Shown: one piece after another, positions 1-64,000 of the stretch | How the letters are laid out: the number at the start of each line of letters is the position of its first letter | Position numbering within the stretch: the first letter of the stretch is position 1 | From: Verrucomicrobium sp. BvORR106 | GTDB taxonomy: Bacteria > Verrucomicrobiota > Verrucomicrobiia > Verrucomicrobiales > Verrucomicrobiaceae | DNA length: 64,000 bases | NCBI RefSeq assembly: GCF_000739655.1 | Contig: NZ_BATR01000112.1 | Coordinates: 124,001-188,000, forward strand | Direction of reading: 5' to 3' | Notes under the pieces: generated by a model | Told to the model about the DNA's origin: nothing | What the model saw: the letters and a program-made list of their open reading frames with translations, nothing else | The model's database searches: none | Position numbers and translations under genes: made by a program

Positions 1-1222
1 ATGCATGGCTCAGAGTGGACGGTGTCGTCGCAAAAGGGAGGTGATGAAGAAAAGATATTTCATAGAACTAACCAGACGCGGCCCGCCATGAGCAGGTGAG
101 GCGTGCTGGTCAGAGCAGGGCGCGACACAGCTTCCGGTCTGCGGCAAAGGGCGGCAGGCGGCCTGGCAGTGCACACCCCTGTCCCGGTCAGGCGACCAGA
201 ACTTAAAGGGGAAATGAGTTAGGCGGGATCAACAGCCCGGGTGGGGCCCGGAGACAATGCTGGGAGGGGAAGGGAGCATGTATTAGCGATGGGTCCGTGG
301 CCTTCTCATCCTCGAGATCGGTCCACTGGAAGATACTGATTCCATCCGCTGTCTGGATAGGGAAAGACCGTGCAGCCGATTGGAAACTGCAAAGTACACT
401 AGTTCAGTGTGAATTGATCTTACGTCCCGGGTTTGGTTTGTCTAGAGGAATCAACAGATTTTTTAATTCTGACTGTCCAAGTGTACATTTGAATTTATAT
501 CGAAAAATCTTTACCGGTTGAGGTCACGACATAAATTGAATGCACGGGCGGAACTGAATTGGCCCGTGTACCTCCTGGAGGAAAGCTTCGCTGAGCCGTC
601 AACGGCAGGCGTTTCCTGCTGGCTTCTGGTTGCCGGTGGCAGCGGACGATGCCGCAGCTTCAGACTGGCGGGACGGATTCCCGCTGCGCTCTGCCTTTAG
701 GCGACTGGCATCTCGACCCCCTGACGGATCGTTTGACTCAACGAACCAAGTAGCCCTGCAACCGAGGATGAATCAGGCCTGCGGTAAGCCGGAAATGGTC
801 CATGAGTCAAAAACTCTGGCTTTTCAGGTGGACAACTCAAGTTTGCCACCTAGGTTCAATGCACACTGAATCAGTGTGCATTTGTTGGCGGCATTGATTC
901 TGTGGACCCATCCAGATAGCGGAAGGTAATCACGACATCACGATACACTGATCTCCAAGCGAGAAGGGCATCGGGCCTCCCTGACTCTTTTCACCCATGA
1001 TCCTTCCAGTCTCCTGACAGCATCTGCTCGCAACAACCACGCCTTGATGCGGAAGGGCAAAGAGGGGCCTGGGCATTCCCGAGAGGGCTGACCGGTCCAT
1101 ATTGGCCATTCCGCTATTGACGCCGCCAGGCCCGATGAGGCGAGGCGCGCGTGTCGGGAGACGTTGCTGGCAGTGGTCTGATGCCGACGCAGGAGCCGGT
1201 GGATCTTTGAAATAACTTCATC
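1..1222. other. Gene-free leader region
   Basis: No open reading frame here has recognisable protein features. The short frames near 297-869 lack a credible start context, have no family resemblance and overlap each other in different frames. The stretch at about 440-530 is clearly AT-richer than its surroundings and holds no gene I can name. It contains a perfect palindrome at 859-881 and a 7-bp stem at 543-549/562-568. A frame open from base 1 to the stop at 97-99 could be the tail of an upstream gene, but nothing in it is recognisable. Confidence 0.5.
859..881. repeat. Perfect 23-bp palindrome
   Basis: Two 11-base arms (ATGCACACTGA and its exact complement) flank a single central base. 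There is no T-run on either side, so it does not look like an intrinsic terminator. An operator for an unidentified dimeric regulator is possible. The nearest recognised start codon downstream is at 1223, too far for a simple repressor site of that gene. A related half-site sequence (TTCAGTGTG) occurs near 404-412. Confidence 0.5.
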
Positions 1223-2628
1223 ATGTCAAGTTTCCCCACTGTCAGCAAGCCCGCACCTGTCGTGCAGATTCAGGAGCTGCGTCCGCCCGAGGACAATCCC
1301 TGGCACGTCCGCCAAGTGCCGACCCAGGCAACGCAGCCTTCACCTGAGCCCGATAATCTGACTGGGGTACCTGCCGCACCCGCACCGACGACACCGCCGA
1401 CACCGCCGACACCGCCGATTGGGGGCTCTTCATTGCCTGCCGCCTCCCTGCCAGCCTCACCAGTGGTTGCGAGTTACTGGCGCCGGTTGGGTGGGGGTTC
1501 GCTTTTGCTGAGCCTTGGCATCCATGCCGCGTTGCTGACTCTCGCAGCTTTTGTGGTCAGCACGTTGGTGACGGAGCGCAAGGTGGACTTCCTCCCTGGA
1601 GGTGGCAGCAAGCAAGGTCAGGAAGCCACCCGTGAGTTGGCGCATCAGGTGCAGGCCAAAAGATACAATCATCTGCAGAATCCGCTGCCGCGTCAGCGCC
1701 TGGTCAGCACCAGTGACCGGGCTTCGATAGCGCTTCCAGACCTGCCTCTGGAGGCGCTGGAGATGCCGGATTCAGGTGAGTTTCTGGGCACGCAGTCCAT
1801 GAAGGCAGGTGGCTTCGGCTCTCTGGGAAAAGGGGGGGATCGGGCGTGGGCATGGGCATTGGCTCAGCCAGGGGAGTCAGCTTCTTCGGCTTCAGCACGC
1901 CGCTCGATCGCGTGGCTTTCATCCTGGACTTCTCGAACTCGATGAAAGTCTCCCAAATGGATCTGGTGGTGGCGGAGATGGGCAAGACGCTTTCCAAACT
2001 CCCGCCTCGATCCCAGTACCAAGTGATTCTCTTTGCGGGTGGGGCCCGGTTTGCTGGCAGTCGCTGGAAGATCGACCAGCAGCGGGGTGACCAGCGGGTT
2101 ACCTATGCTGTTCATCGGAGCCGGACGAAGTACCGCTTCTTCTCACCCAATGGCGTGGCCAGCGACTGGGCCTTCGAAGGGAAGGATGAGGAACTGCCAT
2201 CCGACGACTGGATCGACTCCTCGCCTTTGCACACCCGGGAAACGATGAAGGACCTGGAGGGCAAGGATCGGTGGTTCGGCACGGATTGGCGCTGGCCCTT
2301 CAAGATCGCGCTGAACATGAACCCTGCGCCGAAGACCATCATCTTCATGACCGACGGCACGGGTGGCGCGGACGTGGATCTTATTCTGGGCTACAACAAA
2401 GAGAAGAAGGCCCACGCCAGCATCAACACCTTCCTGATGCACACCAGTGCGGGTGCCCCGGCCATGCAGCGTCTGGCGCATGAGACGGGCGGCCGATTTC
2501 ACATCGTCTTCAATGACGGCACTCCGCTGGATGGGGCTGCGTACTTTGCTGATCGGGGCAAGTATGACCAGATGTTGCGGGAGAAGGACTCGCCCGCTAC
2601 CACGGCGGGGTTGTCCGCCAAGAAGTGA
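1223..2628 (+). CDS. von Willebrand factor A-domain membrane protein, frameshifted
   Basis: The reading frame breaks at a G7 run (1832-1838). Frame one gives a Pro/Thr-rich N-terminus with tandem TPP repeats (residues 56-65) and one transmembrane segment (about 90-116). The second frame, one base off, continues with a Gly-rich linker and a von Willebrand A domain. That domain starts at VAFILDFSNSM, whose D-x-S-x-S is the metal-ion-dependent adhesion site, and later has MTDGTGG. Restoring one G gives a single protein of about 468 residues: cytoplasmic proline-rich tail, membrane anchor, then an external vWA domain. Such proteins in this type of genome are usually uncharacterised and may bind protein partners through the metal site. 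The break is more likely a sequence error or a slippage site than true decay, because both halves keep normal coding character. Confidence 0.75.
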
Positions 2629-2665
2629 GGGGATACGACCAAGAAGATTGCGCGGGCGGTCTGGA

Positions 2666-3249
2666 CTACGAGCCATTGGAGGGCCTGGCGACCTTGCGAT
2701 AGAGCATGTCGGAAAGCTCCTGCCACATCCCGGTACTTCCGTAGTAGTCAATCTGGAGACCTGAGTGCTTGGTGAAAATCACTGCAGACTGGCGAGCGCG
2801 AAAGAGCAGGACAAGGTGCTGGGCACCTCCTTGTTCCGCTGGAGTGGTCTCGAACTCTGACAAGATATCGGGCGTCCAGTGTTCTGCCGAAAACTCTCGC
2901 TCCCAGTGGGGGACCAAAAATGCCCCGTCGTCGTTCGTGGCGTAGAGGATCGATGCCTCGTTTCTGCTGGCGAGTGCCCCAAATGGCTGAACAAGCTTTG
3001 GATTGGTTCTCCGCCGTTGAGTTTCCATTCCCGGTGCGGTTCCGGGCTGGCGGGTTCGAGGTACATGTCAGTCGTGAGGGAGATTGACTTGGCGGCAAAG
3101 ATGCGACGACGCTTGCCGAGTCGTTCTGGGTGCCACGACAGCTCATCAAACAGCCTGAAGCGTAGCCACGCGTCGTCGTAGAGGGCTCTGTCCATGTGGG
3201 GGTGGACCATAGACAGGATGAATCCTGTGTCGACGTCCTTGGCGCTCAA
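2666..3249 (-). CDS. Hypothetical protein, frameshifted
   Basis: The gene begins with a TTG that overlaps the stop of the hydrolase gene upstream of it (AAT-TGA / TTG-AGC), indicating translational coupling. Frame one reads sensibly to about ...WKLNGGEP. The following sensible sequence (NPKLVQPFGALASRNEAS...) is in another frame and runs to the stop at 2666. One missing base in a short T run near 3003-3004 (an AAA on the coding strand) would join them into about 194 residues. I recognise no domain and no signal peptide. Conserved-looking aromatic and charged residues (HWEREFSAEHW) suggest a real protein. Its coupling to the lipase-like gene suggests a related job, but function is unknown. Confidence 0.5.
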
Positions 3250-4511
3250 TTTGCCAGCAGCTTCTCCACCCAGCGGAGGGTTTCCTCCTGGTTCAAGATC
3301 TCCACGTGTTCCCGGGTCAGATGTTTGAAGGAGGTGGTGCTTTGCTTGATGCGGAGGTCGGTTTCGCTCTCCACGGTGACCACGCCGTCGTTGAGTTCTT
3401 TCATCCAGAAGGGGCCGCCATCGATGGAGCCGTACACAAGGTCATGGGTGGTGCCGCGGGGAAGGGGCGTGCTGTAGATCCGGGCAAGGAAGTCGCTGTT
3501 GGGTGTCACATCCAGCCAAGAGGGGACCGGCTTTTTGAGGTGACGGATGCCATGCTCGGCGGCCTTGTGTCCGCCCCAGGGGGTGGAGATGGAAACAAAC
3601 TTGGGAATGAAGTTCTGGCCTTCATCCGCCACGGCGGTGCAGATGGCTGGGCGCGAGACTTGGCCGCCCATGCTGTGGGCAACGACGTAGCATTGTGTAA
3701 AGTCATACTGGCGCTTGAGCGAGCGCAAGCCGAGAGAGAGGGCCCCCGAGACGCGGTCCAGCCGCATGCCGCTGGGGTAGTGGTAGAACCAGAGCTGGTA
3801 TTTCTTCCGGTCAAAGTGGTTGATGAAATAACGCCAGTCCTGCGGACTGCCGCCGATGCCGTAAACGAACAGCACCGGAATTCGGTGGGGATCGTAGGGT
3901 TCGGTGAAGTAGATGCCGAGGGTGTTCTTACTCAGAAAGTCCAGCGGGCGCCACAAGCCGCTGCTGCCTGCCTCCGGAGCAAACCTGGGATCGTCCAGCG
4001 AGGCTACTTCACCCAGGGCGAGGTTGGTCTTGCCACCCAGGGCGTCGTTCTGCTTGGGCACCTGGATGACGGTGCCTGGGGGCAGTCCGTGGTCTCTGCG
4101 GAGTGTGAGCGGCCAGATCTTGGGCTTCACGCTGGGATCCGTCAGGGACAGCGGCTTGACGTCTTTGATGAAGTCGAGCGGCTCGCCTGCATCATAGGCG
4201 TTGTTGCCATTGTCATCGGTGAACGCTCCTACGCGATACAGGTGGTCCAGGCCCAAGTTAAACGAGGCGATACCGCTGGCAGGAACTTGCTGAAAGCCCG
4301 CTGAGTCTTTGCGGCTGCCGTTCTCCATGCGCCAGGCGAGGGCATAGGTGGCAGGCTGGGACCTGGGTGGGGGAGTAACCCGTACCGTGACATTGCCGCG
4401 GGCCTCCAGGGTCTCCACATGCTTTCGCAGCCCGATCAGGCCGCAGGAGGTGAGCAGGGTGGCGACCAGCATGCCGCTGGTGCCAAGCGCGAAGGCTGGA
4501 TGGATCTTCAT
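3246..4511 (-). CDS. Alpha/beta-hydrolase lipoprotein (lipase-like)
   Basis: About 421 residues from the ATG at 4511. A longer upstream frame exists but would bury the signal. The N-terminus is a lipoprotein signal peptide with lipobox LLTSC, so the protein is probably membrane-anchored on the outside of the inner membrane or in the outer membrane. The middle region resembles a carboxypeptidase-regulatory or beta-sandwich domain (TYALAWRMENG..., FNLGLDHLYRVGAF). The catalytic part has the oxyanion segment IPVLFVYGIGGSP, the nucleophile elbow AHSMGG (G-x-S-x-G variant with Ala first) and a late His-rich segment (HLTREHVE). It probably hydrolyses an ester or lipid; substrate unknown. The next upstream gene on the same strand is another hydrolase of the same fold, 32 bases away, so the two probably form an operon. 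Confidence 0.8.
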   Translation of the reverse strand: MKIHPAFALGTSGMLVATLLTSCGLIGLRKHVETLEARGNVTVRVTPPPRSQPATYALAWRMENGSRKDSAGFQQVPASGIASFNLGLDHLYRVGAFTDDNGNNAYDAGEPLDFIKDVKPLSLTDPSVKPKIWPLTLRRDHGLPPGTVIQVPKQNDALGGKTNLALGEVASLDDPRFAPEAGSSGLWRPLDFLSKNTLGIYFTEPYDPHRIPVLFVYGIGGSPQDWRYFINHFDRKKYQLWFYHYPSGMRLDRVSGALSLGLRSLKRQYDFTQCYVVAHSMGGQVSRPAICTAVADEGQNFIPKFVSISTPWGGHKAAEHGIRHLKKPVPSWLDVTPNSDFLARIYSTPLPRGTTHDLVYGSIDGGPFWMKELNDGVVTVESETDLRIKQSTTSFKHLTREHVEILNQEETLRWVEKLLAN

Positions 4512-4543
4512 GGCACGGCTGGACGGTGGAGCTGTCTGAGATG

Positions 4544-6175
4544 TCAGCGGTAGGAAATCGTCTTGAGGTGGAGCAGCAGAATGCGGCGGATCTCTGCAAT
4601 GGCCTCGGCCTTGGCATGCGCGCCATGGTCGGCATTGACGACGAGCTCGGACTCCACGTTGGGCAGGTGGGCGCTGGTGTAGGGCACCACTCCGTCTGAG
4701 CACTTCGGATCGGTGAGTAGGCGTCCGTCCCGGTTCCCGACGATGGAGTGGATGTGGAGTCCGGGCTTGAGCTCGAGCTGGGTGGAGGTTTTCACAAAGC
4801 GGGACTCAGGGTTGAGGTTCTCGATACTGCTGGGGATGCCCTTGCCCAGGAATTTCTTCATCATGGGGTTGTCAGGACCATCGCCCTGGATGAGGTCGTA
4901 GGTGGAACCGAGGATGCGGCCTGGCAGGCTGATCACGCCGCGGCCGATGGCTCCGGCCAGGCCCTGAGCCATCTTGCTGCCCTGGTGTGGCGTGCAGACA
5001 AAGATGACGCGATCCACGTGCGAGTTGGGCTCGAACTCCATGTAGGGTTTGAACGCCTCACGCTCCTGCGGGCTGAGCTTGAGTTTGTCCGGCGTGTCTC
5101 CCAGGATGTTCATCCAGAGCCGGTCGCCGCTGCGGACAAGCTGCATCTTGCTGAGGAGGCCGCCCATGCTATGGCCGATGAGGACCATGTGATCGGCGGC
5201 TTTGTCGTTGCCGAGCCGATGCAGCTCATCATGAAGACCTGCCAGTTCCGAGCGCAGATTTTTGGCGCTGAAGGCGACAGGTACGCCGGAGGGATAGCGA
5301 AAGAAGAAGATCTGATATTTTTTCCGGATCACGGGATCGGCCGTCAGCTCATTGAAGGCGTTTTGCCAGGTGAGGGGGCGGGACATGAGGCCATGCACAA
5401 AGATGACGGGCACGCGGTCTGGAGCAGGCGGTTCGAGCCCAAACAAACCCATCTTGTCGAGATACTTCGCGCTGTTTCGCATCGCGCCGAAGCCGGACAT
5501 GCCCAGATCCTTGCGGGTGGACACTGCTTGCAGGATCCATTCCCCCGGAGCGCTGAAGTCGGCCGCCAGTGGCTGGCGCTTGCCTGAGACGACGGCAGTT
5601 TCCTCACGCCGCACGTCATGCACGACCAGCCTGACCTCACGCCCTGCAGGAGAGGGGGGACCAAAGGCAAGCGTGACCGTAACGGGGTGGAGGTAACCGA
5701 CTTCTGAGAGGAAGGGGTGGGTCTTCCTCCGCTCTTCCGTGCTGAACCAGTGGGCGACGAACGGGGTGCCCACTCCGGGACGGAGTACGGGGTTTGCCAG
5801 CTTCCGCTTTTCCTGCGGCACGACAGGAACCAGTTCATCGATCTGGATATCAGCCGGGGCGGTGGCAGTGAGTCGGTAGGTTTGGCCTCCATGCTGTACC
5901 AGCATGGGGGTCCGGTTCTTGAACCCGCCCGCCTGCTCCTGCCAGGCCACCACCACTTCCTCGGTGACGTGGGCGGAGATCGGCGGGGTGTTGACGCTGG
6001 CAGGAGATCTGGCGGCATCAAGACTCTCTGTGGTGGCGAGGGCCTTTCCGAGGGGATCCGCGTCCTTCACACCGGCCGACGGCAGGGTCGAGCAGGCATT
6101 GAGCGAGGCGCAGAGGGCGGTGCACAGGACTAGGTCGCGGAGCGACATGCGTGTAAGGGGAGCCATCATCGCCAT
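4544..6175 (-). CDS. Alpha/beta-hydrolase lipoprotein (lipase-like)
   Basis: Up to 543 residues; ATG codons at 6175, 6166 and 6148 all give a usable lipoprotein signal ending in lipobox LNACS. An N-terminal domain of about 230 residues without clear identity precedes the hydrolase core. The core has the oxyanion loop VPVIFVHGLMS, the nucleophile elbow GHSMGG, an acid segment KCSDGVVPY and a terminal His (NADHGAH), so the full triad is visible. Related to triacylglycerol-lipase/PGAP1-like esterases. A 16-bp operator-like palindrome lies 29 bases upstream of the start (6205-6220). It forms a two- or three-gene operon with the genes down to 2666. It differs from the downstream paralogue in its larger N-terminal domain. 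Confidence 0.82.
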   Translation of the reverse strand: MAMMAPLTRMSLRDLVLCTALCASLNACSTLPSAGVKDADPLGKALATTESLDAARSPASVNTPPISAHVTEEVVVAWQEQAGGFKNRTPMLVQHGGQTYRLTATAPADIQIDELVPVVPQEKRKLANPVLRPGVGTPFVAHWFSTEERRKTHPFLSEVGYLHPVTVTLAFGPPSPAGREVRLVVHDVRREETAVVSGKRQPLAADFSAPGEWILQAVSTRKDLGMSGFGAMRNSAKYLDKMGLFGLEPPAPDRVPVIFVHGLMSRPLTWQNAFNELTADPVIRKKYQIFFFRYPSGVPVAFSAKNLRSELAGLHDELHRLGNDKAADHMVLIGHSMGGLLSKMQLVRSGDRLWMNILGDTPDKLKLSPQEREAFKPYMEFEPNSHVDRVIFVCTPHQGSKMAQGLAGAIGRGVISLPGRILGSTYDLIQGDGPDNPMMKKFLGKGIPSSIENLNPESRFVKTSTQLELKPGLHIHSIVGNRDGRLLTDPKCSDGVVPYTSAHLPNVESELVVNADHGAHAKAEAIAEIRRILLLHLKTISYR

Positions 6176-6204
6176 TCTGCACGGGGATGGGCGGCTTATC
6201 TATG

Positions 6205-6220
6205 AGTCCTTGGTCCTATT
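6205..6220 (+). promoter_or_regulatory. Palindromic operator, site A
   Basis: AGTCCTTGGTCCTATT matches the recurring near-palindrome CGGACCWAGGTCCTAT found upstream of seven units in this window. It lies 29 bases upstream of the hydrolase start at 6175. The left half-site is weaker (AGTCC for GGACC). Role inferred from recurrence and placement. Confidence 0.55.
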
Positions 6221-6233
6221 TCGCCAAGGACTC

Positions 6234-6632
6234 TCAGCCGCCTTGCGCTCCGAGCGGACGGGGTTTGGTCACGGCCCAGGCAATGGCATCCAGAAGGGCC
6301 TGGCCATCGACGGGCTTCCGGAACAGTGCGACGGCCCCAAGCTGTTGGGCCTGGTCTCGTAGTTCTTTGTTGTCGTGGGCCGTGATGAAGATGACTGGAA
6401 TCTGCCGGCCCGAGTGGGCCAGCTTGTCCGGCAGCTCGAGGCCGCTTGTGCCGTGCATCATCACATCAGAGACGATGCAGGAATTGGCATCGGTGACTCT
6501 GGCGTTCAGAAATTCTTCCACACAGCTGAAGGTCTGCGCCTCCATCGTGGCGGATCGCAGCAGTCGTGCATACGCAGCCCTGACTGACGGATCGTCGTCC
6601 ACGATATAAACATGTATCGGCGGGGGTAACAT
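6234..6632 (-). CDS. Stand-alone receiver-domain response regulator (FixJ-type)
   Basis: About 132 residues from the ATG at 6632; a TTG at 6659 would add nine residues. It is a single receiver domain: acidic pocket VDDDPS, phosphoacceptor Asp in CIVSDVMM, Thr/Ser switch in FITAHD, and KPVD lysine near the end. The sequence is closest in style to FixJ receivers but has no DNA-binding domain. It may act as a phosphate sink or as a competing partner for the kinase that serves the FixJ-type regulator next door (6842-7516). A palindromic operator lies 48 bases upstream, so it is probably a target of that same regulator, giving a feedback loop. Single gene, same strand as its neighbours. Confidence 0.85.
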   Translation of the reverse strand: MLPPPIHVYIVDDDPSVRAAYARLLRSATMEAQTFSCVEEFLNARVTDANSCIVSDVMMHGTSGLELPDKLAHSGRQIPVIFITAHDNKELRDQAQQLGAVALFRKPVDGQALLDAIAWAVTKPRPLGAQGG

Positions 6633-6680
6633 GGCGTTGGAGTCGGGATTACACTCCAATATTCGCGCGTCGCAGCCTAT

Positions 6681-6696
6681 CGGACCTAGGTCTTAC
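6681..6696 (+). promoter_or_regulatory. Palindromic operator, site B
   Basis: CGGACCTAGGTCTTAC, an almost complete match to the consensus, with the core GACCTAGGTC fully palindromic. It sits 48 bases upstream of the receiver-protein start at 6632 and between the two FixJ-type regulator genes. Confidence 0.6.
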
Positions 6697-6841
6697 ATGA
6701 GGCTCCGGGATCATACGGAGGGCTAGTCGCTGATTCGAGTCACCTGTTTGGACTCGTTGAAGCGCGTTGGCCAGATCGTGCAGAGCTCTGCAGTGATGAA
6801 ACTAACTGTTGATCAGCGGAGTAGCAAAATGCCGGTGGCGG

Positions 6842-7516
6842 CTAGTTGAGTCTGGGGGACTCCATGGGGCGCACGCCAGCGGCTTGCGCCGAACGCACCA
6901 AATCGGCAACAGAGTACACACCCATCTTTTCCATGACGCGGCCGCGGTGAATTTTTACGGTCTTTTCTGCAGCGCCTAAGACATCGGCAATTTGCTTGTT
7001 GAGCATGCCCGCGATCACGCAACGCATGACCTCCACCTCACGTGCAGTCAGGGACTGGAGCCGATTTTTGGCAGCGATGCTTTCTTGTGCACTTAGGCGG
7101 GCCTGATTGGACCGTTCCAGTGCGGCGGCGATGGCGGTGTAGAGCCTGTCCTCCTCTACCGGTTTCGTGAGAAAATCGACGGCTCCGGCCTTCATGGCCG
7201 TGGCGCAGGTGGGCACGTCCCCGTGGCCTGTCAGAAACACGATCTGCATGCCCTTGTCGGCGAGATTTTGCTGGAGCTCCAGTCCGTCGAATCCCGGCAT
7301 GCACACATCCAGCACCAGGCAGCAGGCCTCGGGATGCGGAGTTAGGCGGGACCATTCCAGGTAGGTGGCGGCAGAGGGGAAGCTGGTGGCCTGCATCCGC
7401 CAGGAACGGATCAGTCGCTCGATGCTTCTGCGGACCGGACCGTCGTCATCCACCACACACACCATTCCTGCCGGATGGGCAGGCGGAGACTCCATCATCG
7501 TTGGTTCTGCTTGCAT
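6842..7516 (-). CDS. FixJ/NarL-type response regulator with LuxR DNA-binding domain
   Basis: About 224 residues from ATG 7516; another ATG is at 7498 and a TTG at 7567. The N-terminal receiver has the acidic pair VVDDDGP, phosphoacceptor Asp in LVLDVCMPGFDG, Thr in FLTGHGD and Lys in LTKPVEED. The C-terminal LuxR helix-turn-helix contains LTAREVEVMRCVIAGMLNKQIAD and KTVKIHRGRVMEKM, typical of the FixJ/TodT subgroup, whose partners are kinases with a HELxQP H-box. No kinase is adjacent; the propeller kinase at 16883-20067 has such an H-box and is the best candidate in the window. It is divergent from the porin gene, with a palindromic operator between them. I infer that this protein binds that operator and its six relatives. 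Confidence 0.88.
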   Translation of the reverse strand: MQAEPTMMESPPAHPAGMVCVVDDDGPVRRSIERLIRSWRMQATSFPSAATYLEWSRLTPHPEACCLVLDVCMPGFDGLELQQNLADKGMQIVFLTGHGDVPTCATAMKAGAVDFLTKPVEEDRLYTAIAAALERSNQARLSAQESIAAKNRLQSLTAREVEVMRCVIAGMLNKQIADVLGAAEKTVKIHRGRVMEKMGVYSVADLVRSAQAAGVRPMESPRLN

Positions 7517-7639
7517 ACATGGCTCCCAGAGTTCGTCATTTTTCTCCGTTCCTTGGCGAAGTGTCAAGCTAATCTCTAGTTTCTACAATCGAAATTGGTT
7601 GAGCTTTAGGTGCATGCTAATGCATTGGAAAGGAAGGAA

Positions 7640-7655
7640 TAGGACCAAGGTCCGA
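7640..7655 (-). promoter_or_regulatory. Palindromic operator, site C
   Basis: TAGGACCAAGGTCCGA on the + strand is the consensus read from the other strand, with perfect GGACC/GGTCC half-sites around AA. It lies 38 bases upstream of the porin start (7694) and 123 bases upstream of the divergent FixJ-type regulator, so it could serve both. Confidence 0.65.
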
Positions 7656-7693
7656 TGGTCTGATGGGGAGAGATTCGTCATGCTGCGGCCCAG

Positions 7694-9040
7694 ATGAAAA
7701 CACGGCATTGCTCCCGGGTGTGGCTGGCGGTCATAGGTGGTGGGATCTCTTTGGTCGCTGGGTTGTCCCCCGTAGCCCATGGTCAGCAGCAGACTCCTGC
7801 CAAAGAGGGGGCGGCGGCGAGCTCCACCGAGCAGGGGCAGACGCCCCTCGATGAATCCTTTGACTGGAGAGACCTTGAGTGGCGACGGGAAAAGCGGAAA
7901 TCGGCTCTGGAGGACACGGAGTTCACGCTGCATTCCCGCACCTACTACTTCTACCGGGAGAAGTATGACGGCTCCATCAGCGAGGCTCTGGCCACCGGGG
8001 GTTGGGCAGGGGTGAAAACCGGGTACTTCCTGGATCACGTGGCGTTTGGCGTCACGGCGTACACTTCCCAGCACCTGTCTGGAGACGATGAGCGGGACGG
8101 CACTCTCATCCTGGCTGCCGGGCAGGAGGGGTACACCGTCCTGGGTGAGGCCTATGTGGATGTGCGGATCATGGATGACCTTCATCTGTATGCTGGCCGG
8201 AAGGAGTACGACACGCCGTTTATCAACCGCAATGACTCACGCATGACGCCCAATACCTTTGAGGCGATCTCCCTGCAGGGCACCACAGATCTGGGAAGTG
8301 AAGGTGCCACGCTCAAGTACGGCCTGGGCTATGTGGATGCGATCAAAGATCGCAACTCTGATGACTTCGTCTCCATGGGCAGGGATGCGGGAGCGGACGC
8401 GGACAGGGGAGTCTTCACGGCCGGTGCTCTCTATAAGAAGGGGGACTTCTCTGTGGGGGCGATTGACTACTATTGCCATGATGTCATGAACATCGGTTAT
8501 GCGGAGGCCAAGCTGGAGGTGCCGATCAGTGAGAAGCTGAAACCTAGATTTGCCGTGCAGTTTATCGACCAACGCAGTGTGGGCGATGATCTGTTGCTGG
8601 AGGATGGGGATTCCAGCCAGCAGTTTGGCATCAAGGCTGAGCTTCCAGTGGGGGACGCCTTGGTTACCGCGGCCTACACCAACATCATGGGTGATGGCGG
8701 CATCCAGAACCCCTGGAGCGGCAATCCCGGATACACTGCCGTGCAGGTGGAGGACTACAACCGCGACGGGGAAGATGCCATCATGCTGAGGGCTGCCTAC
8801 GACATCCCGTGGGTCGAAGGACTGAGCGCGTACGCGCTGTGGGTGCATGGTCTTGATCCGGATCCCGCGAACCAGTATGCAAGGGATGAGTACGACCTCA
8901 ATCTGCAGTGGGCTGCTCCAGAGGGGGTATTGAAGGGGCTCTCCCTGCGGCTACGCTACGCGATCGTGGACGAACGGGGTGGTACAGGGGACGACCTCAA
9001 GGACTTCCGTGTGATCTGCAACTACTCGATCACCTTTTGA
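7694..9040 (+). CDS. OprD-like outer-membrane porin
   Basis: 448 residues with an N-terminal signal peptide ending near PVAHGQ. The mature part is rich in alternating aromatic/polar beta-strand segments and ends in Phe (YSITF), as outer-membrane barrels do. The segment NRNDSRMTPNTFEAISLQG resembles the conserved N-terminal region of OprD-family porins, which pass small carboxylates, amino acids or peptides. The whole length agrees with that family (about 420-450 residues). Divergent from the FixJ-type regulator, with the operator site C 38 bases upstream, so uptake through this channel is probably under that regulator. Substrate cannot be told from the sequence. Confidence 0.82.
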   Translation: MKTRHCSRVWLAVIGGGISLVAGLSPVAHGQQQTPAKEGAAASSTEQGQTPLDESFDWRDLEWRREKRKSALEDTEFTLHSRTYYFYREKYDGSISEALATGGWAGVKTGYFLDHVAFGVTAYTSQHLSGDDERDGTLILAAGQEGYTVLGEAYVDVRIMDDLHLYAGRKEYDTPFINRNDSRMTPNTFEAISLQGTTDLGSEGATLKYGLGYVDAIKDRNSDDFVSMGRDAGADADRGVFTAGALYKKGDFSVGAIDYYCHDVMNIGYAEAKLEVPISEKLKPRFAVQFIDQRSVGDDLLLEDGDSSQQFGIKAELPVGDALVTAAYTNIMGDGGIQNPWSGNPGYTAVQVEDYNRDGEDAIMLRAAYDIPWVEGLSAYALWVHGLDPDPANQYARDEYDLNLQWAAPEGVLKGLSLRLRYAIVDERGGTGDDLKDFRVICNYSITF

Positions 9041-9051
9041 CTGGGGGTCTG

Positions 9052-9067
9052 TAGGACCAAAGGCCGA
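9052..9067 (-). promoter_or_regulatory. Palindromic operator, site D (imperfect)
   Basis: TAGGACCAAAGGCCGA on the + strand keeps the TAGGACC half perfectly; the other half is altered (GGCC for GGTCC). It lies between the porin stop and the export operon, 71 bases upstream of the ATG at 9139. Confidence 0.45.
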
Positions 9068-9138
9068 TAGCAACCTGCGCCTGAATGCAAGAGGATGGGG
9101 CACGCTTCGCAATCCACCCCTTAAAGCACGCAACCTTT

Positions 9139-10107
9139 ATGAAGAAAGCACGATTCCTTCTGAAGCCGGTCCACTCCTCCGGCACCCTGCTGCTCATGGC
9201 CGCCATGCTAGTGGGTTGGGGTATTCCCTCCATCCCGGCTCTGGCGAAAGAGCCGACTGCGCTGGAGGCCCAGCTGAAGGCCAGGGAAGATCGAGCCGCC
9301 CTGCTGCGGGGTGAGCTGAAGGCGGCAGACTCCCGCATCGAGGACACGGTGGACCGCATCGTGGAGACCCTGCGAAAAGTGGGGGACTCTGACGACAGCA
9401 AGTCCAAGATGACTCGAATCAAGGTGGAGACCATTGATGCGCTGGGGAAGAATATTTCCTACTACCAGCAGCGCCGAGCACGGTTGCAGGAGGAGCTGCG
9501 TCGCCCCACGGTGAATCTGACACCGGAACAGAAGCAGGCGGCCATTGCGAAATTTGACACCCGGATTGAGAAGCGGGTACAGCAGATCATGGGGCTCACC
9601 GCGTCTCTGCCGACCCCCAAGGACTACGAGCGCTACAAGGTCACCGGCGACAGCTGGAACGGACCCACCTATGCCGAAAACGAGGACTACAAACAGAATC
9701 GCCGGCTGAGCGCCCACACCAACTCACAGCGGGACAAGGTGGCCAAAGGGTTGCAACGCAGCATTGACTCCATCGAGCGGCAGAAGCGGGTCATCTCAGA
9801 CCGTATCGCGGCCTCCAAGTCCGAGGCGGATCGGAATGCCTTGATGACGGAACTGGTGCGCTGCGATGAGCTGGTGAAAACGCGGAAGACCCAGCAGCTG
9901 GAGGTGACCTCCGGCTACGAGACTGCGACCACCTCTACGAGTGCCAAGGATGCCAAGAACATGGACGAAGCCCTGCGCAACGCGGTGGTCACGCTGCGGC
10001 GCGACTTCGGCTCTCTCTTCCAGGGGTACTCTGAGTATGTCATCGAACTCGCCAACATCAACGCGACCAAGGCCGCGATCGCACGGCAAGAGGCCGGTCC
10101 GGCATGA
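9139..10107 (+). CDS. Exported coiled-coil protein, first gene of the export operon
   Basis: 322 residues from ATG 9139. An in-frame start at 9085 would place 18 odd residues before a good signal peptide (MKKARFLLK... to PALAKE), so 9139 is preferred. After the signal the protein is almost entirely charged, Ala/Leu/Arg-rich helix (heptad-like from about residue 40 to the end) and should form long coiled coils in the periplasm. No named domain is recognised. It is followed at 54 bases by the DUF3302 and HlyD genes, so it probably works with that export system, perhaps as a periplasmic brace. An imperfect operator (site D) lies upstream. Confidence 0.7.
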
Positions 10108-10161
10108 GCCGACATCTTCTCCCTTCTTCGAGCCTGTGAAATCAACTCTCACCTCAAACTC

Positions 10162-10611
10162 ATGAACCTCTCGATCAACACCGGACCGCCCAGGTTGGCG
10201 GCGTGCCCCCTCCCTCGAACCGCGGTGTGGCTGCTGCCAGCGCTGTTTCTGCTGATCCAGCCGGGCCAGGCCCATGCGTCTCTCTTTCACGGCGAGACGC
10301 TGGATGCCGTCGCCAACGTCATCTCCTGGGTGGCCATCATCATCGGGCCCATCATTGGCATCGTAGTGTTCTGGCTGGTGCACATCCTGCCCGAGAAGAT
10401 TGCTGAGAAGAAACAGCATCCCCAGACCGGTGCCATCCAGTGCTTGTGCCTGCTCTCGCTCGTCTTTGGGGGCCTGCTCTGGCCGCTGGCCTGGCTGTGG
10501 GCCTACATGAAGCCCGTTCTCTACAAGGCCGCCTACGGGACGGACGTGGATGAAACGGTCGGTCACGGTCATGGGAAGAAAGCGGAACCCGAAAAAGGAG
10601 GGACGGTCTAA
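10162..10611 (+). CDS. DUF3302 inner-membrane protein (YiaW-like)
   Basis: 149 residues: N-terminal signal/anchor, then two further hydrophobic spans (about 50-75 and 92-118) and a His/Lys/Glu-rich tail. The pattern LHGETLDAVANVISWVAIIIGPIIGIVVFWLVHILPEKIAEKK fits DUF3302 proteins such as E. coli YiaW, which is likewise encoded beside a HlyD-family gene (yiaV). Its stop codon overlaps the ATG of the HlyD gene by one base (TAATG), so the two are translationally coupled. It likely is the small inner-membrane partner of the adaptor; no transport activity has been assigned to the family as far as I know. Confidence 0.8.
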   Translation: MNLSINTGPPRLAACPLPRTAVWLLPALFLLIQPGQAHASLFHGETLDAVANVISWVAIIIGPIIGIVVFWLVHILPEKIAEKKQHPQTGAIQCLCLLSLVFGGLLWPLAWLWAYMKPVLYKAAYGTDVDETVGHGHGKKAEPEKGGTV

Positions 10612-11795
10612 TGGAACTCATCCTGCTTATCATTTACTCGATCTTTGTCTGGCTGATCTTCTTCAAGTTCAAGCTGCTGCCCTGGAACATCGTCAGCCAG
10701 GTGATTGTGGTCACGCTGCCCATTTTCGGGCTCACCGTGATCATTCTGTTCATGAACATTGTGGCGCCCTCATCGCATGATGTGCGCTCCATGAACTACG
10801 TGATTCCGGTGGTGCCGCGGGTTTCCGGGCAGGTCACGGAAGTGCCCATCGAGCCGAACCGTCCCATCAAGAAGGGGGATGTGCTCTTCAAGATTGATCC
10901 GGTGCCCTTCCAGGAAGCAGTGAATGCGGCGCAAGCGAGGCTGGCGGAACTGAAGGTGGGGCTCATCACGGCGCAGGCGTATCAAAGGGGGCTGGATGAT
11001 GAACTGAAGAATGCCCAGTCCAATACGGAGGCGCTCCGAGTGAAGCTGGAGCTGTCGAAGAAACGTGTATCCCAGTTCACCCAACTGGCATCCTCCGGCG
11101 CAGGCCGCCGGGCGGAGCAGGAGCAGGCGGAGTCTGACGTGGCACAGCTGACCAGTCAGATCGCTGGCGCGCAGGCCAGCGAGTCCAAGATCAAACAAAA
11201 GATCGAGGCGCGTACCGAGGCGGGTGAGATTGACGAGGTGGCCGAGGCCAGGGCGCAGATTGCCAAGGCAGAAGCGGATCTGGTGGCAGCCAAGTATGAT
11301 CTGGAGGGCACCACCTTTTTGGCACCGTCCAACGGCCGGGTAGCCAACCTGGCGCTGCGGCCTGGAGTACGGGCAGTGCAGCTCCCCATGTTCCCGGTGA
11401 TGAGTTTTATCGAAGAAGATGATCCCTGGGTGCTGGCCTTCTATCACCAGAACGAGCTGCGCTACGTGGAGCCGGGCAATGAGGCGGAGATCTTCCTCAA
11501 GACTTACCCGGACCGCATCATCAAATGCAAGGTGGACTCCATCCTCTGGGCCACGGCCCAAGGGCAGATGCCCATCAACGGCAATCTTCCCAATACGCTG
11601 CCCAAGGAGATGCCGGAGCAACGCATCGCGGTGCGGCTCTTGGTTGAACCCAAAGACCGCGAGCTATTCCTGGCGGCAGGAGCCCGGGGCGGTGGTGCCA
11701 TCTACACGGACAAGGGCAAGTTCCTTCACATCATCCGGAAGGTCTTCGTCCGTGTGTCCACCAAGGTCGACTGGTTTGTCTTCAAGCTTCACTGA
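10611..11795 (+). CDS. HlyD-family membrane-fusion protein (YiaV-like)
   Basis: 394 residues. Two N-terminal hydrophobic segments (about 3-20 and 28-48) anchor it in the inner membrane. The biotinyl-lipoyl part IPVVPRVSGQVTEVPIEPNRPIKKGDVLFKIDP follows, then a long alpha-helical hairpin (about 100-220) and the second lipoyl half GTTFLAPSNGRVANLALRPGVRA. The C-terminal beta-barrel ends near residue 390. Such adaptors link an inner-membrane protein with an outer-membrane factor. The DUF3302 protein before it and the NodT-like factor after it complete a tripartite exporter without an RND or ABC pump in the operon. Substrate unknown. Confidence 0.88.
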   Translation: MELILLIIYSIFVWLIFFKFKLLPWNIVSQVIVVTLPIFGLTVIILFMNIVAPSSHDVRSMNYVIPVVPRVSGQVTEVPIEPNRPIKKGDVLFKIDPVPFQEAVNAAQARLAELKVGLITAQAYQRGLDDELKNAQSNTEALRVKLELSKKRVSQFTQLASSGAGRRAEQEQAESDVAQLTSQIAGAQASESKIKQKIEARTEAGEIDEVAEARAQIAKAEADLVAAKYDLEGTTFLAPSNGRVANLALRPGVRAVQLPMFPVMSFIEEDDPWVLAFYHQNELRYVEPGNEAEIFLKTYPDRIIKCKVDSILWATAQGQMPINGNLPNTLPKEMPEQRIAVRLLVEPKDRELFLAAGARGGGAIYTDKGKFLHIIRKVFVRVSTKVDWFVFKLH

Positions 11796-11823
11796 GCAAG
11801 CGCTGCACCCTCTCTCTCCAGCC

Positions 11824-13311
11824 ATGCACTCCAAGATCACGGCATTACTTCCGATTGCTCCCTGTCTGTTACTCGCGGGTTGCGCCATCAAGCAGCCACC
11901 CACGGGCGGCGACATCATGACGGACTACGCGCGCTCCCAGGTCAATGAAACCTGGGGTGCGCCGCACACGAAGGGGCGCGTCGCCCCGGACTGGGTCCGT
12001 AGTTTCAATGATTCCTCCCTGACGCGGCTCGTGGAGGAGGCCATCCTGAGGAATCCGGACCTGAGGGCCGCCGCTGCACGGGTGGATGCTTCGCGAGCAG
12101 CGGTAAGGATCGCTGCGGCCTCCCTCTATCCCCAAGTGGGGCTGAAAGGGCTGGGTGAAAGGCAGGGTAGCGAATTCTCCGGCGATGTGGGCATGGGTAT
12201 TGATCCTGCGGAGCTGGGCTCCTTCGGACTCAATCTGAGTGGCGGGAGCCCGGACACCCGTAGTGTTGATTCCTCGTCCCAGCGCTGGGTCTATGGTCTG
12301 GGCATCGGGGCCACCTGGGAGGCGGACGTATGGGGGCGGGTGAGATCAAAGAAAGCTGCGGCAAAATCCGACAGCATGGCGCTGGAGGCCACTTACGAGT
12401 ACGCGAGACAGTCACTGGCGGCTCAGGTGGCCAAGGCCTACTTCTCCGCGATCGAGGCATCCCAGCAGGCGGCCAATGCGCGTGAAACGCTGAACCTTTA
12501 TCAGGACTACGCCAAGCTCACGGGCGAACGCAAGGAGCAGGGGTTCTCCAGTGACTTTGAACTGGCGCAGGTGAACTCACGTACTGCCGCGGCGCGGGAT
12601 ACGCTCTATGCTGCGGAGGCTGCGCATGATCATGCGGTGCGCGCCATCGAGGTGGTGACCAGTCACTACCCGGCTGGAAAGGCCTCTATCCGCAGCAGCT
12701 TCCCCACAGGCCTGCGGGCAGTGCCAGCGGGCATGCCCATGGAGTTGCTGGAGCGTCGGCCAGATATGATTGCCGCCGAGCGTCATTTTGCAGCGGCATT
12801 CCACCGGGTGAGTGAGGCCCGGGCGGCACGTCTGCCGCGTTTCGCCATCAGTGCGATGGGCGGGGCAGGTACTGCCGACCTGGACGGGGTGGGAGTGCTG
12901 GACTCCATCAACTGGAGTCTCGCCTCCGGCGTGGTACAGCCTATCTTCTTCGGTGGCGAGCTGAAAGCTGCGCAAGACCTTCGCACGCACGAGCAACGGG
13001 CGGCTGCCTCTGACTACACCTCGGCAGCTCTCAAGGCCTTCGCCGAGGTTGAGGATGCCCTGGCCAGTGAATACCATCTGAAGCGCCGGGAGGGGGCGCT
13101 CGTCGAAATGGTGAGCAACAGCGGCACGGCGGTGACGCTGGGCCGGAAGCAGGTGGATCAGGGGCAGGCCGACATGTTCACGATCCTGCGCCTCGTCGGG
13201 GAGAACCTCGCGGCCAAGATCGAGCTCACCAAGATCCGTGCCTCGCGGTTGCGTGAGCGCGCCAACCTCCACCTGGCACTGGGCGGGGGATTCACCACCG
13301 CCCAGAAATGA
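11824..13311 (+). CDS. NodT/OprM-family outer-membrane efflux lipoprotein
   Basis: 495 residues from the ATG at 11824; the open frame extends further upstream but only overlaps the HlyD gene. A lipoprotein signal (PIAPCLLLAGCAI) gives an acylated N-terminal Cys. Two TolC-like repeats follow; LVEEAILRNPDLRAAAARVDASRAAVRIAAASLYPQVGL marks the first and RRPDMIAAERHFAAAFHRVSEARAARLPRF the second, in the order usual for NodT-type factors. It forms the outer-membrane exit duct for the export system encoded just upstream (29-base gap). Length matches the family (450-500). Confidence 0.9.
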   Translation: MHSKITALLPIAPCLLLAGCAIKQPPTGGDIMTDYARSQVNETWGAPHTKGRVAPDWVRSFNDSSLTRLVEEAILRNPDLRAAAARVDASRAAVRIAAASLYPQVGLKGLGERQGSEFSGDVGMGIDPAELGSFGLNLSGGSPDTRSVDSSSQRWVYGLGIGATWEADVWGRVRSKKAAAKSDSMALEATYEYARQSLAAQVAKAYFSAIEASQQAANARETLNLYQDYAKLTGERKEQGFSSDFELAQVNSRTAAARDTLYAAEAAHDHAVRAIEVVTSHYPAGKASIRSSFPTGLRAVPAGMPMELLERRPDMIAAERHFAAAFHRVSEARAARLPRFAISAMGGAGTADLDGVGVLDSINWSLASGVVQPIFFGGELKAAQDLRTHEQRAAASDYTSAALKAFAEVEDALASEYHLKRREGALVEMVSNSGTAVTLGRKQVDQGQADMFTILRLVGENLAAKIELTKIRASRLRERANLHLALGGGFTTAQK

Positions 13312-13358
13312 AGGGCGACGGTGAGCGGGCCTAAAAGTATTTCACCAAACCTACAACG

Positions 13359-13589
13359 ATGAAAACCAAACTCAATCTGTGCATCAAAGTCTCCCTGTGC
13401 TGCTCTGTGCTCGCAGGTCTCTCCTCGTGCGTGGGCACGGTGGACCGTGTGGAAGATCGCTATGACCGCCGTGAGGATCGTTATGACCGACGCCACTACA
13501 GCGGGCCGGGCGATCATCTGGAGAACCGGGTGGACCGCCGGGAGAACTGGAATGACAAGGCCCGGGGGCGTCAAGGACTGAGATACTAG
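13359..13589 (+). CDS. Small charged lipoprotein
   Basis: 76 residues. The N-terminus is a clear lipoprotein signal with lipobox LSSC at residues 22-25. The remainder is a highly charged, Arg/Asp-rich repeat (DRVEDRYDRREDRYDRRHY, then ENRVDRRENWNDKARG). The same R-D-N-W style recurs in the large Gly-rich protein at 21137-23302, residues about 395-470, which suggests a shared motif type. Function unknown. It lies 47 bases after the efflux gene and may belong to that operon; hairpins overlap and follow its stop. Confidence 0.65.
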   Translation: MKTKLNLCIKVSLCCSVLAGLSSCVGTVDRVEDRYDRREDRYDRRHYSGPGDHLENRVDRRENWNDKARGRQGLRY

Positions 13590-13638
13590 GAGGTCTCAGT
13601 CTGCGAGCCCTGGGCCCAGAAGGTTGGTCCGGGCTCGC
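13576..13638. terminator. Two tandem hairpins at operon end
   Basis: GACTGAGA (13576-13583) pairs with TCTCAGTC (13594-13601), and GCGAGCCC (13603-13610) pairs with GGGCTCGC (13631-13638). The first straddles the stop codon of the small lipoprotein. There is no clear T-run after either, so intrinsic termination is uncertain; it might protect the 3' end of the export-operon transcript. Confidence 0.35.
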
Positions 13639-13693
13639 GGCTTATCTTGCAGGATGCCTGCGCCTTGTCAGGAGATTCTACTATGCGCTGCTC

Positions 13694-14596
13694 ATGAAGC
13701 TTAAAGACATCATCAAGCGGGCTCACAAGCTCTCCCAACCTTATCGCGTCTCCGATGGTGGGAAATTCCGTCTCGAAGATGTGGAACCTGACGACACTGG
13801 GGACTTGACGGAGGAAAACAAGCCGGAAGCCAAGGATGCCCTGCAGATGGGGGTGGGGGCTCTGGCGCAGTTGCAGGACTTGCTGTATGCGCAGGACCGT
13901 TGGGCGGTGCTGCTCATCTTTCAGGCGATGGACGCTGCGGGGAAGGACGGGGCTATCAAGCACGTGATGAGCGGGGTGAATCCGCAGGGGTGCCAGGTGG
14001 CTTCGTTCAAAGCACCGTCTCCCGAGGATCTCGATCACGACTATCTCTGGCGCTGCCAGAAGCACCTGCCGGAACGTGGCCGCATCGGCATCTTCAACCG
14101 CAGCTACTATGAGGAAACGCTGGTGGTACGCGTGCACCCGGAGATTCTGAAGAAGCAGAAGGTGCCGGAGAAACTGGTGGGCAAGGATCTCTGGGAGAAC
14201 CGGTTCGAGGACATCCGCGCCTATGAGCGGTATCTGGGAAACAACGGCGTGCTGGTGCGGAAGTTCTTCCTGCATGTCTCCAAAGGGGAGCAGAAGAAAC
14301 GCTTCATGGAGCGGATCGAGAACAAGGAGAAGAACTGGAAGTTCTCCGCCACCGATGCTGCGGAACGGAAACACTGGAAGGACTATGCGAAGGCGTACGA
14401 GGAGACGATCCGGAACACCGCCACCAAAGAGGCACCCTGGTATGTGGTGCCAGCGGACAACAAATGGTTCACCCGCGTGGTCGTGGCTGCAGCCATCATC
14501 GACGGCCTGGCCTCGCTGGACCTGGTCTACCCCCATGTGGACAAGGCGAAGCAGGATGAACTGGCCGTGGCGAGGAAGGAACTGGAGAACGAGTGA
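13694..14596 (+). CDS. ppk2: Polyphosphate kinase 2 family protein
   Basis: 300 residues, normal for a one-domain PPK2. The Walker A-like loop is FQAMDAAGKDGAI (about residues 76-88, the family's D-A-A-G-K-D), and the Walker B region is IFNRSYYEE (about 133-141). A lid region rich in basic and aromatic residues (KKRFMERIENKEKNWKFS) is also present. PPK2 enzymes transfer phosphate between polyphosphate and nucleoside mono- or diphosphates; class cannot be fixed by eye, so whether AMP, ADP or GDP is the acceptor is open. It acts in the cytosol. Monocistronic or paired with the SulP gene 62 bases downstream. Confidence 0.9.
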   Translation: MKLKDIIKRAHKLSQPYRVSDGGKFRLEDVEPDDTGDLTEENKPEAKDALQMGVGALAQLQDLLYAQDRWAVLLIFQAMDAAGKDGAIKHVMSGVNPQGCQVASFKAPSPEDLDHDYLWRCQKHLPERGRIGIFNRSYYEETLVVRVHPEILKKQKVPEKLVGKDLWENRFEDIRAYERYLGNNGVLVRKFFLHVSKGEQKKRFMERIENKEKNWKFSATDAAERKHWKDYAKAYEETIRNTATKEAPWYVVPADNKWFTRVVVAAAIIDGLASLDLVYPHVDKAKQDELAVARKELENE

Positions 14597-14658
14597 TAAG
14601 CGGCTGTGATGATTGAGCAGGGGATCTGCGCCACCGAGGGAGAACACATCACAAGCGC

Positions 14659-16407
14659 ATGAGCACCCCGTCCACCAGCAACCTGCTGCCAGCTCTGCAG
14701 TGGCTTCGTGCGTACCAGCCTGGCTGGCTGAAGCAGGATGTGCTGGCTGGAATCACCCTGGCCGCTTATCTGTTGCCGGCAGGAATTGGGGACGCCTCGC
14801 TCGCGAATCTGCCTCCTGAGGCAGGGTTGTATGCCTGCATGTTTTCCGGGTTGGTGTTCTGGCTGTTTTGCAGTTCACGGCACACAGCCATCACCGTCAC
14901 TTCCGCCATTTCCCTGCTTGTGGGGGCTTCTTTGGGAGGCATTGCCCAGGGGGATGTCTCACGATTCTCCGCACTTGCCGCGTGCACGGCGCTCATCGTG
15001 GCAACGCTGGCCTTTTTGGCGTGGTTGATGAAGGCCGGAGCCATCGTCCATTTCATTTCCGATCCCGTCATGATCGGGTTCAAGTCCGGTCTGGCCCTGT
15101 TTCTCGCCTCCACGCAGCTGCCCAAGCTTTGCGGATTTAAAGGCAGTCATGGCGACTTCTGGGAGCGGGCCGGGCATTTCTTCTCTCACTTGGGAGATAC
15201 AAATGTGGCCTCACTGGTGATCGGGCTTCTGGCGCTGGGGGTGATGGTTCTAGGTAAGATCTATCTGAAGAACAAGCCAGTGGCTCTGTTTGTAGTGGTG
15301 GGAGGCATTCTCCTGTCTTCCTTGCTGGGATTGGAGGCGCGCGGGGTGAAGATGCTGGGCAACGTGCCGCAAGGGTTCCCCGTACCCGGATTGCCTGCGG
15401 TGCATTGGGCGGATCTGAACGAGTTGCTGCCCCTGGCTCTGGCGTGCTTCCTACTTGGGGCGGTGGAAACTGCCGCCATTGGACGGATGTTTTGTGCCAA
15501 GCACGGTGGCCGGTTTGATGGGAATCAAGAGTTGCTCGCGCTGGCAGGAGCCAATCTGGCTGCAGGACTGGGGCGTTCCTTCCCGGTGAGTGGCGGGATG
15601 TCACAGAGTCTGGTGAACGAAAGCGCGGGTGCCCGGACGCCGTTGTCCGGGCTGATCTCTGCGCTCATCGTAGTGTTGATCACGGTCTTTCTCTCCGGGT
15701 TGTTGCATGATCTGCCGCAGCCCGTGCTGGCTGCTATCGTGCTCTTTGCGATTGCCGGGCTCTTTAAGCTGAAGGCGATGATCCAGCTCTGGGTGCACTA
15801 CCGGGCGGAATTCGTGGTAGCCATTGCGGCCATGGCTGGGGTGATGGGCTCGGGATTGTTGAGAGGTGTCATGATCGGTGCCGTCATCTCTCTGCTGCAA
15901 CTCCTGCGGCGGTCTTCTCACCCGTATGTGGCCTTCCTGGGGCGCATCCCTGGCACCCGTCGCTACTCTGACATGGCCAAGAATGCTGACAACGAAGCCG
16001 TGCCTGGTGCCTTGCTGGTGAGACCAGAGTCCGCTCTGTACTATTTCAACATCGACCATGTGCGCGATGCGATTGTGAATCGCGCCGCAGCGATGGTGCC
16101 GGTGCCATCGTTGGTCCTGCTCGATCTCTCAGCGGCTCCTCATGTGGATCTCCAGTCCGCCCAGACCTTGATCGCCCTCCACGGTGAGATCGTGGCGATG
16201 GGCAGCCAGCTTCAAGTGGTCGAGGCGCATGCTTCCGTGCGCGAAACCCTGCGGCTGGAGGGATTTGAGGAGAAGATTGGTGAGATCAACCGTCTGACCT
16301 CGGTCGCCGATGCGGTGGACCACTTTTCTTCTCTGCAGCCTGCTGGTGAGTTGTCCCTTCCGGCGGGAGATCAACGACAACCACCAAGCGGACATCCCAA
16401 CCTCTGA
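14659..16407 (+). CDS. SulP-family anion transporter with STAS domain
   Basis: 582 residues. The membrane part starts with the SLC26/SulP signature region QDVLAGITLAAYLLPAGIGDASLANLPPEAGLYA and has about 12-14 hydrophobic spans to residue 420. FPVSGGMSQSLVNESAGARTPLSGL matches the SulP core that carries substrate-site residues. A C-terminal STAS domain (about 450-560) holds SLVLLDLSAAPHVDLQSAQTL. Family members move sulfate, bicarbonate, C4-dicarboxylates (DauA) or other anions. Given the dicarboxylate genes elsewhere in the window, an organic acid is possible, but nothing in the sequence decides it. The next gene starts six bases after its stop. Confidence 0.9.
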   Translation: MSTPSTSNLLPALQWLRAYQPGWLKQDVLAGITLAAYLLPAGIGDASLANLPPEAGLYACMFSGLVFWLFCSSRHTAITVTSAISLLVGASLGGIAQGDVSRFSALAACTALIVATLAFLAWLMKAGAIVHFISDPVMIGFKSGLALFLASTQLPKLCGFKGSHGDFWERAGHFFSHLGDTNVASLVIGLLALGVMVLGKIYLKNKPVALFVVVGGILLSSLLGLEARGVKMLGNVPQGFPVPGLPAVHWADLNELLPLALACFLLGAVETAAIGRMFCAKHGGRFDGNQELLALAGANLAAGLGRSFPVSGGMSQSLVNESAGARTPLSGLISALIVVLITVFLSGLLHDLPQPVLAAIVLFAIAGLFKLKAMIQLWVHYRAEFVVAIAAMAGVMGSGLLRGVMIGAVISLLQLLRRSSHPYVAFLGRIPGTRRYSDMAKNADNEAVPGALLVRPESALYYFNIDHVRDAIVNRAAAMVPVPSLVLLDLSAAPHVDLQSAQTLIALHGEIVAMGSQLQVVEAHASVRETLRLEGFEEKIGEINRLTSVADAVDHFSSLQPAGELSLPAGDQRQPPSGHPNL

Positions 16408-16413
16408 CGAATT

Positions 16414-16791
16414 ATGGCAACCCTGACCAACAGCTACCACAACTGTGAAATGATCAACCTCGGGTCCGGGCCGGGTGGGCGCGGACCGTTCATCGTCCGG
16501 CAGGAGGCGAGTGCACCTGGCAGTACGACCTTGCAACAGGACCGCTTCCTTCTGCGCAAGGATGGCACATGGGTGCTCAACATTGCCGTCTTCGCCCTCT
16601 CGGAAAAGGACAAGGAGCAGTTCATGTTCACCAGCAGTGGAGATGCGACGAAGCTACTGAGTGAATTGCAGGGGGACCCGGTGTTCGACATCAGTCTGCC
16701 CGAAGGGACCTCTGTGGAAAAGCTCAAAGCAGCAGCGCAAACAACGCTCACCGGAATCTGGGGCAAGATCAATCGCACTAGTTCATCGTAA
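16414..16791 (+). CDS. Hypothetical protein coupled to SulP gene
   Basis: 125 residues, no signal peptide or membrane segment. It has an ordered mix of beta-like N-terminus (FIVRQEAS..., RFLLRKDGTWVLNIAVFAL) and a helical C-terminus (SVEKLKAAAQTTLTGIW). I recognise no domain. Starting only six bases after the SulP stop, it is almost surely co-transcribed and may be a soluble partner, or an unrelated passenger. Codon use is like its neighbours. Confidence 0.6.
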   Translation: MATLTNSYHNCEMINLGSGPGGRGPFIVRQEASAPGSTTLQQDRFLLRKDGTWVLNIAVFALSEKDKEQFMFTSSGDATKLLSELQGDPVFDISLPEGTSVEKLKAAAQTTLTGIWGKINRTSSS

Positions 16792-16882
16792 TCTTACAAT
16801 CACTGACATTTAAGGATGCATCATCGCAAATAATAGTCGGTTTTTTCTACTGACATCAGTGGACGAACCCGTTATTGCGTAG

Positions 16883-19800
16883 GTGTACATGCGGAAGCTA
16901 GCCAGGTGGACTGCGGGGACGGCTTACCAGGGGATGAAGATCTCATGGGTGGGGGGCATTGCCGCGTGGGCATTCCTGTGCGTTGGATACGAGGTGCAGG
17001 TCTGCGGGCAGGGAGCGGCTCCGCTTACGGTCGCCGAAGTAACGACTGTGGCGGCACTGGCCCCCGAGCGCGAAGACTGGGTGGCACGAAACTGGCAGAC
17101 TGATGACGGCCTGCCTCAGAACACGATCAATGCCCTGGTGCAAACACAAGATAGATTTCTGTGGGTCGGGACAGGAGGCGGGCTCTCCCATTTTGATGGT
17201 TATCGGTTTCGCAACTTTGGTCTGCAGGACGGACTGCGTTCACTGCGTATCTCCGCTCTGGTGGAGAGCCGGGATGGCCAGCTCTGGATCGGCACCACCG
17301 GAGGTGGAGTGAGCCGCTGGGACAAGGGTACGTTTACCAGCTATGAGTCCGCAGAAGGGTTTCCCAGCAGCGGGGATGTGGTGTGTATGACGGCGGGCCG
17401 GGACGGCTCGGTCTGGATCGGTACGTCGGATGGGCTCGTGCGCTGGCAGGAGGGCAAGTTTACCCTGATCGGCCACGAGTGGGGGCTGCCCCGTGAGCAG
17501 ATCCGGGACGTGACGGAAGACGGGCGTGGCACTCTGTGGGTTTCGGTCATTGAAGTGGGCGTGTTCGAGAACTCATCTGGCCGCTTTGTCCGAGTGCCTA
17601 CACCGGGGCCAGCATCAGGCGATTGCTACAGTTTGATGGCGGCTCGGGATGGGACCGTGTGGGCTGGCATGGGGAATGGCCGGATCTGGAAAGGGAAGGA
17701 TGGTGCCTGGACCCTGTTGGGACCGGCAGAAGGGCTGCCGCATACAAGTTTCGAGTGCATGGTCGAAGGCGTGGACGGCACCGTGTGGACGGGGCTGCGC
17801 CATGGGGGGGTGTATCGTCAGAAGGAGGGAAGGTTCGAGCGGGCAACGCAGGATGACGTCCTGGCCGGCCGCAATGTGCGAAGCCTGCTGGTGGATCGGG
17901 GGGCAACATCTGGGCGGGCACCACTTACGGCGGGCTCTACCGGCTCTCCCCCCGGGTGCTGAACTACTGGGTGGCTGAACCTGGACAAGGGCGCCCGGGA
18001 GCCTTCACCTCCATAGCGGAAGAAGCCTCCGGATCCTGGCTGGTGTGTGCCTCCACGGAGGGCATCCTGCGATTTGAGAACGGCAGGTTCACGAGGATCT
18101 CTGACCCTGCGTTTGGCAAGTTTCTGCCGCACGTCTATTGCAGCCTGGTGGCACCTGATGGCAGTGCTTGGTTCGCAGGCGAACAGTTCGCCTGCCGCTT
18201 GCGATCTGGGGAGGCCACGATGTTGTTCCGTGACGCACCCGTGCAAGGGGAGGCCGTGCGTGCGGTGGCGTCACTGGGAGCCTCCGTGTGGTTTGGCACC
18301 TACTACGGCACGTTGCTGAAGTGGGACGGGAGCAAGCTGATGATGGCCGCGCCCCGGGGCACCTTCCCAGGTGGCATCACCAGCATGGTTCCGGAGGATG
18401 AGGAGACCTTGTGGGTGGGCAGCGCCTCCGGCGTGTACCGCTGGCGGACGGGCCTGCTCAAAAAGTGGGGGCGGGAAGACGGGCTGGTATCAGGAAACAT
18501 CAGGGCACTGCACCGTGATCCGGACGGAACTCTCTGGATCGGAACCCTGGGGGGCGGACTCTCCCGCCTCAAAGAGGGAAAGGTGGTGAACTACACCATG
18601 CGCGAGGGCCTGGTAGACGATGTGATTTCCCAGATCCTCCCGGACGATCAGGGGGCCATCTGGCTGGGCAGCAACCGTGGGATCATGCGCGTCGAGCGCG
18701 GGGACCTTGCCGCGGTGGACTCCGGCTTGATTGCGGAGCTGCACCCGGTGGTGTTCGGAAAGAACGAAGGGGTGCTTTGCCCCCAATGCGCCAGTGGCTG
18801 CTCCCCCCCGGCAATCAAGACGCGGGATGGCAGGCTGCTGTTCCCCACCGTGGGGGGCGTGGCGGAAATTCACCCTCAGCGGGTGCTCGCCATGGGCATG
18901 GCTGATCCCAAGGCGGTGGTAGAGAGCGCCATGGTGGATGGCAAGCGGCGTCCTTTAGGGAAGCCGTTGGTAGTGCCTTCTGGACAGCATCGCGTGGAGA
19001 TTAGCTACACGGCACCCGCCTTGGCCGGCGGGGAGTGGATCCGCTTCCAGCATCGGCTGGAGGGGGTGGATGAGGGGTGGGTGAAGGCGGGGAGCCGGCG
19101 GCTCGCCTCGTACAGCGGTCTTTCTCCAGGGCGCTATCGATTCCAAGTGGTGGCGACGGACAGCCGAAGCCATCGAAGCGAATCCGTGGCCAGTCTGGCA
19201 GTGATCATTCGCCCTCAGTTTTGGGAGACCTGGTGGTTCCGCGCCAGTGGCGTGATCCTGCTGGTGGCAGCAGGTGGAGCCGCAGGATTGTGGCTGACCA
19301 ACCGGAGGCATACGCGGGAGTTGGTGGAGATCGAGCGTTCCCGTCAGATGCGGGCGGAACTGGCCCATATGAGCCGCGTTACCCTGCTGGGGGAGCTGTC
19401 CGCATCTCTGGCGCATGAACTGAAGCAGCCGCTCACCACGATCCTGGCCAACTCCCAGGCCGCCCTTCGGTATCTTACCAACGTGCCGGTGGAGCTTGAT
19501 GAAGTGCGCAGCAGTCTTGAGGACATCTCGTCTGCCGATCGACGGGCCAACGAGATCATCGAGCGCATGCGGAACATGGTGAAAAACGGCGAGTCAGCGC
19601 TGGAATCTCGCGACATCAACGCCGACATCGAACAGGCACTGCTCCTGATCAACAACGACCTGATCGAGCGCAAAGTCTCCATCGAAACACGCTTCTCCTC
19701 TGACGTGTCGCTGGTGAAGGGGGATCACATCCAGTTGCAACAGGTGCTGCTCAACCTCGTCTTGAACGGATGTGACGCGATGGCGGCCAGCCCCCCGCCA

Positions 19801-20067
19801 GACCGACAGCTGCTGGTGGAGACGCGTCCGTCGGATCCCGGCTTCATCCTCGTGGCCGTGTCGGATTGTGGTCCCGGCCTGGCTCCGGAGATGGCGGAGC
19901 GCATTTTTAAGCCCTTTTTCTCCACGAAGAAGCAGGGTCTCGGGATGGGGCTGTCCATCTGCCGCGCTATCATTGGGGCCCATGGAGGCCGTCTCTGGGT
20001 GGACAACAATAAAGAACGTGGCGCGACATTCAGTTTCACGCTGCGGACAGTGGGCGAGGGGGAGTGA
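16883..20067 (+). CDS. Two-component propeller-domain sensor histidine kinase, frameshifted
   Basis: The frame breaks at a G6 run (17898-17903). Adding one G joins the halves smoothly (...LLVDRGGNIWAGTTYGGLYRLS...), giving about 1,061 residues. N-terminal signal, then WQTDDGLPQNTINALVQTQDRFLWVGT and many Reg_prop repeats (W-x-G-T-x-x-G) forming a periplasmic beta-propeller. A Y_Y_Y domain (ISYTAPAL...RFQHRLEGVDEGWVKAG) comes next, then one transmembrane span (WFRASGVILLVAAGGAAGLWL). The cytosolic kinase has H-box LAHELKQPLTTI, N-box LVLNGCDAM, and G boxes DCGPGL and GLGMGLSIC. HELKQP-type kinases usually signal to FixJ-type regulators, and one lies at 6842-7516. Propeller sensors often detect carbohydrates. 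GTG 16883 and ATG 16889 are both possible starts. Confidence 0.85.
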
Positions 20068-20141
20068 ACCGTTGCTAGGTGTTGGGGGGGACCCTTTGGG
20101 TCGAAGTAAGGGGGGCGTGTCAGGCGTGGCATCACTGGCAT

Positions 20142-20157
20142 CGGACCATGGTCCTAT
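20142..20157 (+). promoter_or_regulatory. Palindromic operator, site E
   Basis: CGGACCATGGTCCTAT: perfect GGACC/GGTCC halves around AT, one base from the consensus centre. It lies 61 bases upstream of the SnoaL-protein start (20219), after the kinase stop. Confidence 0.62.
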
Positions 20158-20218
20158 GGCGGGGAGGGTGTGATTTGGAGAAAATGACTCCTGAAATTTG
20201 CACGAATGCCACCCGGTT

Positions 20219-21124
20219 ATGAAAGCCTTGTCCCTGTCCATTACCACGTTGCTCGCTGTGATCTGCAGCTTGTCCGCCCAAGAGCCTGACAAAGCTGCCC
20301 CCAGCGTGGAGCAGACTGCCGTTGATGCCCTGAACAGGGCTTATGAAACGGCCTACAACAAAGGAGACGTCAAAGCTCTGGCGGGCTTCTTTGCGGAAGA
20401 TGCGGAATACACCACAGAGGATGGCCGGTCCTTCAATGGGTTCGCGGAAATTGAAGGTGGCATCCGTGATGCCTTCGCCGGGAACAAAGGGGCCAAGCTG
20501 GAGATCGCGTCCGTTTCGGTCCGAAGGCTCTCTCCGGAGGTGGTGGTCGAAAAAGGCGCCACCAAGGTGACGGCCAAGGATGGTGATGTGGAGCGCTCCA
20601 CCTACACGGCCATCCACGTGAAGAAGGACGACAAGTGGAAGATCAGCCAGTTGATCGAGTCCCCCGTAGCTGAAGAGGAGCCGCGGGCGAAGCTCGCGGA
20701 GCTTGCCTGGTTGATCGGCGACTGGGAAGACTCAGACAAGGAGAACGACCTGACGGTGCGCAGCCAGTATGTGTGGTCAAAGGGCGCGGCCTTCATCACC
20801 CGAAATGTGGTGGTGAGACAAGGGGAGGAGACGCTGCTGGAGGGCTGGCAGATCATCGGGTGGGATCCCGTGAATGAAACCATCCGTTCCTGGACCTTCG
20901 ATGCAGAAGGAGGGTTCGCGGAAGGACAGTGGACTCATGAGGGGAATCGCTGGCTTGTGAGGGAGTCAGGCGTGAATCCCGATGGTGGCAGGACCACCGC
21001 TGAGAACACGATTACCAAGGTGGGTGAAGACAAGCTTACCTGGCAGTCAGGCAGCCGCACCCTGGATGGCGAACCATTGCCCTCCATCGGCGTCATTGAA
21101 GCCAAGCGTGTGAAAAGCAACTAA
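20219..21124 (+). CDS. Exported SnoaL/DUF4440-like protein
   Basis: 301 residues from ATG 20219, which begins a good signal peptide (to SLSAQ). An in-frame start at 20198 adds seven residues. The first domain (about residues 30-140) has the SnoaL/DUF4440 pattern: ALNRAYETAYNKGDVKALAGFFAEDAEYTTEDG, a cone-shaped fold that may bind small ligands or be an orphan cyclase. The second half (LAWLIGDWEDSDKENDL... TFDAEGGFAEGQW) resembles DUF1579-like lipocalin folds. It is probably periplasmic. Twelve bases separate it from the Gly-rich protein, so they likely share a transcript driven from the operator-bearing region. Confidence 0.75.
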   Translation: MKALSLSITTLLAVICSLSAQEPDKAAPSVEQTAVDALNRAYETAYNKGDVKALAGFFAEDAEYTTEDGRSFNGFAEIEGGIRDAFAGNKGAKLEIASVSVRRLSPEVVVEKGATKVTAKDGDVERSTYTAIHVKKDDKWKISQLIESPVAEEEPRAKLAELAWLIGDWEDSDKENDLTVRSQYVWSKGAAFITRNVVVRQGEETLLEGWQIIGWDPVNETIRSWTFDAEGGFAEGQWTHEGNRWLVRESGVNPDGGRTTAENTITKVGEDKLTWQSGSRTLDGEPLPSIGVIEAKRVKSN

Positions 21125-21136
21125 CTTCCCAAAGCC

Positions 21137-23302
21137 ATGAAGTCGCGAGTCTATTCAGTGCTGGCCATGGTCTTGGGCCTGGCCATCTTCTTTGAGCATG
21201 CGGAGGTGCAGGCGCGTGGTGGCGGTGGTGGCCGCGGTGGTGGTGGAGGAGGATCACGAGGAGGTGGCGGGGGCGGCATGTCACGCCCCTCGGGTGGCGG
21301 TGGAGGAGGGGGGAGCCGTCCCAAACCTTCGGGTGGTGGGAGTAGCAGCCGGCCCAAGCCTTCTGGCGGCGGTGGTAGTTTCTCAAGACCGTCTGGTGGC
21401 GGTGGCAGTTCCTCCCGGCCCTCAGGTGGGGGGAGTTCATCCCGGCCGTCGGGAGGATCACGTCCGTCAGGTGGGAGCTCCAAACCTTCGGGTGGCGGAT
21501 CCCGGCCTTCCGGCGGCGGAGATTTCTCTCGTCCATCCGGTGGCGGATCTCGTCCTTCAGGGGGCAACAGTGTCGCCTCCCGGCCGAGCCAGAGACCCTC
21601 TGGCGGGGATTCCCGGCCCAGTGGCGGGCGTTTGCCCTCGAAGCCCGCTGGCGGCGGCGGCAGCGTGGCCAACCGTCCTTCAGGTGGGAACAGCGTCTCG
21701 CAACTGCCCTCAGGCAGCCGCCCCGGAGGAGCGGGTTCAGGAGTTAACCGACCTTCCCAGCAGCCCTCCCGGCCTGGTGTGGCGGATCGTCCCGGTCAGC
21801 TTCCGGCCCGTCCAGGTGCTGGTGCAGGAGACCGCCCTTCGCAATTGCCGGCTCGTCCCGGCGCGGGCGATCGCCCGACAGTCGGTGGTGGCCCGTCCCA
21901 ATTGCCAGCGCGTCCTGGTGCGGGTGATCGTCCGGGTGCAGGGGACAGACCTTCTCAGCTACCCTCCCGCCCGGGTGGCCCCGGAGTGGCCCAGCGTCCG
22001 GGAGACGTCGGCAGACCGGGGACTCCCAGCACTCTGCCGTCCCAGCGACCCAGCAAGGGTGACTTGGGTAATTTCCTCGGTATCGCCGCGGGTGCGGGTG
22101 CAGGTGCCGCCATCTCGCAGCTTCCCGCCTTTGAAGGAGGCCGCGAGCGTCCCTCGCAACTCCCGGCGGGTGGCATCGGGGACGGACGTCCCGGCATCGG
22201 CGACCGCCCAGGCATCGGTGGAGGACCCATTGGCGAAAGGCCCAGCATCGGTGAGCGTCCAGGAAATCTGCCAGCGCGTCCCGAACGGCCTCAAGACCGG
22301 CCCAACTGGGGAGACTGGTCGGAGAATCGCGGAGAAAACTGGGAGAACCGGGTGAACAACCGGCATGACGCCTGGGACCAACGGCAGGACAACCGGCAGC
22401 AACGCCACGATGACTTCCAGAACAATCGCGACCAGCGCTGGAACGAGCTCGAAAATGCCAGGAACGACCGCCAGGACTGGCGAAACCAGAATCGCGACGA
22501 CTGGCAGGAGCATCGCCAGGATGCGTGGGACTACCGTTGGGATCGGGCGGATGAGGTCTGGGACAATGTCCAGGACTTCCATGACGACTGCTTCGACGAC
22601 CACTGGTGGGGACATGTGGGCTGGTGGGGACACGGCCACTATCATGGCTTTGGCCACTTTGCGCACAATCCTTGGTGGTGGTGGCGGCCGTGCGCCTGGG
22701 CGGGTGTCTCCAGCTGGGTCTATGGTGCTACGGCGGCTCCTCCGCCGGTGTATGCGGACTATGGCTCCACAGTCGTCTATGAAGGTGACACGGTGTATCT
22801 GGACAACCAGCCCATGCCGGTGGCTCAGTACACCCAGCCAGTGATCGAGAAAGTCCTGGTAATGGAACAGTCCCCGCCGCCCACACCGGCCCCAGAAGGC
22901 AAACCGGAGGAATGGATGACACTGGGTGTGTTCTCCCTGGTGCAGGAAGAGAAGGGTGATCCCATCCTCTTCATGCAGCTGTCCATCAATCGTGACGGAG
23001 TGATCTCCGGTGCGTATCAAAACGTGCTTACAGAAGATGCCCGTCCCATCACCGGAGAGCTGGACAAGAAAACCCAGACGGTGGTCTGGCGCATTGGCGA
23101 GAAGGGCGGCACCGTCTGCTCGACCAGCCTTGCAAACCTGACCGAAGAGGTGAGTACGGTGACCATCCACTTCAGTGGAAATCGTACGGAGACATGGCTG
23201 CTGGTGCGGCTGCCGGAGCCCGCGGAAGCTGGTAAATCTGCCTCCATCCCGCCGGTGGACCGCAAGCTGCCACCGCTGAACCCGACCATGCCGCCCAAAT
23301 AA
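21137..23302 (+). CDS. Exported Gly/Pro/Ser-rich low-complexity protein
   Basis: 721 residues. A signal peptide (to VQARGG) is followed by about 350 residues of degenerate SRPSGGG, then QLPARPGAGDRP repeats. A charged block follows of W-x-x-R/N-R-x-D type (about 385-480: DAWDQRQDNRQQRHDDF, WDYRWDRADEVWD). A Trp/His-rich patch (HWWGHVGWWGHGHYHGFGHF) comes next, and a globular C-terminal domain of about 170 residues (EEWMTLGVFSLVQEEKGDPILFMQLSINRDG...). The repeats are unstructured and the His/Trp patch could bind metal or sit at an interface. Similar proteins occur next to SnoaL-like genes in related bacteria by my recollection; the function is not known. Possibly a surface or envelope filler. 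The repeats make the DNA prone to slippage. Confidence 0.8.
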   Translation: MKSRVYSVLAMVLGLAIFFEHAEVQARGGGGGRGGGGGGSRGGGGGGMSRPSGGGGGGGSRPKPSGGGSSSRPKPSGGGGSFSRPSGGGGSSSRPSGGGSSSRPSGGSRPSGGSSKPSGGGSRPSGGGDFSRPSGGGSRPSGGNSVASRPSQRPSGGDSRPSGGRLPSKPAGGGGSVANRPSGGNSVSQLPSGSRPGGAGSGVNRPSQQPSRPGVADRPGQLPARPGAGAGDRPSQLPARPGAGDRPTVGGGPSQLPARPGAGDRPGAGDRPSQLPSRPGGPGVAQRPGDVGRPGTPSTLPSQRPSKGDLGNFLGIAAGAGAGAAISQLPAFEGGRERPSQLPAGGIGDGRPGIGDRPGIGGGPIGERPSIGERPGNLPARPERPQDRPNWGDWSENRGENWENRVNNRHDAWDQRQDNRQQRHDDFQNNRDQRWNELENARNDRQDWRNQNRDDWQEHRQDAWDYRWDRADEVWDNVQDFHDDCFDDHWWGHVGWWGHGHYHGFGHFAHNPWWWWRPCAWAGVSSWVYGATAAPPPVYADYGSTVVYEGDTVYLDNQPMPVAQYTQPVIEKVLVMEQSPPPTPAPEGKPEEWMTLGVFSLVQEEKGDPILFMQLSINRDGVISGAYQNVLTEDARPITGELDKKTQTVVWRIGEKGGTVCSTSLANLTEEVSTVTIHFSGNRTETWLLVRLPEPAEAGKSASIPPVDRKLPPLNPTMPPK

Positions 23303-23315
23303 CGGCCGAGCTACT

Positions 23316-23362
23316 GCCGGTGATCTGGTTCCGTGATTCGGGCGGGTCACCGGCTTGTTTTC
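23316..23362 (+). terminator. Intrinsic terminator after the Gly-rich gene
   Basis: GCCGGTGA (23316-23323) pairs exactly with TCACCGGC (23347-23354) and is followed directly by TTGTTTTC. It lies 13 bases past the stop at 23302, and before the PEP carboxykinase gene. It separates the two transcription units. Confidence 0.6.
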
Positions 23363-23434
23363 AATTTCCGTTGTCGCAGCCTCCTCGTCCGTGCCTGACT
23401 CCAACGGCGGACCTGTAGCAGTCGGGGTCAATGC

Positions 23435-25042
23435 ATGATAAACATGAGCACGCAATCCAGTCATTTCCTCGATCTCATTCAGCACGGGCTGACCGTGGCG
23501 GAAGTCCACCACAATCTCCCTCCTGGTGCTCTGTATGAACACGCGATTCGCTACGAGAAGGATGCGAGCATCGCTGACAATGGTGCGCTGGTGGCCTACT
23601 CTGGTGTGAAGACCGGCCGGTCCCCCAAGGACAAGCGGGTGGTGAATCACCCGGACTCCGAAGGCAACATCTGGTGGGGACCGGTGAATGTGGCCATGAC
23701 CAAGGAGATCTTTGCCATCAATCACCAGCGGGCCATTGACTATCTCAACACACGGGACCGGCTCTATTGCTTTGACGGCTTTGCCGGATGGGATCCTCAG
23801 CACCGTATCAAGGTGAGGGTGATCTGCTCCCGGCCCTACCATGCGCTGTTCATGCACATCATGCTGATTCGTCCCACCAGGGACGAGCTGGCGAGCTTTG
23901 GTTCACCCGACTTTGTGATCTACAACGCCGGGGCATTTCCCGCGAACCGGCTCACCAAAGGCATGGGCTCGGCCACGAGCATCGACCTGAGTCTGGAGGA
24001 CAAGGAACTGGTGATCCTCGGCACAGAGTATGCCGGGGAGATGAAGAAGGGTGTGTTCACGGTCGCAAACTATCTTGCTCCGCTTCGTGGGGTGCTTTCC
24101 ATGCACTGCTCAGCCACATCTGACCGTGATACCGGTGCGTCATCCCTGTTGTTCGGGCTGAGCGGCACGGGCAAGACGACGCTCTCAGCGGATCCCAAGC
24201 GAAATCTCATTGGTGATGATGAACATTGCTGGAGCGACGATGGGATATTTAACCTCGAAGGCGGTTGTTATGCGAAGGCGACCAACCTGACTCCGGAAAG
24301 CGAGCCGGACATCTTCCAGGCGCTCCGCTTTGGTGCGGTGCTGGAGAATGTGGTGCTGGATGAAGAGCGGGACGTGGACTACACCGACACAAGCATCACG
24401 CAGAACACGCGGGGGGCGTACCCGATCGACTTCATTCAGAACGCCCGGGTGCCCTGCACGGCCGGGCACCCCACGGACATCATCTTTCTCACGTGTGATG
24501 CGTTTGGGGTGCTGCCGCCGGTAAGTGCGCTGTCCCCAGAGCATGCCATGTATCACTTCATCAGCGGATATACGGCCAAGGTGGCGGGCACGGAAATGGG
24601 GGTGACAGAGCCGCAGGCGACCTTCTCTCCCTGCTTCGGAGGGCCCTTTCTGATGTGGCATCCCAGCAAGTATGCGGAGCTTCTGGCGGACAAGATGAAG
24701 AAACACAATGCCCGAGTCTGGCTGGTGAATACCGGGTGGGCTGGAGGTGCCTATGGCGTGGGGAAACGCATCAGCCTCAAAGACACCCGCGCCATCATCG
24801 ACGGCATTCACAACGGTTCCCTGGCGAATGCGCGCACAGAACGTGACAGCGTCTTCGGCTTTGACATTGTGTTGGAGTGTCCCGGTGTGCCGGCAGAAAT
24901 GCTGCGCCCCAGGGACGCGTGGGCGGACAAGTTGGAATACGATGCCACCGCCAGGAAGCTGGCTGGTCTCTTCATCAAGAACTTCGAAACCTACGCAGAC
25001 GGGGCAAGTGCGGAGGTGCGGGCGGCGGCCCCAATTGGTTGA
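23435..25042 (+). CDS. pckA: Phosphoenolpyruvate carboxykinase (ATP)
   Basis: 535 residues, the usual size. Converts PEP + CO2 + ADP to oxaloacetate + ATP, or the reverse. Visible motifs: GVKTGRSPKDK, the kinase-1a loop GLSGTGKTT (residues 241-249), kinase-2 NLIGDDEHCW (257-266), the YTAKVAGTE substrate region and CFGGPF. These mark the ATP, not the GTP, enzyme. An alternative ATG lies nine bases in. It is first in a five-gene run on one strand ending at 34973 with gaps of 10, -4, 37 and 27 bases. In a fermentative setting with fumarate reductase genes nearby it could run in the carboxylating, ATP-forming direction and feed oxaloacetate to fumarate respiration; the direction cannot be read from sequence. 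Confidence 0.96.
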   Translation: MINMSTQSSHFLDLIQHGLTVAEVHHNLPPGALYEHAIRYEKDASIADNGALVAYSGVKTGRSPKDKRVVNHPDSEGNIWWGPVNVAMTKEIFAINHQRAIDYLNTRDRLYCFDGFAGWDPQHRIKVRVICSRPYHALFMHIMLIRPTRDELASFGSPDFVIYNAGAFPANRLTKGMGSATSIDLSLEDKELVILGTEYAGEMKKGVFTVANYLAPLRGVLSMHCSATSDRDTGASSLLFGLSGTGKTTLSADPKRNLIGDDEHCWSDDGIFNLEGGCYAKATNLTPESEPDIFQALRFGAVLENVVLDEERDVDYTDTSITQNTRGAYPIDFIQNARVPCTAGHPTDIIFLTCDAFGVLPPVSALSPEHAMYHFISGYTAKVAGTEMGVTEPQATFSPCFGGPFLMWHPSKYAELLADKMKKHNARVWLVNTGWAGGAYGVGKRISLKDTRAIIDGIHNGSLANARTERDSVFGFDIVLECPGVPAEMLRPRDAWADKLEYDATARKLAGLFIKNFETYADGASAEVRAAAPIG

Positions 25043-25052
25043 GATACGAATC

Positions 25053-26723
25053 ATGAGCTGGCTCCTCGAATTGAACGAGACCCAGCCCATCCCGCATGCC
25101 ATGGCCTTGATGGCACTGGTTTGCGTGGCTGGGATGGCGCTGGGCAGCATCCGGGTTCGTGGAGTCAAACTCGGCACGGCCGGGGTGTTGTTCGCAGGCA
25201 TCCTGGTGGGACACTTCGTGGACGCGGTGGACAGTCACGTCATCGCGTTTGTGAAGGAGTTCGGGCTGGTGCTCTTCGTGTTCACGATCGGTCTGCAGCT
25301 TGGGCCGGGTTTCTTTGCCGCGCTGCGGAAGCAGGGCATGAAGCTGAATCTGCTGACCGCCGCCGTGGTGGTCATGGGGGCGGTGATCGCGGCACTCTCT
25401 GGCTGGCTGGCCGGGTTCGACCCCGCGGCGGTCCTGGGAGTCTTTTCCGGCGGCTCCACCAACACCCCTTCGCTGGGGGCGGGTACGCAGACGCTGGGCA
25501 TGCTGCCGGAGGTATCCGCTGACAGGATGGCGCTGCCTGCCCTGGCCTACGCGGTGACCTATCCCGCAGCCACGCTGGGAATCATCGTCACCCTGATGCT
25601 GCTTCCCAGACTGCTCAAGATCAATGTGGCGCAGGAGGCGGAGGAGTTCGCTGCGATGAACAAGGTGCAGGCGGACCCGCTGGAGCGGAGGACGCTGGAA
25701 GTGACGCAGTCAGATATGGCAGGCGTGGCGGTGGGCACACTCGCAGCCCGGGTGGAGGCGGGCGTCACATTCTCCCGCATACGTCATGCGGGGGTGGTGG
25801 AGCCCGCCACGGACGAGACAATCCTCCACGTGGGGGATCTGCTGGTGGTGGTGGGACCGCTCCGGGGAGTGGAGGCCATGGAGCGGGTGATCGGCCGACG
25901 CAGTGAGGAAGACCTCGTTCTGGATCAAAGCACGGTGACCTTCAGACGCGTGGTGGTGACGGATCGCAAAGTGCTGGGCAAACCGGTGGGGGAGCTGCAT
26001 CTGGACAGGCGCTACCATGTGGCCGTTACCCGGGTGACCCGGGCGGATCTGGAAATGTCCGCTGTGCCGGGACTCAGGCTGCAGTATGGGGATCAGCTGC
26101 AACTGGTGGGTCGCAAGGAGGATCTGGATCTCGCCGCAGAGGCGGTGGGGAATTCACTCAAGGAACTGAGCGAAACCCACTTCATCCCATTCTTCATCGG
26201 TCTTGCGGTGGGGATTTTGCTGGGCACCATGCCGATCCCTATTCCAGGGCTGCCGCATCCCGTTCGTTTGGGTCTGGCGGGTGGACCGTTGATCGCGGCT
26301 CTGATCCTTGGGAGGGTGGGGCGCATTCGGCGTCAGGTCTGGCACATGCCGGTGAACACCAATCTTGCCTTCCGCGAATTTGGCATCGCCTTGTTCTTCG
26401 CGGCAGTGGGGCTCAGCGCGGGGGCGAAGTTCTTTGAAACGATTGTGAGTGCCACCGGGGCGATGTGGCTCCTGGCAGGTGTTTGCGTCACCGTGGTACC
26501 GCTCGTGACGGTCGCGGTGTTTGCGAGGCTCGTATTGAGGATGAACTATATGGATCTCAGCGGCCTGGTAGCGGGGAGCATGACGGACCCTCCTGCACTG
26601 GCGTTTGCCTCCAACATGGCCAGTTCAGACGCTCCAGCCGTGGCCTATGCCACCGTATTTCCTTTTACCACCCTGCTGAGAATTCTTTCCGCCCAGGTGT
26701 TAGCGATTACACTCTGCACATGA
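25053..26723 (+). CDS. AspT/YidE-family transporter (aspartate-alanine or succinate type)
   Basis: 556 residues from ATG 25053. Architecture is the AspT one: an N-terminal membrane block with GSIRVRGVKLGTAGVLFAGILVGH and FSGGSTNTPSLGAGTQ, two central TrkA-C-like soluble domains (about 200-370, each with G-D-x-L-x-V-V-G), then a second membrane block with NTNLAFREFGIALFFAAVGLSAG and GLVAGSMTDPPALAFAS. The family includes the aspartate:alanine antiporter AspT and succinate exporters of the SucE type. Sitting between pckA and pfk in a presumed mixed-acid operon, export of succinate or aspartate exchange are the best guesses. It starts ten bases after the pckA stop and its stop overlaps the pfk start (ATGA). 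Confidence 0.9.
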   Translation: MSWLLELNETQPIPHAMALMALVCVAGMALGSIRVRGVKLGTAGVLFAGILVGHFVDAVDSHVIAFVKEFGLVLFVFTIGLQLGPGFFAALRKQGMKLNLLTAAVVVMGAVIAALSGWLAGFDPAAVLGVFSGGSTNTPSLGAGTQTLGMLPEVSADRMALPALAYAVTYPAATLGIIVTLMLLPRLLKINVAQEAEEFAAMNKVQADPLERRTLEVTQSDMAGVAVGTLAARVEAGVTFSRIRHAGVVEPATDETILHVGDLLVVVGPLRGVEAMERVIGRRSEEDLVLDQSTVTFRRVVVTDRKVLGKPVGELHLDRRYHVAVTRVTRADLEMSAVPGLRLQYGDQLQLVGRKEDLDLAAEAVGNSLKELSETHFIPFFIGLAVGILLGTMPIPIPGLPHPVRLGLAGGPLIAALILGRVGRIRRQVWHMPVNTNLAFREFGIALFFAAVGLSAGAKFFETIVSATGAMWLLAGVCVTVVPLVTVAVFARLVLRMNYMDLSGLVAGSMTDPPALAFASNMASSDAPAVAYATVFPFTTLLRILSAQVLAITLCT

Positions 26724-27988
26724 AGACTGCCATCATCACCCGTCTCGGGGACGCCAGATATGACTCGCCCGTGCTCAATGCCGAAGATGAGGCGAGCTAT
26801 GTGCCCTCCACGGCCAGCTGGCGCGGGGGCTTGATCCCCGATGACCTGCTCCTCTTTGAGAAGTGCGGGCCACAGAAGAAGCTGTACTTTGCCCCGGCGG
26901 AGACTCGGGCGGCGATCGTCACTTGCGGAGGGCTGTGCCCGGGCTTGAACAATGTGATCCGCTCTGTGACGAGGGAGCTGGTTCGAGGATATGGCGTCCG
27001 CTCGGTGCTGGGAATCCGTGGCGGGTATCGGGGACTGGACCCGGCGGTGGGCAAGGCCCCGCTGGAACTGACAGATGACGTGGTGGAGGACATTCACAAG
27101 GAAGGCGGCACCCTGCTGGGAACCTCACGAGGCCCGGTGGAAGTGTCGGTGGCGGTCAAGTACCTCATGGATCTGGGAGTGGACATCCTTTTCACGGTCG
27201 GGGGAGACGGTACCCAGCGTGGTGGATACGCCATCTATGAGGAGGCGCGCCGTCAAGGGCGCCCCCTGGCTGTGGTGGGTATTCCCAAGACCATCGACAA
27301 CGACGTGAAGTATGTCTCACGCACGTTTGGGTTTGGCACAGCGGTGGATGAAGCGGTGCGGGTGATCAACTCCGCGCATACTGAGGCACGCAGTGTGGAC
27401 AACGGGGTGTCGGTGGTGAAGCTGATGGGGCGGCATGCCGGCTTCATCGCGGCGGCAGCCAGTGTGGCGAGCCAGGATGTGAACTTCTGCCTGGTGCCGG
27501 AGGTTCCCTTTGCGCTGGAGGGCGTGTCGGGCTTGTTTGCGGCTCTGGAGCGCAGGTTGGCTGCCAAGGACCATGCCGTGGTGGTGGTGGCGGAAGGTGC
27601 GGGGCAGGATCTGCTGCAGGGCACGGGGTCAAAAGATGCCTCCGGCAACACCAAGCTTCAGGACATCGGCCTGCACCTTCGCGACAGTCTGAATGCCCAC
27701 TTCAAGGCCCGGGGCATTGAAATGACGATGCGCTACTTCGACCCCAGCTACCAGATCCGGGGCTGCCCGGCGAATACCGAGGATGCCCTGATCTGTGACC
27801 GCATGGGCCGGCACGCGGTGCATGCCGGCATGTCAGGCAGGACGGGGCTGGTGGTGAGCTTCCTCCATGGGCACTATGTGCACGTCCCGATCGATCTCAT
27901 CGCACGATCCAGCAAGCAGGTGGATGTGAACGGAGAGCTCTGGCGTGCGGTGCTGGCCACCACAGGACAGCCTGCGAGGCTGATGTAG
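26720..27988 (+). CDS. 6-phosphofructokinase, long ATP-type
   Basis: 422 residues from the ATG at 26720, which overlaps the preceding stop by four bases; a longer frame from 26465 is only an overlap. Active-site motifs: GGLCPGLNN (70-78), GIRGGYRGL (98-106), GGDGTQRGG (161-169) and GIPKTIDND (187-195). Glycine in GGDGT, where pyrophosphate-dependent enzymes have Asp, predicts ATP as the phosphate donor, as in the plant-like and spirochaete long-form group. It commits fructose 6-phosphate to glycolysis. The downstream genes are sugar-cleaving enzymes, so the operon runs from glucan to PEP and on to oxaloacetate. Confidence 0.93.
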   Translation: MKTAIITRLGDARYDSPVLNAEDEASYVPSTASWRGGLIPDDLLLFEKCGPQKKLYFAPAETRAAIVTCGGLCPGLNNVIRSVTRELVRGYGVRSVLGIRGGYRGLDPAVGKAPLELTDDVVEDIHKEGGTLLGTSRGPVEVSVAVKYLMDLGVDILFTVGGDGTQRGGYAIYEEARRQGRPLAVVGIPKTIDNDVKYVSRTFGFGTAVDEAVRVINSAHTEARSVDNGVSVVKLMGRHAGFIAAAASVASQDVNFCLVPEVPFALEGVSGLFAALERRLAAKDHAVVVVAEGAGQDLLQGTGSKDASGNTKLQDIGLHLRDSLNAHFKARGIEMTMRYFDPSYQIRGCPANTEDALICDRMGRHAVHAGMSGRTGLVVSFLHGHYVHVPIDLIARSSKQVDVNGELWRAVLATTGQPARLM

Positions 27989-28025
27989 GCCCAGTAAAGG
28001 TTGCTTCCCCAAACCCAATTTCCGA

Positions 28026-31000
28026 ATGAACACACGTCTCATGGATGACTTCACGAATCCGGCAAGCTGGCTGGCCGTGACCTCCGGTGATGCCCGGCTG
28101 ACGGTGAAGAGTGAGGAGGGGCTGAGGGGCGGACACGCCCTCCGCCTGGACTTTGACTTCATGGGCGGGGGCGGGTTTGTCGTGGTGCGGAAGGTCTTCT
28201 CCATGCCGTTGCCGGAGGCGTATGGCTTCTCCTTTGAGGTGCGCGGTGAGGCTCCAAGAAACAACCTGGAGTTCAAACTGGCGGATACGAGCGGGCGCAA
28301 TGTGTGGCGATGGATGGAGCAGGAGTTTGAGTTCAGCCTGGAGCCGCGCCCGATCTGCATCAAGAGCAGCCAGATCGAATTCGCCTGGGGTCCCGCGGGA
28401 GGCGGGATCTTGCGGAAGCTGGGCGCCGTGGAGTTTGTCATCAGTGCTGGCCCGGGCGGGAGAGGAACGGTGTGGCTGGATGACTTCCGCTTTGTAAACC
28501 GGACCATCCGGAAATCTCCCCTGGTGACGACCTCCTCATGCGCCCGAGGGACGAGTGCCGACCATCTGCTGGGAAACAAGCCGGATGCGGGCTGGCGCAG
28601 CGCCCGAGGGGATGAGAGTCCATGGCTGAGGCTGGACTTCCATGGCCTGCGGGAATACGGGGGGCTGATCATCGACTGGGCACCGAAGCCCGCCACAAGG
28701 TCCTTCACCGTGACGGCGTCAGAGGACGGGGAAACCTGGCAGCGGCTGAACCAGTCGATCAATGATCAGGGTTCAAGGAGTTACATCTATCTGCCTGGAT
28801 CTGAATCCCGGCATCTGCTTCTGACCTTCGACGGACCGGTGGCCATGACCCATCTGGAGGTGAAGTCGTTTGAGTTCTCCCGGTCCGTGGTGGACTTCTT
28901 TCATGCCATCGCGACCCGCAGCGGGCGCGGGCGCTATCCCCGCTGGCTGCTGCGCGAACAGAGCTACTGGACCTGCGCCGGCACCCCGGAGGGGAGGACG
29001 TGTTCGCTCATCAACGAAGACGGGCTGGTGGAGCCGGACATGGGCACTTTTACCCTCGAACCCTGGATCCAGGTGAAGGATCGTGTCTTTTCCTGGGCTG
29101 ATGCCCGCCGGAGAGTCTGCCAGGGGGAGGACGGTCTGGCCATCCCCTCGGCGCACTGGACGCTCCCGGGGCTGACGCTGGAGACCACCGTATGCGGCAC
29201 GGGGCGTGGCGAGGATGCGGTGATGTTTGTGCGCTACCGTCTCCGCACCACCGGCAAGGTGCCCGTGAAAATCCACTTTCACGTGGCGGTGCGTCCGTTC
29301 GAGGTGAATCCACCCTGGCAGAGCTCGCAGAGCAATCACGGCTGGGTGGGGCTGGGAGGGGTGAGCGAGATCTATGAGATCGCCTGGAAGGAGGGGGCGG
29401 TGCAGATCAATGGGGACAAGTGGGTGGTGCCGCTCCAGAAGCCAGGAGCCTTTGGGGCACTGGCTTTTCAGCAGGGGAACATCACTGACTTCATCGCGGC
29501 AGGCTGGTTGCCCACACAATCCACCGTGCGGGATGAGTTTGGTTTCGCCTCAGCCGCGATGCGATTTGATCTGACGCTGAAACCCAAGACGGAGCATGAC
29601 CTGTATGTGGCGGTGCCCTTTGGCTTCAAGCGTCTGCTGGACATCAATCAGCGTCATGCCATCGCGGCTCTGGATGGGGCATCGCAGTTTGAGGAGGCAG
29701 GACGCGTCATGCGCCGCCGCACTGGCACCGTGACCTGGCGACTGCCGGAAGGCGTGGCTCGGGAGGCGGCGCGCACGTTCCGCACAGCGGCCGGCCAGAT
29801 TCTCATCAATCGAGATGGCCCGGCGCTGCATCCCGGCCCTCGCCGCTACACGCGCTCCTGGGTGAGGGATGGCGTGATCATGGGCGCGGCGTTGATGCGG
29901 ATAGGTGACTACGAGGCGCTGCCGGAGTTCATCCGCTGGTTCGCACCTTACCAGCGAGAGGACGGCTTTGTGCCCTGCTGTGTGGATCGTACGGGCCCAG
30001 ACTGGCTGGTGGAGCACGACAGCCACGGCCAGCTCATCTATGGTGTGATGGAATCCTTCCGCTTCACGGGCGACCGGGATTTTCTTCTGGAGATGTGGCC
30101 GTATGTGGTGAAGGCGGCGAAGTTCATTGAGCAGCTGCGGGCGCAACGACTCACGCCCGAGTACCTCACGCCGGAGAAGAAGGCGCGCTACGGGTTGCTT
30201 CCTGAATCTGCCAGCCACGAGGGCTATCTGGCCCACCCTGTGCACGCGTATTGGGATGACTTCTGGGCGCTGCGCGGTCTGAAGGATGCGGCGGCCATGG
30301 CTGCGGAGCTGGGGCACGGGGATGAGGCTCGTGAATTGACAGAACTGGCCTACGCTTTCAGAGACACGCTTTGTGACTCGATCCATCACGTGATCGCGGA
30401 AAAGGGGCTGCACTATGTGCCGGGCTCCGTGGAGTGGGCGGACTTCGATCCCACAGCCACCTCCAATGCTGTGACGCTGCTGCAGAGCATGGCCCACCTG
30501 CCGATGAAACAACTGGACGAGATGTTCGCGCTCTTTGTGCGGGACTTCCGCCGGAAGCACGGGGGGGAGATGGAGTGGAACAACTACACGGCTTACGAAA
30601 TTCGCATCGTGGGAGCGCTGGTGCATCTGGGCAAACGTGCGGAAGCACTGGAACTGCTGGAGTTCTTCCTCACGGACCGCCGACCCCGACATTGGAACCA
30701 GTGGCCGGAGATTTCCTGGAAGGACCCTCGCAGCCCGGGTCACCTGGGGGATGTGCCCCACACGTGGATCGCCGCAGAGTACATGCTCGTGTTTGCCGCC
30801 CTCTTTGCCTATGAGCGGGAGGTGGATGATGCCCTCATCATCGGTGCAGGCGTGGACGAGCGCTGGCTTTCCCAGCGCGGCGGCATCTCTGTCTGCGAGC
30901 TGCCCACCTGGTTTGGCCGGCTGGATCTTAGTCTGGACCGCAAGCCGGACGGTACGCTGCTGCTGGAGCTGGGCGGCGGCCTGCGCCTACCACGCGGAGG

Positions 31001-31145
31001 CTTTGTTTTCCGTCCACCGGGGGACCGCTCCATTCAGGCGGTCACGGTCAACGACAAGCCCGTCACCGAGTTTGATGCCCGCGAGGTGGTGGTGCGTGAA
31101 CTGCCTGCCCGCGTGGTTGTTTCCTTCGCCAGCCCGGAGGGCTGA
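28026..31145 (+). CDS. Very large glycoside-hydrolase-like protein with discoidin domain
   Basis: 1,039 residues, no signal peptide, so probably cytosolic. The N-terminal region (about 1-165) is a beta-sandwich like a carbohydrate-binding module (YGFSFEVRG... WLDDFRFVN). A discoidin/F5-F8-type module follows (about 180-285: DESPWLRLDFHGLREYGGLIIDW... FTVTASEDGETWQRL). A central beta-super-sandwich comes next (about 300-580), then an (alpha/alpha)6 catalytic barrel (about 590-930) with YTRSWVRDGVIMGAALMRIGDYEAL, DSHGQLIYGVMESFRF and EWNNYTAYEIR. I cannot name its family. Related to amylo-glucosidase/GH94-clan barrels. Encoded 27 bases before a GH94 phosphorylase, it likely supplies or trims its substrate. 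Catalytic acid/base cannot be assigned with confidence. Confidence 0.75.
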   Translation: MNTRLMDDFTNPASWLAVTSGDARLTVKSEEGLRGGHALRLDFDFMGGGGFVVVRKVFSMPLPEAYGFSFEVRGEAPRNNLEFKLADTSGRNVWRWMEQEFEFSLEPRPICIKSSQIEFAWGPAGGGILRKLGAVEFVISAGPGGRGTVWLDDFRFVNRTIRKSPLVTTSSCARGTSADHLLGNKPDAGWRSARGDESPWLRLDFHGLREYGGLIIDWAPKPATRSFTVTASEDGETWQRLNQSINDQGSRSYIYLPGSESRHLLLTFDGPVAMTHLEVKSFEFSRSVVDFFHAIATRSGRGRYPRWLLREQSYWTCAGTPEGRTCSLINEDGLVEPDMGTFTLEPWIQVKDRVFSWADARRRVCQGEDGLAIPSAHWTLPGLTLETTVCGTGRGEDAVMFVRYRLRTTGKVPVKIHFHVAVRPFEVNPPWQSSQSNHGWVGLGGVSEIYEIAWKEGAVQINGDKWVVPLQKPGAFGALAFQQGNITDFIAAGWLPTQSTVRDEFGFASAAMRFDLTLKPKTEHDLYVAVPFGFKRLLDINQRHAIAALDGASQFEEAGRVMRRRTGTVTWRLPEGVAREAARTFRTAAGQILINRDGPALHPGPRRYTRSWVRDGVIMGAALMRIGDYEALPEFIRWFAPYQREDGFVPCCVDRTGPDWLVEHDSHGQLIYGVMESFRFTGDRDFLLEMWPYVVKAAKFIEQLRAQRLTPEYLTPEKKARYGLLPESASHEGYLAHPVHAYWDDFWALRGLKDAAAMAAELGHGDEARELTELAYAFRDTLCDSIHHVIAEKGLHYVPGSVEWADFDPTATSNAVTLLQSMAHLPMKQLDEMFALFVRDFRRKHGGEMEWNNYTAYEIRIVGALVHLGKRAEALELLEFFLTDRRPRHWNQWPEISWKDPRSPGHLGDVPHTWIAAEYMLVFAALFAYEREVDDALIIGAGVDERWLSQRGGISVCELPTWFGRLDLSLDRKPDGTLLLELGGGLRLPRGGFVFRPPGDRSIQAVTVNDKPVTEFDAREVVVRELPARVVVSFASPEG

Positions 31146-31172
31146 TGGCCTCTACGTCTTTCACACCATCCT

Positions 31173-34100
31173 ATGAGTGCACCGCATTCCACCGTCCACC
31201 CGGAAGCCCGCCTGCTGGCCAACGGCCGATACTTCGCCCTGATCACCGCTGCGGGTACGGGGCAGTCCCGAAGACATGGCCATGTGGTCAACCGGTGGCT
31301 CGGGGATCCTGTGGAAGACGCCCATGGCCAGTTCATCTACCTGCGTGATGTGGGTGATGGCAAGCTGTGGTCCGCGGGGTTGCAGCCGGTGGGGCATCGC
31401 GGAGAGCGGTACGTATTTTCTGCCTCGGCAGGGGCCTGCCACCTGCTGCATGAGCAGGCGGGGATACTCTCGCAGGTAGATGTCGCGGTCTCGCCCCAGT
31501 TTGACATGGAGATCCGCCGTCTCACCCTGAAAAACCTGTCGGGACGCAGGCGCACCCTTGAGGTGACCAGCTACCTGGAGAGCGTGCTCACCTGGCAAGG
31601 GGCGGACATTGGGCATCCGGCGTTCTCCAAGTTATTTCTGCAAACTCGCTACGTGCCGGAGCAGGGGGCTCTGGTCACAGAGAGGCGGCCACGCGGGAAT
31701 GATGAGAAGTGGCCCAGCCTCTATCACGCGCTCGCCGGTGCCAACGCAGTGGGCTGGGAGACGGACCGGCTTCGCTTTCTCGGACGGGGGCGCACGGCGG
31801 CCCAGCCTGCAGCGCTGGAGGGGGCACTCTCCGGCACAGTGGGGAATGTGCTGGACCCTTGCTGCAGCCTGCGGGCGGTGGTGGACCTGGATCCAGGAGA
31901 GAGCAAGGTGCTGGCCTTCCTTACCGGCATCGCGGAGACCTCGCGTGAGGTCCGGACGGTGACGGAGAGCCATCGTACTGCTGCGCAGTGGGAGCAGGTC
32001 TACGTGGCGGCCGAGGAGCATGAACGCAGCCTCTGGTCTGATCTCAAACTCAGTGCTGAGGAAGCAGCGGATCTTCAATCGCTCGCAGCCGCGATGCACT
32101 ACGGCAGCCGTGCTCTGAAACCCGCGGCCGTGGATCTGCCTGCGGATACGGATGTGAATGCGGTGTTTGGCCAGTTCAAGATTCCCAGAGACCGGATGCA
32201 GATCGTGGTGTCTGGCGGGTGGGGCAAGCCGGTGACGCAGGAGGTCTTGCGGGCACGTCAGTACTGGGGGGCCAAGGGATTCTTCACGAATCTCATCGTC
32301 CTGGCAGAGGATGCCAGGCCGGCACCCGCCGGACTGGATGATCGCGTGTTTACCTTGAACTCACGAGAGCTCCCGGAGCCCCATCGCAGAGTGCTGCTGG
32401 CGGCGGCATCCCTGGTGGTGGAGCAGCGCCTTCCTGTAGTGAACTCCCAGGCCTCACCGCTGGTACCTCCCGTCGTGCAAAGACAGGCCTCGGCTGAAGG
32501 GAAGGTCGTTGCTTCGACGGAGACGCTTCAATTTTTCAATGGCTACGGCGGATTTAGCCAGGATGGCACCGAGTACGTCATTCGCCTGGCTCAAAGGGAG
32601 GGTAGGCTGAGCCGTCCACCGCTGCCGTGGATCAATGTGGTGGCCAACCGGAAGGCTGGGTTCCTAGTGAGCGAGGCGGGAGCTGGCTGCACCTGGGCCA
32701 GGAACAGCCAGGCCAACCGCATCACCCCCTGGTCGAACGAGCCAGTGACGGATCCCTACGGTGAAGCGTACTATCTGCGGGATGAATCCTCCGGGGAGGT
32801 GTGGTCGCCCCTGCCAGGTCCAGTGCCGAGTTCAGGAGATTATGAGGTGCGGCATGGGTTCGGGCGCAGCCGGTTCCTGACCCAGTGTCAGGATCTGGAG
32901 CATGAGGTGACAATGTTTGTGCCTGAAGAGGATCCGCTGAAGATCGTGCGCCTTCGTCTCACCAACCGCGGAGGCACGGTCCGGAACCTTTCGTTCACAT
33001 CGTATCAGAGGCTGGTGCTGGGCTCGCTGCCAGAGTTACCCAGCATGGTGACTACCCGACTCGAGGCGGACGGCAGCCTGCGGGCGGTGAACCTGGCGGC
33101 CGGAGACTTTCGGGGTGGCCTGGTGTTTAGCGATCTCCAGGTGCATGGTGCGGTGGTGGTGGGGAGTGCGCATACGGCAGACCGGGCTGCGTTTCTGGGC
33201 CAGCATGGCACGCCGGTGAATCCTGCTGCGTTGGTCTCGGGCGGACGTCTGAACAGCGCCGTGGGGACCGGCCTGGATCCCTGCTTTGTGCAGCAGAGAG
33301 TGTTTAACCTTCAACCCGGTGCCACGGTGGAGTGCGTGGTGCTGCTGGGTGAGGTGATGAACGAAGATGAGGCTGCGATTCTGGTTTCCCAATATCGCGC
33401 GCTCAATGCCGTTCTGACGGCTGAAGAAGAGGCCTGTGCCTTCTGGAAGTCCCTCCTGGGTGGGGTGCAGGTGAGTTCTCCCTCGCCCATCCTGAACGTG
33501 ATGGTGAATGGCTGGCTCGCTTACCAGACCCTGTGCTGCCGGATGTGGGCACGGTCCGGTTTCTACCAGTCCAGCGGGGCCTTTGGCTATCGCGACCAGT
33601 TGCAGGATTCTGGTTCACTCCTCGCACTGGATCCCGCCTATGCACGGGCCCAGATCCTCCTGCATGCCCGGCACCAGTTCGAGGAAGGGGACGTGCTGCA
33701 CTGGTGGCATGCGGAGCCGATTGGACGGGGGCTTCGCACCAAATTCTCTGATGATCTGCTGTGGCTGGCGTTTCTAACGGCGGACTATGTGGGCACGACC
33801 GGAGACGTGGGCATTCTGGACGAGCGGGCGCCCTTCCTGACGGCTCCGCTTCTAGGGGAGCACCAGGATGAGGTGTACCTCACGCCTGAGATCTCACCGA
33901 ACGATGCCGATCTCTACGAGCACTGTTGCCGCACCATGGACCGCTCTTTAAAGGTGGGGGAGCATGGCCTGCCTCTCATGGGGGTGGGAGACTGGAACGA
34001 TGGGATGAGCCGCGTGGGCCGCGAAGGGCGGGGCGAGAGTGTGTGGATGGCGTTCTTCCTCTATCACATCCTGGGTCTCTTCATTCCCATCTGTGAACGT

Positions 34101-34973
34101 CGGAGTGACAGCTCAAGAGTTGAGCGCTACACCGCCCATCGGAAGGCACTGTACGATGCCATTAACGAGGGAGGATGGGATGGGGAGTGGTATCGGCGCG
34201 CTTACTATGACAACGGTCAGCCATTGGGCTCATGGCTCAGTGACGAGTGCCAGATCGATGCGCTCGCCCAGTCCTGGGCGGTCATCGCCAAGGCCGCCCC
34301 GCCCGAGCGGGCGGCGAGTGCGATGAACGCCCTTTCGCAGCGCCTTATTTCGGAGAGTGATGGCATCATCCGTCTGTTGACTCCGCCTTTTGTGAAGACC
34401 GCGAATGATCCCGGGTACATCAAGGGTTATGTGGCGGGAGTACGAGAGAACGGCGGCCAGTACACTCACGCGGCGTGCTGGGTGGTGAAGGCGGTGGCTG
34501 AGTATGGTGAGAACAACCGGGCGCTGCGGCTGCTGGAGATGCTGTCTCCCGTGGCGCATGCGAGGACCCAGGAGGCGGCAGATCTCTACAAGACGGAGCC
34601 GTATGTGATGGCTGCTGACATCTATGGCGCGGAGCCCCACGTTGGGCGCGGAGGCTGGACCTGGTACACTGGTTCCTCGGGCTGGATGTTCCGGGTCGCG
34701 GTGGAATCAATCCTGGGATTGCGGGTGGAGAATGGCGATACGTTGGTGATCAAGCCGTGCGTGCCGGATGACTGGACAACCTACAGTGTCATCTGGCGGG
34801 ACAGCCGTTCCGATGCAGTCTATGAGATCACCATTGGCGGTGAGCAGGGCAGTGGCAGGAAAGTGGTGCAGGCGAGCTGCGACGGGACAGTCTGCGAGGT
34901 GGTGGAAGGCATCGCGCGCATTCCGCTCCAGGGCAAAGAGGGGAGGTTCGCGGTGAAAGTGGGAATGGGTTGA
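31173..34973 (+). CDS. GH94-family glycoside phosphorylase (NdvB C-terminal type)
   Basis: 1,266 residues, no signal peptide. It resembles the C-terminal half of cyclic beta-1,2-glucan synthase NdvB: two tandem beta-sandwich (glyco_transf_36) modules (about 25-270 and 490-750, each with LLANGRY or NVVANRKAGF, YLRD and SxTSY-type signatures) and an (alpha/alpha)6 catalytic barrel (about 775-1160). The barrel has YRDQLQDS, HWWHAEP, DDLLWL, GDWNDGM (939-945, site of the family's catalytic Asp), a Gly-rich ENGGQYTHAA and WTWYTGSSGW. The synthase's glycosyltransferase half is missing, which points to a stand-alone phosphorylase releasing glucose 1-phosphate from beta-glucooligosaccharides. Beta-1,2 is the first linkage to test. 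Last gene of the operon. Confidence 0.88.
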   Translation: MSAPHSTVHPEARLLANGRYFALITAAGTGQSRRHGHVVNRWLGDPVEDAHGQFIYLRDVGDGKLWSAGLQPVGHRGERYVFSASAGACHLLHEQAGILSQVDVAVSPQFDMEIRRLTLKNLSGRRRTLEVTSYLESVLTWQGADIGHPAFSKLFLQTRYVPEQGALVTERRPRGNDEKWPSLYHALAGANAVGWETDRLRFLGRGRTAAQPAALEGALSGTVGNVLDPCCSLRAVVDLDPGESKVLAFLTGIAETSREVRTVTESHRTAAQWEQVYVAAEEHERSLWSDLKLSAEEAADLQSLAAAMHYGSRALKPAAVDLPADTDVNAVFGQFKIPRDRMQIVVSGGWGKPVTQEVLRARQYWGAKGFFTNLIVLAEDARPAPAGLDDRVFTLNSRELPEPHRRVLLAAASLVVEQRLPVVNSQASPLVPPVVQRQASAEGKVVASTETLQFFNGYGGFSQDGTEYVIRLAQREGRLSRPPLPWINVVANRKAGFLVSEAGAGCTWARNSQANRITPWSNEPVTDPYGEAYYLRDESSGEVWSPLPGPVPSSGDYEVRHGFGRSRFLTQCQDLEHEVTMFVPEEDPLKIVRLRLTNRGGTVRNLSFTSYQRLVLGSLPELPSMVTTRLEADGSLRAVNLAAGDFRGGLVFSDLQVHGAVVVGSAHTADRAAFLGQHGTPVNPAALVSGGRLNSAVGTGLDPCFVQQRVFNLQPGATVECVVLLGEVMNEDEAAILVSQYRALNAVLTAEEEACAFWKSLLGGVQVSSPSPILNVMVNGWLAYQTLCCRMWARSGFYQSSGAFGYRDQLQDSGSLLALDPAYARAQILLHARHQFEEGDVLHWWHAEPIGRGLRTKFSDDLLWLAFLTADYVGTTGDVGILDERAPFLTAPLLGEHQDEVYLTPEISPNDADLYEHCCRTMDRSLKVGEHGLPLMGVGDWNDGMSRVGREGRGESVWMAFFLYHILGLFIPICERRSDSSRVERYTAHRKALYDAINEGGWDGEWYRRAYYDNGQPLGSWLSDECQIDALAQSWAVIAKAAPPERAASAMNALSQRLISESDGIIRLLTPPFVKTANDPGYIKGYVAGVRENGGQYTHAACWVVKAVAEYGENNRALRLLEMLSPVAHARTQEAADLYKTEPYVMAADIYGAEPHVGRGGWTWYTGSSGWMFRVAVESILGLRVENGDTLVIKPCVPDDWTTYSVIWRDSRSDAVYEITIGGEQGSGRKVVQASCDGTVCEVVEGIARIPLQGKEGRFAVKVGMG

Positions 34974-34984
34974 TGCGCTGCGCT

Positions 34985-36724
34985 TTACGAAATCATTCGT
35001 GGTCCGTTGCTGCGCAGCTCAATCCATTTCCATGAACCATCATCGTGAAGCTCCAGCACGGCATCGTGCCGGGCTGGGTCAGGTTCGCTCTCTTCAAATG
35101 AGACACAAGTGATGCCTCTGGCGCGGAGGGCGGAGAGGGCCATCTCGGCATGGTTCTCCCCCAGGGCAGACTCGATGTGGTCCAGGAAGATGTATTCCGG
35201 GTCAGAAAGGAGGGCGCGGGCGATGGAGAGCAGATGTTGCTTGGAGATGGAAAGTCGATCCTCCCAGTTATGAGGGGTGGTGAGGTCTTCGTCCGACTTT
35301 AGCTTGGAGGACTTCAGCCCGATCTCATCAAACAACTGCCACAGAGCCTCGTTGCTCACGCGCTCCTCGCACCCGGCGGGGATGACGATTTCACGGACGG
35401 AGCCGGGCGGGAGATAGGGCTGGCCCGGGAGAAACGCGAGCTTCTCGACAGGTGGGCGCACGATGCTGCCGATGCCTTCCACCTGCACGCCGGCGGACGT
35501 GCGGAACAGAGCCACCCGAGCGGTCTGGGAGGGGCCGTTCACTAGCACGCGGAGCCCCGGGGTGAGGGTGAGGTTCAGATCGCTGACGATAACCGTATGA
35601 TCCTTGCTGGAAGTGCGAAGCGTGAGCCCGGCATAGAGGAAACGATCTGAGCCGGTCGCATACTCGACCTGGGGCGCGTCGCAATCCAGCCCCGCGCACT
35701 CCGTCGCTTCCACAAACTCTCCCAGCCGGGTGATGACGGAGGCATAGGAGGAGATGGCCTGGAACTGGGCAATGATGAGCGAGAATGCGGCCAGCAGGGT
35801 GGCAAAGGCCATTGCCGACTGACCAATGACTCCGAACTCCACTTTCCCCTGGATGAAGAGCGGGGCCACGATCAACGAAGGGATGAGCTGGATCATGTAG
35901 TTGTAACCCGTCGTGAAGAAATTCAGGTTACGATTGATTTCGGTGATCCTGCGGAAGTTCCCTACGAGCTGATCAATCCGGGTCATCAACCGGTGGCGGA
36001 TGGTCTGCTGGTTGCCGGTGACGGCGATGCCTTCAGCGTTCTCCCGCATGCGGATGAGCTCTGAGCGGAAATCGGCCTCGCGGTCTGCCTGCTGGTAGTT
36101 CAGCCGGATGAGCGGGCGGCCCAGCCAGATGGTGAGGGCGGATCCCACCGCGGCATAGACGACAGCTACGAGAAACAGCTTGGGGCTGATGGACCACAAT
36201 ACGCCGGAGAAGGAGATGGCGGTCATGGTCCCGTTGAGGATGAGGAGCAGGAAGGAGAGGGTGCTGACCGTCAGCTGCTTCACATCCTCTGACATGCGCT
36301 GGTCGGGATTGGTCAGCGCACCGGACTCCTCGAAACGCAGGTAGAGCCGCTGGTCCACATAGAGACCGACGATGCGGTGCGTGAGCCAGTCCCGCCAGAG
36401 GAGCCCGAGCCGCTCTTCGGCGAATCGATAGAAAACGGCCACCACCGTGGAGCCGCCAAACACGGCGACGTACAGCCAGGCATAGTGGACAAAGGCTGCC
36501 ATGTCCCGCTTCTCAATGGCAGACATGAAATAACGTCCGACATAGCTGTTGAGGACGTTCATGCCATTGATGCAGAACATGCAGGCCAGCAGCATGAAGA
36601 GCAGCATCTTGGCCCGGCCGCCCGCGGGGGAGGACAAAAACACTCCAATGGAGCGCTTCATCCGCTGAAAGGTTTGAGGCTTCAGCTTGGGATGCTTTTC
36701 CTCCTTGATGGGGGGCGATGGCAT
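34985..36724 (-). CDS. ABC transporter of SbmA/YddA type with degenerate ATPase site
   Basis: 579 residues; six-span membrane domain (about 35-330) joined to a nucleotide-binding domain (about 350-560), the layout of YddA/ABCD-family half-transporters. The ATPase motifs are eroded. Walker A reads GPSQTARVA (397-405) with no GKS/T, the signature reads LSISKQH (491-497) for LSGGQ, and Walker B reads YIFLDHIESAL (511-521) with His where the catalytic Glu should be. A Q-loop (FLPGQPYLPPG) is kept. It probably does not hydrolyse ATP. It may run on proton motive force like SbmA, act as a sensor, or need a partner. Convergent with the GH94 gene (11-base gap). A palindromic operator lies 114 bases upstream. 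Confidence 0.85.
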   Translation of the reverse strand: MPSPPIKEEKHPKLKPQTFQRMKRSIGVFLSSPAGGRAKMLLFMLLACMFCINGMNVLNSYVGRYFMSAIEKRDMAAFVHYAWLYVAVFGGSTVVAVFYRFAEERLGLLWRDWLTHRIVGLYVDQRLYLRFEESGALTNPDQRMSEDVKQLTVSTLSFLLLILNGTMTAISFSGVLWSISPKLFLVAVVYAAVGSALTIWLGRPLIRLNYQQADREADFRSELIRMRENAEGIAVTGNQQTIRHRLMTRIDQLVGNFRRITEINRNLNFFTTGYNYMIQLIPSLIVAPLFIQGKVEFGVIGQSAMAFATLLAAFSLIIAQFQAISSYASVITRLGEFVEATECAGLDCDAPQVEYATGSDRFLYAGLTLRTSSKDHTVIVSDLNLTLTPGLRVLVNGPSQTARVALFRTSAGVQVEGIGSIVRPPVEKLAFLPGQPYLPPGSVREIVIPAGCEERVSNEALWQLFDEIGLKSSKLKSDEDLTTPHNWEDRLSISKQHLLSIARALLSDPEYIFLDHIESALGENHAEMALSALRARGITCVSFEESEPDPARHDAVLELHDDGSWKWIELRSNGPRMIS

Positions 36725-36838
36725 GCAGAGTAACTACCAGTAAGGGTGGAGGGAGGCAAGGGGCACTAACGGGCGCCTGGTGCAGGGAGGTGCTTCCACA
36801 GGTTTGCTTCTAGCATGAACCCCGCGATGGAGTCGATA

Positions 36839-36854
36839 CGCCCTAGGTCCTACG
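36839..36854 (+). promoter_or_regulatory. Palindromic operator, site F
   Basis: CGCCCTAGGTCCTACG: the TAGGTCCTA half is perfect, the left half departs (CGCCC for GGACC). It lies 114 bases upstream of the ABC-transporter start (36724) in the 204-base divergent gap. Confidence 0.5.
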
Positions 36855-36928
36855 GGAAGAGAGGTGCAGGCAAAATGGACCGGGCGTAGGCTGGCCAGGA
36901 GCCACCCTCAACCCTGCCTGTCTGTGCC

Positions 36929-37765
36929 ATGATGGAACCATCCGGCCTCACCGCCAGCCGCCCGAGGAGTGTGGCGCGACTGCACCAGACCTTTTCCAAA
37001 AGTCTGACCGCGGCAGACCTGGTGGAGCCACTGGCCTCCCTGGATGGAAACCAGCAGGCCGGTCTGGCGCGGGAGCTGATGAAGGATGACGGGCGCGCGG
37101 TGCTGGGCGTGCGACAGCGTGGTCTGGTGACGGGGTGGGTGGATGAGGAGGATCTGGCATCGGCATCTGGTTCCCTGCAAGAAGCTGCCAGGCCGTTTCA
37201 GGAAGAGTCGGCGGTGGATGCAGATGCTGGACTGGGCACGGTGCTGACAGCAATGAGTCATGCCCCGCGGGTGTTTGTGCGCTGGCTGGGTGAGGTGGGC
37301 GGGGTGATCTGCCACCAGGATCTGCAGAAGGCACCGCTCCGGATGTGGTTGTTCGGCACGGTCACGCTGCTGGATCTGAACATGACCTGGGCGATTGAAG
37401 AGCTGCATCCTGCTGAGGCGTGGGGAGACAAGATCTCAGCGGGCAGGCTGGGCAAGGCCCAGGCACTGCAAACGGAACGGCGACGCTGTGGAGGCGACTG
37501 CCGGCTGGTGGACTGCCTGCAGATCAAGGACAAGGCGGATATCCTGCTCCATGAGCCGCAATTGATTGAAGATCTGGGATTTGTCTCCCGGCGGGAGGCC
37601 GACCGGTTTGCCCGCGCGATCGAGTCCTTGCGCAATCATCTGGCCCATTCCCAGGAGCTGGAGCAGGAGCACGTGGGTACGGCGGCGCGGTTGGCCACGT
37701 TTATGGATTCCATCATCCATGCGCGTGGGGTGAGAAGGATGGTGGGCCGGCAGGGCGCAGGATGA
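36929..37765 (+). CDS. CBS-like/HEPN-like domain protein
   Basis: 278 residues, soluble. The N-terminal half (about 28-160) looks like a degenerate pair of CBS modules (LVEPLASLDGNQQAG..., GRAVLGVRQRGLVTGWVDEEDL), which in other proteins bind adenine nucleotides. The C-terminal part is helical: LVDCLQIKDKADILLHEPQL, then SRREADRFARAIESLRNHLAHSQEL. It contains R-N-x-x-x-H at residues 235-240, the catalytic-type signature of HEPN ribonucleases. That motif also occurs in non-catalytic family members, so RNase activity is only possible. Alone on its strand between the divergent ABC gene and the Dcu operon, with a palindromic operator just after its stop. Confidence 0.62.
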   Translation: MMEPSGLTASRPRSVARLHQTFSKSLTAADLVEPLASLDGNQQAGLARELMKDDGRAVLGVRQRGLVTGWVDEEDLASASGSLQEAARPFQEESAVDADAGLGTVLTAMSHAPRVFVRWLGEVGGVICHQDLQKAPLRMWLFGTVTLLDLNMTWAIEELHPAEAWGDKISAGRLGKAQALQTERRRCGGDCRLVDCLQIKDKADILLHEPQLIEDLGFVSRREADRFARAIESLRNHLAHSQELEQEHVGTAARLATFMDSIIHARGVRRMVGRQGAG

Positions 37766-37780
37766 GGTGTGCGACTCTGT

Positions 37781-37796
37781 CGGACCAAGGTCTTAT
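37781..37796 (+). promoter_or_regulatory. Palindromic operator, site G
   Basis: CGGACCAAGGTCTTAT, one mismatch from the consensus, in the 178-base gap before the Dcu operon and 147 bases upstream of its first ATG. The following bases are AT-rich (TATATCC), compatible with a -10 region close by. Confidence 0.6.
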
Positions 37797-37943
37797 ATCC
37801 AGATAGAGCCGTGACGTTCATCATACGGGGGAGTGGAGCCGGGTGGCTCTATTTGCGTTCCGGGTCCATCATGGGATCTGCCGCAGAACCAGAGGTAATG
37901 TATTACATAGAACCAACGACCAGCCGCTGGGCTGACTCATAAC

Positions 37944-39275
37944 ATGGACATCAAACTGATCCTTGAATTTGCCGTCATCCTGGGGGCGCTCGCCATGGGG
38001 GCCAGGGCTGGCGGGGTGGGCCTGGGCCTCTGGGGCGCTGTGGGGTTGCTGGTGCTCGTCCTCGGTTTCGGCGCCGCTCCGGCGGCCATCCCCGGAGAGG
38101 TGCTTCTCATCGTACTCACGGTGATCATGGCGGCCTCTGCCATGGAGGTGGCGGGTGGCATTGATTTCCTCGTCCGCCTGGCGGAGAAGATCATCCGGAA
38201 GAATCCCAAGCAGGTCACGATCGTGGCACCGCTGGTGACATACGCTTTCACTTTTGCCGCAGGCACGGGGCACATTGTCTATCCGCTGCTGCCGGTGATC
38301 TATGAGGTGGCTCATGAAAATGGCATCCGGCCTGAGCGCCCCATGGCCGTGGCCACCATTGCCTCCCAGCAGGCGATCACAGCCAGTCCGGTCTCGGCGG
38401 CCACGGCGGCGATGATCGGACTGATGGCCTCGCACGGAATAGGCCTCGTGCAGATCCTGCTCATTTGTGTGCCCTCCACGCTGATCGCCGTGATCATCGC
38501 GGCCTTCTTCCAGCTTCGCGTGGGCAAGGAGTTGAAGGATGATCCCGAGTATCAGAAGCTTCTGGCATCAGGCGAGCTTCAGCCTCCTGGTAAAAGTGCC
38601 TCGGGCACGGTGGCTCCCCTCAAAAAGGGCTCCAAGGCCAGCGCACTGATCTTTCTCACTGGCGTAGCCCTCATTGTTCTTGCGGGCATCTTCCCCCAAC
38701 TGCGCACAGTCGGTAGCGCTGCCAAACCCATTGTGATGTCGATGCCGATCTCGATCGCCATCGTGATGCTGGCGGTGGCTGCGATCATCCTCACGGTGAC
38801 CAAGGCTCCGGTCGAGGAGGTGCCAAAGTGCAAGACGTGCCAGTCCGGCATCACGGCCATTGTCGGTATTCTGGGCCTGGCCTGGCTGGGGGACACCTTT
38901 ATCAACGCGAACCGTGAGGTCATCATCGGAGGGTTGAGCGACATGGCGAGGGCGGCCCCGTGGACCTTTGCCATCGGCCTCTTCCTCGCCTCCATGCTTC
39001 TCTACAGTCAGGCGGCCACCACGCGGGCGTTGATGCCGCTGGGACTCTCGCTGGGCATCCCTGCGCCGCTGCTCGTCGGGATGTTCCCTGCTGTGAATGG
39101 CTACTTCTTCATCCCGAACTACGGCACGATCATCGCCGCCATCCAGTTCGACCGGTCAAAAACGACGCGGATCGGGAAGTATCTCCTGAACCACTCTTTC
39201 ATGATGCCGGGCATCATCTGCACGGTGGGGGCTGTGACCATCGGGCTGCTCATCGGAGCCCTCTTTCCAAAGTAA
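37944..39275 (+). CDS. Dcu-family anaerobic C4-dicarboxylate antiporter
   Basis: 443 residues with about 11 hydrophobic spans and only short loops. The start IKLILEFAVILGALAMGARAGGVGLGLWGAVGLLVLV and the core FTFAAGTGHIVYPLLPVIYEVAHENGIRPERPMAVATIASQQAITASPVSAA match DcuA/DcuB carriers, which swap fumarate, malate or aspartate for succinate during fumarate respiration. It leads an operon: aspartase starts 16 bases on, and a fumarate-reductase-type complex closes it. Length matches the family (about 430-450). Whether it is DcuA- or DcuB-like cannot be settled by eye. Confidence 0.92.
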   Translation: MDIKLILEFAVILGALAMGARAGGVGLGLWGAVGLLVLVLGFGAAPAAIPGEVLLIVLTVIMAASAMEVAGGIDFLVRLAEKIIRKNPKQVTIVAPLVTYAFTFAAGTGHIVYPLLPVIYEVAHENGIRPERPMAVATIASQQAITASPVSAATAAMIGLMASHGIGLVQILLICVPSTLIAVIIAAFFQLRVGKELKDDPEYQKLLASGELQPPGKSASGTVAPLKKGSKASALIFLTGVALIVLAGIFPQLRTVGSAAKPIVMSMPISIAIVMLAVAAIILTVTKAPVEEVPKCKTCQSGITAIVGILGLAWLGDTFINANREVIIGGLSDMARAAPWTFAIGLFLASMLLYSQAATTRALMPLGLSLGIPAPLLVGMFPAVNGYFFIPNYGTIIAAIQFDRSKTTRIGKYLLNHSFMMPGIICTVGAVTIGLLIGALFPK

Positions 39276-39291
39276 CCGAAGAATTCATACC

Positions 39292-41148
39292 ATGAACTTG
39301 AATCAAGAGACCATTTCAGCAGCCGCCCAGCGCATGGGCATTGCGCCGGAGGATCTGGCCGCCGTCGTTCAGCAGGGTGGAGTTGTTTCCTATGAATCCG
39401 GTGCCTATCTCTTTCATGAGAGCACGCCGCGTCTCTGGCTCGGCATTGTGCTTGATGGAGAGGTGGAGGTGCAGCGCGGTGCGCAGGCCCGCAGTGTGAT
39501 CCTGGCCACGCTGAAGCCTGGGGCCATTCTCAGTGAGGGGGTGATGCTGGATGATTCTCCCCACGCCACCAGCGCCACGGCTCCGCGGGGTGCAGCGGTC
39601 TGGCAGATCACCCGGGCCATCCTGGAGAAGATCCGTGCAGAGAAGCCGGACATTTACTACCGCATCGCCGGCCGGGTCGCGGCGCGGCTCAGTGATCGGA
39701 TTGGCCTGGCATCCGGGCGCATCGCCGGGGAACACGGGCCCGCAGAGATCTCCGCAGTGCGTCGTGAACATGATTCGCTCGGTGAGCGCGATGTGCCGGA
39801 TCATGCTTACTACGGGGTGCAGACGATCCGTGGGGTGGAGAACTTTCCGCTCTCTGGCATTCATCTGTATCACTTCCGCCACTTCGTGAACGGGCTGGCG
39901 TTGGTCAAGAAAGCTGCCGCCCTCGCCAATGGCGAGCTGGGCGTGCTGGAGCAGGGCAGGGCGGAGGCGATCGTGAAGGCCTGTGATGAAATCCTGGCTG
40001 GCAAGCTGCACGATCAGTTTGTGATCGACATGTTTCAAGGAGGTGCCGGCACCTCCACGAACATGAATGCGAACGAGGTGATCGCCAACCGCGCGTTGGA
40101 GATCCTGGGTCATAAGAAGGGGGAGTACCAGCATCTCCACCCCAATGATCACGTGAACTGCTCGCAATCCACCAATGATGCGTACCCGACAGCTATCAAG
40201 CTGGGCGTCATCCTGACACTGCAGGATACGCTCTCTGCCCTGCGCGAACTGCGTACGGCGCTGGAAAACAAGGCGAAAGAGTTCGCCGATGTGCTGAAGA
40301 TGGGACGCACGGAAAATCAGGATGCCGTGCCGATGACGCTGGGTCAGGAGTTCGGCGCCTACTCGGTGATGATCGGAGATGGCATCCGCCATCTCAAGCA
40401 CGCGGGCGGAGAGTTTCTGGCGATCAACATGGGAGCCACTGCAATTGGCACGGGGCTGAACAGCCCGCCCGGATATGCAGCCCTCTGTACGCAGCGGCTC
40501 GCTGAGGTCAGTGGCATTCCCGTCACGCTCGCTGGAGATCTGGTGGAAGCCACGCAGGACTCCGGCGAGTTCTCGCTCATGAGCGGCACCATGAAGACGG
40601 CCGCGGTCCAGCTTTCCAAGATCTGCAACGACCTGCGCTGGTTGTCCTCCGGACCGCGTTGCGGTCTGTATGAGATCAAGCTGCCTCCCATGCAACCGGG
40701 TTCATCCATCATGCCGGGGAAGGTGAATCCCGTAGTGCCGGAGGTGGTGAGCCAGATCTGCTTCCAGATCATCGGTGCGGATGTGACGGTCTCCATGGCT
40801 GCCGAGGCCAGTGAACTGGAGTTGAACATGGCGGAGCCGGTGATTGCCTTTAACCTGCTCTTCGGTCTCACCCTCCTGAGGAATGCCGCCATCATCCTGA
40901 ACAGCCGGTGCATCTCTGGCATCGAGGCCAATCGTGAGCGCTGCCTGGCATACGTGCACAACTCGATCGGGCTGGTCACGGCACTGAATCCGGTGCTGGG
41001 GTATGAACGAAGTGCTGCGATCGCCAAGGAGGCGCTGAAGACGGGGGGCAGCGTGTATGATCTGGTGCTGCAGAAAGGCTGGCTGACTCGGGAGCAGCTG
41101 GATGATCTGCTCAAGCCGGAGAATATGACCCACCCGCGCCAGGTGTAG
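39292..41148 (+). CDS. aspA: Aspartate ammonia-lyase with N-terminal CRP-like sensor domain
   Basis: 618 residues, about 150 more than usual aspartases (about 470). Residues 1-150 form a cyclic-nucleotide-binding (CRP) fold: GIVLDGEVEVQRGAQARSVILATLKPGAILSEGVMLDD. The phosphate-cassette arginine is absent (LDDSPHATSA). From 155 the aspartase begins: DVPDHAYYGVQTIRGVENF, then GGAGTSTNMNANEVIANRALE, HPNDHVNCSQSTNDAYPTA, and the signature loop GSSIMPGKVNPVV. The enzyme splits aspartate into fumarate and ammonia, which feeds the encoded fumarate reductase. Aspartase and fumarase share this fold; YYGVQT and gene context favour aspartase. The extra domain suggests allosteric control by an unknown ligand. 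Confidence 0.9.
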   Translation: MNLNQETISAAAQRMGIAPEDLAAVVQQGGVVSYESGAYLFHESTPRLWLGIVLDGEVEVQRGAQARSVILATLKPGAILSEGVMLDDSPHATSATAPRGAAVWQITRAILEKIRAEKPDIYYRIAGRVAARLSDRIGLASGRIAGEHGPAEISAVRREHDSLGERDVPDHAYYGVQTIRGVENFPLSGIHLYHFRHFVNGLALVKKAAALANGELGVLEQGRAEAIVKACDEILAGKLHDQFVIDMFQGGAGTSTNMNANEVIANRALEILGHKKGEYQHLHPNDHVNCSQSTNDAYPTAIKLGVILTLQDTLSALRELRTALENKAKEFADVLKMGRTENQDAVPMTLGQEFGAYSVMIGDGIRHLKHAGGEFLAINMGATAIGTGLNSPPGYAALCTQRLAEVSGIPVTLAGDLVEATQDSGEFSLMSGTMKTAAVQLSKICNDLRWLSSGPRCGLYEIKLPPMQPGSSIMPGKVNPVVPEVVSQICFQIIGADVTVSMAAEASELELNMAEPVIAFNLLFGLTLLRNAAIILNSRCISGIEANRERCLAYVHNSIGLVTALNPVLGYERSAAIAKEALKTGGSVYDLVLQKGWLTREQLDDLLKPENMTHPRQV

Positions 41149-41185
41149 GAAACAACGATGCAACCTGCTTGCTCACGCTGAAGTC

Positions 41186-43498
41186 ATGACTGCGAGTGAT
41201 CTGGCCTTTGTCAACACGAGCGTTCCGCTCCTCTCCCACTTCACGGAGGCCCAGCGCCGTGATCTGGTAGAAGGTTCCCTGGTACGGGACTACCAGGTCG
41301 GGGAGGTGATTCTCCACGGCGGGGATGAGGTGCACCTCCTGGGCGTGCTGCTGGAGGGGGTGATTCACGGATTGATTCCCTCCTCAGGCGCCGGGGCGCT
41401 GCCACTGGGGGAGATCCAGGCGGGGGGCACGTTTGGTGAACTGGCCCTGATGAGTGGGGATCCCGCTGTGGCGGATCTGGTGGCAGCCACGCCGTGCCGA
41501 ATCATGCTGGTTCCTTTGACCTTGTTCCAGAGCCGGATCATGGCCAATCCCGGTGCGGCCCAACTCATCGCCTTGACGGTGAGCACGCGCGTGCAGCTGG
41601 CCCTGCAGGACCCCGCCAGAGCGGCTGCACTGAACCGCAAACCTGCTGAAGGGGGCCCTCTGGAGCTCAAGGGGGAACGGCCGGAGCGTATCCTGGTGAT
41701 CAATTGCGGATCGTCTTCACTGAAGTACCGGTACTTTGACAGTGAGACGCCAGAGCTTTCCGCCGGCGGGCAGGTGGAGCGCATTGGCCAGCCTGGAATG
41801 AGACTCAGCCAGAAGTCCGCCAAAGGCGAGCTGCAGCAAGACCTGCCTTCCGGCGGCTTTGCAGAGGCTTTCCAGGCAATGCAGAGCGCCCTGGTACATC
41901 CTGAATCTGGGGTGCTGAAGGATCGCGCAGCGGTGACGGTGGTAGGGCACCGGGTGGTGCATGGCGGGGAGAAGTTCTCAAGTGCTACGATCATTGATGA
42001 CGCTGTGCTGGCGGAAATCGAGGCCTTGGGCGCCCTCGCGCCTTTGCATAACCCGGTCAATGCCGCGGGCATCCGCGAGGCCCGGCGGGCCTTTCCCGGG
42101 GTGCCGCACGTGGCGGTGTTTGACACGGCCTTTCATGCGACCCTGCCCAGCCAGGCCTATCTCTACGGCCTGCCTCATGAGTACTATGAAACCAAGGGTG
42201 TCCGCCGCTACGGCTTCCACGGCTCTTCTCACAGCTATGTGACGCTGGCTGCGGCCCAGCACCTGCGGCGACGGCCGCGGGATCTGCGCATCATCAGCTG
42301 TCATCTGGGCAATGGGGCCTCCATTTGCGCCATCGACCACGGTCGCTCGGTGGACACCTCCATGGGGCTGACGCCGGGGGAAGGGCTGCTGATGGGGACC
42401 CGCTGCGGAGACATCGACTCTGGGGTGGCCGCGCATCTGGCTCGCACGGAGGGGATGGGGCCGGAGCAGTTCGATGAAATGTTGAACAAGCGCAGCGGCC
42501 TGCTCGGGCTGTCCGGAATCTCCAGCGACATGCGCGAGGTGGAGCAGGCGGCGGAGCAAGGGGACCCACGGGCTCTGACGGCGCTCAAGGTCTTTTGTTA
42601 TCGGGTGAGGAAGTACATCGGTGCCTACATTGCCGCCATGGGGGGCGTGGATGTGGTCCTGTTCACAGCAGGCATCGGCCAGGGCAGCGCTGGCGTTCGG
42701 GCCACAGCGCTCCAGGGCCTGGGATGCATGGGCATCCTGCTGGATGAGGAGCTCAACCGCCGCGTGGTCAGCGGAGTGGTGAGCTGCATCTCCGCCGCTG
42801 GCTCGCCCGTGACGGTGCTGGTGGTGCCCACCGATGAGGAGCGCATGATCGCCCGTGAGACGCTGCGGGTGCTGACGCGAGACTACCTGGTGAAGGCCAG
42901 CGACGCCTGCCGGGATGCGCCTGTGCCCATCGAGGTCTCCGCGCACCACATCCATCTCTCTGCCTCCGATGTGGAGGCCCTCTTCGGTGCAGGGCACGAG
43001 CTCACAAAGCACGCGGACCTCTCCCAGCCCGGGCAGTTTGCTTGCAAGGAACAGCTCACCATTGTGGGGCCCAAGGGCCGCATCGAACGGGTCCGGGTGC
43101 TGGGGCCGGCGCGGAAGGCTACACAGGTGGAGATCGCGATGACGGAGCAGTTTAAGCTGGGGATCCAGCCGCCCATCCGCGAGTCCGGGGATATCGATGG
43201 CTCGCCAGGTTGCACCCTGGAGGGGCCTGCAGGCAGCGTGAACATCGAGCGGGGAGTGATCTGCGCGCTGAGGCACATCCACATGACCCCGGCCGATGCC
43301 TTAAGATATGGCGTGCGGGACAAGAGCAGCGTGCGGATCCGCGTGCAGGGGGAGCGGGAACTGATCTTTGGCGACGTACGGATTCGCGTGGATCCCAGCT
43401 ATGCCCTGGCGATGCACATTGATACGGATGAAGCCAATGCGGCCAATCTGCAAAACGGGGCACAGGGCTTCATCGATGGCATCCAGGAGGATGGTTAG
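41186..43498 (+). CDS. CRP-like domain/acetate kinase/PduL phosphotransacylase triple fusion
   Basis: 770 residues, three parts. 1-145: CRP fold with GGTFGELALMSGDPAVAD; GEL (85-87) is kept but the usual phosphate-binding Arg is missing. 168-565: complete acetate kinase with VINCGSSSLKYR (171-182), GHRVVHGGEKF, FDTAFHATLP, YGFHGSSHSYV (342-352), CHLGNGASICAI and FTAGIGQGS (493-501). 580-770: PduL phosphotransacylase with IEVSAHHIHLS (582-592) and RHIHMTP (696-702), whose His residues bind zinc. One chain can thus take acetyl-CoA to acetyl phosphate to acetate + ATP, a likely channelled pathway under ligand control. Two separate enzymes in most bacteria; the three-way fusion is unusual. Starts 37 bases after aspA. 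Confidence 0.93.
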   Translation: MTASDLAFVNTSVPLLSHFTEAQRRDLVEGSLVRDYQVGEVILHGGDEVHLLGVLLEGVIHGLIPSSGAGALPLGEIQAGGTFGELALMSGDPAVADLVAATPCRIMLVPLTLFQSRIMANPGAAQLIALTVSTRVQLALQDPARAAALNRKPAEGGPLELKGERPERILVINCGSSSLKYRYFDSETPELSAGGQVERIGQPGMRLSQKSAKGELQQDLPSGGFAEAFQAMQSALVHPESGVLKDRAAVTVVGHRVVHGGEKFSSATIIDDAVLAEIEALGALAPLHNPVNAAGIREARRAFPGVPHVAVFDTAFHATLPSQAYLYGLPHEYYETKGVRRYGFHGSSHSYVTLAAAQHLRRRPRDLRIISCHLGNGASICAIDHGRSVDTSMGLTPGEGLLMGTRCGDIDSGVAAHLARTEGMGPEQFDEMLNKRSGLLGLSGISSDMREVEQAAEQGDPRALTALKVFCYRVRKYIGAYIAAMGGVDVVLFTAGIGQGSAGVRATALQGLGCMGILLDEELNRRVVSGVVSCISAAGSPVTVLVVPTDEERMIARETLRVLTRDYLVKASDACRDAPVPIEVSAHHIHLSASDVEALFGAGHELTKHADLSQPGQFACKEQLTIVGPKGRIERVRVLGPARKATQVEIAMTEQFKLGIQPPIRESGDIDGSPGCTLEGPAGSVNIERGVICALRHIHMTPADALRYGVRDKSSVRIRVQGERELIFGDVRIRVDPSYALAMHIDTDEANAANLQNGAQGFIDGIQEDG

Positions 43499-43502
43499 GA
43501 GG
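43497..43502 (+). promoter_or_regulatory. Strong ribosome-binding site overlapping a stop codon
   Basis: AGGAGG lies five bases before the ATG at 43508 and overlaps the TAG stop of the acetate-kinase fusion gene. It is the best Shine-Dalgarno match in the operon and suggests efficient coupled translation of the DUF1269 gene. Confidence 0.6.
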
Positions 43503-43507
43503 TATCT

Positions 43508-44038
43508 ATGGAACAACCTGACGACAGCGCGAGAATCAGTGACACCCGGCTGGTGGTCGTGGCGTTTGACAATGCCGCTGAGGCCTTCGACATGCGGGGT
43601 GTGCTGACGAGGCTGCAGGAAGTGCATACCATGGATGCGGTGGAGATGGTGGTCGTGGTGCGGGACGAGAAGGGGAAGGTGACGCTCCACCAGCAGGATA
43701 ACCTGGCCGTGATCGGTGCCACTTATGGCTCCTTTGCCGGGCTACTGGCCTCGCTCATCTTTCTGAATCCATCCGGAGTATTGCTGGGGCTGGGCATCGG
43801 GGCGATCTCCGGCAGGCTCTCTGACGTGGGGATCAGTGATGCATTCATGCGAGAACTGGGGAGTACGCTCACGAACGGTACCTCAGCGCTCTTCGTTTTG
43901 GTGCGCAAAACCAACCCGGACGAGGTCGTGGCCGGGCTGCAGCGGTTTGCCGGGCGGTGCCGGGTGTTGCAGGCACCACTTCCGCCGGAGAATGAAGCCC
44001 GGCTGAGAGCCCTGCTGGAGAGGAAGGATCCCGAATAG
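43508..44038 (+). CDS. DUF1269-family membrane protein
   Basis: 176 residues. Starts with a soluble stretch (LVVVAFDNAAEAFDMRGVLTRLQEVHTMDAVEMVVVVRDEKGKVTLHQ), then a Gly/Ala-rich hydrophobic hairpin (GATYGSFAGLLASLIFLNPSGVLLGLGIGAISGRLSDVGI) and a soluble tail with ALFVLVRKTNPDEVVAGLQRF. This is the DUF1269 layout. Role unknown; its place between the acetate kinase fusion and the sdhC gene, with a strong ribosome-binding site, implies it is made in quantity with the anaerobic enzymes. It has no His or Cys pattern suggesting a redox cofactor. Confidence 0.8.
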   Translation: MEQPDDSARISDTRLVVVAFDNAAEAFDMRGVLTRLQEVHTMDAVEMVVVVRDEKGKVTLHQQDNLAVIGATYGSFAGLLASLIFLNPSGVLLGLGIGAISGRLSDVGISDAFMRELGSTLTNGTSALFVLVRKTNPDEVVAGLQRFAGRCRVLQAPLPPENEARLRALLERKDPE

Positions 44039-44103
44039 CCCTCGGGTCATTGTCAGTATGTTTTCAGAAGTTTCATGCAACCCGATTCATCATCTTCATC
44101 ATC

Positions 44104-44805
44104 ATGAGCACTCTCACACATGCGGTGGCATTGACGGTTGGCTCCTCCATCGGAAAGAAGGCGCTGGTGGCCGTGACTGGCGCGGTACTGGCCGGTTTCG
44201 TATTGGGCCACATGATCGGTAACCTTCTCATCTTTGCCGGGCCGGACGCGATCAATGAGTATGGACACCTGCTTCAGACGATGCTGCACGGCATGGGGGT
44301 CTGGGTGGCGCGCATCGGGCTGCTGGCGTGTACCGTGGTGCATGTGGTCCTGACAGTGCAGTTGACCAGGGAGAATCGCGCGGCCCGTCCTGGCCGCTAT
44401 GGGTATGATGCAACGATCCAGGCCACCCGATCCTCTCGCACCATGATCTTCAGCGGGCTTACCTTGCTGGCATTCATCGTGTATCACCTCATGCATTTCA
44501 CCCTCCGGGTGGGGAATGAGTATGCCACCTACAAGACCACCTTGCACGGGGAGCAGGTGCATGATGTGTACCGCATGGTCATTGATGGATTCTCGTGGTG
44601 GCCGGCCTCCGTGTTCTACCTCATCGCCATGGCCATGCTCTGCTCCCATCTGAGCCATGGGGTGAGCAGCATGTTCCAGACGCTGGGCCTCAGCACTCCG
44701 CGCACCATGGGGACCTTCCGGATGGTGGGACGGGCGTATGCCGCTCTCATCTTTGGGGGAAATGCCTTCATCGTGCTCGCCGTCTGGTTCAAGTGGGTTC
44801 ACTGA
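44104..44805 (+). CDS. sdhC: Succinate dehydrogenase/fumarate reductase cytochrome b558 subunit
   Basis: 233 residues from ATG 44104; the open frame begins further upstream without a signal. Five hydrophobic helices carry spaced histidines (LGHMIGN, VVHVVLT, YHLMHF, SHLSHG), suited to two b hemes, as in the Bacteroides/Wolinella/Bacillus-type single-anchor subunit. There is no separate SdhD. It binds the flavoprotein and iron-sulfur subunits to the membrane and exchanges electrons with menaquinone. The C-A-B order and the carrier/aspartase upstream favour fumarate reduction, though the same family can oxidise succinate. Confidence 0.92.
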   Translation: MSTLTHAVALTVGSSIGKKALVAVTGAVLAGFVLGHMIGNLLIFAGPDAINEYGHLLQTMLHGMGVWVARIGLLACTVVHVVLTVQLTRENRAARPGRYGYDATIQATRSSRTMIFSGLTLLAFIVYHLMHFTLRVGNEYATYKTTLHGEQVHDVYRMVIDGFSWWPASVFYLIAMAMLCSHLSHGVSSMFQTLGLSTPRTMGTFRMVGRAYAALIFGGNAFIVLAVWFKWVH

Positions 44806-44847
44806 GCCAACGCCAGATGTTCATTCACACCTCAACCTTCCGCGCCC

Positions 44848-46857
<2,010 letters not shown>

Positions 46858-46930
46858 CTTTCCTTCGCAATGGGTCCCTTGCCCGGGGACGATGCCTTCT
46901 CTATTCCGCAACTTTTACCTGAAGACTTCC

Positions 46931-47725
46931 ATGGCCCGCACTCTGAATTTGCACCTGAAAATCTGGCGTCAACCTGGTCCTGATGCCGGTGGTTGGTTTC
47001 AGGAAATCGAAGCCAGTGAAATTCCAGAAACGGCCTCGTTTCTAGAGATGCTCGATATTGTGAATCAGAAGCTGATTTCCGTCTCTGGTGATCCCGTGGT
47101 CTTCGACCATGATTGTCGGGAAGGCATCTGTGGCACGTGCGGCATGGTTATCAACGGGGTGCCGCACGGGCCTCAGCGCGGCACCACCACCTGCCAGCTG
47201 CACATGCGCACTTTCAACGACGGCGACACCATCTGGATTGAGCCCTTTCGAGCCAAGGCCTTCCCGATCATCAAGGATCTGATGGTGAACCGCAGCGGGT
47301 TTGACCGCATCATGGCTGCAGGTGGTTTTATCAGCGTGCGCACGGGGGCGGCCCAGGATGCGAATGCGTTGCCGATCTCCAAGGAGGCGGCGGATTCCTC
47401 CATGGACGCTGCGGAGTGCATTGGCTGCGGGGCCTGCGTGGCCTCGTGTAAGAACGCCAGTGCCATGCTCTTCACCGCAGCGAAGGCGGGTCAGTTCAAC
47501 ATGTTGCCGCAGGGGCAGCCGGAGAAGCACCGCCGCGTGCTGGGCATGGTGAAGACCATGGACGAGGCCGGTTTCGGCAACTGTACCAACCAATACGAGT
47601 GCGAGGCCGCCTGTCCCAAGCGGATTGGGGTGAGATGGATCTCCAAGCTCAACCGGGACTACACCCTGGCAGTGGTGCATGACACCCTCCTGGCCCCCGT
47701 GGGCAAGGGCGGCGGGGAAGGGTAG
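46931..47725 (+). CDS. sdhB: Succinate dehydrogenase/fumarate reductase iron-sulfur subunit
   Basis: 264 residues from ATG 46931; the open frame extends upstream into sdhA but only the later start gives the family N-terminus (ARTLNLHLKIWRQ). The 2Fe-2S cysteines are C62, C67, C70 and C88 (DCREGICGTCGM...TTTCQL). CIGCGACVASC and CEAACPKRI supply ligands for the 4Fe-4S and 3Fe-4S clusters. It carries electrons between the flavin and the hemes. Last gene of the operon; convergent with the membrane-protein gene at 47735 (nine-base gap). GGTRATTCAG occurs three times just past the stop. Confidence 0.95.
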   Translation: MARTLNLHLKIWRQPGPDAGGWFQEIEASEIPETASFLEMLDIVNQKLISVSGDPVVFDHDCREGICGTCGMVINGVPHGPQRGTTTCQLHMRTFNDGDTIWIEPFRAKAFPIIKDLMVNRSGFDRIMAAGGFISVRTGAAQDANALPISKEAADSSMDAAECIGCGACVASCKNASAMLFTAAKAGQFNMLPQGQPEKHRRVLGMVKTMDEAGFGNCTNQYECEAACPKRIGVRWISKLNRDYTLAVVHDTLLAPVGKGGGEG

Positions 47726-47734
47726 GGTGGTGAT

Positions 47735-48574
47735 TCAGTATTTCGGTAATTCAGTAAACCGGTAGATCGGTGATTCAGATGTTTGATCGGTTGGCGGTAA
47801 AAGAGGGGAAGCGTCAGCGGCGGGCGTGGTGGGGCTGTTTGCGGTCTTTGGGTTTGCGGAGAGCATAGCCAGCAGCAGTGGCATGGCTCCGACGCAGGAA
47901 ATGATCATGCCTTCATCTCCATCCCAGACGGAGGCACCCACGATGACGATTAACAACGCAAGCCAAAGCCAGAGTGCCAGGGCTCGTGCCCACCGCAACC
48001 ACCCTGATGGTCGGCGCGGGGGCAGGTTGGAGGCAAATTCATGACGGAACAGGAAGGCGAACACTATTGGCAGAGAAACTAAGGCACCTGCTATCCAGAC
48101 CATGGATTCACTCATCACGTTGATAGTGGTGACGTCGTCCCAGATGGGAAAGTCCCACCGCCACAGACGAACTTTATAATACCACGATGAGAAGGGGATC
48201 TTGATGGCCCACAGACCCAGCCAGACCACGGAGAAGTAGCCTATTCGCTTCCAGCCTTGGTGACGAAGATAGAAGGCTCCCACGTAGTGAGCGACCAGCA
48301 CTCCTGCCCCAAGCGCCATCATGCCACGGCCCAGATCCGTGAGACGCTTGTGAGGCGTCTCATAGTTCTTCATTTGCCGGTACCACTCACGGGACTGGCT
48401 GGAACTTGGGAGAGATTGCAACTCGTGAGACAAGCGCTGCGCAATGCCAGGCTCTGAATAGACGGGGAAACAGACGCCGACGATCCAGAGCAGTATGCCG
48501 AGGGCGGCCAGGGTACCCGGGATCCATCTTGAGGTGAGCGTGACGACGGTGAAACCCGGCAGGTGTGCGAGCAT
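47735..48574 (-). CDS. Multi-spanning membrane protein, unknown
   Basis: 279 residues with about six hydrophobic segments (roughly 15-38, 83-103, 112-130, 155-180, 198-216, 222-240). A soluble, charged stretch after the first helix contains YSEPGIAQRLSHELQSLPSSSQSREWYRQMKNYETPHKRLTDLGRGMMALG, and the C-terminus is Pro/Ser-rich. I do not recognise a family. No signal for substrate or cofactor. Not in an operon with its neighbours. Confidence 0.6.
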   Translation of the reverse strand: MLAHLPGFTVVTLTSRWIPGTLAALGILLWIVGVCFPVYSEPGIAQRLSHELQSLPSSSQSREWYRQMKNYETPHKRLTDLGRGMMALGAGVLVAHYVGAFYLRHQGWKRIGYFSVVWLGLWAIKIPFSSWYYKVRLWRWDFPIWDDVTTINVMSESMVWIAGALVSLPIVFAFLFRHEFASNLPPRRPSGWLRWARALALWLWLALLIVIVGASVWDGDEGMIISCVGAMPLLLAMLSANPKTANSPTTPAADASPLLPPTDQTSESPIYRFTELPKY

Positions 48575-48704
48575 AAGTGGCTATGTCCCAAACGGACGAG
48601 GAGCGTCTGTTCTGAACATAATCGGAGTGAACAGCAGCAGTAGCCAGGAGATCGACCGGTTGTCGCAACCCTTCGGATCGACGCCCACCCCACCCAGGTC
48701 CGCC

Positions 48705-49283
48705 CTAGTCGTCCAGGCCTTTGCCTGCGAGGATCTGGGGTGTGCATTTCTCGATCCGTGACTCGCGGGTCTTGGATTGCTTGGCGCTGGAGAAGTGCAG
48801 CAGGTAAGCTCGTTGCCGGCCCGGGGTGAGGGCCTTGAAGGCAGCTTTCAGCTTGGGGCTCTTGTCCAGTTTGTTTTGAAACTCCTCTGGCACGGGGTGC
48901 TCGGAGATGTCCTTGAGTGGCACCTCCAGGCCTGCCTTCTCCACTTCCATGGCCTCCCGAATGTAGGTCTTCAGGATGGCCTGGTTCTTGACGATGTCAG
49001 CACTCTTGGTGAAGCGGGCCTGACGCGCTGCCTGGGTGTTTTCCGTGGGGCGTACCAGGATCCCCTTGGCATCTTGCAACAGGGCGCCTTTGCAGAACAG
49101 GAGGGCGCAGTACTCTTTGAAGCCGATCAGGATTACCACATTGCGGCCCTCGAAGGTATAGCAAGGTTTGCCCCATTTCAGTTCCTCTGTCAGCCCACAG
49201 GAGAGTGCGATGGCTCGCAGCTTCGTCAGTTCATCCTGCCATTTCTTGGCTCTGCTCAGGAAGTCATCGACCTTGGGATTCAT
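48705..49283 (-). CDS. YdeI-like protein (DUF1801/OmdA type)
   Basis: 192 residues from ATG 49283; the frame stays open upstream but without coding character. The N-terminal half has the DUF1801 core (LRAIALSCGLTEELKWGKPCYTFEGRNVVILIGFKEYCALLFCKGALL). The C-terminal half has the YdeI/OmdA tail (VPEEFQNKLDKSPKLKAAFKALTPGRQRAYLLHFSSAKQSKTRESRIEKC). B. subtilis and E. coli relatives are linked to stress tolerance, without a known activity. Monocistronic. Confidence 0.8.
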   Translation of the reverse strand: MNPKVDDFLSRAKKWQDELTKLRAIALSCGLTEELKWGKPCYTFEGRNVVILIGFKEYCALLFCKGALLQDAKGILVRPTENTQAARQARFTKSADIVKNQAILKTYIREAMEVEKAGLEVPLKDISEHPVPEEFQNKLDKSPKLKAAFKALTPGRQRAYLLHFSSAKQSKTRESRIEKCTPQILAGKGLDD

Positions 49284-49973
49284 AGAGGGCGTTGGTGAGG
49301 CGGGTGGGGGATAGCGCACGATTATACGGAGTGCGTCCACCGGCCGCAACTGCTGGGTGGGAGGCTGGGCTTGATTGCCATCCCTCGCAATTGACTGGGG
49401 GCGCTGCGGTGCAGCGTGCTGGAATCCTGCACGAAAAGGAAAAACTTTTTCCTGACAAGCGCGCCACCCTGGCTGGTGGCGATTCATCGATGTCTTGTTG
49501 TTGTGAGAGTTGTTAGTCGGAGGGCGGGGATGGGAGTCCCCGCTCTTCTTTTTCCCTGTGAGCCGCATCCCTCCGGTCGCCACTCACTTCCTGAGGTTCA
49601 TGGAAAGTTCGGTTGACGGGCCGAAGGTCAGGAGCCGCCCTCTTCATGGTCTACCCCTGCGGTCCAGGAGGGGGGATCACTCGCGGGAAAGGACTCGTCA
49701 ATCGCTTCATCCACTCTTTCATCGTCCGTGGGGTGGATGTGCTGCTGCTCAGTATCGTCAGAATTTCCCGGAGAAATGTTCATAGGGATAAAGGGCAAAT
49801 CTTGCTGGTTCAGGGGGGCGGAAAGAGATACGCGTTCGGAGGAAGGGGGCGTGGCGAAAAAATTGCGGCTCTTGGGGTAAGGGTTTCACCTGAAAGTGTG
49901 GTAGGGCGTGCTTCCGGAGAGCGCGATCCGGTCAGAACTGGGGCAGTCATGAAGTTTCCATGAAAACACGCTC
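49284..49973. other. Intergenic region without a supported gene
   Basis: Short frames here have no start context or domain. A perfect 15-base palindrome GGAAAAACTTTTTCC is at 49438-49452, possibly an operator. The final bases before the TTG at 49974 presumably hold the promoter of the regulator gene; I see no clear -35/-10 pair. Confidence 0.4.
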
Positions 49974-50666
49974 TTGAACGAAGAACCCTCCGCATCAAAT
50001 CCCGAGTCGGCAGCGCGTGTTCTGCTGATTGAAAACAATCATTTGTTTAGAAGGGCCGTCGCGGAATGGATCAATAAAATAGGCGGTGCCCTTGTTTGCG
50101 GCGAGGCTTCAGACGTGGCATCCGGACTCGAGGCCGTGCGCACCCTTCAGCCAGACTTGGCCATCGTAGATGTGCATCTGCCTGATGGAGACGGCATCAG
50201 ACTGATCCCGGAGATCAGGTCTTTGTCTCCAGGCACTGCCGTGCTGATCCTGACCGCGCATGATGAGTCGTTCTTCGGGCTCAAGGCCCTGGAGGCTGGT
50301 GCGGACGGGTATCTGGTGAAGGACGATATCGAGAGCCTGCTCAAGCCCGCGGTGCAGCAGATCTTGCGGAAGGAGTTCTTCCTGCCCCCCAAGCTGGTGG
50401 ATCACCTGGTGTACAGGCTGGAACATTCGGAACGGTTGTCAGAGAAGGAGGACAGGGAGAACCTCTCGTGTCTCACGGATCGTGAGATGGAAGTCTTCCA
50501 ATGGCTCTCCAAGGACTACGGCACCAAACAGATTGCCGAACGACTCGGTCTCGGCATCAAGACGATTGAGACCCATCGAGCCAACATCATGGCAAGGCTG
50601 AAGCTGAGCACCGCAGATCAGTTGGTGAACTTTGCGCTGCAATGGCGTGAGAGGCTGATGTCGTGA
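49974..50666 (+). CDS. NarL/LuxR-family response regulator
   Basis: 230 residues starting from TTG 49974; no in-frame ATG is better placed. The receiver has the acidic pair replaced in part (LLIENNHLFRR: one Glu before Asn-Asn), phosphoacceptor Asp in LAIVDVHLPDGDG, Thr in ILTAHDE and Lys in LVKDDI. The HTH has CLTDREMEVFQWLSKDYGTKQIAERLGLGIKTIETHRANIMARL. The unusual ENN in place of DD(H) at the Mg site may weaken phosphorylation. No kinase next door. It is a paralogue of the regulator at 53151-53915, with shared GIKT(I/V)ETHRA. Confidence 0.88.
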   Translation: MNEEPSASNPESAARVLLIENNHLFRRAVAEWINKIGGALVCGEASDVASGLEAVRTLQPDLAIVDVHLPDGDGIRLIPEIRSLSPGTAVLILTAHDESFFGLKALEAGADGYLVKDDIESLLKPAVQQILRKEFFLPPKLVDHLVYRLEHSERLSEKEDRENLSCLTDREMEVFQWLSKDYGTKQIAERLGLGIKTIETHRANIMARLKLSTADQLVNFALQWRERLMS

Positions 50667-50851
50667 TGGCACGGCGGCCGTATAAGGAACCGATCGCAAA
50701 CGGTGGAGAATCGTGAGCGGCTGAGCGCCCACCCCGATACGCGCATCAGGGATTAAATTGGAGAGACCGATGCACCCTTTGGGGGCGAATGATCGCGAAG
50801 CCATAGGCTCGTGAGGCCGCATGGCGCAACTCTTTATACACACCAATCTCC

Positions 50852-51139
50852 ATGTCCGAGCTCATCTACATCAGCCGTAATTTCACAGAACTGGGTGGCT
50901 TCAAGTCCGACGAAATCATCGACTTCCACAAAAGAAGCATCCTCACGGAGAAGGACTTTGTGCGGGTGGGCGGCGAGGAGACATGGCTCCCCCTTCATGA
51001 CTGGATCTCCGGTGCCCGGGATGCCTCGCCCATCAAGACCGCAGCGGGCGGCACCAATGGCCATACGACAACCGCTCAGAGTGCCCCTACCACGACGGTG
51101 AAGGCGCCCAAGGCGAAGAAGGCCAAGCGGGGTAGCTGA
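50852..51139 (+). CDS. Small GYF_2-like domain protein
   Basis: 95 residues. The first 55 (YISRNFTELGGFKSDEIIDFHKRSILTEKDFVRVGGEETWLPLHDWI) follow the GYF_2/DUF4339 pattern: a short beta-sheet and helix domain with a final W-x-P-L. The rest is a Thr/Ala-rich, Lys-ending tail (KAPKAKKAKRGS) that could bind nucleic acid or act as a linker. Function unknown; many bacteria of this type have multiple such domains. Single gene. Confidence 0.65.
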   Translation: MSELIYISRNFTELGGFKSDEIIDFHKRSILTEKDFVRVGGEETWLPLHDWISGARDASPIKTAAGGTNGHTTTAQSAPTTTVKAPKAKKAKRGS

Positions 51140-51249
51140 CCTCCTGAGGCCGCTCAACGTTGGCGAGTGGCCCGCGAGAGAAGTTGTGGCGGTCTGACAG
51201 GTCTTAGTACGACATGTGCCGGAAAATCCAGGGGTGCGCACGCATCCCT

Positions 51250-51290
51250 GCGTGCTGTTTCCGGCATTTTGCCGGGAACGGCAGTCAGCG
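51250..51290 (+). repeat. Dispersed repeat copy 1 with hairpin
   Basis: GCGTGCTGTTTCCGGCATTTTGCCGGGAACG... shares about 41 positions, with few differences, with 52582-52622. It holds a hairpin CCGGCA-TTT-TGCCGG (51261-51275). The other copy has compensating changes in the outer stem pair, which points to a conserved folded element. Confidence 0.6.
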
Positions 51291-51395
51291 TGGGGCCTCT
51301 CGTGTTGCAACCAAACATTCGCACTACGTGCATTCGAGCGAGGTTTTGCCTCGAACTTGAGGGCGTTGGCGCGGGCAGACAGGGAAAGCCCCGCT

Positions 51396-51812
51396 CTACT
51401 CCGAGGCAAAGGTATTCTGATGAGCCCGGGCGGCCGCTAGTACCTCGTTGATGTGGTCTAGCGTGACGGGTTTAGTCAGATGGCGGTGATAACCCACCGC
51501 AAAACTCCGCTCTTGATCCTCCCTTGAACAGTAGCCGCTGAAGGCCACCGCATAGACGTGACGGGCGGGGTTGATCTGGCAGATCATCTCCCAGCCATCT
51601 CCATCGGGCAGACCGATGTCTGAGATGAGGACCTGGCAATCGCTGCCCGGCACCAGCTCCAGAGCTTCCTGCACGCTGGTGGCGGACTGTACCTGGTGAC
51701 CCAGGGATCTCAAGTAGCGTGTGAGGTAAAGAAGAGTGTCTTCATGGTTCTCAACCACAACGACACGCAGGCCCGGAAGGCGGGTGGCGGGATCAACTGG
51801 GGGACGGGGCAT
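51396..51812 (-). CDS. Stand-alone receiver-domain response regulator
   Basis: 138 residues from ATG 51812; an upstream TTG/ATG frame to 51896 adds low-quality sequence. A receiver fold with acidic residues VVVENHED, phosphoacceptor Asp in VLISDIGLPDGDG, Ser/Thr switch AFSGYC and Lys in LTKPVT, and no output domain. Such proteins pass phosphate or modulate a kinase in trans. The neighbouring DNA is repeat-rich; no cognate kinase is nearby. Confidence 0.82.
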   Translation of the reverse strand: MPRPPVDPATRLPGLRVVVVENHEDTLLYLTRYLRSLGHQVQSATSVQEALELVPGSDCQVLISDIGLPDGDGWEMICQINPARHVYAVAFSGYCSREDQERSFAVGYHRHLTKPVTLDHINEVLAAARAHQNTFASE

Positions 51813-52288
51813 GAGATGCGGGTGAGGGGATGTCCTGGGGCGAGCCTTGAAACGCCGCCCACGCCCAGGTGAGGGGTGACAAACCTGCCTCACCACAAGT
51901 GCCTACGCGAGAAATAAGAGACAAAAGAAAGCGTGTTCATTCGAAGTGAATGCCGGGACTGGAGATGGCGAAAGATGCCCAGAATGATTCTTGTCATGCT
52001 AACTGGCGGAGTGAGCCTGGGGCGAGCTTTGGCGGAGAGGAATGCCTGCCAGCCAACGCGGCCGTAGGCGGCCTGGTGGCTGACGCCTGTGCGCTTGCCC
52101 ACTGGTGATGGCTGACCAATCACCCAGCGGCCATGTAGTTGACGACGTGAGGAGAACAGACCAACCGCGCGCGTTTTGGGGTGGCCGCCAAGGAACCACC
52201 CGGAGGTGCCATTCTCAGTTCGAAGCTGATCCCCAGCGGGGATCTCTAACACAGCCCAACGTTGGACGAGCCCTAAGCGAGTCAACGT

Positions 52289-52369
52289 TGGGTACCCCCG
52301 CAGAGGATGATCAGGTGGGAAGGCGGACAGCATTCCCTTTCTCCCCACCGCCATCAACACCTCCACGTC
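52289..52369 (+). repeat. Inverted repeat, left arm
   Basis: Runs GTTGGGTACCCCCGCAGAGG... to CACCTCCACGTC and aligns with the reverse complement of 52642-52724 at most positions, including the blocks AGAGGATG, TCAGGTGGGAAGGC and ATCAACACCTCCAC. The ends of the arms face each other about 270 bases apart. The pair could be a remnant of a mobile or miniature element. Confidence 0.6.
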
Positions 52370-52581
52370 AGTCCCCCAGGTTCCTTGGCCGGCACTAGCT
52401 GAAGCGTCTGCGGTGCGGGCCTCGCGGAGGAGGGGCGAGTGTTGGGCAGGTGGAGGTGTTTAGCGGGAGGGAAGTGGCAGACGGGGAGACAAGTGCCTGC
52501 CAAGGAACCTGGGTAGTGAAGCTCAGACTGACAGGCCTCAAATGGCCTGTGCCTGGGAAGCTCGGGGAGCGCATGCATCCT

Positions 52582-52622
52582 GCGTGTTGTTTGCGGCATC
52601 TTGCCGCGAACGTCAGTCAGCG
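52582..52622 (+). repeat. Dispersed repeat copy 2 with hairpin
   Basis: Second copy of the element at 51250-51290. Hairpin GCGGCA-TCT-TGCCGC (52593-52607), the outer pair C-G to G-C relative to copy 1. It ends in the shared CAGTCAGCG. Confidence 0.6.
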
Positions 52623-52641
52623 CATGACATCAGGTCCAACC

Positions 52642-52724
52642 GAAGTGGAGGTGTTGATTGCGGTGGGCCGATAGCGGATGCTGTTGGCCTTCCCACCTGA
52701 ACATCCTCTATGGGAGTACCCAGG
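52642..52724 (-). repeat. Inverted repeat, right arm
   Basis: Complementary partner of 52289-52369; see that entry for the matching blocks. The middle holds more differences than the two ends of the arm. Confidence 0.6.
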
Positions 52725-52775
52725 GTCTCCGTCCACTTCGTGGCCTTTGCCCCTGGGCTGGGCTCTGTGGGCCTT

Positions 52776-53051
52776 TCAGGCCCAAATCCTCTGAGGGGAC
52801 CTACTGAGAGCTGAGCCAGAGTCGGTTCCTTGGTGCCAATCCCAAACGCACGCGATTGGTTTGTTATCCTCACGTCGACTACGACCGGTGTTGGTGACGC
52901 TTAGGCAGAGGGAGATGTCTTCCGGCCTGCGCGGCTGTAGGGTGAGAGTGACGCGGGTGTGCCCAGGATCGACTGCCTCGAACTGTGGACACTGGTTGTA
53001 CAAGGTCCGCAGGGAGCGCTCGATATCGATGGTCTTGGTGATCGGTTCCAT
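52776..53051 (-). pseudogene. Possible truncated small gene
   Basis: From ATG 53051 about 58 codons (MEPITKTIDIERSLRTLYN..., ending near LSVTNTG) have the strong G/C third-position bias of real genes here. After that the frame enters repeat-type sequence with no such bias. I read it as the front of a small gene whose end was replaced by repeat DNA. No domain is recognised. Confidence is low because the piece is short. Confidence 0.3.
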
Positions 53052-53150
53052 GATGGTGCTGGTTCCGATTTTGGGGAGAATCACTCCCCTTGCTGGAACA
53101 TGGTGGCACCTGCTGAAGGTGGACGATCAGAGGAACTCCCGAGCTTTTCG

Positions 53151-53915
53151 TCAGGCGGGCACGGCGCTTTGTGGCTGAATAAAGCCCAGATCAGTCTGAG
53201 AGTGCGGTTTGACGTCCGTGAAGTTCTCCAGATTGAACCAGTCGCGCGCCAGGCTGGCGACTTCTGCCGCGCTGGGGAGATTGAGCTTTTTCTTGATGCT
53301 GGCGCGATGGGTTTCGACTGTCTTGATGCCCATGCCGAGCTCCTGGGCGATGGTCTGGGTGGCCAGGTTTCGACCCACGCACAGGAACACTTCTTTCTCC
53401 CTCGGGGAAAGGCTGGCGAGCAGGTCCGCCGGGGGGGAGTCAGATTTGGCCATGGCGTCCAGCAGCAGGTGACTGTGGAAGCGCTTGCTCACGTAGAGCC
53501 GGTCCCGGCTAACCCGTCGCAAGGCGAGTGCCAACTCCGCGAGGCCTTCGTCCTTCCGGAGATAGCCTCGGGCCCCTGCACGAAGGGCCTTCGCCGCGTA
53601 GAGCGGGTTCTCATGTTGGGAGAGGATCAAGACCCGGACGTCTGGGCGCTCCTCACACATCTGGCGGGTCAGCTCGATGCCATTGGTATCGGGAAGACAG
53701 ATGTCCATCACCACCATGTCTGGCTGGGAGGCGTGGAACACTTCCATCGCGTCCTTCGCATTCCCTGCCTCACCGCAAATGGTGAGTTCCCCCACCCGGC
53801 GCACGATTGCCGCGAGCCCGCTGCGGAAGGCGGGGTGGTCATCTACGATGAGGAGCTTTTGTGTCTGGGGGAGGGCACAGAGCGCCTCTTCAGACGCTGG
53901 AGTGATGGAGTTCAT
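53151..53915 (-). CDS. NarL/LuxR-family response regulator
   Basis: 254 residues from ATG 53915. Receiver: LLIVDDHPAFRSG, phosphoacceptor Asp in MVVMDICLPDTNG, Ser in ILSQHE, Lys in YLRKDEG. HTH: SPREKEVFLCVGRNLATQTIAQELGMGIKTVETHRASIKKKLNL. The frame stays open upstream to 54620 without coding character. A paralogue of the regulator at 49974-50666 but with a normal acidic pocket. No histidine kinase is adjacent. The upstream region is AT-rich near 53945-53995 and probably holds the promoter. Confidence 0.88.
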   Translation of the reverse strand: MNSITPASEEALCALPQTQKLLIVDDHPAFRSGLAAIVRRVGELTICGEAGNAKDAMEVFHASQPDMVVMDICLPDTNGIELTRQMCEERPDVRVLILSQHENPLYAAKALRAGARGYLRKDEGLAELALALRRVSRDRLYVSKRFHSHLLLDAMAKSDSPPADLLASLSPREKEVFLCVGRNLATQTIAQELGMGIKTVETHRASIKKKLNLPSAAEVASLARDWFNLENFTDVKPHSQTDLGFIQPQSAVPA

Positions 53916-54579
53916 GAAGGAGTCAGGTGCCTGGAATTCGCTGTAACATGGGGCATTGGCCGGGGAAAACATAAACTTTGAAAATAATTGACATGGAGCC
54001 GCGCCGAGTAGGGAGAGCAACGAGTGTCGGAGAATCCGCGCGTCAGCGCAGAGAGGCCGGGTAGAGGTGCCGGGAGGCCGAACGGCTGAGATCGCGATCG
54101 ACCGTGTGGCGGAGCGCCTGGGCATGGCACCAGATGTGGGGCGGGCGCAGACGCTGAACTTTGACGAAGACGACATCAATGATTGCCTCTCTGGCCAATG
54201 GAGGCCAGTTCGATGGCGACACAAAACGGGGGGCGTGGCGCGTGAGAGTGCCAGCGGAAACATCCGGGAAAATGGGTGGCTGCAAAAAGGTTTTCCGAAT
54301 GAATAGAAGTACCGTGTCCCCTTGCACCCGCAGAGGAGCGTTGGTTTATTGGGATGATGAGGAAAGCTCAGCGTGGGAATCGTGAACAGGGGGGCACCGG
54401 AGCGGGCGGCAATTTGTCGCGTCCATGAGGTCTGAATGAAGGATGGTTTTGCGATGATTTGCTGAACGGGATGTGTTTCCTGCCTTGTTTTACTGGGGTG
54501 GAGGAGAGGATGCGGTGGGTGACAGCATGTTATGGGTGAGAACTCCGACCCGTTCGCGAGAGGCATGTGACTCTCCACC
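53916..54579. other. Intergenic region without a supported gene
   Basis: No protein-coding frame here is convincing on either strand. An AT-rich patch at about 53945-53995 fits the promoter of the minus-strand regulator. I see no strong inverted repeats, no operator of the CGGACC type and no RNA signature. Confidence 0.4.
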
Positions 54580-55038
54580 ATGGGCAACTTCCCGTTGACG
54601 AACGAGCCGCTGCTAACCATCGTTGCCGCCGTTGTGAAGCGTTACCTGCAATCTCTGCTGTGTCTCATTGCTGCCCTGCATTTGGTGGGTGGGCATTGGG
54701 GCGTCATGCAGATGGTGGCGTGGGCGCAGATGTTGCGGGATTACTCGCAAGATCGCAGTTTGGTAGAGGCCGTTCTTAACACGTTGGACGGGGAGCATCC
54801 CTGCCCGATGTGCCTCAAGATCAAGGCCGGCCGCGTTCAGGAAGAGAAACAGAGGCCAACGTCCCTGCCCAAGGCTGATCAGCCTGGTTCCTGGCTGATG
54901 GCCTCTGCGGTGGCGCTGGATCTGCCAGAGCCGCCCTGGATCTGCGGAGAGGTGTCGATGGGATTCTCGGCACCGCGATCGTTCTTCGCCCAACACATCG
55001 ACGGGCCGGCCACGCCGCCGCCCCGAGGCGGAGCTTGA
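54580..55038 (+). CDS. Small membrane-anchored protein with CPMC motif
   Basis: 152 residues. One hydrophobic segment (about 22-45: LQSLLCLIAALHLVGGHWGVMQMVAWAQM) followed by a soluble part with HPCPMCLKI at about residues 73-81. That C-x-x-C-type motif in a short secreted or anchored protein next to cytochrome c, SCO and metal-binding genes suggests copper handling. The C-terminus is Pro/Gly rich. I know no characterised relative. First of four genes on the plus strand (54580-56921). Confidence 0.6.
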   Translation: MGNFPLTNEPLLTIVAAVVKRYLQSLLCLIAALHLVGGHWGVMQMVAWAQMLRDYSQDRSLVEAVLNTLDGEHPCPMCLKIKAGRVQEEKQRPTSLPKADQPGSWLMASAVALDLPEPPWICGEVSMGFSAPRSFFAQHIDGPATPPPRGGA

Positions 55039-55279
55039 GACGCCAGCTCGTTGCTGCATTAGTTTCCACGTACCTGTGTCGATTGCCCTCGGGAGGGCCA
55101 TGATCTTCCGTAAGCACGGTGGGGATGGGGATCGAGCTGCGAGCGTCTCGTTTGGATCATCTGACTATCGTCTGGAACCTGCTCGTCGAGAGAGGTTCGG
55201 ACTCTTCACGCCCAGGTGGTGTCATGTCCTCGTGATGGAAATGCTCCTGAGCCCAACGCTTTGTGCCCATTTGATTGCC

Positions 55280-55774
55280 ATGTTGTACCGAGACTATCTC
55301 AAGATTCGTTCAGCCGTTCCAACCCTTTTCCTTGTTCTCATCTCCACGGTGCTGCCCGGCCAGGAACCGGCGCAAGTGGCCCAGAAACTGGCAGGAAAGC
55401 AAGTGTATGCCACCGTGTGTTTTGCCTGTCATCAGCCCACCGGCGCGGGTATCCCGGGGATGTTTCCGCCCCTGGCCGGATCTGACTGGGTCACGGCGAA
55501 GAAGCCTGACCGTCTGATCCGTATGGTCTTGCATGGGCTGATTGGTCCCATTTCGGTGAACGGCAAGCCGTTTGCCACCCCAGCACCCATCATGCCACCT
55601 CAGGGCACTCTGACGGATGCACAGGTGGCGGATGTGCTCACCTACGTGCGGGCTGCGTTCGGCGCGGGGACTCCGGCCGTGACCGCCGCGGAAGTGGGGG
55701 TGGTGCGCCAGGCCGAGGCCTCGCGCAGTGGTCCATGGACGGAGGCCGAACTTTTGAAGATTCCGGTGGAGTAA
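55280..55774 (+). CDS. Exported c-type cytochrome
   Basis: 164 residues from ATG 55280; the longer open frame has no signal, whereas MLYRDYLKIRSAVPTLFLVLISTVLPGQ is a good signal peptide. The heme-binding motif is CFACH (C-F-A-C-H), with the axial Met in PIMPPQGTLTDAQVADVLTYVR, as in class I cytochromes such as the cytochrome-c domains of oxidases and alcohol dehydrogenases. It carries electrons in the periplasm. The SCO-like gene starts five bases after its stop, so the two are one transcript. Confidence 0.88.
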   Translation: MLYRDYLKIRSAVPTLFLVLISTVLPGQEPAQVAQKLAGKQVYATVCFACHQPTGAGIPGMFPPLAGSDWVTAKKPDRLIRMVLHGLIGPISVNGKPFATPAPIMPPQGTLTDAQVADVLTYVRAAFGAGTPAVTAAEVGVVRQAEASRSGPWTEAELLKIPVE

Positions 55775-55778
55775 GCTC

Positions 55779-56489
55779 ATGAACCAAGAGACTGATGGAA
55801 TGTCCGCTGGCGATGTCCGGGTGCCAATACGGCCCGCCTTCTACTGGAGTGTCATTGCCGGGGTGTGCGTGGTGTTGCTGGGGTTGTCGTGGCTCCTGCA
55901 CACGGCGCTTCAGAAGGGGAGGCCAGGGCCAGAACCACCCGCCCATTACCGGCAGGTGCAGGGCAACCTGCAGGCCGTGGAGCGCGATGGGCGTACGGTG
56001 GACGCCGCCGAGCTGGAAGGAAAGGTGCGAGTCTTTGCCTGCCTTTACACGGTGTGTCCGCATGGCTGCGCGGCTGTCATGGGACAGCTGCGTAACCTGC
56101 ACCTGAAGCACAGCAGCCGTAGTGATTTCCAATTGGTCTCAATCACCGTGTTGCCGGACCGCGATACCCCTGAAGTGCTGGCTTCCTATGCAGAGGGCCT
56201 GGGCGCAGGGAAATCCTCGTCTTGGTGGTTTCTCACGGGAATCCAAGCCAGGCTCTGGGAATTCATGGAAAAGGGGCTCGGTATGAATGGCCCCGAGACC
56301 ATCCCGCCGGATGAGCGACTCAATCCGCTGGATGTGTACAAGCACGATCTCCGTGTCGTGCTGGTAGATCGGCGAGGATGGGTTCGCGGTTATTACGAAG
56401 TGTTTCATCCGCAGCCTGAGATCTCGAGTCTCTTTTGCGAGCGGCTGGATAGCGACGTCAGGCGTCTATTGGAAGATCCGGAGCTGTGA
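55779..56489 (+). CDS. SCO1/SenC-family protein
   Basis: 236 residues. One N-terminal transmembrane helix (FYWSVIAGVCVVLLGLSWLL), then a thioredoxin-like domain with YTVCPHGC. The family's C-x-x-x-C is here C-P-H-G-C, which keeps two Cys for copper, and the distal His is in the DVYKHDLRVVLVD region. SCO proteins deliver copper to the CuA centre of cytochrome oxidase or nitrous oxide reductase; neither enzyme is in the window. Partners: the cytochrome before and the metal-binding protein after. Confidence 0.88.
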   Translation: MNQETDGMSAGDVRVPIRPAFYWSVIAGVCVVLLGLSWLLHTALQKGRPGPEPPAHYRQVQGNLQAVERDGRTVDAAELEGKVRVFACLYTVCPHGCAAVMGQLRNLHLKHSSRSDFQLVSITVLPDRDTPEVLASYAEGLGAGKSSSWWFLTGIQARLWEFMEKGLGMNGPETIPPDERLNPLDVYKHDLRVVLVDRRGWVRGYYEVFHPQPEISSLFCERLDSDVRRLLEDPEL

Positions 56490-56534
56490 ATGTCAGGTGT
56501 CAGTCAATCAACTTAAGTGAACTGGAATTAGATC

Positions 56535-56921
56535 ATGAAAACAAATATGAAAAGGAACACAAAGGATGGGGTGAACCCCGGAATGAACAGGGGGGTGTAC
56601 GCGATGCCGATTCGGCTCGCCATATTGTTGTGCGTTCTTACTGCGCTGGTGATGGGCACCAAGGCAGAGGACAAGACCGTCTACACCTATGAGGGCCGCA
56701 TCAGCGGTGTCTTCTGCAGCGCCTGCTCTACCAAAGTGAAGACGGCGCTGGGTAAACTGCCAGGTGTTTCAAGTGTGAAGATCACCGCCACCGACGAACT
56801 CGGTGTACAGGCCCTGCGTGTGCAGTCGATTTCCCCCGAGTTGACCAAGGAGGCGGCCATATCGGTGCTGGGTGAGTCAGCCAAGGAGTTTGCGATTCAC
56901 CAGTTTGAGCGGAAGGGGTAG
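56535..56921 (+). CDS. Exported heavy-metal-associated (HMA) domain protein
   Basis: 128 residues. A long N-terminal signal/anchor (RLAILLCVLTALVMGTKAED) and one HMA domain with VFCSACSTKVKTALGKLPGVSSVKI, where C-x-x-C is the copper site. It may ferry copper in the periplasm to the SCO protein. The N-terminus is Met-rich with several possible starts (56535, 56547, 56583, 56604); the first keeps the greatest length. It ends 37 bases before the convergent diesterase gene. Confidence 0.8.
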   Translation: MKTNMKRNTKDGVNPGMNRGVYAMPIRLAILLCVLTALVMGTKAEDKTVYTYEGRISGVFCSACSTKVKTALGKLPGVSSVKITATDELGVQALRVQSISPELTKEAAISVLGESAKEFAIHQFERKG

Positions 56922-56957
56922 GGGATGATCCGACTCATGGAGGCGCTCGCCAGCTTG

Positions 56958-57812
56958 CTATTTCCGCTCGGGGGCGCTTCCTTTCGGAGGCGCAGCCTGA
57001 TTGCGCTGGGATGCCAGCAAGTCGCTTGGAACATCCGTGCAGAGGATGTTGGCCCCCAGCATGACCGCGAGATCGGCGTCTTCCTTGGAGCGGATGGGCC
57101 AGAGTGAAATCTGGAGACCGGCTTTCTTCACCTCGTGTGCGTATTGGCGGTTGGTGTGATCCAGAGACACTGAAAGCCTGCCGCATCCCAGATCGAGTGC
57201 TTCCTGAATGAAGGCCGGAGTCGGAGGCGTTCCGGTGAGGAGCCCGGTAGGCGCTTCGGGCAACAGCCGCTTCATGAGTGCCAGAACCCGACGGTCAAAG
57301 GACGTGAACCAGAAGGTCCCCTTGGGCAGGTCTTTCACGGCTGCGGCCACGAGGCGTCCGTAGGTCGCCAGTCTCTCCTCGCTATAGACCTTCGTGTCTG
57401 AAGTCTTCAACTCCAGCAGCAACGTGACATCCGGCTTGTCTTTGAAATACGCCACGAGATCTGCCATCGCGGGGACAGGGACTCCGTGGTCCTTGGTGCG
57501 AAGCTCTCGAACTTGGGCGAGGGTGAGCTCCTCAATCTTTCCCGTACCCTTGGTCGTGCGGGAGGACTCAGCATCATGCATGAGCACGAGCTGATCGTCC
57601 TTGGTGAGACGGATGTCCACCTCGAAGCCCCGCAGCCCACGCCCGTAGCTTTGCTGGCAGCCCTCGAGGGTGTTTTCATCGAATTCATGGCCAGCACCGC
57701 GATGGGCGATCACGCGCACCCCCTGATATTCGGATGCGGGGGCATCAGGAGCGATCAGAAAGGGCAGGGCGAAAGTGATTAGAAAAGTGCCAAAATACCG
57801 GGAAAGATGCAT
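56958..57812 (-). CDS. Exported glycerophosphodiester phosphodiesterase
   Basis: 284 residues. A signal peptide (to PDAPASE) is followed by the GDPD barrel: HRGAGHEFDENTLEG with the first His/Arg and Glu, FEVDIRLTKDDQLVLMHD with the metal Asp/Glu and second His, and LLELKTS and SVSLDHTNRQYA later. It cleaves glycerophosphodiesters to glycerol 3-phosphate and an alcohol in the periplasm, giving phosphate and glycerol from lipids. The C-terminus is short and basic. Single gene on the minus strand. Confidence 0.92.
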   Translation of the reverse strand: MHLSRYFGTFLITFALPFLIAPDAPASEYQGVRVIAHRGAGHEFDENTLEGCQQSYGRGLRGFEVDIRLTKDDQLVLMHDAESSRTTKGTGKIEELTLAQVRELRTKDHGVPVPAMADLVAYFKDKPDVTLLLELKTSDTKVYSEERLATYGRLVAAAVKDLPKGTFWFTSFDRRVLALMKRLLPEAPTGLLTGTPPTPAFIQEALDLGCGRLSVSLDHTNRQYAHEVKKAGLQISLWPIRSKEDADLAVMLGANILCTDVPSDLLASQRNQAAPPKGSAPERK

Positions 57813-57909
57813 GGAGAGTTGGAGTGGTGATCACTCAAACGCTCCGCATAGGTAAATTGTTGCGAGAAGCGCCCTGCCTTTCCTACCGAGACACAACTGA
57901 TTGGATGTC

Positions 57910-58851
57910 CTATTCGAATCCAGCAGCCGCAATCCCAAAAAGTGCCTTGGCAAGCATCAGCCCGTCTATCACGACTAGATAGTACAAAAGCGAACGTGGC
58001 CTCCTCAGCGAAATTATTGCCAGCATCAGAAGGACAAAAGGAATCAGGACAAGAAGCATGCGGATGCTCGAAAAACCTTGTGTAACCGCATAGGACAGAA
58101 AGGTCAGAACTCCCAACGCTGTTAGTGGGAGGGTGACGTGGAATAGAGTCTTTCGTAGCCCGAGCTTGACAACCCAGGTGTCAAGACCGCTTCCGCGATC
58201 AGACACCTTGTCTTTGATGTCAAAGAGGATCGCAATCATGGACATGAACATGAAATTTTTCATAAATAACATGTACGGAAACCATGTGAAATTGAGACTG
58301 TGACTGTATTGGATCTTGGCAAACAAGATGGGATATACAAAAGTCAGGCCCGCCCACGCGAATCCGATGAGGAAGGGTTTTAGCCGGCCCACCCGCCGCA
58401 AATTGACGCGGAGCGACAGCACGTTTGCTCCATAGTAGAAGGCGCTGGCTACAGGAAAGACGGAGAGCAATCCCCATTCCCACACGCTCATTTGCAGAAG
58501 CGCATCAAAGTGTGTACAGAAAAATGCCATCCCCCCAGCGGCGAGCCATATCGTCAGAATGATCTGACTCACACATACGAAAGTAAAATTTCGACGGTAC
58601 CACTGAGTCCGAGGATTGTTGTTCTCTGGCAATCGTCGCTTGACGTATGGATAGGTATAAAAAAGAACCGTTGCGGCGAAGACGAAATTGAGCAGCCAAA
58701 CGTTGCTCTTTGGCAGCTTGAGCAACGCGGTGGTTTCAATAACCTGAGCAATCGCGCAAACACCTAAAAAGTAGTTCCCGTAGAAAAAGCAATCGACGAG
58801 GCGATTGCTCCGATCTTCCCGGTCGAGCGCAGTTCCTGAATGGGAAGTCAT
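57910..58851 (-). CDS. UbiA-like membrane prenyltransferase
   Basis: 313 residues from ATG 58851; a start at 58896 would add 15 odd residues. About nine transmembrane spans. The second acidic motif DIKDKVSDRGSGLDTW (D-x-x-D and a further Asp) is present; the first (N/D-x-x-x-D) is hard to see (ANVLSLRVNLRRVGR), so activity is uncertain. UbiA enzymes join prenyl chains to aromatic or lipid acceptors. The gene is visibly AT-richer than all neighbours, which suggests lateral transfer. No partner gene beside it. Confidence 0.72.
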   Translation of the reverse strand: MTSHSGTALDREDRSNRLVDCFFYGNYFLGVCAIAQVIETTALLKLPKSNVWLLNFVFAATVLFYTYPYVKRRLPENNNPRTQWYRRNFTFVCVSQIILTIWLAAGGMAFFCTHFDALLQMSVWEWGLLSVFPVASAFYYGANVLSLRVNLRRVGRLKPFLIGFAWAGLTFVYPILFAKIQYSHSLNFTWFPYMLFMKNFMFMSMIAILFDIKDKVSDRGSGLDTWVVKLGLRKTLFHVTLPLTALGVLTFLSYAVTQGFSSIRMLLVLIPFVLLMLAIISLRRPRSLLYYLVVIDGLMLAKALFGIAAAGFE

Positions 58852-59357
58852 CGACTCAGCGTGGGTATTCAGTAATTGTGCTTCTCCGCAGCCCAATACG
58901 ATTGGATGGGGCAGGGGTGGGCCAACTTACAGCCTCGGCCAAATTCGGGTGTTTTGGCATTGGGTGGCAAAGGGGGCCTGTGACACCAGCACGGATGCCT
59001 CCCGCAAGCTTGCCAAATTTGATTCTGTTCGGCTGAAAACGATCCAACAATGCAATCACGGACAAGATCATCAAGTTTAGGGTGGCATACTCGAAATTCA
59101 TTCGAATGACAGAAGAACCCAGATGCAAATATGCACACATGAAACGCACTCTTCAACTTGCGCCCGCTATCGACTGGTGCTCCGTCAAATGAGGGGGGCG
59201 GCTCTGCTTATGCGCAGGTGCGCAGTGACATATCGGACGCTGTCTCGCAAGGAAGACGTTTGGCACCGCTGCCGGGCGTGGGCGATGACTCTTCGTCTTG
59301 CCGAAGGTCGCAATCCCGCTTGCAGGACGGGCTTGGCATGCAGCGAGTGGCGCTTTC
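58852..59357. other. AT-rich intergenic region
   Basis: About 500 bases without a supported gene. The first half, like the UbiA-like gene, is AT-richer than the window average; composition returns to normal by about 59200. No inverted repeats, operator matches or tRNA-like segments seen. Confidence 0.4.
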
Positions 59358-60058
59358 ATGCGCATCCTGCTGTCTGAAGACGAAAAAAAGGTGTCCCGGT
59401 TCATTGCGAAGGCTTTGACGGAGGCCGGGTACATCGTGGACGTGGTTTACAATGGTGATGAGGCGCTATCGCAGGCCAAGAAGATCCCCTACGACACTGT
59501 GGTGCTGGACATCATGATGCCAGGGCGGGATGGTCTGAGCGTGCTGAAGCAGATGCGGGAGCGCCAGATTCTGACGCCGGTGCTGTTTCTTACCGTCCGC
59601 GGTGAGACTTCGGAGCGCATCGAGGGACTTGAGCTGGGGCCGATGACTACATGGGAAAGCCTTTTGCCATGCGGGAACTGCTGGCGAGGGTATCGGCGCT
59701 GACGCGGTGGGCGCCGCCGGACCGGGCCACCACGTTGCAGATTGCCGATCTCACGATGAACATGGTCACGTGGGAGGTGAAGCGGGGGGCAATGTCATTC
59801 ACCTGCCAGTGCGGGAGTTCGCCCTGCTGGAGTGCATGCTGAAGTCTTCAGGAGGTGCTGACGCGCCCCGCCCTGATCGAGCAGGTGTGGGGGCAGCAGT
59901 ATGAGTCCTTGGAGATCCGCCCCAAGACCGCCATGGCCCTCGTGTCCGTCACCGGCCTCGGCCTCCTGCTCTACATCAGGCGCCGCCGCAATACCGGCCT
60001 CGTCCTCGCCGGCACCTTCGCCGCTGCGTGTGTCGTGATCTTTTGGTGGCTGGTGTAG
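59358..60058 (+). pseudogene. Decayed OmpR-family response regulator joined to a membrane-protein tail
   Basis: The first part (MRILLSEDEKKVSRFIAKALTE... to LGLEL) is a receiver closely like the intact regulator at 60845-61525. The frame is lost at a G4 run (59636-59639), again at a G6 run (59784-59789), and by about two missing bases near 59851. The winged-helix remnant ends near EQVWGQQY. From about 59905 the frame continues as a hydrophobic tail (RPKTAMALVSVTGLGLLLYIRRRRNTGLVLAG...) like the end of a PepSY-type membrane protein. That is a recombination scar. Three lesions plus a foreign tail favour real decay over sequencing error. Confidence 0.75.
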
Positions 60059-60115
60059 GGGAGGGCGATGTAGCCTCGGAAGCCCTGACCAGGCCAGATC
60101 AGAGGGGGCTACACG

Positions 60116-60538
60116 TCATCGTTTTGCCATCACTAGGAGGCCGACCAGGATCAGGGCGCTGCCGGTGAGGGTTTTGCCGGTGGGCTTTTCGTGGAGGATG
60201 AGGAAGGCGAGGAGGACGGCGATGACGACGCTGCCTTTGTCGATCAATGCCACGGTGGAGACGTCTCCGTCTTTGATCGCCTTGTAGTAGAAGATCCAGG
60301 AGACGGTGGTGGTGGCGGCTGAAATGCCCAGCCAGAGGTAGTTCGCACCGGTCAGTGTGTGGAGTTGCGCGGGAGGCACGGCCCAGGTAGAAAAAGCCAT
60401 CACAAAGGCGAACACAAAGCAGGTCCGTACCGCAATGCCCAGCTCGGCGGAGACGCCGGTCAGGCCGATCTTTGCCACCACGGAAGTCAAGCCTGCGAAG
60501 ACCATGGAGATGACTGCATAGACGAGCCAGCTTTTCAT
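60116..60538 (-). CDS. EamA-family half-size transporter
   Basis: 140 residues from ATG 60538; an upstream ATG at 60616 adds 26 unlikely residues. It has four or five spans: WLVYAVISMVFAGLTSVVAKIGL, FVFAFVMAFSTWAV, YLWLGISAATTTVSWIFYYKAI and VALIDKGSVVIAVLLAFLILHEKPTGKTLTGSALILVGLLV. That is one EamA repeat, where full DMT carriers have two, so it may work as a dimer like EmrE-type proteins. Substrate unknown. Confidence 0.82.
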   Translation of the reverse strand: MKSWLVYAVISMVFAGLTSVVAKIGLTGVSAELGIAVRTCFVFAFVMAFSTWAVPPAQLHTLTGANYLWLGISAATTTVSWIFYYKAIKDGDVSTVALIDKGSVVIAVLLAFLILHEKPTGKTLTGSALILVGLLVMAKR

Positions 60539-60844
60539 GTCCCAGTTCGCCCACAACCGGGCGGTCCTGTCAAGAATGAGCAGGATGTTGTGATGACAGG
60601 AGGCTAAATCAACCATTACAATTCTGTTAGAATCTTGAGGTTACGTGAAACAACTTGGCCTCTCTCGTGGTCAATCCCTCTGTCCCAGGCTGTTTGCCGG
60701 AGGGGGGGCGGGAGGTGACAAGGCTTTGATATTGGGCTTCCCGTTTGCAAAGACTGTCAGTAGTTTGATGGTGTTGTGGCACCCTGAGCGGGCTTCCCAA
60801 ACCTGGGCCGGGGGCTGGCATTGACAGATCCTTGAAGTTACCCC
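60539..60844. other. Intergenic region before the two-component pair
   Basis: Divergent gap between the EamA gene and the OmpR-type regulator. A G7 run at about 60703-60709 and an AT-rich piece at 60615-60650 are the only notable points; no operator match or strong hairpin was seen. Confidence 0.35.
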
Positions 60845-61525
60845 ATGCGCATCTTGCTAGTCGAAGACGAAAAGAAAGTCGCCAGCTTCATCAGCAAGGC
60901 GCTGGCTGAGGCGGGCTATGCCGTGGAAGAGGTGCACAACGGAAACGACGCGCTCCGGCTGGCTCTGGCCAATGCCTATGACACCATCATCCTGGACATC
61001 ATGATGCCGGGCCGCGATGGACTGAGCGTGCTCAAGCTCTTGCGTGAGCGTCATGTGGCGACGCCGGTCCTTGTCCTCACGGCACGTGGCGAAGTGTCGG
61101 AGCGGGTGGAGGGGCTGGAACTTGGGGCGGATGACTATATGGGCAAGCCCTTTGCCATGAGAGAGTTGCTGGCCCGGGTGGCGGCGCTGAACCGACGTTC
61201 CACCCCGGAGCGTAACGTCATTCTTCAAGTGGCGGATCTGTCCGTGAATCTCATCACCAGAGATGTCGTGCGCGCGGGCAGGACGATTCATCTGGCAGTG
61301 AGGGAGTATGCGCTGCTGGAGTACCTGATGCGGTCTCCCGGGCGGGTGCACTCCCGGACGTCGTTGTGCGAGCATGTCTGGGGCTACCACTTCGACACGG
61401 GTACCAATGTCGTAGATGTCTATGTTCAGAGACTGAGGAAGAAGATTGAAGAGGAAGGGGAGGAGCGGCTGATTCACACCGTCCGGGGAGTTGGCTATTC
61501 ATTTAAAGCGCATTCCCTCCCGTGA
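60845..61525 (+). CDS. OmpR/PhoB-family response regulator
   Basis: 226 residues. Receiver: LLVEDEKKVAS, phosphoacceptor Asp at residue 51 (TIILDIMMPGRDG), Thr in VLTARGE and Lys in YMGKPFAM. Winged helix: RTIHLAVREYALLEYLMRSPGRVHSRTSLCEHVWGYHFDTGTNVVDVYVQRLRKKIEE, typical of CusR/heavy-metal-type regulators. It overlaps the kinase start by four bases (GTGA), so they are one operon. It is the intact version of the decayed copy at 59358. Confidence 0.95.
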   Translation: MRILLVEDEKKVASFISKALAEAGYAVEEVHNGNDALRLALANAYDTIILDIMMPGRDGLSVLKLLRERHVATPVLVLTARGEVSERVEGLELGADDYMGKPFAMRELLARVAALNRRSTPERNVILQVADLSVNLITRDVVRAGRTIHLAVREYALLEYLMRSPGRVHSRTSLCEHVWGYHFDTGTNVVDVYVQRLRKKIEEEGEERLIHTVRGVGYSFKAHSLP

Positions 61526-62877
61526 AGAAGCTTCCGCTCAGGCTCAAGATCGCGCTGTGGTCGGCGTTGGTGGTGGCGGTGGCGCTTGTTCCCACCGGCA
61601 TTTTCACACTCATTCATGTCTATCATGAGCAGATCGAGGCTACGCAGGAGCGGCTCCTGGGGACGTCACGGCATTTCATCGACATGGCCTCGAGACATCG
61701 GGGGGACAGTCAGTGGAACGTTGAACAGACCGCCATCAAGGTCTTTCACCCCGGTGGGCAGCCTGAGCGGTTCGTCGAAATAGAGGACGACCAGGGCGTG
61801 GTCTTGTACCGTTCGCCCAACATTGGGGGCGATGTGCTGGGAAGCCTGCCACATGGGTTCAGCTATGTGCAGCTCAAAGGCAAGCCGGTCCGGGTGCTGG
61901 TCACCCAGTCGAAGGGCATGGTCGTGCGCTACGGCATGGATCTGGACGAGGTGTATGATGCGACCCGGGAGCTGGCCGTGGCCTATCTCATTGCCCTGCC
62001 GTTTTTGCTGACAGTCATCTTTGTTGGGGGACGCTTTATCTCTGGCAAGGCGCTGGCTCCGATTCGCCTCCTGGCTCAAACGGCGGAGCAGATCACGGCG
62101 GCGGATCTGGGGAAGCGACTCCCTGAGGCCACCACTCAGGATGAAATCGGGCGCCTGACCAATGTCTTCAACGAAATGCTGGACCGGCTCCACGTGAGCT
62201 TCAATCAGGCCACACGCTTCAGCGCGGATGCCTCTCATGAGCTGAAAACACCGCTGACGCTGCTGCGTGCCGGGGTGGAAGATCTGTTGGAGTCTTCAGA
62301 GGTACCCAGTCGCTTGAAGCCTCCCATCAACTCCCTGTTGGAACAGACAACCCTGCTGGCTTCCATCGTGGAAAATCTGCTGCTGCTCTCCCGTATGGAT
62401 GCCAGGCAGTTCAAGTTGGACTTTGCCATGCAAAACGCCTCCGAGATTCTTGAGTCCTGCCTGGAGGATGCGGTGATCATGGCTGGGGATGAGAGCCTGA
62501 CCTTTGAGGCGCAGATCCCTGCGGAACTGATGATGCCGGTGGACAAGAGCCGCTTCACCCAGATCATCCACAATCTGCTGGATAATGCCATCAAGTACAA
62601 CCTCCCCCAGGGAACCATCAAGGTGACGGTGCGTGAGGAGGAAGAGTTTGTGGTGATCCGGATCGCCAACACGAGCCTGGCCTGCCATGAAGTGGCTTCG
62701 CAGCGGTTGTTTGAGCGCTTCTACCGGGAAGAGCACTCCGCCCCCATCCCGGGGCGGGGATTGGGCCTGAGCCTGGCCCGTGAACTGGCCCGTGCGCATG
62801 GAGGCGATGTCACGCTGGAGGGCTCAGATGGCCGTTGGACGGAGTTTGAGATCCGTCTTCCGCGGCGGCGAGAGTAG
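61522..62877 (+). CDS. Membrane sensor histidine kinase
   Basis: 451 residues starting with GTG inside the regulator's stop. Two transmembrane helices (about 10-35 and 155-175) bound a short periplasmic sensor of about 120 residues. A HAMP domain (ISGKALAPIRLLAQTAEQITAADLGKRLPE) leads to H-box FSADASHELKTPLTLLRAG, N-box IIHNLLDNAIKYN and G2 region GRGLGLSLAREL. This is the EnvZ/CusS style that pairs with OmpR-type regulators. Signal unknown; its layout, like metal-sensing kinases, fits a cation. Confidence 0.93.
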   Translation: MKKLPLRLKIALWSALVVAVALVPTGIFTLIHVYHEQIEATQERLLGTSRHFIDMASRHRGDSQWNVEQTAIKVFHPGGQPERFVEIEDDQGVVLYRSPNIGGDVLGSLPHGFSYVQLKGKPVRVLVTQSKGMVVRYGMDLDEVYDATRELAVAYLIALPFLLTVIFVGGRFISGKALAPIRLLAQTAEQITAADLGKRLPEATTQDEIGRLTNVFNEMLDRLHVSFNQATRFSADASHELKTPLTLLRAGVEDLLESSEVPSRLKPPINSLLEQTTLLASIVENLLLLSRMDARQFKLDFAMQNASEILESCLEDAVIMAGDESLTFEAQIPAELMMPVDKSRFTQIIHNLLDNAIKYNLPQGTIKVTVREEEEFVVIRIANTSLACHEVASQRLFERFYREEHSAPIPGRGLGLSLARELARAHGGDVTLEGSDGRWTEFEIRLPRRRE

Positions 62878-63037
62878 GTCCCCAGCCTTTGCAAAGTTCG
62901 CGCAGGCCAGTTCCTAACAAGATTGTAATTGGAAGAAAGCAGCCGTAGCGGCGAGTTTTGGTGGAGCCGTGCGACGCGCTGCCCACTGCGGTGTAGTGGG
63001 GATCGCGTGCCGTCGTGCCATCAACCCGTGAAGGATC

Positions 63038-63301
63038 ATGATCCAGCCCAATCTAGACATGTACTCGGTGGGGCCAGATTCCCATGACAGCTTTCTCATG
63101 CATCCGGCCACAGAAATGGCCATCATCTGGCTCGTGCGCAGTCTGGATGAATCAAGGTGGACTGAGGAGGATGCGGCTGCCTTGCAGGCATGGCTGGAGG
63201 AGAGTCCCATTCACCAAGGGGAGTTTGACGCCGCCCAGGCGACATTGACGTTGATGTCGAGAAAGGAACTTCTGAGCAGTTGGATGGCTGAGGGCTCGTA
63301 G
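63038..63301 (+). CDS. Stand-alone DUF4880 (FecR N-terminal) protein
   Basis: 87 residues. The middle, ATEMAIIWLVRSLDESRWTEEDAAALQAWLEESPIHQGEFDAAQATL, is the DUF4880 pattern found at the N-terminus of FecR-type anti-sigma factors, where it contacts the ECF sigma factor. The FecR membrane and periplasmic parts are missing and no ECF sigma gene is nearby. Either a domain-only regulator or a truncated FecR; the normal stop and a fitting start favour a genuine small gene. Confidence 0.65.
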   Translation: MIQPNLDMYSVGPDSHDSFLMHPATEMAIIWLVRSLDESRWTEEDAAALQAWLEESPIHQGEFDAAQATLTLMSRKELLSSWMAEGS

Positions 63302-63328
63302 GTGGGCCCGGGTGATGATGGTGGGTGC

Positions 63329-64000
63329 TCACCGGGTCTGGACCAAAGACCTCGAGTCGCGGTTGGTGATGAGGACAAAGTCCCCCTCTGTGCGCAAGGC
63401 CCGCCATCCCTTTGGTTTGAAGGAGCTGGCAAAACGTTCCTGGTCAACGATGCCGTAGGCCAGCTCTCCGGTGGAGAGTGTGTCGAGGCAGTGTCGGGCG
63501 TTGCGAAACACCCGTGCCGACTGTGCTGGCGCGAGCGGGAGGACAATGTCCGCGTCCCCTTTGGTGGTGGAGACGAGTTCTTCCGCGTAGAAGGCCAACC
63601 CATGGGCGCGTACTCCGCAGGTGAAGAGGATGGCGTCTTCACTGTTTGCTTCCGCCTCCAGTGCTTCGGCGAGGTCTTTTACGGAGGCCTGCCTTGCAAG
63701 ATAGGGGCCAAAGTGGTCCACATTGATGGCAGCGAGGAGCCAACAAGCCATGGCGGGCACGGCAATCTTCCATACTCTTCGCGTTGAGGCAAAGCTGGAG
63801 CCGATGGCGATCGCCAGAGCCGGGAGCAGGGGCAGTACGTAAGTGACCAGCTTGGAGCCGCTGCAGGTGAGGATGACAAAGGGCACTGCCGCCCACCCCG
63901 CCAGCAGGGCCTGCGGGGGAGAAACGGTGCCAGTCTGCCACCTGTGCCAGAAGGTGCGAAGGGGCTTCACCAGGAAGAAGGTCCACGGAAGCAGGGCGAG
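63329..64000 (-). CDS. ArnT-like glycosyltransferase, C-terminal part (runs off the window)
   Basis: The frame is open to the edge at 64000, so the N-terminal half is outside. What is seen: LALLPWTFFLVKPLRTFWHRW..., LTCSGSKLVTYVLPLLPALAIAIG (the S-K-x-x-x-Y-x-L-P-x-x-P signature of PMT/ArnT-type enzymes), two transmembrane spans, then a periplasmic C-terminal domain (ALEAEANSEDAILFTCG...). Such enzymes move sugars from polyprenyl phosphate to lipid A or proteins at the outer face of the inner membrane. Stop is at 63329. Confidence 0.82.
   Translation of the reverse strand, partial: LALLPWTFFLVKPLRTFWHRWQTGTVSPPQALLAGWAAVPFVILTCSGSKLVTYVLPLLPALAIAIGSSFASTRRVWKIAVPAMACWLLAAINVDHFGPYLARQASVKDLAEALEAEANSEDAILFTCGVRAHGLAFYAEELVSTTKGDADIVLPLAPAQSARVFRNARHCLDTLSTGELAYGIVDQERFASSFKPKGWRALRTEGDFVLITNRDSRSLVQTR

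Follow-up and report, generated by a model that had tools for sequence, protein, structure and literature searches.

Gene organization of the locus

The window, by which we mean the whole 64,000-nucleotide stretch of Verrucomicrobium sp. BvORR106 DNA analysed in this study, carries a gene for an ABC-type transporter whose nucleotide-binding domain (NBD) lacks its catalytic residues, together with linked genes for a GH94 protein and for a large protein referred to here as c2. The features are as follows.

34985..36724, minus strand: pseudo-ABC transporter gene (579 aa), transmembrane domain plus catalytically dead NBD
35690..36724, minus strand: transmembrane domain (TMD), residues 1-345, ABC_membrane_2 (Pfam PF06472 at residues 38-290; AlphaFold2 helices)
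35987..36052, minus strand: ICL2 coupling segment, residues 225-246, conserved in intact relatives and eroded in NBD-less relatives
34988..35689, minus strand: pseudo-NBD, residues 346-579, NBD fold predicted (pLDDT mostly 80-90; aligns to NBDs)
35507..35536, minus strand: degenerate Walker A, GPSQTARVAL, residues 397-406
35402..35431, minus strand: degenerate Q-loop, LPGQPYLPPG, residues 432-441, Gln column occupied by Gly
35234..35254, minus strand: degenerate signature, LSISKQH, residues 491-497
35162..35194, minus strand: degenerate Walker B, YIFLDHIESAL, residues 511-521, Glu replaced by His
35090..35107, minus strand: H-loop region, CVSFEE, residues 540-545, His lost
31173..34973, plus strand: linked GH94 protein with two supersandwich domains and a catalytic domain; homologous phosphorylases are linked in related loci
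28026..31145, plus strand: linked c2 protein (1039 aa) with an F5/8C (CBM32-like) domain and an (alpha/alpha)6-like C-terminal part, the latter by inspection only; linked in related loci

The residue range of ICL2 in the window protein was set from the alignment and from the general layout of the fold. Pfam placed ABC_membrane_2 (PF06472) at residues 38-290 with 134 bits against a cut-off of 24.4, so the membrane domain is preserved, as the initial annotation of this DNA had proposed, and ABC_tran reached 13.7 bits, below its cut-off of 25. The PDB matches found by phmmer were ABCD1 (1337-aa chain), the Rv1819c-type 6tqe, and human ABCD4, ABCD1 and ABCD3; Foldseek and VIA likewise gave ABCD1/3/4 and Rv1819c as the best structural matches. 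By the PF06472 match and these structural matches to ABCD1 and Rv1819c, the protein has an ABC-type TMD.

The catalytic set of an ABC ATPase was found to be lost in full, including the Walker A GxxGxGK[ST], the Q-loop Gln, the Walker B Glu and the H-loop His. Loss of GxxGxGKS from Walker A (GPSQTARVAL), the signature LSISKQH and the change of the Walker B Glu to His (YIFLDH) had all been read correctly in the initial annotation. It had also described the Q-loop as preserved, which is wrong: the Gln column holds Gly in the window protein (LPGQPY) and in an 87% identical ortholog, and the loss of the H-loop His goes beyond the losses it named. Sequencing error was ruled out as the cause, because the 87% identical ortholog, from another genome, has the same changes and the site is likewise dead in 106 relatives.

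The "shared operator" under which the gene had been placed was not recovered. No part of the 206-bp upstream region recurs significantly in the rest of the window: short-word BLAST against the whole window and a repeat search gave nothing above chance. The region contains only a weak palindrome (82%, window positions 36837-36852), which lies between divergent genes and has no second copy found in the window. Further along, positions 39292-41148 encode an aspartate ammonia-lyase/fumarase-type enzyme with a fused N-terminal cyclic-nucleotide-binding domain, and positions 41186-43498 encode a 770-aa triple fusion of a cNMP-binding domain, acetate kinase and phosphate propanoyltransferase (PTAC), in a stretch that also holds genes for a DcuA/B transporter, an Asp-Al exchanger-like protein and succinate dehydrogenase/fumarate reductase.

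Distribution and motifs of the dead clade

Relatives were searched for in genome contigs, in 384 genomes of the class, 386 of the order, 195 of the order of Thiocapsa and 297 of the phylum of locus L018, and were found in Verrucomicrobiota, Pseudomonadota (mainly Chromatiaceae), Myxococcota and Binatota. Classification covered 146 distinct proteins, fewer than the matches found, some low-scoring ones (mostly 38-46% identical to the query) having been left out; 106 have a dead NBD, 26 are intact, 14 appeared to be without an NBD and none is mixed. After checking, 11 of these 14 were retained as NBD-less. L107 and L215 were dropped because NBD DNA lies downstream in another, broken frame, and L216 because the contig end cuts the gene.

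Among the dead members, neither the H-loop His nor the Q-loop Gln occurs (0/106 each), and the Walker B Glu occurs once (1/106), in L109, whose Walker A, Q-loop and H-loop are broken. The catalytic set is altered in every dead member, and the loss is therefore complete. The Q-loop Gln column has become Glu in 103/106, and P-loop position 4 is acidic in 68/106. The signature is often kept (LSLGEQQ in 29/106, LSIGEQH in 13/106), which counts against the reading preferred below, since pure decay would not predict its retention. Residue counts, made like the ICL2 counts below with the partial L179 and L187 and with L215 and L216 left out, showed N56, D214 and E216 to be invariant in 117/117 dead and NBD-less proteins, with Asp at 214 in 0/19 intact proteins.

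The alignment that the initial annotation had suggested for detecting a clade with the same loss revealed that a whole clade shares it, and the window gene belongs to this pseudo-ABC transporter clade, which is old; it is no isolated copy in decay. No description of the clade was found in the open-access literature searched, and the word "degenerate" and the stem "verrucomicrobi" are absent from the two closest papers.

Selection on the dead NBD and its predicted fold

Between the window gene and its 87% identical ortholog, dN/dS was 0.064 for the TMD and 0.107 for the NBD; the intact paralog pair from these genomes gave 0.035 and 0.029, respectively, so that the window pair stands somewhat above the intact pair, a point against the preferred reading. 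Within the dead clade, 70 closely related pairs, to which the survey was confined as a wider one was saturated, had median values of 0.102 for the TMD and 0.138 for the NBD, with an NBD maximum of 0.247. The dead NBD is under purifying selection. Selection for the protein without ATP hydrolysis, as postulated in the initial annotation, is supported by both the ortholog values and the clade-wide loss. The same annotation had named intact relatives in the genus and high dN/dS as signs to the contrary. Intact relatives do exist (paralogs L007 and L006, 36-37% identical, in the window genome and one same-genus genome), but they form a separate deep paralog lineage, and dN/dS is low, not high.

AlphaFold2 modelling with 24 sequences gave the NBD a pLDDT of mostly 80-90 (whole-model mean 75), and in structural alignment the pseudo-NBD model matched genuine NBDs such as 6uk1 (Z 20.0, 2.9 A, 205 residues). 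The dead NBD is thus a selected domain without catalytic residues and is predicted to be folded.

Order of catalytic death and NBD loss

Phylogenetic trees used TMD positions only, to keep out any bias from the NBD. With 47 rows, dead and NBD-less proteins formed one clade on a long stem (100/100), and six NBD-less rows grouped together inside it (99/98). With 31 rows, the 11 NBD-less proteins and two NBD-bearing rows made up a 13-row group (100/99), to which the window gene is close in the TMD tree. The NBD losses fell into one clade with weak support when all columns were used (81/30); with the ICL2 columns removed two losses were favoured (92/64), a single loss appearing in 6% of bootstrap trees. 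One further tree was computed with the partial L179 and L187, L216 and seven distant intact rows left out.

The NBD-less proteins end right after TM6, and tblastn gave no match to NBD-like DNA near the 11 genes in the fetched flanks (first six loci; L103, L104, L105, L108, L113). In pairs whose rest-of-TMD identity was 0.65-0.72, ICL2 identity was 0.86 for intact, 0.63 for dead and 0.16 for NBD-less proteins (pairs not independent). ICL2 was the only one of all 22-residue segments of the TMD to drop relative to the dead clade, by -0.31, the next non-overlapping segment changing by -0.03. This pattern argues that the dead NBD remains coupled to the TMD, and the erosion in the NBD-less proteins argues that they do not dock an NBD made elsewhere. 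Genome G304 holds all three versions, intact, dead and NBD-free.

Relation to SbmA and other known systems

The initial annotation had offered the window protein as a possible intermediate form. The nesting of NBD-less relatives within the dead clade fits this idea, but the form is not one that leads to SbmA itself: SbmA branches with YddA, its union with this lineage is rejected by AU tests, and its glutamate ladder is absent here. In a TMD tree that included SbmA and YddA, SbmA fell near YddA; the AU test rejected SbmA with the NBD-less proteins (p 0.0007) and SbmA with dead plus NBD-less proteins (p 0.0105), the SbmA branch being long and the tree quick. Common descent with SbmA was rejected on these tests, and SbmA is a separate event from this lineage. 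Gain of an SbmA-type proton ladder (E193, E203, E269, E276, E287, E378; the glutamate ladder of PMC13316013) was not found in the clade. Of the six columns, E193 and E276 alone are acidic, and intact ABC relatives have these acids too; the others carry mostly Leu (E203), Asn (E269), Arg/His (E287) and Ser/Ala (E378). Any coupling to protons would have to use different residues, which counts against the preferred reading.

The clade resembles SbmA/BacA (SLiPTs) in having an ABC-type TMD that works, or probably works, without ATP. The NBD-less relatives end just past TM6 with an eroded coupling segment, and SLiPTs are without coupling helices according to PMC13316013. SLiPTs have no NBD; the window protein keeps its pseudo-NBD, and 11 relatives do without one. 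The clade differs from SbmA/BacA in its separate origin, the missing glutamate ladder, the dead NBD of most members and a sugar instead of a peptide context. The 2026 SbmA study (PMC13316013) speculates that SbmA arose by separation of a YddA-like TMD from its NBD.

With YddA, BclA, Rv1819c and eukaryotic ABCD1/3/4 (type IV fold), the window protein shares the PF06472 TMD, the domain order and the predicted fold, but it has lost all ATP-binding and hydrolysis motifs and is linked to sugar phosphorylases. Known beta-1,2-glucan ABC systems share the proposed class of cargo but are ATP-driven (PMC11842490), unlike the window transporter with its non-working NBD.

Gene neighbourhood and candidate cargo

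Linkage was counted from tblastn matches within the sequence fetched around each locus, roughly 3.6-22 kb. A phosphorylase of the beta-1,2-glucan type, or c2, was found near 17/31 dead and 5/6 NBD-less genes (22/37), against 0/21 intact loci (Fisher p 2e-6; loci not independent); the motifs were re-read in 13 of the 21 intact control loci. In the other 14/31 dead loci the fetched flank contained neither a phosphorylase nor c2, and this weighs against the preferred reading. An SOGP gene lies directly downstream in 8/11 NBD-less loci, its start near or overlapping the transporter stop. The two SOGP genes tested carried PF21958 and PF21250, and one had 5h3z as best PDB match. The SOGP substrate is given as 1,2-beta-oligoglucans in PMC3960220. 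Phosphorylase linkage and SOGP substrate together point to a beta-1,2-gluco-oligosaccharide, which we propose as a hypothetical cargo from gene content.

For c2, Pfam gave the F5/8C domain only, a profile of 13 copies returned CBM32-like matches and one weak hydrolase match, and phmmer against the PDB gave nothing useful. Its family comprises CBM32-like proteins of ~1030-1140 aa without a catalytic Pfam match (homologs L015, L018, L020, L067, L084, L149), recurs beside GH94/SOGP genes in several phyla, and may be an undescribed glycoside hydrolase family. The loci L067-L069 (dead NBD) and L075 (NBD-less) share RND (AcrB-type) and partly outer-membrane-efflux neighbours.

Proposed function and alternatives

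Our preferred explanation (probability roughly 0.6) is that the window protein is a carrier working without ATP, that it probably takes up beta-1,2-gluco-oligosaccharides destined for phosphorolysis, and that its NBD persists as a structural remnant. An ATP engine that is disabled yet kept folded across the clade, and dropped in close relatives, suggests that cargo is probably moved without ATP. ATP independence is a strong inference and the most economical reading; for direction and energy source we advance hypotheses, with import appearing to fit the enzyme set better than export. A transporter of the YddA/Rv1819c/ABCD kind would have stopped using ATP, and its pseudo-NBD would have survived as a folded, non-catalytic domain that remains seated on the coupling helices and probably keeps the two subunits of the dimer together. 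The NBD of one sublineage would then have become dispensable and been lost once or twice, followed by erosion of the ICL2 coupling segment. Phosphorolysis would keep the gradient directed inward and save the ATP that an ABC importer spends.

The wider question is how a primary, ATP-driven transporter comes to need no ATP. The conserved pseudo-ABC transporter clade with its NBD-free descendants is real, unusual and an independent parallel to SbmA. The order appears readable in this separate lineage, from ATPase death through a dead NBD kept under selection in several phyla to its later loss and an eroding coupling segment, and the presence of all versions in G304 makes the transition directly testable. 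We give even odds to the fuller proposal that here, for a second time and independently, an ABC transporter turned into a carrier that does not depend on ATP, with intact, dead-NBD and NBD-free stages (the last with a dissolved coupling segment) still living, catalytic death preceding NBD loss, and recruitment to phosphorolytic beta-glucan metabolism in which phosphorolysis replaces ATP as the pull.

An unlikely alternative is ATP-independent export of glycans that reverse phosphorolysis would produce in the cytosol. The fold is an exporter fold, and PMC11842490 names Cgt, which exports cyclic beta-1,2-glucan as an ABC transporter, and notes the general reversibility of glycoside phosphorylase reactions. 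Export is opposed by a GH1 family protein among the linked enzymes in Thiocapsa and by the lack of a glucan synthase among the window neighbours tested by Pfam. A crude check found no strongly hydrophobic N-terminus on the GH94 and c2 proteins of the window, which fits cytosolic use of imported sugar but is no proof of it.

Also quite unlikely, and more so than export, is a regulatory or sensing role, an idea of the initial annotation that the data do not require, in which the pseudo-NBD binds a nucleotide or other ligand and gates a carrier that is otherwise ATP-independent. Strong conservation of the dead NBD, its new near-invariant residues A405, E434 and W565 and its predicted NBD fold would suit such a role, but the P-loop glycines are replaced, often by acidic residues, and the 11 NBD-less relatives dispense with the whole domain.

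We also consider it unlikely that the protein forms the degenerate subunit in an ABC transporter heterodimer of the TM287/288 or Pdr5 type, in which an intact partner brings Walker A and B and the dead subunit lends its signature. TM287/288, TmrAB, TAP and Pdr5 do maintain a degenerate site in a conserved transporter (PMC7756269), the signatures retained in many dead members are the part that a dead half must supply, and the window genome has one intact, unlinked PF06472 paralog, which counts against the preferred reading. In TM287/288-type heterodimers, however, the intact partner site hydrolyses ATP, whereas here the dead or NBD-less gene is the sole PF06472 gene in 12/21 plus 2/9 genomes (14/30), so that no intact partner of the ABC_membrane_2 family can supply ATP there. 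Moreover, no second ABC_membrane_2 gene was seen adjoining the dead one in the neighbourhood gene maps, the window protein's own signature is broken, and the NBD-less members have no signature to lend and an eroded ICL2.

That the gene is a decaying pseudogene is scarcely credible given its 579-codon open frame, its low dN/dS and the fact that Verrucomicrobiota, Pseudomonadota, Myxococcota and Binatota all conserve the dead form, even though one same-genus genome, G003, retains only a remnant of a window-type gene. This C-terminal remnant of ~51 codons (L087:8045-8197) lies beside GH94 (80%) and c2 (83%) genes that are intact, and the window-type gene is therefore dispensable there, a further point against the preferred reading; a 44% identical dead homolog stands elsewhere in G003. 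The same genome contains a fragment of the intact-type paralog (L089:8394-8654) with a stop within the match.

Follow-up and report, generated by a model that had tools for sequence, protein, structure and literature searches.

A conserved family of aspartases fused to a CRP-type domain with a distinctive sensor pocket

In Escherichia coli, aspartase is controlled through transcription and, reportedly, by a partner protein. An open reading frame of Verrucomicrobium sp. BvORR106, located at positions 39292-41148 of the 64,000-nucleotide stretch of DNA analysed here (hereafter, the window), points to a different arrangement, in which a cyclic-nucleotide-binding domain (CNBD) of the type found in the cAMP sensor CRP precedes an aspartate ammonia-lyase in the same chain. 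This raises the question of whether the CNBD is a genuine, translated part of the enzyme and, if so, how widespread such fusions are and what the domain might sense.

Domain layout and translation of the fused protein

The gene, which like all other features of the window discussed below lies on the forward strand, encodes a single protein of 618 amino acids. Pfam recognizes in this protein, above the cut-off, a cNMP_binding domain (residues 32-116; E = 1.4e-10), followed by Lyase_1 (164-495; 2e-92) and FumaraseC_C (561-614). The NCBIfam model of aspartate ammonia-lyase, PRK12273, covers residues 155-616 with 717 bits (cut-off 510), and TIGR00839 scores 686 bits on the lyase part (cut-off 681). 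The CNBD spans approximately residues 5-145, with the aspartase (155-616) directly after. At the DNA level, the CNBD corresponds to 39292..39729 (residues 1-146), as defined by the Pfam match (PF00027), the AF2 model and the PDB matches to CRPs; a short, little conserved linker, delineated from the alignment, occupies 39730..39753 (approximately residues 147-154); and the complete lyase domain, identified by NCBIfam, VIA-align and motifs, extends over 39754..41145 (residues 155-618). In most ortholog comparisons, Ka of the linker exceeds that of either domain.

The AF2 models, which contain neither ligand nor tetramer, fit this layout. The full-length chain was modelled with a mean pLDDT of 82, and its lyase part matches the solved aspartases 6wng and 8rj1 with a VIA Z score of 49.5. 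Because the structure search with the full chain listed only lyases, the CNBD (residues 1-146) was modelled and searched alone. This model (mean pLDDT 92.3) displays helices, a beta-roll, the region of the phosphate-binding cassette (Glu82...His91) and a long C-helix; its best Foldseek matches are the Mycobacterium tuberculosis CRP and GlxR (TM 0.74-0.80), and the highest VIA-align score was obtained with the Thermus thermophilus CAP (Z = 16.9; 2.1 Å over 131 residues). Domain models and structure prediction alike thus recover the CRP-type fold that the initial annotation had placed in front of a complete aspartase, although the domain, then taken to comprise residues 1-150, ends at about residue 145. 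The 618-residue protein lacks a helix-turn-helix DNA-binding domain: the C-helix stops shortly ahead of the lyase, which starts at residue 155.

The gene starts 16 bp past the stop codon of the upstream Dcu transporter gene. Comparison with the nearest orthologue, from Verrucomicrobium sp. BvORR034, yields Ka of 0.056 and Ks of 1.23 for the CNBD (Ka/Ks about 0.05) and Ka of 0.025 and Ks of 1.01 for the lyase part, substitution patterns indicating that both are under purifying selection as protein. Furthermore, the fusion is in frame in every copy read, in Verrucomicrobiota as well as in Gemmatimonadota. Conservation of the reading frame in other species together with purifying selection implies that the CNBD is translated. 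These observations also argue against an alternative start near residue 150, a possibility raised at the outset. A candidate for such a start is the in-frame GTG at residue 156 (39757), which lies exactly where ordinary aspartases begin and from which a short aspartase alone might be made, the CNBD being vestigial. The five closest orthologues have this GTG too, but they are the only ones: in more distant members, the position of codon 156 is occupied by GTC, TTT, TTC or TGG, there is no consistent Shine-Dalgarno sequence ahead of it, and the CNBD is under strong purifying selection. We therefore rejected an internal start at GTG 39757 as the main start and regard a vestigial CNBD as very unlikely.

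The lyase domain has an intact catalytic SS loop, GSSIMPGKVNP, and the substrate motif QSTND. It is the same domain, with the same loop, as in AspA/AspB (E. coli AspA, Bacillus YM55-1 AspB, PDB 6wng), from which the fused protein differs by the 150-residue CNBD added in front and, in the Verrucomicrobiota branch, by the motif GRTENQD where these have GRTQLQD or GRTHLQD. GRTENQD, at residues 338-344 (40303-40323), is shared by all fused aspartases of the Verrucomicrobiota branch, whereas GRTQLQD (in some cases GRTQMQD) is found in the aspartases of E. coli, other sampled proteobacteria, actinobacteria and most Gemmatimonadota, and GRTHLQD or a similar motif in fumarases and Bacillus AspB. The amine-side residue is, accordingly, Glu341 here, His in AspB and Gln in E. 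coli; the AspB counterpart of the changed residue, His188, contacts the amine group (PMC11744663). The GRTENQD motif could alter amine handling or substrate. Given that the amine-side position already varies among known aspartases, Glu341 is not decisive for membership, and both the family and the operon suggest that the lyase domain is active as an aspartase.

Distribution and history of the fusion

Standard aspartases, as the initial annotation stated, lack a CRP-like domain: E. coli AspA (478 residues) has no CNBD, and no CNBD part was found in some 370 plasmid records matching the protein, in all but three of which query coverage is below 80%, with the listed matches starting at residue 123 at the earliest. 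The fused family, by comparison, spans at least two phyla: it includes many Verrucomicrobiota and about a quarter of the Gemmatimonadota sampled, and it extends sporadically to Desulfobacterota and to a single Chloroflexota bin. Six of the eight close aspartases identified across 241 Verrucomicrobiota genomes are fused, and fused copies are present in Chthoniobacter flavus, Haloferula, an Akkermansiaceae bin, an Opitutaceae bin and others. Among 200 Gemmatimonadota genomes, 51 contain a match with E < 1e-28 in a frame of more than 600 codons; the best 20 of these 51 matches were read, and the aspartase is present in every one of them. The fused copies in three Desulfobacterota genomes and the Chloroflexota bin possibly result from transfer or misbinning. 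The aspartase CNBDs diverge down to about 23% identity. A literature search for aspartase and CNBD together retrieved no paper, although absence there is no proof of absence. Overall, the CNBD-aspartases are a real, conserved fusion family, undescribed in the literature searched, with a distinctive sensor pocket.

The host genome (8.7 Mb), a close relative of which is that of Verrucomicrobium sp. BvORR034, encodes a second CNBD-aspartase with 69% identity to the first over the full length. This second copy (L040:6730-8652), next to which no Dcu gene was recognised, is also present in two close relatives, BvORR034 and G003.

In the CNBD tree, the aspartase CNBDs form one group to the exclusion of all others (86/94). 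In the lyase tree, which includes few unfused rows, ordinary proteobacterial and actinobacterial aspartases fall among the fused ones, and a single clade of fused lyases was rejected by the AU test (p = 0.011 for the sampled rows with long branches left out; p = 0.006 without the two G145/G277 rows). The presence of unfused aspartases among the fused ones implies either that an old fusion was later lost or that fusion or domain exchange occurred more than once; compatible scenarios are early fusion followed by loss in the proteobacterial and actinobacterial lines and several fusion events drawing on a single CNBD lineage. In two Gemmatimonadota rows (L100 and L106), the lyase groups with Gemmatimonadota and the CNBD with Verrucomicrobiota, a possible case of domain exchange.

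The ligand pocket and its possible ligands

Glu82 (codon 39535..39537), the equivalent of E. coli CRP Glu72 and the residue that binds the ribose 2'-OH in the canonical cassette, is kept in all 46 distinct aspartase CNBDs. The canonical Arg that binds the cyclic phosphate, E. coli CRP Arg82, is missing from all of them, its place being taken by His91 (39562..39564). Residue 47 (39430..39432) in the beta2-beta3 loop, which by our own alignment corresponds to PKA Gly169, is Arg in 44 of the 46 domains, Pro in two and Gly in none. Among 64 other CNBDs, which are the nearest found rather than a random sample, position 91 is occupied by Arg (31), Ala (16) or His (10), and position 47 most commonly by Gly (27), followed by Asn in 11; Gly47 with Arg91 is the commonest pair (24/64), and the Arg47-His91 pair occurs once. 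Since CNBD sequences are related to one another, such counts do not represent independent events. Because 10 of the 64 other domains also have it, a His in place of the Arg does not on its own set the aspartase CNBDs apart. Arg136 was discarded as a signature residue: it is invariant in aspartase CNBDs but Arg is also found in 58 of the 64 others.

The cAMP receptor proteins CRP and GlxR (4ev0, 3d0s and 3r6s) share with the aspartase CNBD the fold, the C-helix and the pocket Glu, whereas the latter has no helix-turn-helix, His instead of the phosphate-binding Arg and Arg instead of the loop Gly. Would the domain nevertheless be an ordinary cAMP or cGMP sensor, in which His91 and Arg47 take over the phosphate role and cAMP directly controls the aspartase? 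This would agree with the retention of Glu82, with cAMP receptor proteins being the closest structures and with the five class III nucleotidyl cyclase homologues in the host genome, which suggest that cyclic nucleotides are probably present in the cell. However, the phosphate-binding Arg and the co-evolving loop Gly are each missing in 46 of 46 domains. In cAMP-type CNBDs, the cassette Arg co-evolves with a Gly of the beta2-beta3 loop, altered cassettes accompany other ligands, and in PKA even the replacement of Arg by Lys reduces cAMP affinity about ten-fold (Kannan et al., 2007; PMC2246266). Judging from these residues, the Arg47/Glu82/His91 pocket argues against a plain cAMP sensor, which we consider unlikely; weak cAMP binding via His91 and Arg47 is possible.

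Replacement of the phosphate-binding Arg has a parallel in the nucleoside-responsive PKA regulatory subunit of trypanosomatids, the ligands of which are purine nucleosides in trypanosomes (PMC10959531). That protein is eukaryotic, carries Thr/Asn instead of Arg as well as an extra Glu, and is homologous to the aspartase CNBD in the CNBD fold only. Another parallel is offered by CooA, where heme is coordinated by a His whose position corresponds structurally to that of PKA Arg209 (PMC2246266); His91 occupies the analogous place in the aspartase CNBD. The aspartase CNBD might, by the same token, bind heme or a metal via His91 and render the enzyme responsive to redox or CO/NO, which would suit an operon that serves anaerobic metabolism. 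CooA, however, is a transcription factor, whereas in the aspartase CNBD the pocket Glu, a residue that fits a sugar rather than heme, is retained in all copies, and none of the other invariant residues stands out as a second axial ligand, so that heme or metal binding appears highly improbable.

Alternatively, the CNBD could act in assembly only, as a structural or docking domain without a ligand, its C-helix pairing CNBDs for assembly or recruiting a partner. The long C-helix ending just ahead of the lyase start is compatible with such a role, as is the faster divergence of the CNBD compared to the lyase. Furthermore, E. coli aspartase reportedly interacts with a partner protein, GlnB. Yet Glu82 and His91 are invariant down to about 23% identity, which is unexpected for an unused pocket, and we view a pure docking function as rather improbable.

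The reading that we favour, with somewhat better than even confidence, is that of an aspartase with a built-in allosteric switch operated by a small molecule, most likely not by cAMP or cGMP bound in their canonical manner. Kept Glu82 would contact a sugar hydroxyl, which favours a nucleoside- or nucleotide-like ligand. Binding of this ligand in the CRP pocket would move the C-helix, which continues directly into the beginning of the lyase, and this movement would change aspartase activity within the tetramer. Allosteric control of catalysis by the CNBD would thereby make the conversion of aspartate to fumarate and ammonia, for which Dcu would be the supply and fumarate reductase the drain, depend on the cell's energy or nucleotide state.

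The operon and the neighbouring acetate kinase

The gene immediately upstream of the CNBD-aspartase (37944..39275) encodes an anaerobic C4-dicarboxylate transporter of the DcuA/DcuB type (PF03605, 5.9e-136), and Dcu adjoins the CNBD-aspartase in many Verrucomicrobiota loci. Downstream lies a gene (41186..43498) for a protein that, according to Pfam, combines a CNBD (residues 34-118), an acetate kinase (169-557) and a PduL phosphotransacylase (581-755). It is followed, after a gap of 9 bp, by a gene for a DUF1269 protein (43508..44038) and by those for the cytochrome b, flavoprotein and iron-sulfur subunits of a b558-type succinate dehydrogenase/fumarate reductase (44050..47725; Pfam and NCBIfam), the last of which probably starts near 46892. 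Intergenic gaps from Dcu through the flavoprotein gene measure 9 to 42 bp. Neither an Rfam RNA family nor a tRNA was detected in the 64-kb window.

Upstream of Dcu, a conserved gene (36929..37765) is found beside Dcu in three relatives. Its orthologue in L044 shows a weak match to the CBS domain (E = 0.0017), and the operon may thus include a third nucleotide-type sensor. In genome G004, a pyruvate kinase gene (L044:4821-6332) lies between this orthologue and Dcu. The fusion of acetate kinase and PduL behind a CNBD would allow a single polypeptide to convert acetyl-CoA to acetate and ATP; the PduL part in BvORR034 (L152) contains an in-frame TAG, either real or a sequencing error.

The initial annotation held that the next gene carries the same kind of domain, such that two neighbouring enzymes would share a sensor. 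Although the CNBD fold is indeed common to both, a shared sensor is not supported: position 91 is Ala or Met and position 47 Val or Ile in the acetate-kinase CNBDs, which in the CNBD tree cluster in a clade of their own amid other CNBDs (99/96), not sister to the aspartase CNBDs. Separate clades and different pocket residues rule out an intra-operon duplication as the origin of the two domains, a possibility that had been envisaged, and make it probable that the two respond to different ligands. Both fusions were found together in few genomes, namely the source genome, BvORR034, G014, Chthoniobacter and Haloferula BvORR071, and no fused acetate kinase was found alongside the majority of fused aspartases. 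A shared signal for the two neighbouring enzymes is therefore unsupported, and only the few genomes in which both fusions are known could control the two enzymes in a coordinated manner.

Several known proteins likewise combine a CNBD with a catalytic domain, within one chain or within one complex, including the mycobacterial acetyltransferase Pat (4onu), PKA/PKG and the EAL phosphodiesterase Bd1971 (6hq2-6hq7), all of which turn up as sequence or structure matches to the aspartase CNBD. These differ from the fused aspartases in their catalytic domains and in responding to cAMP or cGMP. Other fusions were observed as well: the same genome encodes a CNBD joined to a pyridine-nucleotide-disulphide oxidoreductase, with a non-canonical cassette (L008:1384-3090), and in Acidimicrobiia bins a CNBD precedes a histidine-kinase ATPase domain (L067, with L069 as a close homologue).

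Few metabolic enzymes carry a CNBD in their own chain, among them the acetyltransferase Pat and some phosphodiesterases and kinases. It is conceivable, if somewhat short of probable, that aspartase-linked CNBDs constitute a sensor class of their own, with Arg in the beta2-beta3 loop and His in the cassette, which would sense a non-cyclic nucleotide, a nucleoside or another metabolite and directly switch a central catabolic enzyme across Verrucomicrobiota and Gemmatimonadota. A multi-phylum family with an invariant non-canonical pocket provides a soluble, easily assayed enzyme for probing the non-cAMP ligands of CNBDs. If the favoured allosteric reading is true, the control of aspartase in these bacteria would be built into the enzyme itself.
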